A stretch of DNA of 37,791 nucleotides, taken from a virus. This document shows positions 1 to 37,791 of the stretch, piece after piece. The translations under genes were made by a program, and so were the position numbers. Where the stretch lies: positions 1 through 37,791 of the IMG/VR virus record IMGVR_UViG_3300022927_000051; one strand, 5' to 3'. Positions within the stretch are counted from its first letter, which is position 1; every line of letters begins with the position of its first letter. The notes beneath the pieces are model-generated. The model was given only the letters and a program-made list of their open reading frames with translations. It had not been told where the DNA came from and did not search any database.

Positions 1-745
1 CAGTCTCATAGAGAGCCGCATAGTTTGAATGTACACATAGAAGACCAGCACTCATTGCTTCCATCAAGCAGAGACATGATGTTTCAGGCCAGATTGAAGG
101 ATAAGCAAAGATATGAGATTTCTTCAGATGATCACGAATAACTTCATTATCAACGGTGCCATGATTTGTCATATTAGGATGAGCATCGATGGCATCAAAT
201 AGATTCTTATAGTCCTCGTCTCTTTGATCCCAGCCATATAATCCAAATGATGAGAAGACATCTAGATGAATATTTTCATGTTTCTTTGCAAGACTCTCAA
301 ACACAGGCAAAAGAATGTTTAGTCCACGATGTGGCGTAGGAGTATAAACGATTCGAATACCTTCTTCGGTCGATGGTTTTTCATGCGGCTCGATTGGTGT
401 GATAGCGTTATGCATTACAACACATTTAGACCAAGGTAGATCATATTGCTGAATGTATTGTTGCATTTGCCAGTTTGATACGAAAACATATTTGTGAAAC
501 TGATCACGAATGTTAACGTTGCGAATGAACTCAGACTCAGGATCTCCTGGCAAATCATGTGCCCAGAAGATTCGAATCTTATCTTTGTTGAGTGGAGTTT
601 TAACGCGAGACGAAACAATTTGAAACTCTTTGAGTAGCTCTTTGTCGATACGCTTGGCAAGTTCCATTGTCATGCGCTCAGTGCCACCCATTGATTTCAT
701 ATTAGTTTCATTGCGAATGAATTCGCCATTAATAATCTCTGCCAT
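1..745 (-). CDS. Glycosyltransferase family 4-like protein (C-terminus cut by window edge)
   Basis: About 248 residues are visible and the reading frame runs off the left edge. It is a GT-B-fold retaining glycosyltransferase of the GT4 type, expected to move a sugar from a nucleotide-sugar donor to a glycan, protein or DNA acceptor. The C-terminal half shows a donor-site pattern with the EX7E signature (PETSCLCLMEAMSAG), preceded by the strand IRIVYTPTPHRGLNIL. The N-terminal MGGTERMTMELAKRI fits the acceptor domain. The start is the ATG at 745. It is the most downstream gene seen in the left operon. Its acceptor cannot be inferred, but two sulfotransferases, another glycosyltransferase and a methyltransferase elsewhere suggest a wider surface or virion modification programme. 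Confidence 0.85.
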   Translation of the reverse strand, partial: MAEIINGEFIRNETNMKSMGGTERMTMELAKRIDKELLKEFQIVSSRVKTPLNKDKIRIFWAHDLPGDPESEFIRNVNIRDQFHKYVFVSNWQMQQYIQQYDLPWSKCVVMHNAITPIEPHEKPSTEEGIRIVYTPTPHRGLNILLPVFESLAKKHENIHLDVFSSFGLYGWDQRDEDYKNLFDAIDAHPNMTNHGTVDNEVIRDHLKKSHIFAYPSIWPETSCLCLMEAMSAGLLCVHSNYAALYET

Positions 746-758
746 GATAAATCCTTAA

Positions 759-938
759 TTAGCCAGCGTATTCATTCACTGAAATTAGATTACTGTTCTT
801 AACGCGCATCAACTCACCACGACTTCCACGCTTAGATGTGAAATCAAAAGGCTTCAATACCAGCGTGTGCATAGAGCCGCTTGATCCCATGGGATAAACA
901 GTCTGATTCGTCTTTTTGATTTTTGTCACTTTATTCAT
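759..938 (-). CDS. Hypothetical 59-residue protein
   Basis: A short basic protein beginning MNKVTKIKKTNQTVYPMG. I see no membrane segment or known motif. Its ATG overlaps the glutaredoxin stop as ATGA (935-938), which is strong evidence that it is translated. Function unknown. It lies between glutaredoxin and the glycosyltransferase in the same operon. Confidence 0.7.
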   Translation of the reverse strand: MNKVTKIKKTNQTVYPMGSSGSMHTLVLKPFDFTSKRGSRGELMRVKNSNLISVNEYAG

Positions 939-1159
939 TGATCTAGATGCTCCTGTAGAGATTTGAAACCGCCGATGACATCGCCATCTTCAGCTAGAAT
1001 GAAAGGCATTGTTCGTACATCAGGATATTCGTCTAAGAATTCCTCCCGCGTAATGTCTTCGCCAACCTTGATCACTTTATAATTTTTAGAATTAATATCA
1101 AGTAAGCCGATCGCGGCTACACAATAGCCACAATTCTCTTTACTATAAACTGTGTACAT
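935..1159 (-). CDS. Glutaredoxin (NrdC/GrxC-like)
   Basis: A 74-residue thioredoxin-fold protein with the dithiol active site CGYC at residues 10-13 and the conserved cis-proline segment TMPFI near residue 51. The GG near residue 63 fits the glutathione-binding edge. Its likely role is to re-reduce the C-terminal cysteine pair of the NrdA encoded about 3 kb upstream in the same operon, as phage glutaredoxins do for class Ia ribonucleotide reductase. The length is typical of phage glutaredoxins. The ATG start directly follows the 40-residue membrane peptide gene. Confidence 0.92.
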   Translation of the reverse strand: MYTVYSKENCGYCVAAIGLLDINSKNYKVIKVGEDITREEFLDEYPDVRTMPFILAEDGDVIGGFKSLQEHLDQ

Positions 1160-1161
1160 TT

Positions 1162-1284
1162 TTATTCACCGGTGCCTTTAAACCAACTCACAATCTTATC
1201 TTGAAATGCTTTTGCAAATGCTGGCTGAGGAAAGTTCCAACCAATCAATGCGCCCACTGCTACCCAGAAAATCATTTCTAACAT
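1162..1284 (-). CDS. Small membrane peptide, 40 residues
   Basis: An ORF with a strong Shine-Dalgarno (AAGGAG, 6 bases before the ATG at 1284). It encodes one hydrophobic segment (IFWVAVGALIGWNFP) followed by a short basic amphipathic tail. It sits 2 bases before the glutaredoxin start and just after the GIY-YIG gene, so it is clearly part of the operon. Function unknown; an inner-membrane micro-protein is likely. Confidence 0.7.
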   Translation of the reverse strand: MLEMIFWVAVGALIGWNFPQPAFAKAFQDKIVSWFKGTGE

Positions 1285-1287
1285 AAC

Positions 1288-1713
1288 TCACTCCTTTAGT
1301 AGATTTCTACCGTTTATTTTTCCACCAACAAAACCATTATAGTACTCATGCGTCAGGAGAACATCTCTGTCCATCTGTTCTTTCATTTCATAATATGCAC
1401 ATTCTGATTTTGTATTACACAATCTTAACACATATCTTTCGAACTTGTCAAGACCATGTTTCTCTATTTGCTCAAGCAATTCGTTACTTGAGCCCCAATA
1501 TTTTTTCCAGTCGGACTGTACAGTCTTGATCCTTCTTCTGGTTTTTCCTTTAAGTGGAGGAAGTTTCTTTGTAGACCAGAAAAACTTTTTGCCGATGTAT
1601 TTCTTATTGTTTACATTGTCAATTATAATGTACACAAACCCAGCATATGGTGCTAGAAATTCATCGTCTGGATCAAATATTTTTTCCTCATAATACCACG
1701 GATTAGAATACAT
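1288..1713 (-). CDS. SegE-like GIY-YIG endonuclease
   Basis: A 141-residue protein. The GIY-YIG core is at residues 27-43 (GFVYIII...KKYIGKK), followed by a conserved basic stretch (FFWSTKKLPPLKGK) and SDWKKYWGSS. I recognise this arrangement from SegE-like phage endonucleases. Members cut DNA and some act as homing enzymes that spread themselves between related phages. The ATG at 1713 is preferred over the in-frame TTG at 1716, because it shares its A with the upstream TGA stop and has GGAG upstream. It lies between nrdB and glutaredoxin, a typical position for Seg-type free-standing nucleases near metabolic genes. Confidence 0.85.
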   Translation of the reverse strand: MYSNPWYYEEKIFDPDDEFLAPYAGFVYIIIDNVNNKKYIGKKFFWSTKKLPPLKGKTRRRIKTVQSDWKKYWGSSNELLEQIEKHGLDKFERYVLRLCNTKSECAYYEMKEQMDRDVLLTHEYYNGFVGGKINGRNLLKE

Positions 1714-1883
1714 CAACTCCAGTCCATGGCCTCATCAAACAACGTATCCATGCCGTCATCGATATCACAACTGCATACAGGACAATATTTAACTTCTATT
1801 TCTTCATCTTCGAAGTTTGACTGTGTTATTATTATATCACATCTTGTTTCGCAAGACATGCATTTGATACTTTTCTTTATCAT
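1713..1883 (-). CDS. Small zinc-ribbon protein, 56 residues
   Basis: Two cysteine pairs, CMSC near residue 8 and CPVC near residue 34, form a probable zinc ribbon, followed by an acidic C-terminus. It overlaps nrdB by ATGA at 1880-1883 and shares a base with the GIY-YIG start, so it is translationally coupled on both sides. Function unknown. Small zinc ribbons of this kind often bind nucleic acid or protein partners, but nothing here picks one. Confidence 0.75.
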   Translation of the reverse strand: MIKKSIKCMSCETRCDIIITQSNFEDEEIEVKYCPVCSCDIDDGMDTLFDEAMDWS

Positions 1884-2953
1884 AAAGAAAATCCTTTAAA
1901 CGTTTCTTCTCCTATATCCTGTACAATACCACCGACAATGTATGATGTAATTTCAGTCTCTTGTGGTGCAACTTGAACATTCGCACCGCTAATCCACTTC
2001 TCTGTCCAAGGCAGTGGATTACTACCGCCTCGATTTGTCGATAGACCGACAGCATACATTCTTTTGTTAGCAATCCAGTCTACATATTCTGATAGCAATG
2101 CTTCATTCAATCCGATCATTGTACCGTCTTTGAATAGATACTTTGCCCATGTCTTTTCTTGTTCTATAACTTCATTGAATATTGCACGAACTTCTTCCTG
2201 ACATTCTTCTGCAATCTTCTCAAAATCTTTATCTTCGCGTGGTAGAATTTTAAGCAATTGCTGTGTCGATGCTAGGTGTACATTCTCATCACGCGCAATA
2301 AACTTAATGATCTTAGCATTGCCTTCCATCTTCTTTAACTCAGCGAATGCCCATGAACACGCAAAGGACACATAGAAGCGAATGCCTTCAAGAGCATTTA
2401 CAGCATTCAGACAGCGCCACAAAGCCTTCTTGTGTGCGTAAGTGCCATACTTCTCTCTATTATCGGTGAGAGTGATAAGATTGTCGTAATGTTTAGAAAT
2501 AGAATTAGCACAGTCTACAATTTCTTTTAGATCCAACATCTCATCAAACACCTTAGATGGATCACTGTAGATGTTTCGAATGATGTGAGTGTATGACCGT
2601 GAGTGAATCGTTTCACTGAATGACCATGTAAGAATCCAGTTCTCTAATTCTGGCAATGAACAGATTGGCAACAATGCTTCGACTGGCGCTCGGCCTTGAA
2701 CAGAGTCAAGAAGAATCTGTCGCTTTAGATTGCTAGTGAAAATGTGTTGCTCGTGATCAGTCAGTGCTTTGAAATCTTTACTATCACGACTGATATCAAC
2801 TTCTTCTGGTCGCCAAAAGAATCCCAACTGCTTATCAGTTAATTTCTCAAAAATATTATATTTCTGTTTATCGTATCGTGCGATGTTGACAGGTGCACCA
2901 AAAAATGCTGGCTGTGTTGTGCTATCTATTTTTCGAGGATTAAATACAGACAT
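1880..2953 (-). CDS. nrdB: Ribonucleoside-diphosphate reductase class Ia, beta subunit
   Basis: A 357-residue di-iron tyrosyl-radical subunit that pairs with NrdA to make deoxyribonucleotides for phage replication. All ligands expected from E. coli NrdB are visible: D83, E114, H117, E190, E223 (RDENVHLA) and H226. The radical tyrosine is Y121 in HSRSYTHIIRN. The length is slightly below T4 NrdB (388). The start is the ATG at 2953, with GATAACG before it. It is followed by the zinc-ribbon gene (ATGA overlap) and preceded by thyX. No intron or intein is visible. Confidence 0.97.
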   Translation of the reverse strand: MSVFNPRKIDSTTQPAFFGAPVNIARYDKQKYNIFEKLTDKQLGFFWRPEEVDISRDSKDFKALTDHEQHIFTSNLKRQILLDSVQGRAPVEALLPICSLPELENWILTWSFSETIHSRSYTHIIRNIYSDPSKVFDEMLDLKEIVDCANSISKHYDNLITLTDNREKYGTYAHKKALWRCLNAVNALEGIRFYVSFACSWAFAELKKMEGNAKIIKFIARDENVHLASTQQLLKILPREDKDFEKIAEECQEEVRAIFNEVIEQEKTWAKYLFKDGTMIGLNEALLSEYVDWIANKRMYAVGLSTNRGGSNPLPWTEKWISGANVQVAPQETEITSYIVGGIVQDIGEETFKGFSL

Positions 2954-2962
2954 CGTTATCTC

Positions 2963-3679
2963 TTATGCGTTAATAGGATAAATTTGTGAAATGACCTTAG
3001 CGCATTCTTTTGCAATAGCCATATGCTCTTTCTGTGTACCATTTTCTTTACGTAATTCTATGTAGTGTATCCAAGATCGTAGCGTTCCATTCACGTACAT
3101 GCGGGATTTAGTATTACCCTCTGGTAAAACACATCGTGCTTGCTCTTTTGCAATTCCATTCGCTAATGCCCATTTATATGCTTTCGATGCGATATTCATA
3201 ACCTCTGTTTGTTTCTCATACCATTGTCTTGCTAACATCTCTTCACTTGTACTGTCAACTCCTTCGCCGCCTTTTCCTACGTTTTCTAGATTCAACTCAA
3301 TGCTGTTTTGTCGATTCTTTGGATCTTGAAGTCTTGCTTCACGATGCTCGAACATATTTCCGAGATCAGATACATCCGCATACCTCTGACTAAATTCTTG
3401 AAAAGAAAAACTGCGGTGTCGTAGAATCTGTCGTGCGATGTCGCGTGTGGTTTCAATCTCCAAACACACACTGACCATCTCGAAAGGTGACCAGTGTTTA
3501 TGTTTGATGAGATAATTTAGAAGTCTGTCGTTAGTTTCGACATTTATCTGATTGCTAGGGTTACTCACTCGCGCACAATATGCTACAAGATTTTCTATGT
3601 CTTTATCTCGTTGGGCATTTGTGGTAACAGGCAAAATACTAGCGTCACATGTACTGTGACTAATCAAAGTTACTTTCAT
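2963..3679 (-). CDS. thyX: Flavin-dependent thymidylate synthase
   Basis: A 238-residue ThyX, which makes dTMP from dUMP using FAD, NAD(P)H and methylene-tetrahydrofolate. The defining RHR-x7-S motif is at residues 87-97 (RHRSFSFQEFSQR). A later arginine/asparagine-rich segment (ARCVLPEGNTKSRMYVNGTLRSW) is also typical, cited here only as a landmark. It replaces the unrelated Td/ThyA enzyme of T4, as in many marine T4-like phages. It sits directly upstream of nrdB with a 9-base gap. The ATG at 3679 begins MKVTLISHST. Confidence 0.96.
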   Translation of the reverse strand: MKVTLISHSTCDASILPVTTNAQRDKDIENLVAYCARVSNPSNQINVETNDRLLNYLIKHKHWSPFEMVSVCLEIETTRDIARQILRHRSFSFQEFSQRYADVSDLGNMFEHREARLQDPKNRQNSIELNLENVGKGGEGVDSTSEEMLARQWYEKQTEVMNIASKAYKWALANGIAKEQARCVLPEGNTKSRMYVNGTLRSWIHYIELRKENGTQKEHMAIAKECAKVISQIYPINA

Positions 3680-3690
3680 AATATATTCCT

Positions 3691-4278
3691 TTACTGAAGC
3701 GTTACTAGAATACTCGCTTGTCTGTTTGCAAAAACTCTGTTAACTTTAAATGCGGTTCCAGATATAATTGAATGCCTGGGCAAAACTTGACTACTTAATT
3801 CTTCAATCTCATTAGTCAATGTTGTTTTGGCTATACTACCAGTTTGTGTTTCAACACCATTAATAGTCACGTTAATAACTTCTGTATCAAGCGTTAAATC
3901 TTCTTGACCAACTGTTCCATATTCGATAGCATTAGATACAGTATCTAGATCAAAAGAAAAAAGCATACAACTAGAATTAACAAATAAATTTGTTGTATGG
4001 CTAGGGACGTCGGGTGAAATTATCATGAACATTCCGAGTACTGCCTGAAAATCATATGCTCCAGCAATATTTTGAGCATGATTCAACATAAGTGAATGTC
4101 CTGGATTATTAGGAGTTATAACTGAAACTCTACCATACTCAAATTCGGACTTTGATTCAATATAAAGTGGTGTCAAACTATTAAACGGCACATCACCGAA
4201 CATCAAGTCAGATGTCATCATTGATACGTTAGTATCAATGTCTGGATGTGTTGTAAGATCGATTACCGAAAGACTCAT
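3691..4278 (-). CDS. Unknown protein expressed from a late promoter, 195 residues
   Basis: I do not recognise this protein. It has alternating hydrophobic/polar stretches typical of beta-rich virion or tail-associated proteins, no signal peptide and no cysteine motif. It is preceded by a TATAAATA late-promoter box at 4308-4315 and a good Shine-Dalgarno (TGGAGAAACAAA before the ATG at 4278). Unlike its neighbours nrdA and thyX, it therefore appears to be a late gene. That makes a structural or particle-associated role plausible, but this is inference from context only. Confidence 0.7.
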   Translation of the reverse strand: MSLSVIDLTTHPDIDTNVSMMTSDLMFGDVPFNSLTPLYIESKSEFEYGRVSVITPNNPGHSLMLNHAQNIAGAYDFQAVLGMFMIISPDVPSHTTNLFVNSSCMLFSFDLDTVSNAIEYGTVGQEDLTLDTEVINVTINGVETQTGSIAKTTLTNEIEELSSQVLPRHSIISGTAFKVNRVFANRQASILVTLQ

Positions 4279-4307
4279 TTTGTTTCTCCAAAAATTAGAT
4301 TGCTAGA

Positions 4308-4315
4308 TATTTATA
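4308..4315 (-). promoter_or_regulatory. T4-type late promoter (TATAAATA)
   Basis: The minus strand reads TATAAATA between the nrdA stop and the 195-residue gene. It exactly matches the T4 late promoter -10 box recognised by RNA polymerase with gp55/gp33/gp45. The predicted start lies about 25-30 bases before the ATG at 4278. Confidence 0.65.
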
Positions 4316-4318
4316 ATC

Positions 4319-6601
4319 TTAAATTTTGCACGATTCACAATCATCTTGAGAGTCAGTGCTAGACAGTGGCGTAGTAGTTTTATCTTCAACTTCACCTGCA
4401 CCATCATAAGTGTTATTGTAGTACAACTGCTTTCCACCGTATTTGTAGAAGTTAAGAATATCTTTAATCAGTACACTCAATGGAATTTTTTCATCTTGAT
4501 AATGTAATGGATTATAGGATGTATTGACAGAAATACCTTGATCGATAAACTTCTGCAATACAGCCATGATCTTCAAGTAACCATCAGGCGACTTATGATC
4601 CCATAGCAAATCATACTTGTTCTTGAGACGCTGAAACTCAGGAACGACTTGCTTTAATATGCCATCTTTCGATTGTTTCACAGACACGAGCGAACGCGGC
4701 GGTTCAATGCCGTTTGTACTGTTACTGATCTGCGCTGAAGTTTCAGCAGGCATTAGAGCCATCAATGTCGAGTTTCGAATGCCGTACTCTAACAGATCAA
4801 GCCTAAGTGCTTCCCAGTTCATATTATACACAGGCTTGACTAGTTCGTCAACGTCTTTCTTGTATGTATCGATAGGAAGAATACCTTTGCTGTACTTTGT
4901 TTCTTCTGATTTCAGACAAGCGCCTTTCTCTTTGGCAAGATCAACAGACGCTTTGATCAAGTAGTACGACCATGCTTCGGTATATTGATGAATCATTTCA
5001 AGATTTGGATCTTGATAAGTTGTGCCATTCTTTGCAAGCCAGTATGCAAAATTAATGATGCCTACGCCAAGCGGTCTACGATTCATTGTGCTGATCTGTG
5101 CCGCAAGTACAGGATAATCTTGATAGTCGAGCAATGCATCAAGACAGCGAACAGCGAGCATACATGGCTTCTCGAAATCTTCTACTCTGCGAATCTTACC
5201 CCAATTGATTGCCGCGAGTGTGCATAGACTAATCTCGCCTTCTTCATCTGAAATATTATCTAGCGGCTTTGTAGGCAAATTAATTTCACAGCATAGATTG
5301 CTTTGCTTGATAGGTGCTACTGTAGGATCAAATGAAGAATGATCATTCGCGTTATCAACATTCATCAAATAGATGCGTCCAGTATCTTTACGCTCTTGAA
5401 CGAATGCACTGAATAACTCAACAGCTTTCACAGTCTTTTTACGAATCGAATAGGCGCGCTCATATTTCTCATAGAGTTCACGGAACTTGTCATTGTCAGT
5501 AAAGAAAGCCTCATATAGATCAGGCACATCGCCAGGTGAGAACAGAGTGATATCACCACCAGAAAGCAGACGCTCATACATTACTTTGTTGAACTGTACG
5601 CCGTAATCTAGATGGCGAACACGGTTCTCTTCGGTACCCTTATTGTTTTTCAATACGAGTAGATCGTCTACTTCGTAGTGCCAGATCGGATAGTAGAGAG
5701 TCGCCGCGCCACCTCTGACACCGCCCTGTGAACAGGACTTAACAGAACTCTGGAACAGTTTATAAAAAGGGATAACGCCAGTGTGAGAAGTGTCACCGTT
5801 CCTAATAGGAGAACCAACAGCACGGATGCGACCGGCACCGATGCCGATACCAGCTTTTTGAGAAACGTATTTAACAATTGCCGAAGATGTTGCATTGATA
5901 GAGTCCAGTGAATCGTCCGTCTCGATAAGTACGCAAGACGAAAATTGTCGTTGAGGCGTTCGTACTCCCGCCATGATAGGTGTTGGTAGACTGATATAGA
6001 AAAGACTCAGAGAATCGTAAAGGTCTTTTACGTATTTTATACGTATGCTCTTCTCATACTTGCAGAACAACGTCATCGCAATACACATGTAAGCAATCTG
6101 CGGTGTCTCAAAGATTTCACCAGTAACACGATTCTTTACAAGATATTTGCCACGCATCTGCTCCATTGCCGCATACGTGAGATTGAAATCGCGGTCATGA
6201 TTGATATGGCCATCCAGTTCAATAAATTCTTCTTTAGAATAAAATTCTAGAAGATTGCTATCATAGTATCCAGTGCTAACATTTCTAGACACAATATTGT
6301 GAAGCGATAGTGGATTGAAGTTGTCATAGACTTCTTTGCGCAATGCATAATTGACAAGACGACCAGCGACATATTGATAGTTTGGCGATTCTTCTGAAAT
6401 CAAATCAGACGCCGCTCGAATCAATGTCTCTTGAATGTCTTTAGTCTTAATGTTGTTATACACTTGCAGGTGTGTTTTAATTTCCAACTCAGAAGCAGAA
6501 ACACCCGCTAGGTCTTCACACGCAAATTGTGCTACTCTGTGAAACTTGTCCAGATCAAGTTCTTCACGCTTACCGTTTCTTTTAATTACCTGTATATTCA
6601 T
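4319..6601 (-). CDS. nrdA: Ribonucleoside-diphosphate reductase class Ia, alpha subunit
   Basis: A 760-residue catalytic subunit, very close in layout to E. coli NrdA. It has an N-terminal ATP cone (about residues 1-90) for allosteric activity control. Active-site cysteines are at C223 (FSSCVL), C437 (NLCCEI, with N435 and E439) and C460 (SLCTLAAIN). The radical-transfer tyrosine pair is in KQLYYNNTYDG, and the redox-active tail is CESCKI (755-760), the natural substrate of the glutaredoxin at 935-1159. The length equals the bacterial enzyme, with no intein or split. The start overlaps the next upstream gene as ATGA (6598-6601). The presence of the ATP cone suggests dATP feedback may be retained. 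Confidence 0.98.
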   Translation of the reverse strand: MNIQVIKRNGKREELDLDKFHRVAQFACEDLAGVSASELEIKTHLQVYNNIKTKDIQETLIRAASDLISEESPNYQYVAGRLVNYALRKEVYDNFNPLSLHNIVSRNVSTGYYDSNLLEFYSKEEFIELDGHINHDRDFNLTYAAMEQMRGKYLVKNRVTGEIFETPQIAYMCIAMTLFCKYEKSIRIKYVKDLYDSLSLFYISLPTPIMAGVRTPQRQFSSCVLIETDDSLDSINATSSAIVKYVSQKAGIGIGAGRIRAVGSPIRNGDTSHTGVIPFYKLFQSSVKSCSQGGVRGGAATLYYPIWHYEVDDLLVLKNNKGTEENRVRHLDYGVQFNKVMYERLLSGGDITLFSPGDVPDLYEAFFTDNDKFRELYEKYERAYSIRKKTVKAVELFSAFVQERKDTGRIYLMNVDNANDHSSFDPTVAPIKQSNLCCEINLPTKPLDNISDEEGEISLCTLAAINWGKIRRVEDFEKPCMLAVRCLDALLDYQDYPVLAAQISTMNRRPLGVGIINFAYWLAKNGTTYQDPNLEMIHQYTEAWSYYLIKASVDLAKEKGACLKSEETKYSKGILPIDTYKKDVDELVKPVYNMNWEALRLDLLEYGIRNSTLMALMPAETSAQISNSTNGIEPPRSLVSVKQSKDGILKQVVPEFQRLKNKYDLLWDHKSPDGYLKIMAVLQKFIDQGISVNTSYNPLHYQDEKIPLSVLIKDILNFYKYGGKQLYYNNTYDGAGEVEDKTTTPLSSTDSQDDCESCKI

Positions 6602-6813
6602 AGTTCTTCATCTTCTTCCGTATCTATTTTTAAATCAACCTTGAACTGCATTCCATATAATTCGTGGAGTTTTACTAATATCGCGCTGATACCACTTTCA
6701 GCGCCGTCGGCAAAGCCATCGTTTGCGCCTCTAGCATAACCTATTGATGATCCTATTGCATATGATATGACTATTACAGCAAGACTGATAAACGTATGTT
6801 CGAGTGAATCCAT
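6598..6813 (-). CDS. Small membrane protein with acidic tail, 71 residues
   Basis: One N-terminal hydrophobic segment with small-residue spacing (LAVIVISYAIGSSIGYARG), a glycine-rich turn, and a C-terminus ending EEDEEL. It is coupled to nrdA by ATGA overlap and starts directly after the preceding gene. Unknown function. Confidence 0.65.
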   Translation of the reverse strand: MDSLEHTFISLAVIVISYAIGSSIGYARGANDGFADGAESGISAILVKLHELYGMQFKVDLKIDTEEDEEL

Positions 6814-7017
6814 TTACACCTCATCTTTGAAAGCTCCATATTTCAAGACGAAGTTTTCAGCTAAGTCTTCAGCATAACACAAAGAGTGGTCTGTAATCAA
6901 CTCTGTTTTCCAAAGTTTATCATTATTGTACATAGCGACTGCCCAGTGATACTCATCTTGGTATATGATTGCTTTTCTTTTATTTTCTTTAGAAAAAAAT
7001 TCTGTTACTAGTTTCAT
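6814..7017 (-). CDS. Hypothetical 67-residue protein
   Basis: A short soluble protein beginning MKLVTEFFSKENKRKAI, with aromatic-rich strands. The ATG at 7017 is chosen over the TTG at 7023, because AAGGAG lies 10 bases before the ATG but only 4 before the TTG. It directly precedes the 71-residue membrane protein and follows the oxygenase gene. I recognise no family. Confidence 0.6.
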   Translation of the reverse strand: MKLVTEFFSKENKRKAIIYQDEYHWAVAMYNNDKLWKTELITDHSLCYAEDLAENFVLKYGAFKDEV

Positions 7018-7019
7018 AA

Positions 7020-7679
7020 TCAATCAACTCCTTTTTCTTCACGGGTGAAGTTGTAGTAGCACCATTGAACAAGGACTAATCTTCTGCCTGTTCTTAGTTG
7101 AGTTACACCATGTTGCGCTCTATTGCCATATGATATAGTTTCATTAACATTCAGTTTAGCAACTGACGGCATCATTGTCAACTTTACAGCCTTGTCAGTC
7201 TTAGACATTTTTGACCATTCAGCTTGACTTACCACCATGTTTTCGCGTGTTTCTTTTTTAGGAATCCATGCTCCGCCATAAGTAATTACTTCGCCGCCGA
7301 CTGTTCCATCTTCAATGTCGAGTAACGTAACTAAAGTCAACTCTGAAAGATTATCTTCATGTACTTTGGCGAAAGAACCTTCTGTGTACTCTAGTATGTA
7401 GTGTGTCATATCTTTAAGACCATATTTTTCTTTGAAGTCTTTAAAATATTTTTCACACTTATCATCGCTGTGTGTATGATATCTCCTAGTTTGAAATAAG
7501 TTATACATGCGATAATCATCACGAAATTTCATGTTCTTATAATTTTCTCTCAGATAATCCAGAAACTCTAGATCATGAACTATTCCATGTCTATTGTATC
7601 CGTCTTTCTGTAGAAAACACTTATCAAGAAAGTCTTGATTAAAAGGAGTTGGAAATTTCTTTATGGGTATGTCGATCAT
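7020..7679 (-). CDS. 2-oxoglutarate/Fe(II)-dependent oxygenase-like protein
   Basis: A 219-residue protein whose C-terminal half has the double-stranded beta-helix signature. The HxD pair is in AKVHEDN, the distal histidine in RAQHGVTQL, and the arginine that binds 2-oxoglutarate in TGRRLVLVQW. These enzymes hydroxylate proteins, nucleic acids or small molecules. Related oxygenases are common in marine T4-like phages, with mostly unknown substrates. The ATG at 7679 is chosen over the in-frame TTG at 7691: it overlaps the primase stop as ATGA and has GGAAGAG upstream. It is cotranscribed with primase, so it is probably expressed early. Confidence 0.78.
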   Translation of the reverse strand: MIDIPIKKFPTPFNQDFLDKCFLQKDGYNRHGIVHDLEFLDYLRENYKNMKFRDDYRMYNLFQTRRYHTHSDDKCEKYFKDFKEKYGLKDMTHYILEYTEGSFAKVHEDNLSELTLVTLLDIEDGTVGGEVITYGGAWIPKKETRENMVVSQAEWSKMSKTDKAVKLTMMPSVAKLNVNETISYGNRAQHGVTQLRTGRRLVLVQWCYYNFTREEKGVD

Positions 7680-8689
7680 GCTCTCTTCCAAACAGTATAG
7701 CAGAGTTTTGCTTCTAGACCAGAAGAGATATTATCGAATAAGAGCTTGTTAACATCAGTCACTTCTTTTCTTTGTATCATCAAATTCAAGTCTTTTGATT
7801 TTATGTTCTCTGGCCAAATGCACACTTTGTGGTTCATATCACACACTTTCTGTATTTTAGCACAGGTTTCTTTTGAGCGTGGTTCATTGTCATATACAAA
7901 AACAGAATTTTCATTCACATAATTCCAGTCGATTGAACCACCAGCCATAGCGAGCGAGTTCTCAGCAAACATCGCATCGATTGGCCCTTCAAATATATAG
8001 TGTATTTTATTTCGATCACATGCGTCCAGATTAAAAATCTTCGGCTTACTAGTATCTAGCATGATTGTGATATAGCGAATCGAGTTATCAGAGAATGCTC
8101 TGCCTTGAAAGCCAAACAAATTCTTCTCTTCATCGAGAAATGGTATGATCAATCTTGGTTCATCATTTGCTTCACTCTCGAACTTATTAGGTAACACTGA
8201 GTTGACAAACTTCTTGAACTTAGGCGCATAGAATAGTTTAGAATGATATGCATTTGGTATGAGTCGTTCTGACACATACTTTTTAGCAGGATGATCCCAG
8301 TTGAGTTGTGAGATTTTCTTGAGTGAGTTAAGAGCAGTTGCCTTAATAAAAGTTGGCTTCTTCATTTTGTCTGCGAATACTTCAACGTCAGTCTTGACGC
8401 GAGTACCACCTTTCAATGCCATCTTTTCCATGACATATTCTTTGAATAAAGTTTTGTCAACAGACTCTAGAAATTTGTCTATGCCTAGTGTAATATTACA
8501 GTTATGACAATGATAGAGATAGCCACCGTGATCTTTCTCGAAGAAGAATCCACGTGCTTTGCTTTTGTTCTTTTGAGAGTCACCACAGAAAGGGCAACGG
8601 AAGTTATAGAGTTTCTGATTTACTGTCTTGAATTTCTCAAGACGAGACGAAATCATGCCAATGTATTTCTTATCAAGCCACATAAACAT
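7676..8689 (-). CDS. DNA primase, T4 gp61-type
   Basis: A 337-residue primase that makes RNA primers for lagging-strand synthesis with the gp41-type helicase encoded at 28156-29547. The N-terminal zinc finger is CPFC (32-35) paired with CHNC (61-64). The TOPRIM domain shows the FEGPIDAM motif and the acidic FVYDNEP motif. The length is close to T4 gp61 (342). The start is the ATG at 8689; the ATG at 8683 is a possible alternative with better spacing from the AGGTA Shine-Dalgarno. A perfect-consensus sigma70 promoter lies 30-60 bases upstream, so it is expected to be an early gene. Confidence 0.93.
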   Translation of the reverse strand: MFMWLDKKYIGMISSRLEKFKTVNQKLYNFRCPFCGDSQKNKSKARGFFFEKDHGGYLYHCHNCNITLGIDKFLESVDKTLFKEYVMEKMALKGGTRVKTDVEVFADKMKKPTFIKATALNSLKKISQLNWDHPAKKYVSERLIPNAYHSKLFYAPKFKKFVNSVLPNKFESEANDEPRLIIPFLDEEKNLFGFQGRAFSDNSIRYITIMLDTSKPKIFNLDACDRNKIHYIFEGPIDAMFAENSLAMAGGSIDWNYVNENSVFVYDNEPRSKETCAKIQKVCDMNHKVCIWPENIKSKDLNLMIQRKEVTDVNKLLFDNISSGLEAKLCYTVWKRA

Positions 8690-8717
8690 TACCTAAGAAT
8701 TGATTGATTACACTGAG

Positions 8718-8746
8718 ATTATACCAAATCTCCTATGGCTTGTCAA
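8718..8746 (-). promoter_or_regulatory. Perfect sigma70 consensus promoter for primase
   Basis: The minus strand reads TTGACA (8746-8741), a 17-base spacer and TATAAT (8723-8718). Both hexamers are exact consensus. The predicted start is about 20-25 bases before the primase ATG. It should be read by unmodified host RNA polymerase. Confidence 0.85.
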
Positions 8747-9064
8747 TCAATTTTGGAAGAAATGTGAGGCTAATGCGGCACCCGCAACTGATACTGCAAT
8801 CCAGTACAGTTTTGTAAAGATTGCTAGTGATTTTTCTGAAGAAATAAGCCTCTGCTCGATGTCATCCAGCTTAATAGAGTGCGCATTCATACGCTCATAT
8901 TGCGCAAAATTATTTTTTTCGATGGCAATTAGTTTCTCTTCAGCACGAGCGAGTGAAATCATCGCGTCACTTAGCTGATCTATCTTCTTCTCTATTCTAT
9001 CGAGACGCTTATCGTCCATTGCTCTTCTGAATGACGATTCGACTGGTGAATTATTGGCTGACAT
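8747..9064 (-). CDS. Tail-anchored coiled-coil protein, XhlA-like (possible lysis accessory)
   Basis: A 105-residue protein with a soluble charged N-terminus, heptad-rich helices (RLDRIEKKIDQLSDAM, and again after residue 60) and a single C-terminal transmembrane segment (YWIAVSVAGAALASHFF). This architecture matches haemolysin XhlA-type proteins, which assist holin-mediated lysis in some phages. It overlaps the putative o-spanin by 14 bases, the main contextual support. The Shine-Dalgarno AGGAAAAA precedes the ATG. It could instead be an unrelated membrane-tethered scaffold; the lysis role is inference. Confidence 0.6.
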   Translation of the reverse strand: MSANNSPVESSFRRAMDDKRLDRIEKKIDQLSDAMISLARAEEKLIAIEKNNFAQYERMNAHSIKLDDIEQRLISSEKSLAIFTKLYWIAVSVAGAALASHFFQN

Positions 9065-9503
9065 TTTTTCCTATTCCTAGTGTATTTTTGAATGAAGTTA
9101 TTGGTCCTTCCTGGACTACTTCCGAGGTTGTCTCTGGAAGTTCCTCTTTATTTCTAATACTATCTTCATAATACACTATTAAGGCTTTTTGCTGATCAAT
9201 ATATCTCTTCAATTCACTGACATTCAGCGACAGATTTTCATAGTCTGGTACACTTATTGCAAAAAATACCACTTCACCATGTACATCTTCATATTTGATT
9301 AAAAATTCTTCAAGATTTTCTTTTGTTACAGCATAAAGTTTTACATCATACAGATTGACGCCTTTCGGTCTGCTCTGTATTGGTATCTCTTTCTCTACGT
9401 ATTGTGTCTTTACAACAACAGTTTCAAGACTCGAACACGCAGATAAAACACTACTGAGAAGTATCAGATTCCAAATCTTCAAATATTTTTTTAGTTGCAT
9501 CAT
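9051..9503 (-). CDS. Putative o-spanin lipoprotein (Rz1-like)
   Basis: A 150-residue lipoprotein precursor. The basic N-terminus and hydrophobic core end in the lipobox LSAC (cysteine at residue 23), so the mature protein should be anchored in the outer membrane. The rest is periplasmic, with charged helical stretches. Its start lies out of frame inside the end of the upstream membrane coiled-coil gene (53-base overlap), the arrangement of Rz/Rz1 spanin pairs. It is longer than lambda Rz1 but within the range of two-component spanins. The ATG at 9503 or 9500 is possible. Confidence 0.68.
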   Translation of the reverse strand: MMQLKKYLKIWNLILLSSVLSACSSLETVVVKTQYVEKEIPIQSRPKGVNLYDVKLYAVTKENLEEFLIKYEDVHGEVVFFAISVPDYENLSLNVSELKRYIDQQKALIVYYEDSIRNKEELPETTSEVVQEGPITSFKNTLGIGKNVSQ

Positions 9504-9828
9504 TAACTCTTCTTTCTATTAGTCCTGGCTTCTCTAGTGTGAGTCTCGTTAAGTCGTGTCTTCTTAACTTATCTTGCAATTCACTTCTATATGTCTCAGA
9601 TTTATTTAGCTCTGCTTGTAACGCTGTCAAATTTCTTCTTATCTCAGAATAATTTTGTTGTACTTGATCCAGCGTATCAGTACATTCTTGTGCCGCTAGT
9701 TCTAACGCTAAATTCTTTTTCGTAAGTGTTGCAATTCTGCTCTGTGTATCTGTATAATAATAGTACGCACCACCAACAATACCACTTAACAATAACAGAA
9801 TGAAACCTAATACATATAATCTAGCCAC
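9451..9828 (-). CDS. Putative i-spanin (Rz-like)
   Basis: A 125-residue protein with one N-terminal transmembrane segment (YVLGFILLLLSGIVGGAYYYY) given as a landmark, then about 85 residues of coiled coil. This is the type II topology expected of an inner-membrane spanin that bridges to an outer-membrane lipoprotein for fusion in the last step of lysis. It starts with GTG at 9828, preceded by AGGTAC and overlapping the upstream stop by 8 bases. The partner lipoprotein gene begins inside its 3' end. Confidence 0.68.
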   Translation of the reverse strand: MARLYVLGFILLLLSGIVGGAYYYYTDTQSRIATLTKKNLALELAAQECTDTLDQVQQNYSEIRRNLTALQAELNKSETYRSELQDKLRRHDLTRLTLEKPGLIERRVNDATKKIFEDLESDTSQ

Positions 9829-10327
9829 GTACCTGCCTTTTCCTCACACCATTCACTTCGATGTAGTGTCTAGTCAGCGGCTTTGTCTTTCTCTTCTTTT
9901 TAATTCCTGGCTCACCGTCATCGCCTACACCAATGCCAGCGACTGAGCCACTGCCTGCTATATTTGTTGGTACTTCTTCCATGAGCATATCAACATGATT
10001 CATATAATCATGCAGACATTCTTCCAGATAATCTAAATCATCTGGATCTAAATTCTCTTCTCTCAACAGAAGCAGTGCCGCGGCAAACGATGCAATTCTT
10101 GTTTTACCGCCAGGAATCTTGCCTAGCAGTTTTTTAAGATTCGCGAGAAGTCTATCGTAATAGCCCCATGATCTGTCTTGTTCTGTTGTTCTTTCATCTT
10201 TAGGCAAAATTACTTTACCATCAGCATCAATTACACCTAGCTTATAAGCGTCCCAGTTTTTAAATGGTGACACCAGCCTCTTTAGAAACTGGTAGATGTT
10301 GAATATGTCAATAACGCCTTTAGCCAT
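9821..10327 (-). CDS. Conserved marine-myovirus protein, possibly virion-associated, 168 residues
   Basis: It starts with a helical region (FNIYQFLKRLVSPFKNWDAY) followed by LGVIDADGKVI and the motif KIPGGKTRIASFAAALLLL. I recognise this series from many marine T4-like phage proteins of unknown role. A glycine-rich linker and a basic tail (KKKRKTKPLTRHY) follow. TAATG coupling at 10327 joins it to the 129-residue gene, another usual partner. A role in the particle or DNA packaging is plausible but not shown by sequence. Confidence 0.75.
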   Translation of the reverse strand: MAKGVIDIFNIYQFLKRLVSPFKNWDAYKLGVIDADGKVILPKDERTTEQDRSWGYYDRLLANLKKLLGKIPGGKTRIASFAAALLLLREENLDPDDLDYLEECLHDYMNHVDMLMEEVPTNIAGSGSVAGIGVGDDGEPGIKKKRKTKPLTRHYIEVNGVRKRQVRG

Positions 10328-10716
10328 TATAGTTCCCTTAGTCTGTTTGCAATGAACAAATCGACTGATATCTCTGAGCTTATTATGTCGCCGTGTGCAT
10401 CTAAAGCGTCAATCTTGTCTGGCATTTTACCTAAAAATATTAAGAACGTTTTTAAGTGTGGCCAGTGACATTCGTTCACTCTAAAGAAAAGCATTCTTGT
10501 TAATGCTTTCGTTTCAAATACATTATACAGTGTCAATATATGATTCAATATCAATCTTTCTTTTAAGTCTTTGTTCTCAGTATAACGCGAGAACAATCTT
10601 TTTATATACTTAAATCGATTCAAATCTTCATTGAATTCATCGATATCATACTTCACATTATTAGTATAGTTAGCGGCGGCATATAACAAAAAATTATTCT
10701 CATTCAGTATTTTCAT
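10327..10716 (-). CDS. Conserved marine-myovirus protein, 129 residues
   Basis: An all-helical protein with a conserved pattern: FLLYAAANY near the start, then FNEDLNRFKYIKRLFSRY, then HILTLYNVFE. It has no enzymatic motif. I recognise it as the usual partner of the preceding KIPGGK-type protein in marine T4-like genomes, but know no function. The start has AGGTAG 4 bases upstream. It is separated from the structural gene upstream by a hairpin. Confidence 0.75.
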   Translation of the reverse strand: MKILNENNFLLYAAANYTNNVKYDIDEFNEDLNRFKYIKRLFSRYTENKDLKERLILNHILTLYNVFETKALTRMLFFRVNECHWPHLKTFLIFLGKMPDKIDALDAHGDIISSEISVDLFIANRLREL

Positions 10717-10734
10717 TATCTACCTAAAGAGTAA

Positions 10735-10778
10735 ACCCCACGTGGTGCGCATACTTTGTAAGTAGAGGCGTGTGGGGT
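10735..10778 (-). terminator. Probable hairpin terminator/processing site after the Ig-domain gene
   Basis: A 7-bp GC-rich inverted repeat (ACCCCAC / GTGGGGT) with a 30-base loop lies just after the structural gene stop on the minus strand. It is followed by TTTACTCTTT. The loop is long and the T run weak, so it may attenuate rather than stop transcription. Confidence 0.45.
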
Positions 10779-10786
10779 ATTATTGA

Positions 10787-11374
10787 TTAAGCAACAGTCA
10801 ATTCAGCGGCTGAAGATGTTACACTATCTGCGCCCGTTGCAGTCATCACTACTCGGAACTGATTCGCAGTTACGTATTCAGCGTCAGTAGATATTACTGT
10901 CAACGTAGCACTAGTGCCGTCTGCATCAACTGTACTTGCCCAGGTGCTACCACTATCAGTAGAAACTTGCCACTGATAGCTGATTGTTCCGCCTGTTGGA
11001 ACTGTAGCTGCCGTCACTGTGAATACTGCGTCTGCGGGAGATGTTACTGAAACTGCCGCTGGCTGTGAAGACACTACAATATTCAGATCAGGGAATGCTA
11101 CGTCTTCAGCGTCAGTTGAAATGCCGCCTTGACTTGACATTGCCACCAATGTTTCGTGTGTCACTCGACCAGCGCGACCGCCAGAACCAGTTACTTTGCG
11201 TACCCAACCAGGAGCAACAGAACCTTTTCCATCGCTTCTAGCCGCCCGTGATTCATTTTCATCAACACCAAAGACAACAGTACCGAAGTCTTGTGAACCA
11301 GTGTTACCGTTAGCGGCAGTCGTGGTATATTTAGGTGCTGACCCCGAAGCGTCTGTTAAACCCCATAGTGCCAT
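10787..11374 (-). CDS. Virion structural protein with C-terminal Ig-like domain
   Basis: A 195-residue protein. The N-terminus (MALWGLTDASGSAPKY) and the following stretch with a WVRK segment are typical of a marine T4-like structural protein family. Residues about 110-195 form an Ig-like beta sandwich (ISYQWQVSTDSGSTW and a late VTANQFRVVMTATGAD). Such domains decorate phage capsids or tails and bind weakly to glycans or cell surfaces. A late-promoter candidate lies about 115 bases upstream and a hairpin follows. Base composition is richer in GC than the AT-rich neighbours, which fits strong expression. Confidence 0.8.
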   Translation of the reverse strand: MALWGLTDASGSAPKYTTTAANGNTGSQDFGTVVFGVDENESRAARSDGKGSVAPGWVRKVTGSGGRAGRVTHETLVAMSSQGGISTDAEDVAFPDLNIVVSSQPAAVSVTSPADAVFTVTAATVPTGGTISYQWQVSTDSGSTWASTVDADGTSATLTVISTDAEYVTANQFRVVMTATGADSVTSSAAELTVA

Positions 11375-11375
11375 T

Positions 11376-11687
11376 TTAGTTATCCTCTTCTATGATTAAC
11401 ATGTCTAGTAAATATTTTGATTTTTTACTAATCTCTTTTGGTTTACCATTAACCACGAGATAAGTTTTTTTAGAATCAAATTCTCTTGTATTTATATCAT
11501 TACTGATCTTTGGTTTTTCAACAGGCGCTGGTGTTTCCACTTCTTGTCTGACCTGTTTCTTTAAATCAGCAAAAGATTTTTTCTTACTGATCTTAGGTCC
11601 GTCTTCACTCTTTTCAGAACCAGCAGTCACAGGCGGCAAGTTTGCTACCTGTTTAGCCTTTTTCTTTAAATCAGCAAACGATGACAT
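11376..11687 (-). CDS. Small protein with internal SFADLKK duplication, 103 residues
   Basis: A lysine-rich protein in which the segment SFADLKKKAKQV near the N-terminus recurs as SFADLKKQVRQEV about 36 residues later, a clear internal duplication. The C-terminal part (KTYLVVNGKPKEI) looks like a small beta element. It is directly upstream of the Ig-domain structural gene. Unknown function; possibly a virion assembly factor by context. Confidence 0.65.
   Translation of the reverse strand: MSSFADLKKKAKQVANLPPVTAGSEKSEDGPKISKKKSFADLKKQVRQEVETPAPVEKPKISNDINTREFDSKKTYLVVNGKPKEISKKSKYLLDMLIIEEDN
11489..11496 (-). promoter_or_regulatory. Candidate late promoter (TATAAATA) inside the 103-residue gene
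   Basis: An exact TATAAATA on the minus strand, about 115 bases before the Ig-domain structural gene. It lies within a coding sequence, so chance occurrence is possible. The position ahead of a probably abundant structural protein supports function. Confidence 0.35.
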
Positions 11688-11696
11688 TCTAGTTTC

Positions 11697-13919
11697 CTAT
11701 TTCTTTTTTGCTCTAATTTTAGCAAGGTCTTCGCCGTCAATGTCGTTATCATCGTCAACGTCCATGTGCTTTAACTGAGCAGGTGATAGTTTCTTTTTCT
11801 CAGAAATATAATCACTGAACGATAGGAAAGATTCCTTCTTCATTTTCTTATGACTACCATGACCTTCTTGCATCAATACTGTTACACTCTCATCATCAAC
11901 GTGTACAGTTTCAATGCCATGTTCGAACATTACTTTGTACCAAGAGACATGACCGTTCTCATCTGGTACAGCGTGTTCGCCAGTCAGTGGAGTGCCTTCG
12001 TTCCACTCGTTGTGCATGATCTTTGTCGCGCACATATGTTGATCGCCTTCAAGTGAACCCTTCTCAACTCCGTCCACTTTTGCTTCATCTACTTTTTTCA
12101 TAGGTAGCCCCTTATGTTTAGTTTTTGCGAAATCCTCTAAATCTTTTTCGGACATCGACTTCGCAAGTTTCTTAACTTCATCGGAAGCATTATCCATTTC
12201 ACCGCGCTTATATGCAAGCGCCATGCCCATCATTTTCTGTTGTGCTTGTGATACAGACTTTTCAGACAGTTCAACTGACTCTGCAACACCAGAGACCATG
12301 CGAGCAAACTTCAACTTAGCTCCGCGCGTTTCGAATTTAACTTCATCGATATCGCCTGAAGATGATTCTTGTGTGAGATAGTAAACCATGCCTTTGCTGA
12401 GATTGACTTTAATCAGCGGGAAGATATCACCAGAAACTGTTGAGCGAGTAGCATAGCGGAACACTTGCTCGCCTGCTTTAATGTTAGCACCTTTAAGGTC
12501 TTTCTTGTCTGCAGGCTTTAGATGAAACAGAACCATTGCTTTGATGGGAGAATCTCCAATGACACCAGCGTCTTTATAGCCTTTTCTTCGACCATAGCTG
12601 ATTGCTTTGTCTTCGCCAGAGTCATTGATTGTTTTTACATTAACGACTTCGTATTTCTCTGAAAGTTGGACTTCTTCCATATGTGCTTGGGCACGAGTCA
12701 ACGACTTCTGGTTCTTTTTCGCTTTCATATGACGATTCATAGCGGCAACCATATCAGCACGAGACGTTGCTTTGCTCATCTTTCCACGTTGCTTAGAAGC
12801 AATATTTTTTTGACGCCGAATCTCTGCATTATAATTCTTTGCTTCATCTGTCTGCTCGACTGATTCGAAAAGTTCTGGAAATTCATCTTCAATTTCATCT
12901 TTACGCCATTCTAAAGTATCTTTGTCCATCAAGAACTTAACAATGTTCTTTTTATCACCAGTGATTTGATAATCTCTACCTTTGTCAACTACCTTGACAC
13001 GATGTTTTCTTTGAACCTTTTTGGCTCGTGCTGGTTCATCATCAAAGTAAGGAATATCTACTCTGATAGAGGTAGCTTCAGTAACCTGCTCGACTTCTTC
13101 TTTCATGCCTTTAATATAGTTCAACGTTTCTTTCTTTGCGAGAGGCATTGACTTAAATGTTTTCCACTCTTTGCCGTCAATATAGACAACAATAGGATCA
13201 GTCATTTTAGGACCACGGCGCTTATATGTGTGCTTTGTGCCTTTGTAATCAAGACCAGTCAGAAAATATTCCTTTGCTTCTTTCACTTCAGTCTCTTCTT
13301 TAGGCACACAATTAGGAACTTCTTTGCCGTTCTTTTTCTTTGTGCCGACCATCTCATAACCTTTCCAGCAAGGATCTTTGCCTTTCATTTTCTTTTCTTC
13401 TTCCATATCTTCTTTACCCGCGGCGCGGCCCCTATAATCTGCTTTAACTTTGCTGTCAGGCGTTCGCTCGACATCTTTAATCATCGCTGGTTTTTTCAAC
13501 AACGAGCGGAGTGCTTTCTTGACTTTACCAGGAGAGTCGCTGTCCATATAGAAACGTGGTAGACCTTCGATGTCTACACTGAACTTCGCTTCGTCAATTT
13601 CTTTTTCTTTTTTCTCGCCTGGAGTTTTTTCTTTGGCAAATTTTCTGCTTGCATCTGTTCCCCATTCATGTTTCTGAGGCGAGTATGTTTCCTCTTTAAT
13701 GCCAAACAGTTTCATTGTCTGATCTGGACCCATGACCTCAGCGAACGCGGCAACAACATCATCATTCTTTTTATATGATGATACTTTTGGCATTTTGCCT
13801 TTCTCTAAATCTTTAACGAGACCATCTAACTTACGATTTTTACGTGCCATAGGTGCAAGAACCTTAGCAACTTTCTTCAGTTGAATAGTCTGCACAGCCT
13901 CTTCGATATTGAATGTCAT
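11697..13919 (-). CDS. 740-residue modular protein, probable head-internal polyprotein
   Basis: A long, lysine/glutamate-rich protein that reads as small modules separated by xxE-A or xxE-K junctions like T4 prohead protease sites: IDE-A (110), VKE-A (215), VTE-A (281), TDE-A (359), LSE-K (421), LSE-K (552), VDE-A (612) and ISE-K (707). Recognisable modules include a DPCWKGYEMVG...NCVP segment (182-206) common in marine phages. A DUF3008-like module lies at 553-610 (SQAQQKMMGMALAYKRGE...KTKHKGLP). A capsid-targeting-like SFLSFSDYISE is at 697-707, and an EF-hand/dockerin-like loop DVDDDNDIDGED at 720-731. The Shine-Dalgarno AAGGA precedes the ATG. A virion-internal role is inferred. Confidence 0.7.
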   Translation of the reverse strand: MTFNIEEAVQTIQLKKVAKVLAPMARKNRKLDGLVKDLEKGKMPKVSSYKKNDDVVAAFAEVMGPDQTMKLFGIKEETYSPQKHEWGTDASRKFAKEKTPGEKKEKEIDEAKFSVDIEGLPRFYMDSDSPGKVKKALRSLLKKPAMIKDVERTPDSKVKADYRGRAAGKEDMEEEKKMKGKDPCWKGYEMVGTKKKNGKEVPNCVPKEETEVKEAKEYFLTGLDYKGTKHTYKRRGPKMTDPIVVYIDGKEWKTFKSMPLAKKETLNYIKGMKEEVEQVTEATSIRVDIPYFDDEPARAKKVQRKHRVKVVDKGRDYQITGDKKNIVKFLMDKDTLEWRKDEIEDEFPELFESVEQTDEAKNYNAEIRRQKNIASKQRGKMSKATSRADMVAAMNRHMKAKKNQKSLTRAQAHMEEVQLSEKYEVVNVKTINDSGEDKAISYGRRKGYKDAGVIGDSPIKAMVLFHLKPADKKDLKGANIKAGEQVFRYATRSTVSGDIFPLIKVNLSKGMVYYLTQESSSGDIDEVKFETRGAKLKFARMVSGVAESVELSEKSVSQAQQKMMGMALAYKRGEMDNASDEVKKLAKSMSEKDLEDFAKTKHKGLPMKKVDEAKVDGVEKGSLEGDQHMCATKIMHNEWNEGTPLTGEHAVPDENGHVSWYKVMFEHGIETVHVDDESVTVLMQEGHGSHKKMKKESFLSFSDYISEKKKLSPAQLKHMDVDDDNDIDGEDLAKIRAKKK

Positions 13920-13930
13920 GTTAGTCCTTC

Positions 13931-14212
13931 TTATTCTTCTGGTTGTTCTGGTTCAGAAACATCTGGTACTTCTTCTACGGATGCTTCAACTTCAGCAGTA
14001 CCGCTAGAACCAGGAATAATTGTTTCTGGATCAACGTCTTGCGCTCCTGAGTCTCTTTCAGCATCAACTGCCACTTCATCTGGAGTAGCGGCAGGTATTG
14101 TGCTGTATTTACTGTATTTCGCTTCTACATCATTTTGATAGAGATTCTGATTTTTCATCATGATATCTCTAACTGCGCTCATCAAACTTGCTGGTGTATC
14201 TTTCAAATCCAT
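13931..14212 (-). CDS. Small acidic-tailed protein, 93 residues
   Basis: The N-terminal half is helical (SLMSAVRDIMMKNQNLYQ). The C-terminal half is a low-complexity acidic, proline-rich tail ending PEQPEE. No enzymatic motif. It lies directly upstream of the 740-residue modular protein and has GGGAGA before its ATG. Acidic low-complexity proteins occur in phage prohead cores, so a scaffold-like role is possible, but I do not recognise the family. Confidence 0.6.
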   Translation of the reverse strand: MDLKDTPASLMSAVRDIMMKNQNLYQNDVEAKYSKYSTIPAATPDEVAVDAERDSGAQDVDPETIIPGSSGTAEVEASVEEVPDVSEPEQPEE

Positions 14213-14223
14213 GATATTCTCCC

Positions 14224-14709
14224 TTACTTGGTCATCATCTTTTTAATTTTTTGCATGAGACTAGGCTTTTGTTGAATTAAGTCCTGTCTCCATGCTAAAT
14301 GCTTTGGTAGTTTTCCATCGCGAATCATTTGATGGAAAATCAATTCTAAATTTCTATAATCTGCGCCTGTCATCTGTGCAACTCTAACTGCGTTTTGCTT
14401 CGCTTTACCTGGATTCGCTTTACGATAGTCTAGATAGTAACGAATAGCTTTCTTATATGCATTTTTATTTGCAACACGATTGATCAATCGATCAAGATCA
14501 GGTTGCATTGTAATTTCTCTTACTTCTTCGGCGACGGCTTTAGGCTTAGTACTCATCGCTTTTTCTTTTGCGTCAGCCACTTTCGCACGATCCATGATTC
14601 GATCAAACTTATTAGCGTCACTTCTGCGCTCGCGTTTGATACGTTCTTTGGCCGCTTTCTCGTGAGAGCCTTCGTTTTTTTCTTCTGTGAAATTATTAAA
14701 TGATTTCAT
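14224..14709 (-). CDS. Basic protein with capsid-targeting-like N-terminus, 161 residues
   Basis: It begins MKSFNNFTEE, resembling the T4 internal-protein capsid-targeting sequence (MKTYQEFIAE). The remainder is strongly basic and helical, with an RIKRERRSD stretch and a conserved-looking C-terminal region (KKAIRYYLDYRKANPGKA and later YRNLELIFHQMIRDGKLP). It is coupled to the cupin gene by ATGA overlap at 14706-14709. Probable head-internal DNA-associated protein, inferred from the leader and charge. The protease site is weaker than in T4, because FTEE lacks the usual I or L. Confidence 0.6.
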   Translation of the reverse strand: MKSFNNFTEEKNEGSHEKAAKERIKRERRSDANKFDRIMDRAKVADAKEKAMSTKPKAVAEEVREITMQPDLDRLINRVANKNAYKKAIRYYLDYRKANPGKAKQNAVRVAQMTGADYRNLELIFHQMIRDGKLPKHLAWRQDLIQQKPSLMQKIKKMMTK

Positions 14710-14981
14710 TTCTCTACTATCTTTAAGATTAAACCTGTTTCGGCTTCTTCTTTAATCAGCCTGTGATATTCCATTTTCGAGATATTTATCGTATCACCTG
14801 TATTCAATTCGATCGGCATTTTATTTTCGTATTGAAATTTCCAACCATACCCAGCGACAACATAGAGTTCTCTATCTTTATGATCTCTATGCCATACGTA
14901 TTCTTCGTCCTCTTCATCTAGATGAAATTGTCGATAAAAACTATTATCATTAATTATTGTATCTTTGTATACTTTAGACAT
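14706..14981 (-). CDS. Small cupin-like protein, 91 residues
   Basis: A single cupin barrel. The WHRDHKDRELYVVAGYG segment contains HxD-like metal ligands and a glutamate, GDTINIS gives the central turn, and EYHRLI the second histidine motif. Such small cupins are frequent in marine T4-like phages, with unknown substrates. It lies 6 bases after the 585-residue gene and overlaps the following basic protein, so it is likely late and possibly particle-linked. Confidence 0.72.
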   Translation of the reverse strand: MSKVYKDTIINDNSFYRQFHLDEEDEEYVWHRDHKDRELYVVAGYGWKFQYENKMPIELNTGDTINISKMEYHRLIKEEAETGLILKIVEK

Positions 14982-14987
14982 GTTAAA

Positions 14988-16745
14988 TTACCAGAAGAAA
15001 TTGCCACCACCTGACATACCTAGTGATTTCGCATAACGAGGCAATCTACATGCCCAATAAGCCGCGGAAGTTTTGTCAGTTTGAGTTGAACACTTGTGTC
15101 TAGCGGCAAATGACTTTCTTGCTTCAGGATTATCAATCTTTGCTTTGAGACCAGTAGTGTCGCCGAATGTTACTTTTTTGATGTTGCCTGTGCTTGGATC
15201 TTTTACATAAACATAAAACTTTTTAGGACCACCACGTTTTGGTTTATTGAGTTCTTTACTCTCTTCACCTTCTTTCTCTTCTTCGATCATAGGACAATCG
15301 AGTGGTACCCATTCTTCATTATATTGTGCAAATTCACCGATGTCAGTATTTAAAATACTTTTATCATAGTCTGCAAATTCAAGTCCAGATTTTCGTGCTT
15401 CATTAAATAATTTAAAATAATTAACACTGCCAACACGGAACACATTTTCTATTAGCGGCACTTCATTGTCTTTGTGATATTCAAGTGCTTCTTCGATCTG
15501 TGTTCTTTGATGATTTGCTAATGCAACATTCAGTGTTTGGAATACGTCTTTTTCTTCTGATATCTCATTCTTGAGATGTACATATTCTTTTTTGATTTCG
15601 TTGAGAGAGAGTCCATAACGCTCACTCTTTTTAATTAGATTTTTTTCAACTGATTCTGTAATGTTTTCCATGTCAATCTGTGTGAGCATTTCATTGATTA
15701 TTTCAAGATATTCGAAATCTTGCTCAATGGAGTTCTTCAGATTTTTTCTTTGTTGAAAACTACGAAGTCTATCTTTCTCTGCCGATCTTACTTTCGGCAA
15801 TAGCCGTTTTGCAATTTTTGTAATTGCGTCTTTTTTCTTTTCAAGTCTTCTATCGATTGCAATCTTAGATGAAGTTGACAGCGATTTATAATCTTTGCCT
15901 TGTGCGCCCATCATTCTCTTACGAAGAAGTTCTCTAGCTTTTCTCTTTGATCGGACCTTTAATTTATCATTCGATGCAAGTCTGCGCATGGCTCTCATTC
16001 TACCACGCTTGATCTTTGACTTGATTCTGCGCATTGCTATCTTCTTGCGCATACGCTGTTGAATATTCAATACTTCTTGCAATGAAAGGTCTTCAGTAAT
16101 ACCCATTTGTGTACGAACAATTTCGTACATCTCTTTCGCGTCTCTATCCGTTAGCTTACGTGGAAGTCCACTCTTAAATTCTTTGTATTTGCCTGCGACT
16201 GCTAATGCTCTTAACTTAGATGCGCTCATTCCTGATACGTCATCGGCATCTGGATCACGCTCACCAGCACTTACTATTTCGATGCTGTTGAATGTGTAAT
16301 CTTTGCCGTTGTAATCGTTTAACAGTTTTTTGAACGCGGAGACTCTATCACTGCCCACAACAACCACAACATCTTTGAATTTGTTGTCGAGTGTTTTGAG
16401 GACTTCGATGATAGTTCTAGCAGGAGACTTTACGACAATGTTGCCGAACGCTTTCTTTGCGAACTTGACCTTCTGGTCGTATGATAGTGGATTCTTTTTC
16501 TTGTCTTGCGAGTGTGATACGTATAGCTGTGGAGTTGCTTTACGTGATTTGGCTTCTTTGTTGATCTTGTCTACTAACTTTTGGTGTCCCGATGTGATCG
16601 GATTCATTCGACCAAAAGATAGAACCACGACAGACCCACGCTCTTCGGATAGTTCATTTAGCTCATCAACAAGAGAATTTTCCGCCGCCGCGGTTCGCCC
16701 GATTCCCTCATCATTATTGCTAGGAGTGTTTTCTTCTTTTTTCAT
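14988..16745 (-). CDS. Cytidylyltransferase-like domain fused to head-type basic domain, 585 residues
   Basis: It has three regions. Residues 36-215 are a nucleotidyltransferase of the HxGH superfamily: RMNPITSGH at 46-54 is the nucleotide-binding loop, VVGSDR at 129-134, and SGMSASKLR at 171-179 is the ISxTxxR-like motif. This class makes NAD, CDP-sugars or phosphopantetheine-type products. Residues 225-330 are extremely Arg/Lys-rich. Residues 500-585 form a conserved marine-phage module (RKSFAARHKCS, DKTSAAYWACRLPR). Possible prohead-protease sites ITE-D and LQE-V (218, 224) separate the first two. A late promoter lies 77-84 bases upstream. The fused catalytic domain may be carried in the head. 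Confidence 0.75.
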   Translation of the reverse strand: MKKEENTPSNNDEGIGRTAAAENSLVDELNELSEERGSVVVLSFGRMNPITSGHQKLVDKINKEAKSRKATPQLYVSHSQDKKKNPLSYDQKVKFAKKAFGNIVVKSPARTIIEVLKTLDNKFKDVVVVVGSDRVSAFKKLLNDYNGKDYTFNSIEIVSAGERDPDADDVSGMSASKLRALAVAGKYKEFKSGLPRKLTDRDAKEMYEIVRTQMGITEDLSLQEVLNIQQRMRKKIAMRRIKSKIKRGRMRAMRRLASNDKLKVRSKRKARELLRKRMMGAQGKDYKSLSTSSKIAIDRRLEKKKDAITKIAKRLLPKVRSAEKDRLRSFQQRKNLKNSIEQDFEYLEIINEMLTQIDMENITESVEKNLIKKSERYGLSLNEIKKEYVHLKNEISEEKDVFQTLNVALANHQRTQIEEALEYHKDNEVPLIENVFRVGSVNYFKLFNEARKSGLEFADYDKSILNTDIGEFAQYNEEWVPLDCPMIEEEKEGEESKELNKPKRGGPKKFYVYVKDPSTGNIKKVTFGDTTGLKAKIDNPEARKSFAARHKCSTQTDKTSAAYWACRLPRYAKSLGMSGGGNFFW

Positions 16746-16763
16746 ATGGAGATTGCCTTAGCC

Positions 16764-16805
16764 TTATCCTTTGAGCGCAGGTCTGCCGTAGCCTAAACTG
16801 CACAT
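16764..16805 (-). CDS. Possible 13-residue leader peptide
   Basis: A complete ATG-to-TAA reading frame, MCSLGYGRPALKG, lies in the leader between the late promoter and the 585-residue gene, ending 19 bases before that gene's ATG. No clear Shine-Dalgarno precedes it, so translation is uncertain. It may be chance, or a leader peptide affecting the downstream gene. Confidence 0.25.
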   Translation of the reverse strand: MCSLGYGRPALKG

Positions 16806-16821
16806 TAATGGTTTAACGTTA

Positions 16822-16829
16822 TATTTATA
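16822..16829 (-). promoter_or_regulatory. T4-type late promoter (TATAAATA)
   Basis: An exact TATAAATA box on the minus strand between the sulfotransferase stop and the 585-residue fusion gene. It would give a leader of about 70 bases. Confidence 0.65.
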
Positions 16830-16834
16830 AAATT

Positions 16835-17683
16835 TTACGGTGCAACCTTGTGTTGCATGTATTCTTCATGTGTTGTTATCATCTTGTAACCAAGCCGTCT
16901 GAATACTGGCGTGGTCAACACTTCATTATATTTCTGTATTTGTTTCCAACTAAACTTTCTAATTTCTATCTTAGTGTATTTAGCGTGCCTCGTAGAGTCC
17001 CACTTAGCAGACTGTGAAACTCTATCTGGTATTAATAGCTCTTTTTTTAAAGGAAAATTGAATTGCTCAGATATTTCATCCATATGCCTCTGAGTATCTT
17101 CCTTCGACTGTATCAACTGCTCATACATTATTCTTTTATGATTCAGTGCTGGTTTACGTTTGAATACGCTGAACCAATATAATGTATGCTCTCTATATAG
17201 TTCACACAACCGCAATGTATTTAATGCTTGTTTTTTATCATTGAAAAAGACAAACTCATTGTCTTGATCTTCGCGTCTTGCGATAACCCATTTATATGTA
17301 TTTAGTATATCTACGGATTTATTCGTAACACTCTCAAGCCACGAGTAAGGATGCTTGTGTATCCAAATGTAATTTTTAGATGTGATCGCAGGATTATCCA
17401 CGTCCAATAGTTTGCTACCAGCTGGCGCTCGTGTCGAGTCCGTTTGCTGTCTTTCTATCTCAGGTCTATATAAGCCTTTCTCATTCTTCTGTGCAATCTT
17501 CAGGTCTTCTGGATCAACATCATAAGCATGTTTCCATATACCATTAAGCTGGCGTTGATGCCACATATTAATTATGCCCACTGATCTTTTTTGTTCACAA
17601 TTATCTTTTAATAATTGTTCAAGAAAATTAGTGCCTGATCTCTGTAGTCCAAGAATTTGGAAGTTATGTTCATGCTTCGCCAT
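16835..17683 (-). CDS. Sulfotransferase-like protein, 282 residues
   Basis: The P-loop-like 5'-phosphosulfate-binding motif is close to the N-terminus (LGLQRSGTNFLEQLL). A strand/helix typical of the 3'-phosphate-binding region follows (WIHKHPYSWLESV). These are hallmarks of PAPS-dependent sulfotransferases, which sulfate carbohydrates or proteins. It lies just downstream of the ligase-like gene, inside the late head block, so it may modify virion components or the host surface. Length is normal for the family. A second, divergent member lies at 31969-32712. Confidence 0.78.
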   Translation of the reverse strand: MAKHEHNFQILGLQRSGTNFLEQLLKDNCEQKRSVGIINMWHQRQLNGIWKHAYDVDPEDLKIAQKNEKGLYRPEIERQQTDSTRAPAGSKLLDVDNPAITSKNYIWIHKHPYSWLESVTNKSVDILNTYKWVIARREDQDNEFVFFNDKKQALNTLRLCELYREHTLYWFSVFKRKPALNHKRIMYEQLIQSKEDTQRHMDEISEQFNFPLKKELLIPDRVSQSAKWDSTRHAKYTKIEIRKFSWKQIQKYNEVLTTPVFRRLGYKMITTHEEYMQHKVAP

Positions 17684-17686
17684 GCA

Positions 17687-18916
17687 CTATCTTTGCCATC
17701 CTTTAATTACATCTGGAGAAAAGTTAGCACGAGAGAATTCCATGCGATCAATAATTTTAACTGCTCCGTCTGACATGTGATCAATAGCAACAAAGCCTTC
17801 TTGATTCGTTACCTTAAATCCTTGCTTTGTTCTCAAGAATGTTCCTAGCGCAGTTGCTTGGTTCATCTTGTCTACAATCATTTGTTTCGCATCAACGAGT
17901 AAATTCATCAGCATGAATAGATTCTGAAAGTCGGCCGAGTTGTGTCGTGTGAACACACTCATGACATCTTTTCTTTTCTGTGTCCACTCATCTTTAGACT
18001 TCTGTGTTTTCTTTTTGTCGATTTCTTTTTGATAGAAACTATGAATGTTATCGAACATGCCTTTCATATGAGTACGTGGATTAATTCGCTTGCCTTGCTT
18101 GATCAATGAATTATTGTATGCTTTTACTCTGATCAATAGTTCATTGTTATCTTTGAAAGCATTCAACAATGACGCTGGTACTTTTCTAAATGTTCTACCA
18201 GCATCTGATAGCAGTGATGTGATAGCATCTGTTTCTGCTTTTGTGAAGGTAGCGTTTCCTGTTTCGTCACGGTATGTCGCATCGGTTTGCCATATAGAAC
18301 TACTCGCATTGAACTTCGATACTATGCTCTTGCCAAAAGAAGCAGACATAGATTCAAGACTATTACCGGTATAAGTAGTATGCCAAACCACTCCAATCTT
18401 AGCTCTTGCGATTTGTTTGCCAAGACTACTGTTAGTAGGAATAGCATAAACGATAGTATTAGGTTGGAAAGTATAATAAGATTGCCCATCAATGGTCTCC
18501 GTAGCTACATCTCCTTTCGTGAACATTAGATCGCCTTGATATACACCAGACTTAATACCTAACTTCGAAAACTCACTCAGTGCTATCAATAGCTTTTTCT
18601 GTAAGTCGCCTGACGTATCTGCTTTTACATCAGCAGGAGTCTTATAAACCTTTGGATTTTTGTTAAAAACGCCTTTCTTCGCGACAAAAAACTTGCCGTC
18701 ACTTGGATCGATGCCCACAAACACAGCAGGCGCACCATCCCATTTCACAGTTCGAGATATCTTGCTTTTATTATGTCCAGCCAGCATGTCTCTAAGATCA
18801 CGCAGAAAGTTAATTGCTTTTCGTGTGCCATCGACACCTTCGTTGAAGATCAAATCCTCAACGTGTTCCATATGAGTATTTTTTTGTTCAATAAGAAACT
18901 GATTAAAATTTTTCAT
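17687..18916 (-). CDS. DUF6267-type protein with ligase-like nucleotidyltransferase motifs and capsid-targeting-like leader
   Basis: A 409-residue protein of a marine T4-like family I know as DUF6267. By eye I see the ordered motifs of the DNA/RNA ligase superfamily: VKWDGAP with candidate adenylated lysine K58 (motif I), VAKKGVF at 78-84 (K/RxxG-like), VYQGD at 125-129 (motif III-like), QEGFVAI at 372-378 (motif IV) and AVKIID at 385-390 (motif V, K387). The large gap before motif IV holds a helical insertion. The N-terminus MKNFNQFLIE resembles the T4 capsid-targeting leader with an LxE cleavage site. It starts at TAATG overlap with the upstream putative nuclease. Enzymatic activity is inferred, not shown. 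Confidence 0.7.
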   Translation of the reverse strand: MKNFNQFLIEQKNTHMEHVEDLIFNEGVDGTRKAINFLRDLRDMLAGHNKSKISRTVKWDGAPAVFVGIDPSDGKFFVAKKGVFNKNPKVYKTPADVKADTSGDLQKKLLIALSEFSKLGIKSGVYQGDLMFTKGDVATETIDGQSYYTFQPNTIVYAIPTNSSLGKQIARAKIGVVWHTTYTGNSLESMSASFGKSIVSKFNASSSIWQTDATYRDETGNATFTKAETDAITSLLSDAGRTFRKVPASLLNAFKDNNELLIRVKAYNNSLIKQGKRINPRTHMKGMFDNIHSFYQKEIDKKKTQKSKDEWTQKRKDVMSVFTRHNSADFQNLFMLMNLLVDAKQMIVDKMNQATALGTFLRTKQGFKVTNQEGFVAIDHMSDGAVKIIDRMEFSRANFSPDVIKGWQR

Positions 18917-20283
18917 TAATATTTCAACTCGTAATTTACTAGACCTTGTTTAGCATCAATGTCATTGATCGCCGCTTTACTTCCAATGAAAGATGTCTTC
19001 GCATTACCAGACAGTAAAAGTTTAAAGTAAACTTCGCCTTTCTTCCATTTATTTAGGTCTAAATTTGCTTGATAAAAATTCTTGCCTGCAAGGATATTAG
19101 CAACGATGTCTTGTGATACAGAATCTTCATTTAGTCTTCTTGCGATTTCACGATTGAATGCAGAGGTGACTGATAATGGCAGTGCGTCTTTTACATTCTG
19201 CGGTATATCTGGATGCTTTGCAATCGCTGATATTACTTTCAATGTAGGCGCAGAAAAATCTGTCAGATTTCCTTTCAGTGAACCTTGACGTATCTCAGTG
19301 TACACTGCATATGGATCATTTACCTGTGACTGCTTCAGTCCTAAAATCTTTCTCACGCCGTATTCATATACAATGTCTTTTGATCCTTGCTTTGCATCGA
19401 GTTTCGCTTTTGTGATATTTGCTTTCTTTGCAGAATCAACTAAATCTTTAATCACGCTTGCGGGTAGATTTGTTTTGTTGATTACTTTCGGCAAGAAGTT
19501 GGTGAAGATAGACGCTTTAGCGCCTACTCCTGCTTTTGAAGAAATAGGAACAAGTGTGCCATCGTCCAACATTACAGCAGAGTCAACACCAGAGAAGGAA
19601 GGATCATCGGGTACAATAAACTTTTTTGCTTTTCCCTTGAATGGATTTTGCGATATCAGTGAAGATTTATTCTTGAGTGCGACAGCACCAATGATGATTT
19701 CACCGAGATATTTTCCAAGTTCATTTATCTCAGAGTCTTGAAATGACTTGTCTTGCCAATCGAAGTTTTTCAGTGATGTACTAGCAAACCATTCATCGAC
19801 AGCATCAACAATATGATTGCCGACTTTATTCGAACTTTTCATGTAAGATATAACAGATGTTCTAAGTGTTTTGAGGTCGCTGAAAGTTTTACACGATACA
19901 CCTTCTTGACCATTGATTGTCAATTTTTCGGAAGTGCCTTTCAGGATTAAATTGCTTGCTTGAATGCCTAGGTTCTCAGTCGCGCCCTTTGCGCCAGAGT
20001 ATTGCATACCAAGTTTGCCAGCATTGATATTGGAACTAGACGAAACGGAAGTAGCATAATAGACTACACCCGCTTTCTTATTGCCAGTCTTTTCTTTAAA
20101 ATAAAAGATAGCACCAGTTTTCTTCTTAGTGCCAATCTCATCAATGATCTTGTCAACATTTCCGACCAATGTCATGACATCTCTACTGAACTCGAATCCC
20201 GTATAGATGTATTCTTTATTGGTCTTTAAATGCTTAATAGCCTTACCGACATGTGCAGTAGGATGTGTTAGACCTCTGGCCAT
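18916..20283 (-). CDS. Putative PD-(D/E)XK-like nuclease, 455 residues
   Basis: A large protein without a family I can name. Residues 190-262 have the look of a restriction-fold active site: LGEIIIGAVAL (E195, first helix), VDSAVMLDD (D234), a hairpin, and LVPISSKAGVGAKAS (S248-x-K250, followed by the helix usual after the lysine). The rest is lysine/serine-rich. It is the first gene after the late promoter at 20312-20319 and is translationally coupled to the ligase-like gene by TAATG. Nuclease activity is a hypothesis. It may equally be a structural protein with a degenerate fold. Confidence 0.5.
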   Translation of the reverse strand: MARGLTHPTAHVGKAIKHLKTNKEYIYTGFEFSRDVMTLVGNVDKIIDEIGTKKKTGAIFYFKEKTGNKKAGVVYYATSVSSSSNINAGKLGMQYSGAKGATENLGIQASNLILKGTSEKLTINGQEGVSCKTFSDLKTLRTSVISYMKSSNKVGNHIVDAVDEWFASTSLKNFDWQDKSFQDSEINELGKYLGEIIIGAVALKNKSSLISQNPFKGKAKKFIVPDDPSFSGVDSAVMLDDGTLVPISSKAGVGAKASIFTNFLPKVINKTNLPASVIKDLVDSAKKANITKAKLDAKQGSKDIVYEYGVRKILGLKQSQVNDPYAVYTEIRQGSLKGNLTDFSAPTLKVISAIAKHPDIPQNVKDALPLSVTSAFNREIARRLNEDSVSQDIVANILAGKNFYQANLDLNKWKKGEVYFKLLLSGNAKTSFIGSKAAINDIDAKQGLVNYELKY

Positions 20284-20311
20284 GTTAATACTCCGAATTA
20301 AGTTATCGAAG

Positions 20312-20319
20312 TATTTATA
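20312..20319 (-). promoter_or_regulatory. T4-type late promoter (TATAAATA)
   Basis: An exact TATAAATA box in the 37-base gap before the 455-residue gene. Initiation about 20 bases before its ATG is expected. It would drive the putative nuclease, the ligase-like gene and the sulfotransferase as one late unit. Confidence 0.7.
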
Positions 20320-20320
20320 T

Positions 20321-20902
20321 CTATGCTACAGAGAACCAACCAGGAACATCGCGATTTTTCCATGTCATAGAGAAACGCTCTTGCTTTGTTTGATAGTATG
20401 CGCGATAAGACTCGACAACATCATCCTGCATACACTCAGGATTAGACTTCATTGCGAGTGGCATTTTAGTCAAAGGACCGTGCGGTATATTGCGGGGTGG
20501 TGTACGCAGAGGCCAGAGAACTTTCTCAGCACCATGAATCTTGCCATACCGATGTGTGTATTCTTGACAGAGCGCGAACATATGCTCCCAGTGCCAACGA
20601 TAGTTTGACTCTGTTTCCATAGTCCACACTGTACAGGGATGACCCATATGTACTGCTTTGTACAGTATCATTTCCATTTCGAGATCATCAATACCTTCGA
20701 ACAGGTCCCAATACTTGACCATGCGCTTACCAGATTTTGATGGGCGCATCTCAAGTTTGCCGTCAAGCATACGATGCGCAGTCGATAACATCTGACCAGA
20801 CTCTGTAGGCATTTTGACTACATGTTTGTCACACTGCGATTTAGCAGAGGCGACAGGACAAGGATAGTCATTGTCGCCGTGTTCTAGTGGAAATACGTTC
20901 AT
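20321..20902 (-). CDS. Conserved phage protein, distant resemblance to pyrimidine-dimer glycosylase, 193 residues
   Basis: Conserved landmarks are SAKSQCDKHVVKMPTESGQML, HPCTVWTMETESNYRWHWEH and EYTHRYGKIHG, quoted as short signatures. This arrangement is widespread in marine phages. The pattern of a basic DKHVVKM helix with a following glutamate recalls the N-terminal catalytic region of T4 DenV-type enzymes, but the similarity is weak and I do not claim the activity. The start overlaps the upstream membrane-protein stop by ATGA (20899-20902). Confidence 0.7.
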   Translation of the reverse strand: MNVFPLEHGDNDYPCPVASAKSQCDKHVVKMPTESGQMLSTAHRMLDGKLEMRPSKSGKRMVKYWDLFEGIDDLEMEMILYKAVHMGHPCTVWTMETESNYRWHWEHMFALCQEYTHRYGKIHGAEKVLWPLRTPPRNIPHGPLTKMPLAMKSNPECMQDDVVESYRAYYQTKQERFSMTWKNRDVPGWFSVA

Positions 20903-21207
20903 GCCATTTCTCTCAATATTGTAGTCGCTATCATAAAACCTGAAACAGCATTGAGCATGATAAGCGCCCTATCTTTCCATATTATTGATACCCATGTCCA
21001 TAGAATAATGCCTATGAAGCCGATTGTCAAGTCATACATACGATATTCTGGACCTGCCGCTCTCATTGCTAATGATGTGAGAATAGTCAGAGAAGCAATC
21101 CACTTTAGATACCAGTCGAAGTCTTCTGGATACCATTTACGATCAGGCTTAGTTCGACCGTCTGCGCGAACCATTGGATCGCCACGGCCTTCTTTAGGCG
21201 GGGTCAT
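20899..21207 (-). CDS. Small polytopic membrane protein, DUF6552-like, 102 residues
   Basis: After a charged N-terminal 35 residues come WYLKWIASLTILTSLAM, YDLTIGFIGIILWTWVSI and LIMLNAVSGFMIATTIL, three hydrophobic segments with tryptophans at the boundaries. The pattern DWYLKW...YD...G...W...W.DRAL resembles a small membrane family common in marine phages (DUF6552). Coupled by ATGA overlaps to both neighbours. Unknown function. Confidence 0.72.
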   Translation of the reverse strand: MTPPKEGRGDPMVRADGRTKPDRKWYPEDFDWYLKWIASLTILTSLAMRAAGPEYRMYDLTIGFIGIILWTWVSIIWKDRALIMLNAVSGFMIATTILREMA

Positions 21208-21380
21208 AACAATAAACTCACAAAAAAGAATAACAAGATAATGAACAGCAATCCAATACCAAGTAATTTAAAGATAAAGCCAGCAAATTCCCATAAGAAC
21301 CAGACGATAGCGCCTAGTATGATTATGGGAATCATTATATTGGCTAGGACATAGAGACCAAAGAAGAATTCAAGAATCAT
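21204..21380 (-). CDS. Very hydrophobic 58-residue membrane peptide
   Basis: Nearly the whole peptide is hydrophobic, with two predicted membrane helices (LYVLANIMIPIIILGAIVWF and GIGLLFIILLFFFVSLLL). Its stop overlaps the next ATG by ATGA at 21204-21207, supporting translation, though the upstream Shine-Dalgarno is weak. Its size and topology would also suit a holin, but nothing specific supports that. Confidence 0.6.
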   Translation of the reverse strand: MILEFFFGLYVLANIMIPIIILGAIVWFLWEFAGFIFKLLGIGLLFIILLFFFVSLLL

Positions 21381-21397
21381 AATATAATTTCGCTCAA

Positions 21398-21763
21398 TTA
21401 AAAACTACAGTCAGCAATCATCCGACAAGCAACACTATTTCCAGAACCACACTGGTAGATCAGAGAATCTTGTCGGCGTTCACACGCACGAATCTGTTCG
21501 ATCTCTGCCTGAATGCGAGTGCTATATCCATCGCGAACACCTTCGAGATAACGAGTACCGTAACCACGAGGAATATAAACAGGAGCTGGTGACCCATAAG
21601 AGCCATGCGCGCCATGATGACGATGATTCTGAATCAACTCTTGACCCAGAAGAGTGCCAGCAATGCCGATCAGAATGCCTTGCTCTTTATCGCCCCATGC
21701 TGAAGCATTGACAGACACACCCAGCGCCAGCGCGGCAACAACAGCAGTTAAGTACTTTTTCAT
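21398..21763 (-). CDS. Secreted periplasmic protein with cysteines, 121 residues
   Basis: A classical signal peptide (MKKYLTAVVAALALG... ending VNASA, cut before WGDKEQ) is followed by a glycine-rich hydrophobic stretch (GILIGIAGTLLGQEL), a histidine-rich turn and four cysteines in the C-terminal third (probably disulfide-bonded). The Shine-Dalgarno is strong (TAGGAGTTTCC). A near-consensus sigma70 promoter lies just upstream, so it is probably an early exported protein acting in the host envelope. Superinfection exclusion or envelope modification is possible but unproven. Confidence 0.75.
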   Translation of the reverse strand: MKKYLTAVVAALALGVSVNASAWGDKEQGILIGIAGTLLGQELIQNHRHHGAHGSYGSPAPVYIPRGYGTRYLEGVRDGYSTRIQAEIEQIRACERRQDSLIYQCGSGNSVACRMIADCSF

Positions 21764-21796
21764 AGGAAACTCCTAAAATTCAACAGAACAATACTA

Positions 21797-21825
21797 ATTT
21801 TACTGTATTTATGCCCCATTGTCAA
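21797..21825 (-). promoter_or_regulatory. Sigma70-type promoter (TTGACA-N17-TAAAAT)
   Basis: The minus strand has an exact TTGACA, a 17-base spacer and TAAAAT about 35 bases before the ATG of the secreted 121-residue protein. Confidence 0.8.
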
Positions 21826-21833
21826 GCATTTTT

Positions 21834-22511
21834 TCATGAAAAATCATCGTAATATTCACTAATTGTTGCTTCATCTGGGTATGGATCAAGCCAGTCGAGA
21901 TTCACCCTACCAAGTTCGCAGAAGAAACTCTTGCCGACTGTATCGCACCAGTCGTATTCGATGTCGAGTTGTCGGCCATCGTACAGTGCGCCTTCAACGA
22001 GTTCACACATGTCTGACTCAACTGCTAGAAATGACATCTTCTGAGGATCAAAATCATCGCCATCAGTTTCAACGAAGATATGACCAAACTGACCTTTCTC
22101 TCCAGAGTGACACATCAGAACAGGAACTGTCACATAGTCCTCAGAGAAACAAGTGTAACGTTCATAACCGATCATAGCGTTAATTTCATAGCGTTCTTCA
22201 TTAGATAAAATCTTTGCATTATGTTCAGGTGCATCAACTTCTTCGACATAGTACCACGAATCACTATAACAACCATAGTTGTGCGACAACTCATCAAACT
22301 CATGCCACGAATTGTTACCATGCTCAGTCATATCAGGAGAATTGTATTGCTCAAGTCCTTCTTCCCAATCGACATCATTGATAAAATCACCTAGTGTCTG
22401 CTCATCGTCATCAGTGTCTTTCCATCGCTCATAGAATTCTTCTGATACTTGACCCATGGTAAACTCACCGCCGTAGCCAGCAAGGGTAACTCTAAAATAA
22501 CGTTTAGACAT
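21834..22511 (-). CDS. Acidic conserved protein, 225 residues
   Basis: A soluble, very acidic protein beginning MSKRYFRVTLAGYGGEFTMG, with many tyrosine, tryptophan and Asp/Glu residues (YGCYSDSWYYVEEVD; DIEYDWCDTVGKSFFC). It resembles unannotated proteins seen in marine phages; I know no function. The ATG at 22511 is chosen because GAGGAG lies 6 bases upstream; the frame extends to a TTG at 22526. It overlaps the 56-residue gene by 8 bases. Confidence 0.7.
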   Translation of the reverse strand: MSKRYFRVTLAGYGGEFTMGQVSEEFYERWKDTDDDEQTLGDFINDVDWEEGLEQYNSPDMTEHGNNSWHEFDELSHNYGCYSDSWYYVEEVDAPEHNAKILSNEERYEINAMIGYERYTCFSEDYVTVPVLMCHSGEKGQFGHIFVETDGDDFDPQKMSFLAVESDMCELVEGALYDGRQLDIEYDWCDTVGKSFFCELGRVNLDWLDPYPDEATISEYYDDFS

Positions 22512-22674
22512 CGATGAACTCCTCAATTAGTTTGCCGCCCCACTCATCAAACTTCTCCATATTCTTTTGAAGAAAAGTTACGAGCCAGAATGTTGTGTCC
22601 CAGACTAAAACGATTGGCATGATTAGTGCCATTTTACCCCAACGAATCACATTCTCTTTGGTAATCTTATTCAT
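22504..22674 (-). CDS. Small membrane-associated protein, 56 residues
   Basis: One hydrophobic helix (MALIMPIVLVWDTTFWLVTFL) preceded by a basic segment and followed by an amphipathic acidic tail. It overlaps dCMP deaminase at its start (22667-22674) and the 225-residue gene at its end (22504-22511), so it is embedded in a coupled operon. Unknown function. Confidence 0.65.
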   Translation of the reverse strand: MNKITKENVIRWGKMALIMPIVLVWDTTFWLVTFLQKNMEKFDEWGGKLIEEFIDV

Positions 22675-23113
22675 GATCGTCCTCCATGAAAACTTCTACA
22701 CCGCTTTTAATTAAAAAATTTAGACCACTTCCTTTTCTTGCTTCATATCTGTTCTTCACATACAATGTTTTGATGCCGCTTTGGTATATCAATTTAGCGC
22801 AGTCAATACATGGCGTATGAGTACAGAACATTGTAGCGCCCTCACAACTCTCAGGACTTTGTGCTACTTTTGCAATTGCGTTTGTCTCAGCATGAAGTAC
22901 TTCTGGCTTACTCTTAAACTCTCGACCACCATCTTCATAGAGGTATTCTTCTTCGCATTCATTGGTCCATCCACTAGGCATTCCATTATAACCAATGCTA
23001 ATAATGCGATTATTTTTCACAATAATACTGCCGACTTGTAAACGTTTTGCCGTACTCAGTTGCGCGAATCGCTCGGCAACATCCATGAACGCTTCAACAA
23101 ACTTACGTTTCAT
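22667..23113 (-). CDS. cd: dCMP deaminase
   Basis: A 148-residue zinc enzyme that converts dCMP to dUMP, supplying the substrate for ThyX. The zinc ligands and catalytic glutamate are HAE at 74-76 and PCIDC at 101-105. The N-terminal STAKRLQVGSIIVKN is the family's usual first strand. The insertion with additional cysteines (around 53 and 90) resembles the second zinc/allosteric region of T4 Cd. The start overlaps the 87-residue gene by ATGA. Shorter than T4 Cd (193), so some regulatory parts may be reduced. Confidence 0.93.
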   Translation of the reverse strand: MKRKFVEAFMDVAERFAQLSTAKRLQVGSIIVKNNRIISIGYNGMPSGWTNECEEEYLYEDGGREFKSKPEVLHAETNAIAKVAQSPESCEGATMFCTHTPCIDCAKLIYQSGIKTLYVKNRYEARKGSGLNFLIKSGVEVFMEDDHE

Positions 23114-23373
23114 TCTTTCATTGCCTCGTATCTTTGTCTTGCGTACTCTGCCGCTTCAGCCATCGCATTCACAAATTCTTCCGCGTCTGGTTGATTTCTT
23201 TTGAGGATCAAATCGCCGACACAATGTGCTTGAAGTTCTTTATCGATCAACTCTTCATATGTCTCTACAATCTCTACACATGGTTCACATGCATCACCAA
23301 TGAATACTGTAGTCGTTGCGCCTTTAGCATCTAACCAAGTACCAGCATCGACATCTAATTTGAACTCACTCAT
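23110..23373 (-). CDS. Hypothetical 87-residue protein
   Basis: An N-terminal strand-rich part with a CEPC pair (FIGDACEPCVEIVETYEEL) and a helical C-terminus (EFVNAMAEAAEYARQRYEAM). The single CxxC could be redox-active or bind metal with a partner, but this is not a thioredoxin fold by eye. Coupled by ATGA overlaps to dCMP deaminase and the AbrB-like gene. Confidence 0.65.
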   Translation of the reverse strand: MSEFKLDVDAGTWLDAKGATTTVFIGDACEPCVEIVETYEELIDKELQAHCVGDLILKRNQPDAEEFVNAMAEAAEYARQRYEAMKE

Positions 23374-23540
23374 TGCGCATATCTCCTAAAATCAAATTTA
23401 CGAATTGTAATTGTACCGTCTTCATTATCTATCCATTCTAACTCATCACCGATGTCGATGTCAAGTTCTTCCATAATCTCATCAGGCAAAGGCAAGATCA
23501 GTTCGCCTGTCAACGGGTCTTCTTCAAGTTTCACTATCAT
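23370..23540 (-). CDS. AbrB/MazE-like swapped-hairpin protein, 56 residues
   Basis: The pattern LILPLPDEIMEELDIDIGD, then LEWIDNEDGTITIRK, is the SpoVT/AbrB fold as seen in MazE antitoxins and in many marine phages. It could bind DNA as a dimer or act as an antitoxin, but no toxin gene is adjacent. The ATG at 23540 is chosen (AGGTGG 4 bases upstream) over an upstream TTG. It overlaps the end of the 55-residue gene out of frame by 17 bases. Confidence 0.72.
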   Translation of the reverse strand: MIVKLEEDPLTGELILPLPDEIMEELDIDIGDELEWIDNEDGTITIRKFDFRRYAQ

Positions 23541-23691
23541 AATTCCACCTGTGACCGTTGTCGGAACATTCTTTAACAATCAACTTTGCGAATCTTTCAA
23601 TCGCCTCTTTAGCATAATCGTCAAGTTCGTCCCAGCATCCCTGTGCGGTCAAACCTGATTCATACAGGCAGTGTTCAATAAGTTCATTCAC
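23524..23691 (-). CDS. Small helical protein with GTG start, 55 residues
   Basis: Begins VNELIEHCLYESGL (GTG at 23691 read as Met), with a GTGA overlap to the upstream stop. The core ERFAKLIVKECSDNG is a pattern I recognise from numerous small phage proteins (ERFAxLIVxEC). No function is known to me. Confidence 0.62.
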   Translation of the reverse strand: MNELIEHCLYESGLTAQGCWDELDDYAKEAIERFAKLIVKECSDNGHRWNYDSET

Positions 23692-24020
23692 CACTTAATC
23701 TCCATCCAATTCGTGTCTTCAGGCATCAGTGTAATCTGCCCTTCGAATGCTTCATTCTCTTTGAGTTGATTATACACTCCACTGTTTGCCATAGTCAAGC
23801 GGTAAGCACCTTTGCGACAAACATAGCAACTACCGCTTGAACCATAAAACTCCCAAGACTTATTTTCTTCAACAACACGAGTAATACCACTGTTCATTCG
23901 CCAGCGGTCACCCTCAAGATAACCGCCTGACCAACCAGCAAGCACTTTGTAGAATCCACGATCATACTTGCCTTCTTTGATTTTCAGTACAACCCAACTG
24001 TCGGGATAATAGTCACTCAT
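23688..24020 (-). CDS. Conserved marine-phage protein, 110 residues
   Basis: Landmarks are WVVLKIKEGKYDRGFYKVLAGW, SGGYLEGDRWRMNSGI and FYGSSGSCYVCRKGAY; I recognise the combination from unannotated T4-like cyanophage-type genes. Probably a small beta-rich protein. The ATG at 24020 shares its A with the upstream TGA; a GTG at 24023 is the alternative. Unknown function. Confidence 0.7.
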   Translation of the reverse strand: MSDYYPDSWVVLKIKEGKYDRGFYKVLAGWSGGYLEGDRWRMNSGITRVVEENKSWEFYGSSGSCYVCRKGAYRLTMANSGVYNQLKENEAFEGQITLMPEDTNWMEIKW

Positions 24021-24307
24021 CACTCAACCTCAACAATAAAGCCTTCATCAGTCGAGCGAATTCGTGTCACAGTCAAAGGTTCTTGTTTTTCAGCACCTTT
24101 GATTTCATCCCAGTAGATTCCACTACCAACTCCAACATAAGGACCACCACTCGGATCAAACATGCCAAGGTCATTCGGATCAAGTCCTTCTTGAAATGGT
24201 TTACCGCCGATACGACAGTGGTCCATCGACTTGCCTTCCATTACAAACCGATATTCTTTCTCACCGATCTGTTGCCAATAATATTCATCACCGTATCTAT
24301 TTCTCAT
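24020..24307 (-). CDS. Hypothetical 95-residue protein
   Basis: A soluble glycine-rich protein: MRNRYGDEYYWQQIG, then MFDPSGGPYVGVGSGIYW and a C-terminal TRIRSTDEGFIVEVE. The ATG at 24307 is chosen rather than a longer frame that would run deep into the upstream gene; it overlaps that gene by 11 bases. I have no family for it. Confidence 0.62.
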   Translation of the reverse strand: MRNRYGDEYYWQQIGEKEYRFVMEGKSMDHCRIGGKPFQEGLDPNDLGMFDPSGGPYVGVGSGIYWDEIKGAEKQEPLTVTRIRSTDEGFIVEVE

Positions 24308-24500
24308 TTTTCCAGTTTCCAAAAATATCAGGACATTGTTCAGCGGCTTCATCCATATAGTACGCAGACGGATAATGTTTAAGCAATCGCCGCGCTTCTT
24401 CACGAACAGCCTTAGGCACTCGTGGTATATCTCTGCACAAACCGCGTAGAAATTCTTCAGTCTGAATCACTGCGCGTCTGCGTTCGTACGGCATCGTCAT
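24297..24500 (-). CDS. BPSL0761-like small protein, 67 residues
   Basis: Begins MTMPYERRRAVIQTEEFL and contains RLLKHYPSAYYMDEAAE, the two signatures I recognise for the BPSL0761 family of small proteobacterial proteins. The function is unknown and members occur in chromosomes and mobile elements. The ATG at 24500 has AGGAG 10 bases upstream and lies about 45 bases after a near-consensus sigma70 promoter. The proteobacterial distribution hints that the host is a proteobacterium. Confidence 0.72.
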   Translation of the reverse strand: MTMPYERRRAVIQTEEFLRGLCRDIPRVPKAVREEARRLLKHYPSAYYMDEAAEQCPDIFGNWKNEK

Positions 24501-24606
24501 GCTTCGTTCTCCTATATTCATCTCTGTCGATTTGCAACAGTATAATACCAATTGTAATGAATAACCAAAAGATTGTCAATAAAAAGATGAAAATATTATT
24601 CAGCAT
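24457..24606 (-). CDS. Possible 49-residue membrane peptide overlapping a promoter
   Basis: A frame starting MLNNIFIFLLTIFWLFITIG with an AAGGA Shine-Dalgarno 10 bases upstream encodes one strong membrane helix and a charged tail. However, it spans the sigma70 promoter at 24551-24579 and overlaps the following gene by 44 bases in another frame. It may be a real micro-protein or a by-product of T-rich promoter sequence. Confidence 0.4.
   Translation of the reverse strand: MLNNIFIFLLTIFWLFITIGIILLQIDRDEYRRTKHDDAVRTQTRSDSD
24551..24579 (-). promoter_or_regulatory. Sigma70-type promoter (TTGACA-N17-TACAAT)
   Basis: The minus strand has exact TTGACA, a 17-base spacer and TACAAT. It is placed to transcribe the BPSL0761-like gene and the coupled genes after it (24500 down to dCMP deaminase). 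Confidence 0.75.
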
Positions 24607-24618
24607 ATCTTTTTTCCT

Positions 24619-24626
24619 TATAAATA
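24619..24626 (+). promoter_or_regulatory. Plus-strand late promoter box (TATAAATA)
   Basis: TATAAATA on the plus strand ends 6 bases before the ATG of the lipoprotein gene. With normal late-promoter spacing, transcription would begin at or next to that ATG. Confidence 0.5.
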
Positions 24627-24632
24627 AAATGT

Positions 24633-24815
24633 ATGAAAATACTGTTAATAGTTTTCATTATTTTCTTGGTCGGTTGTTCAAGTATCGACATTGAACACGA
24701 GAAAGGCGAATTGCCTAAAGTGAAGATAGTAGGTGCAGAAGAATACTGCACCGAGAAGTTAAAGGCTCGCGTGAGAGCGGACGAGTTCATCATCACTTGC
24801 ACCATAAGACTCTAA
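24633..24815 (+). CDS. Small lipoprotein on the opposite strand, 60 residues
   Basis: A lipoprotein precursor: the hydrophobic leader MKILLIVFIIFLVGC ends in a lipobox LVGC with cysteine at residue 15, followed by 45 mostly charged residues containing two further cysteines. It is one of only two plus-strand genes here. It is convergent with, and overlaps by 4 bases, the 53-residue minus gene. A late-promoter box abuts the start and no Shine-Dalgarno is evident. Exported late lipoprotein; a lysis or exclusion role is possible but unproven. Confidence 0.62.
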   Translation: MKILLIVFIIFLVGCSSIDIEHEKGELPKVKIVGAEEYCTEKLKARVRADEFIITCTIRL

Positions 24816-24973
24816 GAGACATCTTTCTCTTCGATGTCCCACTCGCGATCTGGAAACTCATTCTCAAGTTCTTTCATCAGATTACGAGCCTGTTCGAAGT
24901 AATTTGCGGACCAAGTATAAGGCGATTCAGTCTGACCCTTATAAGTTACCAACCAAATAGTTGCGTCTCTCAT
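24812..24973 (-). CDS. Hypothetical 53-residue protein
   Basis: Begins MRDATIWLVTYKGQTESP and contains YFEQARNLMKELENEFPD, giving a small alpha/beta protein. It is coupled by ATGA overlap to the preceding 169-residue gene. This kind of short WLVTYKG protein occurs in other phages; its function is unknown. Confidence 0.65.
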   Translation of the reverse strand: MRDATIWLVTYKGQTESPYTWSANYFEQARNLMKELENEFPDREWDIEEKDVS

Positions 24974-25479
24974 GCGTAGTCCTCTTCCTCATCGTAACAA
25001 TTTTCCTCATCATATCGCTCACAGTCATAACACTGCCAGCCGCGGTCGGTTTCATCGCCACAAGTCTCGCAGAAGTTCTGGAACTCTTCTTCGTAATCGA
25101 ACATATCTTCCTTGTTCTCAATCGTGAGCAACACAGGATTGTTGACAATCATCGCCATTGTCTGGTCGATCATTCGCTCGATAGCGTAGTGAAAAACATC
25201 ACCGTTATAGTTGCCATTGTAAATACGACCGCGAGTGTACTCATAGATCGTGTCATAGACATCATCATCAATGGCAGAATGATGCTTTAGGAAGTTCAGC
25301 GCACCAGACGTATTGTTGCCCATGCCATTGTTGTAGAAGTCATAACCGAGACGACTCGCGGAACGCACCAACTCACCAGCAAGTGTGTCACAGTTGCCGC
25401 TTACAGGCACCAGATCGTCCATCATCTGATTGTACTGCTCTTGATACTTGCCAGTCTGATTCCAATAAGTATTTTCCAT
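24970..25479 (-). CDS. Conserved protein with C-terminal zinc ribbon, 169 residues
   Basis: The N-terminal half (YNQMMDDLVPVSGNCDTLAG, then ASRLGYDFYNNGMGNN) resembles proteins found on plasmids and phages that I cannot name functionally. The C-terminus has two cysteine pairs, CETC and CYDC, forming a zinc ribbon, and a very acidic end. It is coupled on both sides (TAATG at 25479, ATGA at 24970). Confidence 0.68.
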   Translation of the reverse strand: MENTYWNQTGKYQEQYNQMMDDLVPVSGNCDTLAGELVRSASRLGYDFYNNGMGNNTSGALNFLKHHSAIDDDVYDTIYEYTRGRIYNGNYNGDVFHYAIERMIDQTMAMIVNNPVLLTIENKEDMFDYEEEFQNFCETCGDETDRGWQCYDCERYDEENCYDEEEDYA

Positions 25480-25658
25480 TATGCAATTTCTCCAAACATC
25501 AATTCATCTTTCGCGTCAAGCAGGTCCATCTTCAACTCTGCCAGCAGACCAAAAACACTCTGATCTACAGCAGACGGATTTACCGACAACACGCTGTTAA
25601 TACAAGATTCTGCAATCTGAATTGCCTTCATCTTTTCTTCAATTTTTTCGATAGTCAT
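25479..25658 (-). CDS. Hypothetical 59-residue helical protein
   Basis: Starts MTIEKIEEKMKAIQIAES; all-helical, with the Shine-Dalgarno GGAGGTGG 4 bases before the ATG at 25658. The frame extends further upstream, but that part lies inside the previous gene. TAATG coupling occurs on both sides. No family recognised. Confidence 0.62.
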   Translation of the reverse strand: MTIEKIEEKMKAIQIAESCINSVLSVNPSAVDQSVFGLLAELKMDLLDAKDELMFGEIA

Positions 25659-26197
25659 TACGCCACCTCCATTTGATGAAGCTGCCTCATTAAATGAAAC
25701 TCCGCAGGTGCATACTTTTCTAACCACGCGCTGAGGTCTTTGAAGAGGACCACATCGCCATTCACCATCTCATAAGAAACACCGTGGTGTACGTTCTCGC
25801 CGTTGTTCAATACGTCATACGCATCGAACTGCTTCACAATTTCCTTGCGCATATAACCGAACTCGGTGTTGAGAGTGGTGCGAGTGAAAGACACACGGTC
25901 GTCCTTGACCGTGCCATAGTACGGTGCATCCCACTCAGCACAGTGGTCAGCGACATTGAAGTCGATATCATCGACCACGGTCTCACCAACGGAGTACTCT
26001 TGGAAGTACTCGCTCTTGCTGGTGCAAGCAGACTCAACACGCGCCCACCACTCGCGTGACATGTTCTCCTCGATAGTGATATCGAAGATGTAGGTGTTGC
26101 CACCCTTGGGTTTCCAGTACTGCGGGCACTCGCCCTTACCGTCCCAGTCGTGGGCACCGTAGTTTTCGAGGTGTTGGGTTTGGATGATTGCTTTCAT
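25658..26197 (-). CDS. Conserved marine-phage protein, 179 residues
   Basis: The N-terminus MKAIIQTQHLENYGAHDWDG followed by GECPQYWKPKGG is a signature I recognise from many marine phage genomes without known function. It is an alpha/beta protein with no clear catalytic motif. It is the first gene behind a sigma70 promoter and a structured leader of about 88 bases, so it heads a five-gene operon of accessory proteins. The Shine-Dalgarno is TGAGGAATATATT. Confidence 0.72.
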   Translation of the reverse strand: MKAIIQTQHLENYGAHDWDGKGECPQYWKPKGGNTYIFDITIEENMSREWWARVESACTSKSEYFQEYSVGETVVDDIDFNVADHCAEWDAPYYGTVKDDRVSFTRTTLNTEFGYMRKEIVKQFDAYDVLNNGENVHHGVSYEMVNGDVVLFKDLSAWLEKYAPAEFHLMRQLHQMEVA

Positions 26198-26225
26198 AAT
26201 ATATTCCTCAAAAGAAAAAGGGGAA

Positions 26226-26277
26226 GAGAGGAGCAGTGGACTCGGAGTCCCTAGCGAAGAATCGCGCCAGACCTCTC
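26226..26277 (-). ncRNA. Structured 5' leader (three-way junction candidate)
   Basis: In the untranslated leader of the 179-residue gene, an outer 6-bp stem (GAGAGG with CCTCTC) encloses two hairpins. These are GCGA-TTCT-TCGC and GGACT-CCG-AGTCC on the minus strand. The nested pairing is compact and GC-rich in an AT-rich region. It could be a cis-regulatory RNA or an mRNA-stabilising end. No known riboswitch class is recognised. Confidence 0.45.
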
Positions 26278-26291
26278 AACTCAACAAACAA

Positions 26292-26310
26292 ATTATCTCA
26301 CAGGTAGCCA
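26292..26310 (-). repeat. 19-bp promoter repeat, copy 1
   Basis: The plus-strand sequence attatctcacaggtagcca is identical to that at 27002-27020. It covers the -10 box and adjoining spacer of two separate promoters, suggesting shared regulation or a promoter duplication. Confidence 0.8.
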
Positions 26311-26320
26311 AGGAAGTCAA
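26292..26320 (-). promoter_or_regulatory. Sigma70-type promoter with extended -10 (TTGACT-N17-GATAAT)
   Basis: The minus strand has TTGACT, a 17-base spacer and GATAAT preceded by TGA (extended -10). The spacer contains GGCTACCTGTGA, shared with the promoter at 27002-27030. It drives the 25658-26197 operon. Confidence 0.78.
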
Positions 26321-26338
26321 ACTTTTTTTCAACAAAAT

Positions 26339-26458
26339 TTAGAATATTTTGTTATAAGATTTGTGTTTGTTATAACCACGCTTTGCCGCCTTTTTACGGT
26401 CGACCATGACCACTGCCTTGTTAAAGCGGCGAGCATTCTTAGCAACTGGATTTTTCAT
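26339..26458 (-). CDS. Small basic peptide, 39 residues
   Basis: MKNPVAKNARRFNKAVVMVD followed by RKKAAKRGYNKHKSY: a strongly basic peptide with a leading MKNPVAKN motif that I recognise from short unannotated genes of cyanophage-type genomes. GGAG lies 6 bases before the ATG at 26458. It could bind nucleic acid. The frame continues upstream without support. Confidence 0.65.
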   Translation of the reverse strand: MKNPVAKNARRFNKAVVMVDRKKAAKRGYNKHKSYNKIF

Positions 26459-26540
26459 AACAAACTCCGAATAAAAAACAGTGAGTGGTGCAACATAGCA
26501 ATCGGTAGCAATTTTCGAACGCACACACTCACCAAAGAAC

Positions 26541-26966
26541 TCAGGCCTCCAAGACGTAGGGCTTGTTCCACTTACCAGCATCAATGTCAAGGTAGTGCGA
26601 ACAGTGGAAGTAGTCAGTCATGGCATCAGACTCATCGAAGAACTGGTCGCCTTTCATGGCCGCTACCAACTCTTTGTAGAAGTTACCGATCTCGATATCA
26701 CCAGTCTCTTCAGCCCACTTGTCAGCCCAGAAGTGGTTTACTTGAAGATAGTCACCGACTGGGTAAGACTCTTCACCACGGCGAGCCGCCAACTGGTCAT
26801 TGTGTCGCTGGGCAGACCCGATCAGGTCGAGCTTGCCGCTCTTCAGAGTCACGACCAGTGACATGTGATGACGAACAGCGATAGTGCCTTTCACGCCGTA
26901 CTTTTTCAGTACCGCTTTGATACCAGGAGCAAGTCGCTTTTTGTCTTCTTGTGATACGTAAGCCAT
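26541..26966 (-). CDS. Conserved marine-phage protein, 141 residues
   Basis: Begins MAYVSQEDKKRLAPGIKAVL and contains KYGVKGTIAVRHHMSLVVTL, a pattern seen in many marine T4-like phages with no known function. The ATG at 26966 is preferred over the TTG at 26972. GAGAGAGA precedes it. It is expressed from the promoter at 27002-27030, probably together with the 39-residue basic peptide. Confidence 0.72.
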   Translation of the reverse strand: MAYVSQEDKKRLAPGIKAVLKKYGVKGTIAVRHHMSLVVTLKSGKLDLIGSAQRHNDQLAARRGEESYPVGDYLQVNHFWADKWAEETGDIEIGNFYKELVAAMKGDQFFDESDAMTDYFHCSHYLDIDAGKWNKPYVLEA

Positions 26967-27001
26967 AATCAAATCTCTCTCTCAATCAACGTTACAGGAG
27001 T

Positions 27002-27020
27002 ATTATCTCACAGGTAGCCA
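27002..27020 (-). repeat. 19-bp promoter repeat, copy 2
   Basis: Identical to 26292-26310 (attatctcacaggtagcca on the plus strand), again positioned as the -10 box plus adjoining spacer. Confidence 0.8.
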
Positions 27021-27030
27021 TAGAAAACAA
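27002..27030 (-). promoter_or_regulatory. Promoter with extended -10 and weak -35
   Basis: GATAAT with an upstream TGA and the shared GGCTACCTGTGA spacer. The -35 position holds only TTGTTT. It lies about 40 bases before the 141-residue gene. The extended -10 probably compensates for the weak -35. Confidence 0.6.
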
Positions 27031-27115
27031 TGCAATATTCACACTTTCTGAGAACAGTTTTTCATAAGAAATCACGGGCAAATAACAAAAAGAAATAAGT
27101 AATGAAATCAATGAC

Positions 27116-27319
27116 TTACATGTCTCGCAGAATCGCGGCGAATTCGTCGGCCTGAGCTTCTATAGGATCACAGTGGGCAACTACTTCACGCAACACTGCC
27201 TGCGCTCCAATGACTTCCTGGTAGCTCACATCATGCTTTGCCTCTGCCCAGTCAACATAGCTCATCGCCAAGTCATAAACTTCTAACGCTTCGGCGGCTT
27301 CTTTATAACCAATTTTCAT
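27116..27319 (-). CDS. Hypothetical 67-residue helical protein
   Basis: MKIGYKEAAEALEVYDLAMS, then a long amphipathic helix and acidic end. The ATG at 27319 is chosen for the GAGGTG Shine-Dalgarno 7 bases upstream. A sigma70 promoter directly precedes it. No family recognised. Confidence 0.65.
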   Translation of the reverse strand: MKIGYKEAAEALEVYDLAMSYVDWAEAKHDVSYQEVIGAQAVLREVVAHCDPIEAQADEFAAILRDM

Positions 27320-27354
27320 AACAGAACACCTCAATCTCACCAACAACATAGAGA

Positions 27355-27383
27355 ATTATCGCTGGTTTTGAGGTGCCTGTCAA
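27355..27383 (-). promoter_or_regulatory. Sigma70-type promoter (TTGACA-N17-GATAAT)
   Basis: The minus strand has exact TTGACA, a 17-base spacer and GATAAT about 35 bases before the 67-residue gene. Confidence 0.8.
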
Positions 27384-27405
27384 GCGTTTTTTGATTTATT
27401 TTTTA

Positions 27406-27708
27406 TTAAAAATTAACGTTTTTGAGTTCTGCGAACCACACCTGTTCGTTCGGATTTAGAGGCAATCTAGCGTACTCTCGTGCCTCTTTTTCATAGGGAT
27501 GATTGTTGTAGCCGTGACGAATGTACAGCAGGACGTATGTAAAATAAAACTTGAGTATGCCCATCCTTCTAATCTGATAGCAATGCATTAACTCGTGTTT
27601 GAATAGTTGATCAGTCGGATATCTCATTCTAAAAAATATGAAAGGGTAGACGACCATGCCGCCCGCCCAAAACATCCACCAACAATGTCTAAGTATCCGA
27701 AACTTCAT
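27406..27708 (-). CDS. Putative small zinc metallopeptidase (HExxH), 100 residues
   Basis: The zincin motif HELMH occurs in FKHELMHCYQIRRMG, followed about 30 residues later by HPYEKEAREYA, whose glutamates could supply the third zinc ligand. An N-terminal hydrophobic segment (CWWMFWAGGMVVYPFIFF) suggests membrane association. The ATG at 27708 is chosen because AAGGAG lies 7 bases upstream. It may process an envelope or phage protein, but the short length means the activity could be lost. It is the last gene of the helicase operon. Confidence 0.65.
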   Translation of the reverse strand: MKFRILRHCWWMFWAGGMVVYPFIFFRMRYPTDQLFKHELMHCYQIRRMGILKFYFTYVLLYIRHGYNNHPYEKEAREYARLPLNPNEQVWFAELKNVNF

Positions 27709-27985
27709 TTGAATGCTCCTTGTCATGAATGAACAATTGAAACAGCGTGTAGTGCATAACCTTGATCAGGTCTTTTCTCCACTCTTCTGGTGTCTCGCCC
27801 TTCTTGCCATATCGATCATGATACTTCTCAATATTGCCGAGACAGAAGCCAGTACCATGTCCTTTTGCGATGATTGAATCCATCGTTTGTTTGCCAGCAT
27901 TGACATAGTGTTGTTTATATGTCGAATCGATATATTGCTTGAACTCTTCAATCAGCTTGTCTTCATTAAATCTATATTCAATCAT
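27689..27985 (-). CDS. DUF3310-like protein, 98 residues
   Basis: The core GTGFCLGNIEKYHDRYGKKG followed by RKDLIKVMHYTLFQL matches the DUF3310 pattern (a GN..KY.xRxGxK segment with a later DLxKxxxY), widespread in phages and sometimes suggested to be nucleotide-related. It overlaps both neighbours (8 and 20 bases). The precise role is unknown. Confidence 0.68.
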   Translation of the reverse strand: MIEYRFNEDKLIEEFKQYIDSTYKQHYVNAGKQTMDSIIAKGHGTGFCLGNIEKYHDRYGKKGETPEEWRKDLIKVMHYTLFQLFIHDKEHSNEVSDT

Positions 27986-28154
27986 TCACAATTTCCTCAA
28001 TCTCAATAATCGTTGTCTTAATGATGTCTTCGTAATGTTCGTTTTCAAGTTTTACGACAATTCTTTCAGACTCAGGATTATCATGTAATATTGTACCTTG
28101 AACTTCATATATTACATCATCTCTTTTCCAATGTTTGTATCTTATTCTATGCAT
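27978..28154 (-). CDS. Hypothetical 58-residue beta-rich protein
   Basis: MHRIRYKHWKRDDVIYEVQG, then alternating strands ending EIEEIVND: probably a small beta barrel. It starts 1 base after the helicase stop, with GGAAG upstream. No family recognised, although the position beside the helicase suggests a link to replication. Confidence 0.6.
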   Translation of the reverse strand: MHRIRYKHWKRDDVIYEVQGTILHDNPESERIVVKLENEHYEDIIKTTIIEIEEIVND

Positions 28155-28155
28155 G

Positions 28156-29547
28156 TTACTTCCATGTGTCAAACAATGACTTGTCAAACTTCTCGCGGTT
28201 CACACCACGACCAAACGATGTATTGTCCATAACAGGCGTGTCATCAATACTGGGACCAATATTGTCTTGCGCGTCCTGTTCAACATCATACAGTTTCATG
28301 CGTGATCGATCAACACCAACAACGAATCGGCGATGCAGTGCAGGATCACCATATCGATTCTTCAACTGCTTAATCATCAGTTGTCCGAGAGATTCGAGTT
28401 CCTCATTTGAGATTGCCGCGAACATAAAGTCAGCAGTAGCAGGCAGACCAAACGACTCAGACGTATCTTCGAGACCGACATCAGAGTTCGTGAAACCGCT
28501 TCGGTTTGTCTGTGTCGCTGTGAAGAGAGGCACATTGAATTCAACAGCAAGACCGCGCAGTTCTTCAGCAATCGACTTGATATAAGTGTAACTGTTAACA
28601 CTGCCGCCCATCTTCATTCTAGAAGAGATAGCCAAGTTTAAGTAATCGATATAGATCACATCTGGTACAAAGTTCTTTTTCTGTTTCATCTCATTCAGGA
28701 GATGTCGAAAGTGACCAGCACCTACAGATGCAGGTGGATATTCTTTAATGATCAATTTACCTTGTGTCTTTTTCTGTAATCGCTCTACCTTAGTCTGATA
28801 AGTTTCTTTTGGATACGTTTCAAGTTCATTCAGAGGCACGTTCATTAGATTCGCATCAATACGCTCGGCAATACGCTCTTCTGCCATTTCGAGTGTAATA
28901 TACAATACATTCTTACCGTTCATCATATTCGTAGCGGCAAAGTCACACATGATCAAAGTCTTACCGACACCAGTGCCAGCTAGAATTACATTCAGTGTTT
29001 TACGTGGAATGCCACCGCGAGTGATTGTATTGAAGAATTTTAGATCGAACGGTAGACGCTCAACTACCTTGTGATAGAAGTCGTATCGTGTTTCGAAGTC
29101 TTCGAGAAAGTCATGACCGATATTAGAGTCAAACGATACGCCAAGAGCATCTTGAAGAATCTGAGGCAGACTACCTTTATCTCTATCACTTTTGCCATCA
29201 ATAATCTGAATCGATTCCATGATTGCATTATACACTGCTTTGTCTTGACAGAACTTTTCAGTCTGCTTCATCAACCAGTCGTAGTCATCGGCTATAAAAT
29301 TGAGGTCATCAAGTGTCTGTAAAATTTCTTTAAAGTCACCCTCAGACATTGTTTTATTCTCGGCTTCAATACGAAGAGCTTCCACTTGCGGCGGCGAATT
29401 ATATTTCTCAAAATATTCTTTTATCAATTGAAACAGTGTGCGCTCGGCATGATTTGAAAAATATTCACTATTCAAATAAGGCAAAACATTACGGAGGTAT
29501 GCTTCGTTGCCAATCAGATTACTAAAAATCATTTGCTCAATTGTCAT
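28156..29547 (-). CDS. Replicative DNA helicase, T4 gp41-type (DnaB family)
   Basis: A 463-residue hexameric 5'-3' helicase that unwinds the fork and works with the gp61-type primase at 7676-8689. An N-terminal helical domain is followed by the RecA-like core with Walker A AGTGVGKT at 190-197, Walker B VIYIDYLNLA, and a downstream TATQTNRSG sensor motif. The length is near T4 gp41 (475). GGAGATAG precedes the ATG, and a TTGACA-N17-TAGAAT promoter lies 33-61 bases upstream. Confidence 0.95.
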   Translation of the reverse strand: MTIEQMIFSNLIGNEAYLRNVLPYLNSEYFSNHAERTLFQLIKEYFEKYNSPPQVEALRIEAENKTMSEGDFKEILQTLDDLNFIADDYDWLMKQTEKFCQDKAVYNAIMESIQIIDGKSDRDKGSLPQILQDALGVSFDSNIGHDFLEDFETRYDFYHKVVERLPFDLKFFNTITRGGIPRKTLNVILAGTGVGKTLIMCDFAATNMMNGKNVLYITLEMAEERIAERIDANLMNVPLNELETYPKETYQTKVERLQKKTQGKLIIKEYPPASVGAGHFRHLLNEMKQKKNFVPDVIYIDYLNLAISSRMKMGGSVNSYTYIKSIAEELRGLAVEFNVPLFTATQTNRSGFTNSDVGLEDTSESFGLPATADFMFAAISNEELESLGQLMIKQLKNRYGDPALHRRFVVGVDRSRMKLYDVEQDAQDNIGPSIDDTPVMDNTSFGRGVNREKFDKSLFDTWK

Positions 29548-29579
29548 TCTATCTCCAACGCTAATTACTTAAAGTATTC

Positions 29580-29608
29580 ATTCTACTATCCGAATGATAG
29601 ATTGTCAA
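29580..29608 (-). promoter_or_regulatory. Sigma70-type promoter for the helicase (TTGACA-N17-TAGAAT)
   Basis: Exact TTGACA on the minus strand overlaps the end of the methyltransferase gene, followed by a 17-base spacer and TAGAAT. It transcribes the helicase operon. Confidence 0.78.
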
Positions 29609-30162
29609 GACTTCTTTTTTACTATGAATATCGGTGTATTGCCTTTTCGTCTGAAAATCGAATGAATTCTAAAATACTGTGAAATCTTTGATTCCCACCA
29701 TTCAACACTTTCAACAATTAAGTGTGCATTTCTTCCATCCGCTAATATCTGTACAGCAGGTATTGTTGATGGAATAAGACAACCAAACTCTAGCATACAA
29801 CGTTCGATGTCCTGAAGAACATTATCGATCAATTCTGGCTCAACATGTTCTAACACATCAACGCAAATCACTGCTTGTCTAGGATGATTGTTTTCGCGTT
29901 TGTCTTCTCGGCCTGGCTCGTATTCAAGCACTTCTATGTCATCACGACCATTTTCATCTAGCCACTGTTTAAAATGGCCAGAACCACTGCCGTAATCAAG
30001 AACACTATTGATTTTATATGTATGAATAAACTTCATGACATACTGGATATCTTGAACTACCGCGCCACCCCATGCTCTAAACTTTCGCTTTGCTGTACCT
30101 GTTTCGTGTTTTTTTTCTAAAAGTTTTTTATATTCTGTTGTGAATAAGTGGTTTTCGTTCAT
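29605..30162 (-). CDS. SAM-dependent methyltransferase, class I
   Basis: A 185-residue Rossmann-fold methyltransferase. Motif I is VLDYGSGSGHF, the acidic residue after strand 2 is in VLEYEPG, and motif IV is VICVDVLEHVEPE. These small enzymes typically methylate sugars, lipids or small molecules. The ATG at 30162 is chosen (ATGA overlap with the glycosyltransferase stop) over a TTG at 30180. It lies next to a glycosyltransferase, so a glycan substrate is plausible. Confidence 0.85.
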   Translation of the reverse strand: MNENHLFTTEYKKLLEKKHETGTAKRKFRAWGGAVVQDIQYVMKFIHTYKINSVLDYGSGSGHFKQWLDENGRDDIEVLEYEPGREDKRENNHPRQAVICVDVLEHVEPELIDNVLQDIERCMLEFGCLIPSTIPAVQILADGRNAHLIVESVEWWESKISQYFRIHSIFRRKGNTPIFIVKKKS

Positions 30163-30869
30163 TTGTTTATTTTTCTCCAAGTATCTTGATCGACTTTAAG
30201 TTTAGATGTCTTGTGTACATTTCTTAAATTTCTCCATGTTCTGCCGATGTCAGTACACAGACATACAGAAGGTCTGTAACATAATTCTTCATGAAGAGGA
30301 TCTCTAGGATAAAATATCGTCTTAACAATTTCAGGATAAATCTCATACTTGGCTTTCATCATTGCCATTTCTGGATCAATGTTTTCCCTCACAACTACAT
30401 CATGAACGCCATCAAAAAATTTCTGACGAACAATATTTGGATTGCCAGTGATTTTATTTTTACCGTTAAAGAGTAGAATATCTTTTCCAGATAAGAGATA
30501 ATTTTTAATCGCATCAATCGACTTTTCACGATCCATTACCCAATCGTCTTCAAGCCAAAAGAAGTAATTATCTTCAGCCTTATTTATATTTTTTTTGCAA
30601 TTTTCATATAGGGTTCTAGAGCTTTTTGCAAATGTAGGATTAACTAAATTTTCCGTATAGTGAATATGCAAGTAACGAAATCGCTCATGAATGAATTTTT
30701 TGCCAATAAGAAATTGCTTCGCAGTAAAGATAGATGGCTTGTCGAGATTAACAAACCAATTTATACGATCAAATATTCTGCTCTCATGTAACGCTCTAAG
30801 CCACGGCAACAACGTTTCTACTTGCAACTCTGGTCTCGGAGTTGCCGTGGTCAGAATGTTAAGTATCAT
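30159..30869 (-). CDS. GT-A-type glycosyltransferase-like protein, 236 residues
   Basis: Begins MILNILTTATPRPELQVETL, a typical first strand of family 2-like glycosyltransferases, and has an acidic cluster YFFWLEDDWVMD in the position of the metal/nucleotide-sugar binding DxD. The C-terminal half (LLFNGKNKITGNPNIVRQ) fits the acceptor side. It overlaps uvsX by ATGA and the methyltransferase by ATGA. Acceptor unknown. The short length and diverged DxD lower certainty. Confidence 0.72.
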   Translation of the reverse strand: MILNILTTATPRPELQVETLLPWLRALHESRIFDRINWFVNLDKPSIFTAKQFLIGKKFIHERFRYLHIHYTENLVNPTFAKSSRTLYENCKKNINKAEDNYFFWLEDDWVMDREKSIDAIKNYLLSGKDILLFNGKNKITGNPNIVRQKFFDGVHDVVVRENIDPEMAMMKAKYEIYPEIVKTIFYPRDPLHEELCYRPSVCLCTDIGRTWRNLRNVHKTSKLKVDQDTWRKINK

Positions 30870-31933
30870 GCCTCAACAACATCTCCAATGAATTGCTCGA
30901 CTTCATCGTCCTTGACAATGGCACCGTGAGCAACCTGATACTTATCGCGTACCCAGTCTGTGAAGACTGCGTTCTGAAGAATAGGTAGCCAGAAGTCTGA
31001 CGTATTCGTCTCTTTCATTCTGAATTTTTTCTCTTCAACCTCTCCAGTGTCCATATTAACCCTAGAGTACCAGCCATTAGATGGCTTAACAACGAAACCT
31101 CCATCCATAGCAATATCGAGAAGGCCAGACCACCGAGAAATTCCTCCGTCGTGAGTAACTGTAACAGGTATTTTAGACTTCTCTCGAACATGACGCGATT
31201 TCTCCACGTTGATGATGAAGTGATAGCCTACTATCTCTGTGCCGACTTTCTCTTGTTGACGGCCGATAATATAGATGTTATCAGCAGAGTAATACGATCC
31301 AGTACCACCGCCAACAATATCTTTCGGAAACAGGCCAATCTCTTTGTATGTATGATTGACAACCACCATAGGAATATCTTTGAGAGTGAGGTGTGGTGTG
31401 ATCATACGGAACAGCGACTTGATCTGTTTAGCACGAGACATATCAGCAACAGACTTTTCGTTCATTGCATCTTCGACTTCTTTCTTCGATGCTAAGTTGC
31501 CAATCGAATCAATGATGATGATTACTTTATCTTTGCGCTCGATCTGATCGAGTTGCTTCATCACATCAAATTTAAGTTGCTCAACATCTGTGATAGGAGT
31601 ATGAAGAACACGCTCCATGGGAATACCAAAAGAAGTAAAATAACTTTGCGGGGTACCGAATTCCGAATCGTAGAAAAGTAGTGCCGAATCTTCATATTTG
31701 TCTAAGTATGCCTTTGCCATGAGTAGACTGAATGCAGTCTTAAAGTGTTTAGAAGGACCTGCCCACATCGTGAGGCCAGGAGTTAGTCCGCCATCAAGTC
31801 TGCCGCTCAATGCTAGATTGATGACAGGAATAGAGGTAGGGATCATGTCTTTTTTCATAAAGAACTTTGACTCAGAAAGAATCGCCGTATCTTTAATTGT
31901 AGAATTCTTTTGCAGTTTAGCTAATACGCTCAT
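30866..31933 (-). CDS. uvsX: UvsX, RecA-like recombinase
   Basis: A 355-residue strand-exchange protein for recombination-dependent replication and repair. The Walker A variant is GPSKHFKT at 59-66, characteristic of T4-type UvsX (GPSKxFK). Walker B is KVIIIIDSIGNL, and the L2-like region is IVGGGTGSYYSADNI. The length is slightly below T4 UvsX (393). The start has GGAGATATT upstream, and a TTGACA-N17-TAGTAT promoter lies 33-61 bases before it, within the end of the sulfotransferase gene. Confidence 0.95.
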   Translation of the reverse strand: MSVLAKLQKNSTIKDTAILSESKFFMKKDMIPTSIPVINLALSGRLDGGLTPGLTMWAGPSKHFKTAFSLLMAKAYLDKYEDSALLFYDSEFGTPQSYFTSFGIPMERVLHTPITDVEQLKFDVMKQLDQIERKDKVIIIIDSIGNLASKKEVEDAMNEKSVADMSRAKQIKSLFRMITPHLTLKDIPMVVVNHTYKEIGLFPKDIVGGGTGSYYSADNIYIIGRQQEKVGTEIVGYHFIINVEKSRHVREKSKIPVTVTHDGGISRWSGLLDIAMDGGFVVKPSNGWYSRVNMDTGEVEEKKFRMKETNTSDFWLPILQNAVFTDWVRDKYQVAHGAIVKDDEVEQFIGDVVEA

Positions 31934-31965
31934 AATATCTCCAAGTAGTTTGTTCCATTCTTGCT

Positions 31966-31994
31966 ATACTAACAGGTAAATCCATATCTGTCAA
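31966..31994 (-). promoter_or_regulatory. Sigma70-type promoter for uvsX (TTGACA-N17-TAGTAT)
   Basis: Exact TTGACA with a 17-base spacer; the -10 TAGTAT matches 4 of 6. It sits at the 3' end of the upstream sulfotransferase gene, giving uvsX independent expression. Confidence 0.7.
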
Positions 31995-32712
31995 GTAGAA
32001 TATGATCACCTCTCTTCACGCAGTCTTTTATTTCATCATTATAAAAAGACGGAAAATCATGATCAAAGACTTTGTAGCCTTTGCCTGTGTCGCTGGGATT
32101 ATCCCATTTTGTGTGTTGTCTTATGTGATCTATTTGATTCATCCAGTTTTCTTTCAGACTAAATTTGTCTTGATATTTAATCACGAGATCACAGAAATCA
32201 TTTGACATATCGTTCTGACCTATAAACTCAAAGGGACAGCCATCATTGAAATAGTGATCATCATACCATCGCTTCACATCTTCCATAGTTCGTTTTCTTG
32301 CCATAAAGAAAGTCGTATCAGTCCATGCTAGATATCTGAATGTCAGTAGTCCAATGCCTTCAGGTCTATTTCTAATCGTAGGCTCTTCTTTTGGTAGCCA
32401 ATGTAAATTTTTCTTGAAAATATTTTGCATGAAATTTGAAAAAGTATCACAGTTCTGTTCCTGTGATAGAAACTGTTTTGTCAGAGGGCCTGTCTTCCCT
32501 GGTCTCGCTTCATAGTTGAATATAGAAACATAATATTGATATGGATTTCTCAGTGAAGAAAAAATCAAATTGTCAGAGCGAATTGTGTCTCGTGTTAAAA
32601 CAGCATGTCTACTAGTCGCTATACTATTACAGACTTTTTCCATCTGTGCATATACGAAACTCGTTGCTGTCTTGCCAACATCATTATAATATGCCTTGCC
32701 ACTATTAATCAC
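31969..32712 (-). CDS. Second sulfotransferase-like protein, 247 residues
   Basis: The N-terminal VGKTATSFVYAQM corresponds to the PAPS 5'-phosphosulfate loop (PKxGTTS-like). SSLRNPYQYYVSIFNYEA corresponds to the 3'-phosphate-binding R-x7-S region. The C-terminus, with a DEIKDCV helix and the ending LLDRYGF, is typical of carbohydrate sulfotransferases. It starts at GTG 32712 in a GTGA overlap with the upstream membrane-protein stop. It is divergent from the sulfotransferase at 16835-17683, so they are not recent duplicates. Probable substrate: a surface or virion glycan. Confidence 0.75.
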   Translation of the reverse strand: MINSGKAYYNDVGKTATSFVYAQMEKVCNSIATSRHAVLTRDTIRSDNLIFSSLRNPYQYYVSIFNYEARPGKTGPLTKQFLSQEQNCDTFSNFMQNIFKKNLHWLPKEEPTIRNRPEGIGLLTFRYLAWTDTTFFMARKRTMEDVKRWYDDHYFNDGCPFEFIGQNDMSNDFCDLVIKYQDKFSLKENWMNQIDHIRQHTKWDNPSDTGKGYKVFDHDFPSFYNDEIKDCVKRGDHILLDRYGFTC

Positions 32713-33563
32713 CGTCCTAATCCATGTCCGTGCCGCGATGTAGTTTCTGGCATAATATCAACGTCTTTCAGTATCTCTGCCTCGGTCAGCGGTAAAATCT
32801 CTTTCCTCTGATTCAATCCAACATTACCAGCCAGAATCATAACGATTGCCAAAGGATCAAAAACAGATACCAGTAATAAAATAATCCAACGAACAGCAGT
32901 ATCAAAATAGGTAGAGGCGTTCTCGGCTCCATAGATTAACTCTGCAATATATTTGAGTGGACCAATCTCCGCTTCAAGCGCGAGTTGGTCTTTCTGCAAT
33001 GGCAGAAGTTCTTCTTGGAGTTCTTCAATGCTGTCATACGCTTCGTTGATTGAGTTGTTGAGTTGCGACCTTTCTTCTGCTTGTCCTGCTCGAACCGCCA
33101 ACGCACCATCTGGACCACGGATTCGATCATATTGTTGTAAAATCTCAACTGCCCCATCGAGTTGCGCCATGACCGTCTCGGCGTCCGATATAATAGTATT
33201 CTGTCGATCAATTTTTCGTTGCAAAGATTCGATTCGTATTTCATTATTTCCACCTTGATTGATTGTTTGTTCAACGTGTGCCTTACTAAGATAGCCGAAA
33301 ATACCCATAGATGTAATGAATACGAGTAGCACGACTGCCGACACCATGTATGTACGTATGAGTAATGGTGCGATTGACCAACACCTGTAAATCCAAGAAG
33401 CCGCGACAATCTTAGATAGCTCTAACGTGCTAGCCATGACAACGACTGGCCAAAATGCGCCAGCAAAGATAGTAGCAAGTCCTATCACTGAAAAGAATCC
33501 GCCTACTGCGGTCAACATTAATCCCATAACCAAAACAAAAATGCTTATGGTTTTATTTTCCAT
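32709..33563 (-). CDS. Conserved membrane/coiled-coil protein, 284 residues
   Basis: Three N-terminal membrane helices are interrupted by the conserved segment FAGAFWPVVVMASTLELSKI and LIRTYMVSAVVLLVFITSMG. A long central coiled coil (about residues 105-200) follows, then one more membrane helix (WIILLLVSVFDPLAIVMIL). I recognise this architecture from marine T4-like phages; the role is unknown. It could tether replication or assembly complexes to the inner membrane. It is the second gene downstream of the DNA polymerase. Confidence 0.75.
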   Translation of the reverse strand: MENKTISIFVLVMGLMLTAVGGFFSVIGLATIFAGAFWPVVVMASTLELSKIVAASWIYRCWSIAPLLIRTYMVSAVVLLVFITSMGIFGYLSKAHVEQTINQGGNNEIRIESLQRKIDRQNTIISDAETVMAQLDGAVEILQQYDRIRGPDGALAVRAGQAEERSQLNNSINEAYDSIEELQEELLPLQKDQLALEAEIGPLKYIAELIYGAENASTYFDTAVRWIILLLVSVFDPLAIVMILAGNVGLNQRKEILPLTEAEILKDVDIMPETTSRHGHGLGR

Positions 33564-33857
33564 TTAGTCCTCGAGTATCTGTAATAGTTTTAATTTGAAA
33601 GCATTTATCTTATCGACACGGTCAGGCCATAAAATATATTCTTTCTCAGGACTCAGTGATAGATTGTTTAGCAGTGGTTGCACTAACTTATGAATCATCT
33701 GTGCTTTATACTGCCACTGCTCTGCTTGTTGTTGCCATCCTTCGGCGGTGCTTTCGACTTCTGTTACAGTTCTTTGTATCTCCTGTACTTCCGCAAGTTC
33801 ATCTGCGTCTACAAGTGTAAAGCCAAAGTCAAAAGTTTCGTCTAATTGAATAGCCAT
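33564..33857 (-). CDS. Coiled-coil protein next to DNA polymerase, 97 residues
   Basis: The N-terminal motif FDFGFTLVDADELAEVQ is followed by a coiled coil and a conserved C-terminal PLLNNLSLSPEKEYILWPDR. I recognise it from marine T4-like phages near replication genes. It ends directly before the membrane coiled-coil protein. Function unknown; perhaps a partner of that protein through their coiled coils. Confidence 0.72.
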   Translation of the reverse strand: MAIQLDETFDFGFTLVDADELAEVQEIQRTVTEVESTAEGWQQQAEQWQYKAQMIHKLVQPLLNNLSLSPEKEYILWPDRVDKINAFKLKLLQILED

Positions 33858-33871
33858 GTGATTTTCCTTTT

Positions 33872-36379
33872 CTATGAGAAGAAGTCTTCGAGAGTAGCGA
33901 TTGACTCAGACTTCCAACCAATTGTATTCAGTATGATCTCAATCGGGTCAAGATAGCCCTTCTGGAATTGAGTGTCATAGTCTATATATTTATCTAGATT
34001 CAGATCACTTGGCAGATCACTCGGACAGGCAATCACTTTGTCTTGAACAGGATTCGGCATGAGTAGATAGCAGAACTTAATCTTCTCGCCGTCTTTTATT
34101 TCTTCATAGATTTTATCAAGACCGAGTTTCTTGATGTAGTGATTATAGATGAGTGAACCTTTGACTTGAATCGGTGTGGCTTTCTTATAAATTGTTTGAG
34201 CATCAGCATATGACTCAGTGACCGCACGACCGTTTATATTTTTCTTTGCCATTAGATTCACGCCACGAGGAAAGGCAATGCGCTCGAACGGCAGAGTCCT
34301 AAACTCAGTTCGAATCTTGTCAATATATTCCTGCACTTCGTTTTCGTTTGTTGACATGATCATCTTGAGTGTTTCTTTAATGTAATCACGACATGCGGCA
34401 GGAGTACTCGAACGAATTGCTTCGATACCCATCATCTTGAGTTTCGGTTCATTGTATCGAACACCTTCACTATCCCAGACATTCATGATGTATCGTTTCT
34501 TGGCAGTCCAGATAGCTTTATCACCGATGTTCTCGCGCTTCATGATCATCTTCTGTTCATACGCATTCATATAATCAGCGAGTTCGCGGTACGATTTGTC
34601 GATGAATGGCTCAATCTTTTCTTGCGCAACTTTATCAAGAAAGTCAATCGGATTATCAGGCTTGATGCGCTCGACCATAGGACCGAAGTTGATATAAACA
34701 GAGTCGGTATCAACTGCAACAACATAGTCCGAATCAGTACCGAGTAGTTTGTTCATGTATCGATTGATTGCTTTCTCGATCCAGCGAATAGACAACTGAC
34801 CAGACAGTGTGATTGCTTCAGCATTCTTCTGCTCGAACCATCGGAAGTATTTGTTAGCAACAGCGCCGTAGGCAGAGTTCAGTAGAATCTTGAGCGCATA
34901 CTGCATGTTGTGTGCGCGAGTAATTTCGAGATCAAGTTCAGGTGTTGGATTAGTCTGATACTTTTGCTGTGCGGCAATCATCTTCTTTTTATACTCGACT
35001 CGACCATCATACATCTTACGCATCAGTTCAGGTAAGAAGCCACGGAAGTCTTTTCGATACAACTGCGAGTTGGCAGTCATCGTGATATCTTTCTCTTGTA
35101 GCCATTCAGTATCGACTGACTGATTCAGAAGATCATCTACCGTCAGAGCATTGGATTCGCCGATGTGAGTATCTGGTGATATATTGTACTGCATGATTAA
35201 GTGTGGGTACAGAGAGTTCAAATCGAATGACATTACCCAGTCATGCATACCGACTTGTGGATCTTTTACAAAGCCACCAGCAATCTGAGGAGCATCACGG
35301 CGCGCATTATTCTTCGCTGGTATCACGATGTTCTGATCCATGAGATAGTTGTGTATAATTGTATCCCAGATCGTCAGAGTCGATAAGCCATCATTGTGGT
35401 TGCAACCAGAATCATATGTCAGAGCAAATACCACATTGATATAGCCAAGGCGCTCTTCGAGTCGTTGGACCAGTATTGTATCTTTGATGTTATACTCGAT
35501 AAACTTTTGGTGATTCTCGCGGTGCAGTGTATACAAGTTACCATACTCGGAGTAATCGATCTTGTTCTCACCGAGTTCTAACTCAGCAATATAATCAAGA
35601 CGATATGATTCGCGAGGAGCTAGGCAGAACTTCTTATAGACTGCGAGGTAATCTAAGTGTGATATGCCATACAGTTCATAACCACGCTGTTCTTTTGTGC
35701 CTTGCGTAACACTGTAGGCTCGTACTTTATTCCATGGCGACATACGGTTCGCATGTTCTTCGCCGAGTAGTTTATTGATTCGATTATAGAGATAAGGGAC
35801 ATCGAAGAACTCAGTGTTCCAGCCAGAGAGAACGTCTACGTCTAGGTTCTCCCATACTTTGAGAAACTTGCGAAGCAACATCAACTCATCATCACACTTG
35901 AGATAGTAAGTGTCCTTATCGTCATGTTCGTAGTCACCGAGACCGAGAACAACTTTCATTTTGTTTCGAACCAGTGCGATTGCAGTCACGCGCTTCTCGG
36001 CAACATCTGGCTCAGGAAAGCCATCGTCTGACTCGACCTCGATATCCATATAGACAGTGTTTATCTTAGAGGTATCATAGTTGCAGTTGCGATACTTCTC
36101 ATAGATATAAGTGTAAGCCCAGCGATCATAGCCATAGACATTCATGCCGCCGACATCGGTATATTGTTTGATGAAGTCGCGGGCTTCTCGTATGTTGTCG
36201 AAGTCTACACGGCGAACAGGCTGTCCATGGATGTCTCTATAGCCAGTGTCTTGTTTAGCAGATACGAAAAGATATGGCTCATAAGTGTACTGTTTTTGTA
36301 CTCGCTCGCCATTCTCATCGAAACCGCGAACATAAATATGATTACCAAGATTAAATACGTTAGTGTAAAATGATGTCAT
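33872..36379 (-). CDS. DNA polymerase, family B, T4 gp43-type
   Basis: An 835-residue replicative polymerase with proofreading. The 3'-5' exonuclease shows Exo I YMDIEVESDDG (D112, E114) and Exo II VLSGWNTEFFDVPYL. The polymerase domain has motif A SFDLNSLYPHL, motif B KILLNSAYGAVANK and motif C AVDTDSVY. It is somewhat shorter than T4 gp43 (898). The C-terminal ATLEDFFS fits a sliding-clamp-binding tail. The start is ATG 36379 with GAGGTTTGA before it; a sigma70 promoter lies 26-54 bases upstream. No split, intein or intron is visible. Confidence 0.97.
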   Translation of the reverse strand: MTSFYTNVFNLGNHIYVRGFDENGERVQKQYTYEPYLFVSAKQDTGYRDIHGQPVRRVDFDNIREARDFIKQYTDVGGMNVYGYDRWAYTYIYEKYRNCNYDTSKINTVYMDIEVESDDGFPEPDVAEKRVTAIALVRNKMKVVLGLGDYEHDDKDTYYLKCDDELMLLRKFLKVWENLDVDVLSGWNTEFFDVPYLYNRINKLLGEEHANRMSPWNKVRAYSVTQGTKEQRGYELYGISHLDYLAVYKKFCLAPRESYRLDYIAELELGENKIDYSEYGNLYTLHRENHQKFIEYNIKDTILVQRLEERLGYINVVFALTYDSGCNHNDGLSTLTIWDTIIHNYLMDQNIVIPAKNNARRDAPQIAGGFVKDPQVGMHDWVMSFDLNSLYPHLIMQYNISPDTHIGESNALTVDDLLNQSVDTEWLQEKDITMTANSQLYRKDFRGFLPELMRKMYDGRVEYKKKMIAAQQKYQTNPTPELDLEITRAHNMQYALKILLNSAYGAVANKYFRWFEQKNAEAITLSGQLSIRWIEKAINRYMNKLLGTDSDYVVAVDTDSVYINFGPMVERIKPDNPIDFLDKVAQEKIEPFIDKSYRELADYMNAYEQKMIMKRENIGDKAIWTAKKRYIMNVWDSEGVRYNEPKLKMMGIEAIRSSTPAACRDYIKETLKMIMSTNENEVQEYIDKIRTEFRTLPFERIAFPRGVNLMAKKNINGRAVTESYADAQTIYKKATPIQVKGSLIYNHYIKKLGLDKIYEEIKDGEKIKFCYLLMPNPVQDKVIACPSDLPSDLNLDKYIDYDTQFQKGYLDPIEIILNTIGWKSESIATLEDFFS

Positions 36380-36404
36380 TCAAACCTCTGTCAGTTATCT
36401 CAAC

Positions 36405-36433
36405 ATTATATAAGTTATGGAGAAGAAAGTCAA
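36405..36433 (-). promoter_or_regulatory. Sigma70-type promoter for DNA polymerase (TTGACT-N17-TATAAT)
   Basis: The minus strand has TTGACT, a 17-base spacer and an exact TATAAT. It lies immediately beside the start codon of the divergent lysozyme gene, so polymerase bound here could interfere with lysozyme expression early in infection. Confidence 0.82.
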
Positions 36434-36435
36434 CC

Positions 36436-36897
36436 ATGAAAGAAGAAAGTGATCTAGTCAATAGAGTAAAGCCTGCTCTAATTTTTGATGAAGGAAAAGT
36501 CAATGAAATCTATCTTGACCACCTCGGCCATCCCACCTTTGGAATCGGTCATCTCGTTACGGTATCGGACCCAGAATTCGGGTTATCAGTTGGCACAAAA
36601 ATTTCCGAAGAAAGAATCGATGAAGCATTCGAGTCTGACATCAGACAATCTATCCGAGATTGTCACGCTGTATTCGGCCCAAGGTTTGATCGTTTCCCAT
36701 CCGAAGTCCAGGAGATACTGGTCAACATGATGTTCAATCTAGGCAGAACGAGACTGGCGAAGTTTGTTAGAATGAGAACGGCACTTGTCAGTAATGACTG
36801 GAAGAAAGCGGCCGCTGAAGGACGTGATTCTCTGTGGTACAAACAAGTCACCAATCGTGCTGAAAGACTTATGACTCGCCTCGAGAACGTTTCTTAA
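36436..36897 (+). CDS. T4-type lysozyme (endolysin)
   Basis: A 153-residue muramidase that cuts peptidoglycan between MurNAc and GlcNAc at lysis. The T4 triad Glu-Asp-Thr is preserved with exact spacing: E in FDEGKV, D nine residues later in IYLDHLG, T six later in PTFGIGH. The C-terminal lobe (VQEILVNMMFNLG) is typical. No signal peptide is present, so release needs a holin. The ATG at 36436 matches the T4 enzyme's length; the frame stays open upstream to 36370 but would overlap the polymerase start. It lies on the opposite strand from nearly all other genes. Confidence 0.9.
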   Translation: MKEESDLVNRVKPALIFDEGKVNEIYLDHLGHPTFGIGHLVTVSDPEFGLSVGTKISEERIDEAFESDIRQSIRDCHAVFGPRFDRFPSEVQEILVNMMFNLGRTRLAKFVRMRTALVSNDWKKAAAEGRDSLWYKQVTNRAERLMTRLENVS

Positions 36898-37048
36898 AAA
36901 CTTTACTGACTGCGCCAGATACAGTCTTAGACATAGCATCAATGTATGCTCTATAAAGAGTCTCGGCGAATTCTTTCTGTTTACTACTTGGAATAAACAA
37001 GTCTTGAACTTCGTCTGGAGAGGCTTCTATTTCAATTTTAATCTTCAT
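36869..37048 (-). CDS. Small conserved protein, 59 residues
   Basis: MKIKIEIEASPDEVQDLFIP, then a helix with SSKQKEFAETLY and a basic end, an arrangement I recognise from marine phages. The ATG at 37048 overlaps the lipoprotein stop as ATGA, so the longer frame to 37066 is rejected. Its 3' end overlaps the convergent lysozyme gene by 29 bases. Unknown function. Confidence 0.65.
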   Translation of the reverse strand: MKIKIEIEASPDEVQDLFIPSSKQKEFAETLYRAYIDAMSKTVSGAVSKVFKKRSRGES

Positions 37049-37197
37049 GCTGTCACCATTACACAACTCAGAATGTAAATATCTTCAATAAAAACTGGTA
37101 CACAAGCCCAGTCATCGTTTTTTGATACACAACCAGACAACAGAAAGGGGGCGCAAAGCACCCCCAAGATTTTATGCTTTAGTCTTTTTCTTAACAT
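37045..37197 (-). CDS. Small lipoprotein, 50 residues
   Basis: A basic N-terminus (MLRKRLKHKILG) and a hydrophobic core end in the lipobox LSGC (cysteine at residue 23), followed by VSKNDDWACVPVFIEDIYIL. The ATGA overlap with the following gene supports real translation. A possible longer start is the ATG at 37212. It overlaps the preceding secreted-protein gene by 26 bases, like a nested pair. A GC-rich hairpin falls inside the signal-peptide codons. Lysis-linked (o-spanin-like) or envelope role is possible. Confidence 0.58.
   Translation of the reverse strand: MLRKRLKHKILGVLCAPFLLSGCVSKNDDWACVPVFIEDIYILSCVMVTA
37147..37165 (-). terminator. GC-rich hairpin inside the lipoprotein reading frame
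   Basis: GGGGGTGC-TTT-GCGCCCCC on the minus strand forms an 8-bp stem with a 3-base loop, followed by TTTCTG. It follows the stop of the secreted 66-residue gene and could terminate or attenuate the Hsp20 transcript, although it lies within the next coding sequence. Confidence 0.5.
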
Positions 37198-37372
37198 TTT
37201 TTTCAGCAACATAATGCCAGTTTCCTGTAAGAGGATTCTGCTTATGCTTCTCTGACAGTTTCCAGTCAATCACAACTTTAACTTGCCGTGCCTTGACTAC
37301 AACTTCTTCGATTTCGTTTGCTGAGGCAAATGTTGAGAAAAGACATAGGCACAGAATTGCCCAGTTTTTCAT
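37172..37372 (-). CDS. Small exported protein, 66 residues
   Basis: A signal peptide (MKNWAILCLCLFSTFASA) is followed by a mature part beginning NEIEEVVVKARQVKVVIDW and containing KHKQNPLTGNWHYV, a conserved pattern I recognise in marine T4-like phages. It is predicted to be periplasmic. It starts just after the Hsp20 stop in the same operon. Function unknown. Confidence 0.7.
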   Translation of the reverse strand: MKNWAILCLCLFSTFASANEIEEVVVKARQVKVVIDWKLSEKHKQNPLTGNWHYVAEKNVKKKTKA

Positions 37373-37373
37373 C

Positions 37374-37791
37374 TTAGTCCTCTGTTAGTAGTTGTTTATC
37401 CGTATTTCCAATTGGGATAGTACGAGGACGCTTCTCTTCTGGGATCTCTACTTTCAGGTCAATGACCAGTAATCCATCTTTGAAGTCTGCTCCTTCTACA
37501 ACAACGTGTTCAGAGAGTCTAAAGGTTCGTGTAAATTTCTTTGCAGAAATACCACGGTGTAGATACTCACGATCAACTTCATCATCCAAAGTAGGTCGAC
37601 CATCGCCTGTTACAACCAGAATGCCTTCTTTGACTTCAACAGTCAGTGCATCCTTTGAGTAACCAGCAAGAGCCAGTTCTACAGAGAATTGAGTTTCAGT
37701 GTGCTTGACTACGTTGTGTGGAGGATAGAGTTTGTTGTCTGCCATATCTGACAGTCTCTCAATCTCTGACCATACGTGATCAAAACCAATG
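37374..37791 (-). CDS. Hsp20 small heat-shock protein (5' end beyond window)
   Basis: An alpha-crystallin domain protein: YPPHNVVKHTETQFSVELALAGY opens the domain (landmark), with VEVKEGILVVTGDG, EYLHRGISAKKFTRTFRL and a C-terminal RTIPI anchor motif. The frame stays open upstream of the ATG at 37745 and encodes IGFDHVWSEIERLSDM, the usual N-terminal arm of phage and IbpA-type Hsp20. The true start therefore lies beyond the right edge. Hsp20 is typical of marine T4-like phages and probably stabilises proteins during infection or assembly. Confidence 0.92.
   Translation of the reverse strand, partial: IGFDHVWSEIERLSDMADNKLYPPHNVVKHTETQFSVELALAGYSKDALTVEVKEGILVVTGDGRPTLDDEVDREYLHRGISAKKFTRTFRLSEHVVVEGADFKDGLLVIDLKVEIPEEKRPRTIPIGNTDKQLLTED

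Follow-up and report, generated by a model that had tools for sequence, protein, structure and literature searches.

Cassettes called PeSL (promoter-early stem-loop), which are said to have been described by Arbiol in 2010 and by Comeau in 2014, reportedly occur in T4-type phages. They combine an early sigma70-like promoter with a stem-loop that is an effective terminator, and genes are exchanged by recombination between copies. At Class I activator promoters (CRP type), the activator site lies upstream of the -35 element and is active at positions one helical turn apart, and the activator contacts the alpha C-terminal domain of the polymerase. The available part of one study describes PeSLs as motifs in which a promoter is joined to a stem-loop, and through which related T4-like phages are said to shuffle genes, and judges them an unlikely route for its own gene block in cyanophage S-PM2 (PMC4503421). 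In the accessible sections of another, the phages RB69, RB49, RB43, 44RR and Aeh1 have phage-specific early-promoter motifs, many of them before novel ORFs and often with A-rich DNA upstream; the -35 region of T4-like early promoters is given as GTTTAC, with G preferred at -33 (xTTGAC) in RB49, RB43 and Aeh1 (PMC1524935). Structured RNAs have been described as well: manA and wcaG, from marine metagenomes, are also present in T4-like cyanophages, and manA is commonly found in 5' UTRs according to the extract of that report (PMC2864571).

Here we analysed a stretch of viral DNA of 37,791 nucleotides (the window), in which an initial annotation had pointed to an identical 19-bp element in two promoters. 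Both copies of ATTATCTCACAGGTAGCCA (plus strand) are exact and lie 710 bp apart, and 0.02 such repeats are expected by chance in shuffles of the window; the same pair, at the same spacing, is present in 4 near-identical viral contigs (99.8-100% identity). Both promoters serve genes of the minus strand; on that strand the element is TGGCTACCTGTGAGATAAT and consists of the proximal spacer, TG and the -10 hexamer GATAAT, that is, an extended -10 (TGnGATAAT). In agreement with that annotation, the repeat covers the -10 and part of the spacer of two promoters that differ at the -35, P3 being TTGACT-17-GATAAT and P2 TTGTTT-17-GATAAT. TG stands one base ahead of the -10 in both, with TGn directly before the hexamer (TGAGATAAT), and host sigma70 polymerase with an extended -10 contact is the likely user of both promoters. 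Repeated 17-mers, of which 14 were counted on the two strands of the window (12 of the 14 displayed), group into three repeat pairs, namely the 19-mer and two 18-bp pairs elsewhere, so that a length of 19 bp is not unique there; the noteworthy feature of the 19-mer is its register on two promoters. The search for further copies had a mixed outcome, with none in the window at up to 3 mismatches and two variants beyond it, on the overlapping contig G001. A degenerate form of the element (GGCTACCYRTGAGATAAT) has one further match, at 12092-12109, with 3 mismatches and without a -10.

The sequence flanking the two copies had been described as different. In an ungapped comparison of P2 and P3, 27 of the 50 nt ahead of the 19-mer agree (composition shuffle p 0.00055), and these matching regions contain a second common motif, E1, at the same position in both; the description is right only in part. 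The features of the locus are collected in the Table.

Table. Features of the P2/P3 locus and of the related sites discussed in the text (window coordinates unless a contig or locus is named)
Feature	Position	Strand	Remarks
56-aa AbrB/MazE-like protein	23370-23540	-	PF04014, E 3.5e-8
179-aa protein, P3-driven (predicted)	25658..26197	-	unmatched in Pfam and PHROG (E 0.01)
Putative leader RNA with a three-way junction, downstream of P3 and ahead of the 179-aa gene	26223..26279	-	model match 58.5 bits, E 1.9e-12, this copy being one of the 20 model sequences behind the score
P3 19-mer	26292..26310	-	proximal spacer, extended -10 TG, -10 GATAAT at 26292-26297
P3 -35, TTGACT	26315..26320	-	spacer 17
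E1 of P3, TTATAACAAAATATTCTAA	26339..26357	-	18 nt before -35; overlaps stop codon of the DUF7230 gene
39-aa DUF7230 protein (PF23876)	26339..26458	-	second gene after P2; last codons are E1 of P3
141-aa protein, P2-driven (predicted)	26541..26966	-	phrog_10415 (unknown function)
P2 19-mer	27002..27020	-	-10 GATAAT at 27002-27007
P2 -35, TTGTTT	27025..27030	-	spacer 17
E1 of P2, diverged	27049..27067	-	18 nt before -35; 3/14 fixed positions changed
AATCAATnACTTR sites	27106-27118	+	also contig G001 (L170) near 14867-14915; L094, L101, L102, L111, L113, L199

Among the best 30 of 2596 records, the DNA polymerase was nearest to Marine virus AG-345 and cyanophages (~48%), and for two other proteins the nearest named phage was Methylophilales phage Melnitz (~50% over the matched parts). 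The nearest records for three proteins were cyanophages, Marine virus AG-345, Methylophilales phage Melnitz and Pelagibacter phage HTVC008M, and from such protein relatives we infer a marine origin of the virus. Two small neighbours were also recorded. A 60-aa ORF at 24633-24815 (+) is on the strand opposite to its neighbours, and its N-terminus, MKILLIVFIIFLVGCSS, is what we take to be a lipoprotein-like motif. The other, a 106-aa protein at 27406-27726 (-), matches phrog_15610 'protease' (E 2.9e-5) and contains HELMH, presumably a zinc-protease-like motif.

E1 was recognised in the upstream regions of relatives of the 141-aa and 179-aa genes, which had been collected by protein and not by promoter (48 of 80 loci viewed). 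It reads TTATnnCAAAAnnnTCTAA, is followed by A-rich DNA, and is a directional motif ahead of the sigma70-type promoters of several genes. Together with its A-rich end and at up to 3 mismatches, it occurs exactly twice in the window, at P3 and P2 (0.24 expected); the 18-nt distance given for both was measured on the identical sequence in contig G001. At up to 2 mismatches we found 50 sites in 23 of 25 viral records, most of them picked since a locus had shown E1, always on a single strand per record and with none for the reversed control. A promoter of score at least 9 lies within 75 nt of 39 of the 47 distinct sites, 38 of these 39 being in phase, and the remaining 8 lack a promoter of that score in this range. 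When promoters were gathered regardless of E1, the motif (up to 3 mismatches) preceded 14 of 42 in the 141-aa family (reversed control 0) and 5 of 36 in the 179-aa family (reversed control 1); E1 is not universal among the promoters of both gene families. At up to 2 mismatches it was missing from seven of eight named phage records, the eighth, Pelagibacter phage HTVC008M, having one 2-mismatch site.

Two further kinds of site were noted around these promoters. AATCAATnACTTR, which fits the IHF consensus WATCAAnnnnTTR, is found upstream of several promoters, in many cases as two sites with a 36-bp separation and in some directly behind E1; 55 distinct sites were found, not all of them near promoters. 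A third promoter-like site, TTGACA-17-GATAAT at 27355-27383 (-), precedes a 67-aa gene (27116-27319) and has a different spacer and no E1. As a separate candidate, the upstream likeness of P2 and P3 was considered as the ends of DUF7230 genes, and was rejected since relatives carry E1 without a DUF7230 gene there; moreover, an open frame of at least 30 codons terminates at only 15 of the 47 distinct E1 sites, which also opposes this reading.

The position of E1 relative to the -35 proved to be strongly constrained. A scan of viral sequences for E1, any gap of 4-34 nt, and then TTG and ATAAT at promoter spacing returned at least 120 stretches, and loci L219-L335 (117 loci, among the matches listed) were taken for the count, so that the window's near-identical contigs L001-L003 lie outside it. 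Distances in the 93 distinct modules were 7 nt (4 modules), 8 (42), 17 (3), 18 (18), 19 (4), 26 (2), 28 (9) and 29 (11), that is, 91 of the 93 modules among the matches listed have E1 7-8, 17-19 or 28-29 nt ahead of the -35, and the two at 26 nt seem fortuitous. Nine periods were compared, of which 10.3 bp was best, with a Rayleigh R of 0.948 for these 93 viral modules among the matches listed, which are not independent of one another. Downstream ORFs of at least 30 aa follow 91 of the 93 (again among the matches listed) and fall into 42 gene clusters. Within a single gene cluster the distance shifts by whole turns, with 4, 3 and 3 modules at 8, 18 and 29 nt, and another cluster has 4, 4 and 1 modules at 8, 18 and 28 nt.

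As a control, the identical pattern was run on bacterial and archaeal genomes. This gave 63 stretches, one of which failed the counting rule, and the distances in the resulting 62 modules were scattered, with an R of 0.17 at 10.3 bp. The seven favoured distances accounted for 23 of the 62, against 14 if evenly spread. Related Neobacillus loci contribute to this slight excess, as do two contigs of probably viral origin. These contigs, both from MAGs, hold the 2 of the 63 stretches that look canonical (L357 and L369), and each carries another E1-like site. The possibility that E1 is a host-chromosome element was rejected on account of the scattered distances. The reversed motif returned 9 stretches from the viral contigs, against at least 120 for the forward motif, and the 8 that could be counted were scattered.

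In ten records read whole or nearly so, all 11 promoter-bearing exact E1 sites are in phase, as are 12 of 13 such sites with one mismatch; the reversed control had no promoter-bearing site at 0-1 mismatch. Of the two-mismatch sites 3 of 5 were in phase, against 2 of 3 in the reversed control; the three-mismatch sites gave 9 of 16 against 3 of 12, and some of these are true sites read at a shifted position. Judged by these in-phase counts against the reversed control, E1 sites with 2-3 mismatches carry little information, and the E1 of P2 belongs among such weak sites. Taken as a whole, the helical phasing, which comes from sequence comparison, is strong evidence of a physical contact at the promoter.

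The part of the promoter occupied by the 19-mer behaves differently between and within phages. Orthologous promoters in relatives keep the -35, the -10 and often the TG, and the spacer is mostly changed (by eye; 48 of 80 loci for one set). Non-homologous promoters of the same phage, by comparison, had a spacer identity of 0.504 (36 pairs) versus 0.371 between phages (323 pairs), a difference reached in 0 of 5000 label shuffles, with genes grouped by eye and with the four rows of this virus and three weak promoter calls judged spurious omitted. With all 35 rows and genes grouped by blastp, the values were 0.486 (47 pairs) and 0.342 (509 pairs; 0 of 2000 shuffles). Record G024 is a clear example, with the spacers TCTTGTTTTGATTATGA, TCTTGTTTTGAATATGA and TCTTGTTTCGAATATGA before three different genes. 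Each phage thus tends toward its own spacer dialect, as far as these sequences indicate.

For the present virus the dialect could be followed on contig G001, which is 99.93% identical to the window over 12.5 kb and extends past it, adding two promoters outside the window. These are GGCTGGTTGTGAGATAAT, with E1 at 18 nt, and GGCTACCCATGAGATAAT, with E1 90 nt away and two IHF-like sites in between. The two variants, together with the within-phage dialects of the relatives, support the suggestion in the initial annotation of an extended -10 promoter class specific to this phage. Promoter segments copied or recombined within the lineage, under some selection on the extended -10 and the neighbouring part of the spacer, may explain why P2 and P3 match exactly.

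Cassettes and genes may also have been recombined. Loci L011/L168 encode a protein that is 87% identical to the 141-aa protein and is its nearest relative among those that have diverged; its gene is driven by a different promoter followed by a leader RNA, and this RNA is of the type that in the window precedes the 179-aa gene. Such an arrangement is the pattern expected of mobile cassettes, judging from the sequences compared, among which no contig with the 710-bp unit excised or duplicated came to notice.

The leader RNA downstream of P3 starts within ~7 nt of the expected transcript start. Its architecture is helix P1, CUGG, helix P2, CUAG, helix P3, ACUG and P1', and a pattern search returned 83 stretches, of which 29 distinct ones remained when pairing was required in helices P1 and P2. 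Downstream ORFs follow 27 of the 29 and form 16 clusters, so the RNA stands ahead of unrelated genes. We aligned 20 of the 29 (alignment A2), leaving out seven near-duplicates and two doubtful members (L470, L476). In these 20, both partners vary in 15 of the 21 pairs, and the covariation score was reached by 0 of 500 shuffles. The third helix, which apart from its closing pair had no use in selection, so that four of its five pairs are selection-free, pairs in 90% of the cells. Among 33 model matches, both partners vary in 16 of the 19 pairs, in an alignment that was fitted to the model. The constancy of CUGG, G, CUAGG and CACUG is no evidence, as these letters were fixed by the search pattern. 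Since the fold energy of the window copy alone is not unusual (z -1.10), the case for the leader rests on covariation.

The diverged members L440 and L102 had been held out of the leader model, and L242 and L294 were taken as chance; the model recovers L440 weakly (21.7 bits) and L102 not at all. Members outside its seed were found in L161, L464 (a second copy), L232 and L252, and weakly in L262, with the RNA of L232 and L252 immediately after an E1 promoter. Copies are in tandem in L462, one is nested in the third arm of another in L496 (by eye), and in L232, L252 and L262 the second copy is circularly permuted around a common helix P2 (by eye). Tandem, nested and permuted copies of this kind may indicate that the RNA has a compact fold with a function of its own, perhaps as an aptamer, a ribozyme or a protein site. 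No Rfam 15 family was found at the leader in the window (E up to 5) or at the motif in 11 relatives (E up to 0.5), no copy was found in phage isolates by blastn with two queries, and a terminator scan of the window called no site either at the leader or in the interval between the two genes. By eye, a T-rich run that resembles an attenuator or terminator follows the closing stem, a few bases on, in the window (26200-26222) and also follows it in L409, L244, L449 and L498, and a leader group with GAGAGACUU is without it. A second leader sequence group (GAGAGACUUCUGGAG...) lies downstream of TTGAC-type promoters in L464, L465, L467, L478, L483, L505 and L514.

We consider it probable (about 0.62) that P2 and P3 are copied early-type sigma70 promoter cassettes of a T4-like lineage with a probable upstream activator site, a reading that builds on what the sequences show, namely the repeat, the common E1 at equal distance, the phasing in many phages, the within-phage spacer likeness and the leader covariation. 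The same promoter stretch would stand at two genes because both seem to carry copies of one copied-around switch, the T4-like lineage having placed a cassette family in front of accessory genes. In full, a cassette would run from E1 (19 bp) through a filler, the -35, a 17-bp spacer and the extended -10 TGnGATAAT to, sometimes, a leader RNA. The filler would keep E1 ~8, 18 or 28-29 nt from the -35, on one helix face, and the leader, in the copies that have one, would open the transcript, where it may protect or regulate the message. Host RNA polymerase would use P2 and P3, probably early, and E1 may be occupied by a DNA-binding protein, or by the alpha C-terminal domain of the polymerase, as an aid to recruitment. 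The contact with E1 would come from the polymerase face and be made by an activator of its own or, on bent DNA, by the alpha C-terminal domain. The 19-bp identity would stem from copying or recombination of promoter segments, and the extended -10 and adjoining spacer would be kept by selection; the 19-mer would not itself be the operator of a regulator.

Alternative accounts concern either the upstream element or the repeat. That E1 works without a dedicated factor, as a curved A-tract-rich region or an UP-type subsite for the alpha C-terminal domain, with the phasing due to intrinsic bending, strikes us as rather unlikely. A-tracts about one turn apart are frequent in the filler between E1 and the -35 (by eye), and an A-rich region at -40 to -44 is frequent in T4-like early promoters in the available text of PMC1524935. 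However, E1 is directional and lies further up, centred by our own count near -53, -63 or -73, and the relatives that were collected via the two genes, not via E1, also agree at positions outside A-tracts (TTAT, C, TCTAA).

For the repeat, a mere trace of recent duplication or short recombination, with function limited to the sigma70 contacts, is an unlikely explanation, if by no means a far-fetched one. Orthologous promoters differ in the spacer, as it would predict, and cassette exchange would leave short direct repeats. Against it, all 19 positions were kept while the 50 nt upstream decayed to about half identity, for which a short gene conversion could still account, and two further promoters of this virus retain most of the 19-mer. 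The initial annotation, whose interpretation is partly supported by our results, had instead read the exact identity through the spacer as the sign of a bound regulator and named the AbrB/MazE-like protein as one conceivable ligand. A bound regulator is plausible, but its site is placed at the phased E1 and not at the 19-mer, as relatives mostly keep the promoter and change the spacer. In favour of this ligand, a small protein of DNA-binding type with a PF04014 match is encoded ~3 kb from the copies. Against it, the 19-mer has no dyad symmetry (by eye), and the AbrB/MazE-like protein was detected in 4 of 9 other records with E1-type promoters (tblastn, E <=0.01; these records may be incomplete). 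An operator for a phage regulator such as this protein, co-regulating both operons, is very improbable, and both the 19-mer as operator and AbrB as its ligand lack support.

If the copied-cassette reading is correct, a phased contact would have been found in phages that, among those examined, are known only as sequence, giving a direct handle on phage takeover of host transcription and on the insertion and expression of accessory genes; the leader, as a structured RNA, can be tested in vitro without phage or host. More tentatively, and at somewhat less than even odds in our estimation, a T4-like group that is absent from the eight named records would have a mobile cassette made of a sequence-specific activator site (E1) 1-3 turns up, a promoter with a spacer homogenised within each phage and a new family of three-way-junction leader RNA. 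In the literature available to us, partly as extracts, we found nothing that matches the phased element or the leader RNA, or that places IHF at promoters of this type.

The closest known system, on the portion of its literature at hand, is the PeSL cassette. In both cases a sigma70-like promoter is repeated ahead of accessory genes, here as P2, P3 and two variants, with similar families in relatives and a timing that is presumably early. One gene carries different cassettes in the window and in L011/L168, as exchange of the PeSL kind might produce. The present cassettes differ by adding an upstream, helically phased E1, and their RNA appears to be a conserved three-way junction downstream of the promoter. 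With the T4-like early promoters, as described in the accessible sections of PMC1524935, P3 and many relatives share the xTTGAC form (TTTGAC of P3 agrees with GTTGAC at 5 of 6 positions, ATTGTT of P2 is a poor fit), whereas TGnGATAAT and an E1 at several phased distances contrast with an A-rich region fixed at -40 to -44. The leader also differs from manA and wcaG, in that it matched no Rfam 15 family. Finally, E1 resembles the sites of Class I promoters of the CRP type in lying upstream of the -35 at whole helical turns, as a candidate activator site, but it is asymmetric and unlike the CRP site.
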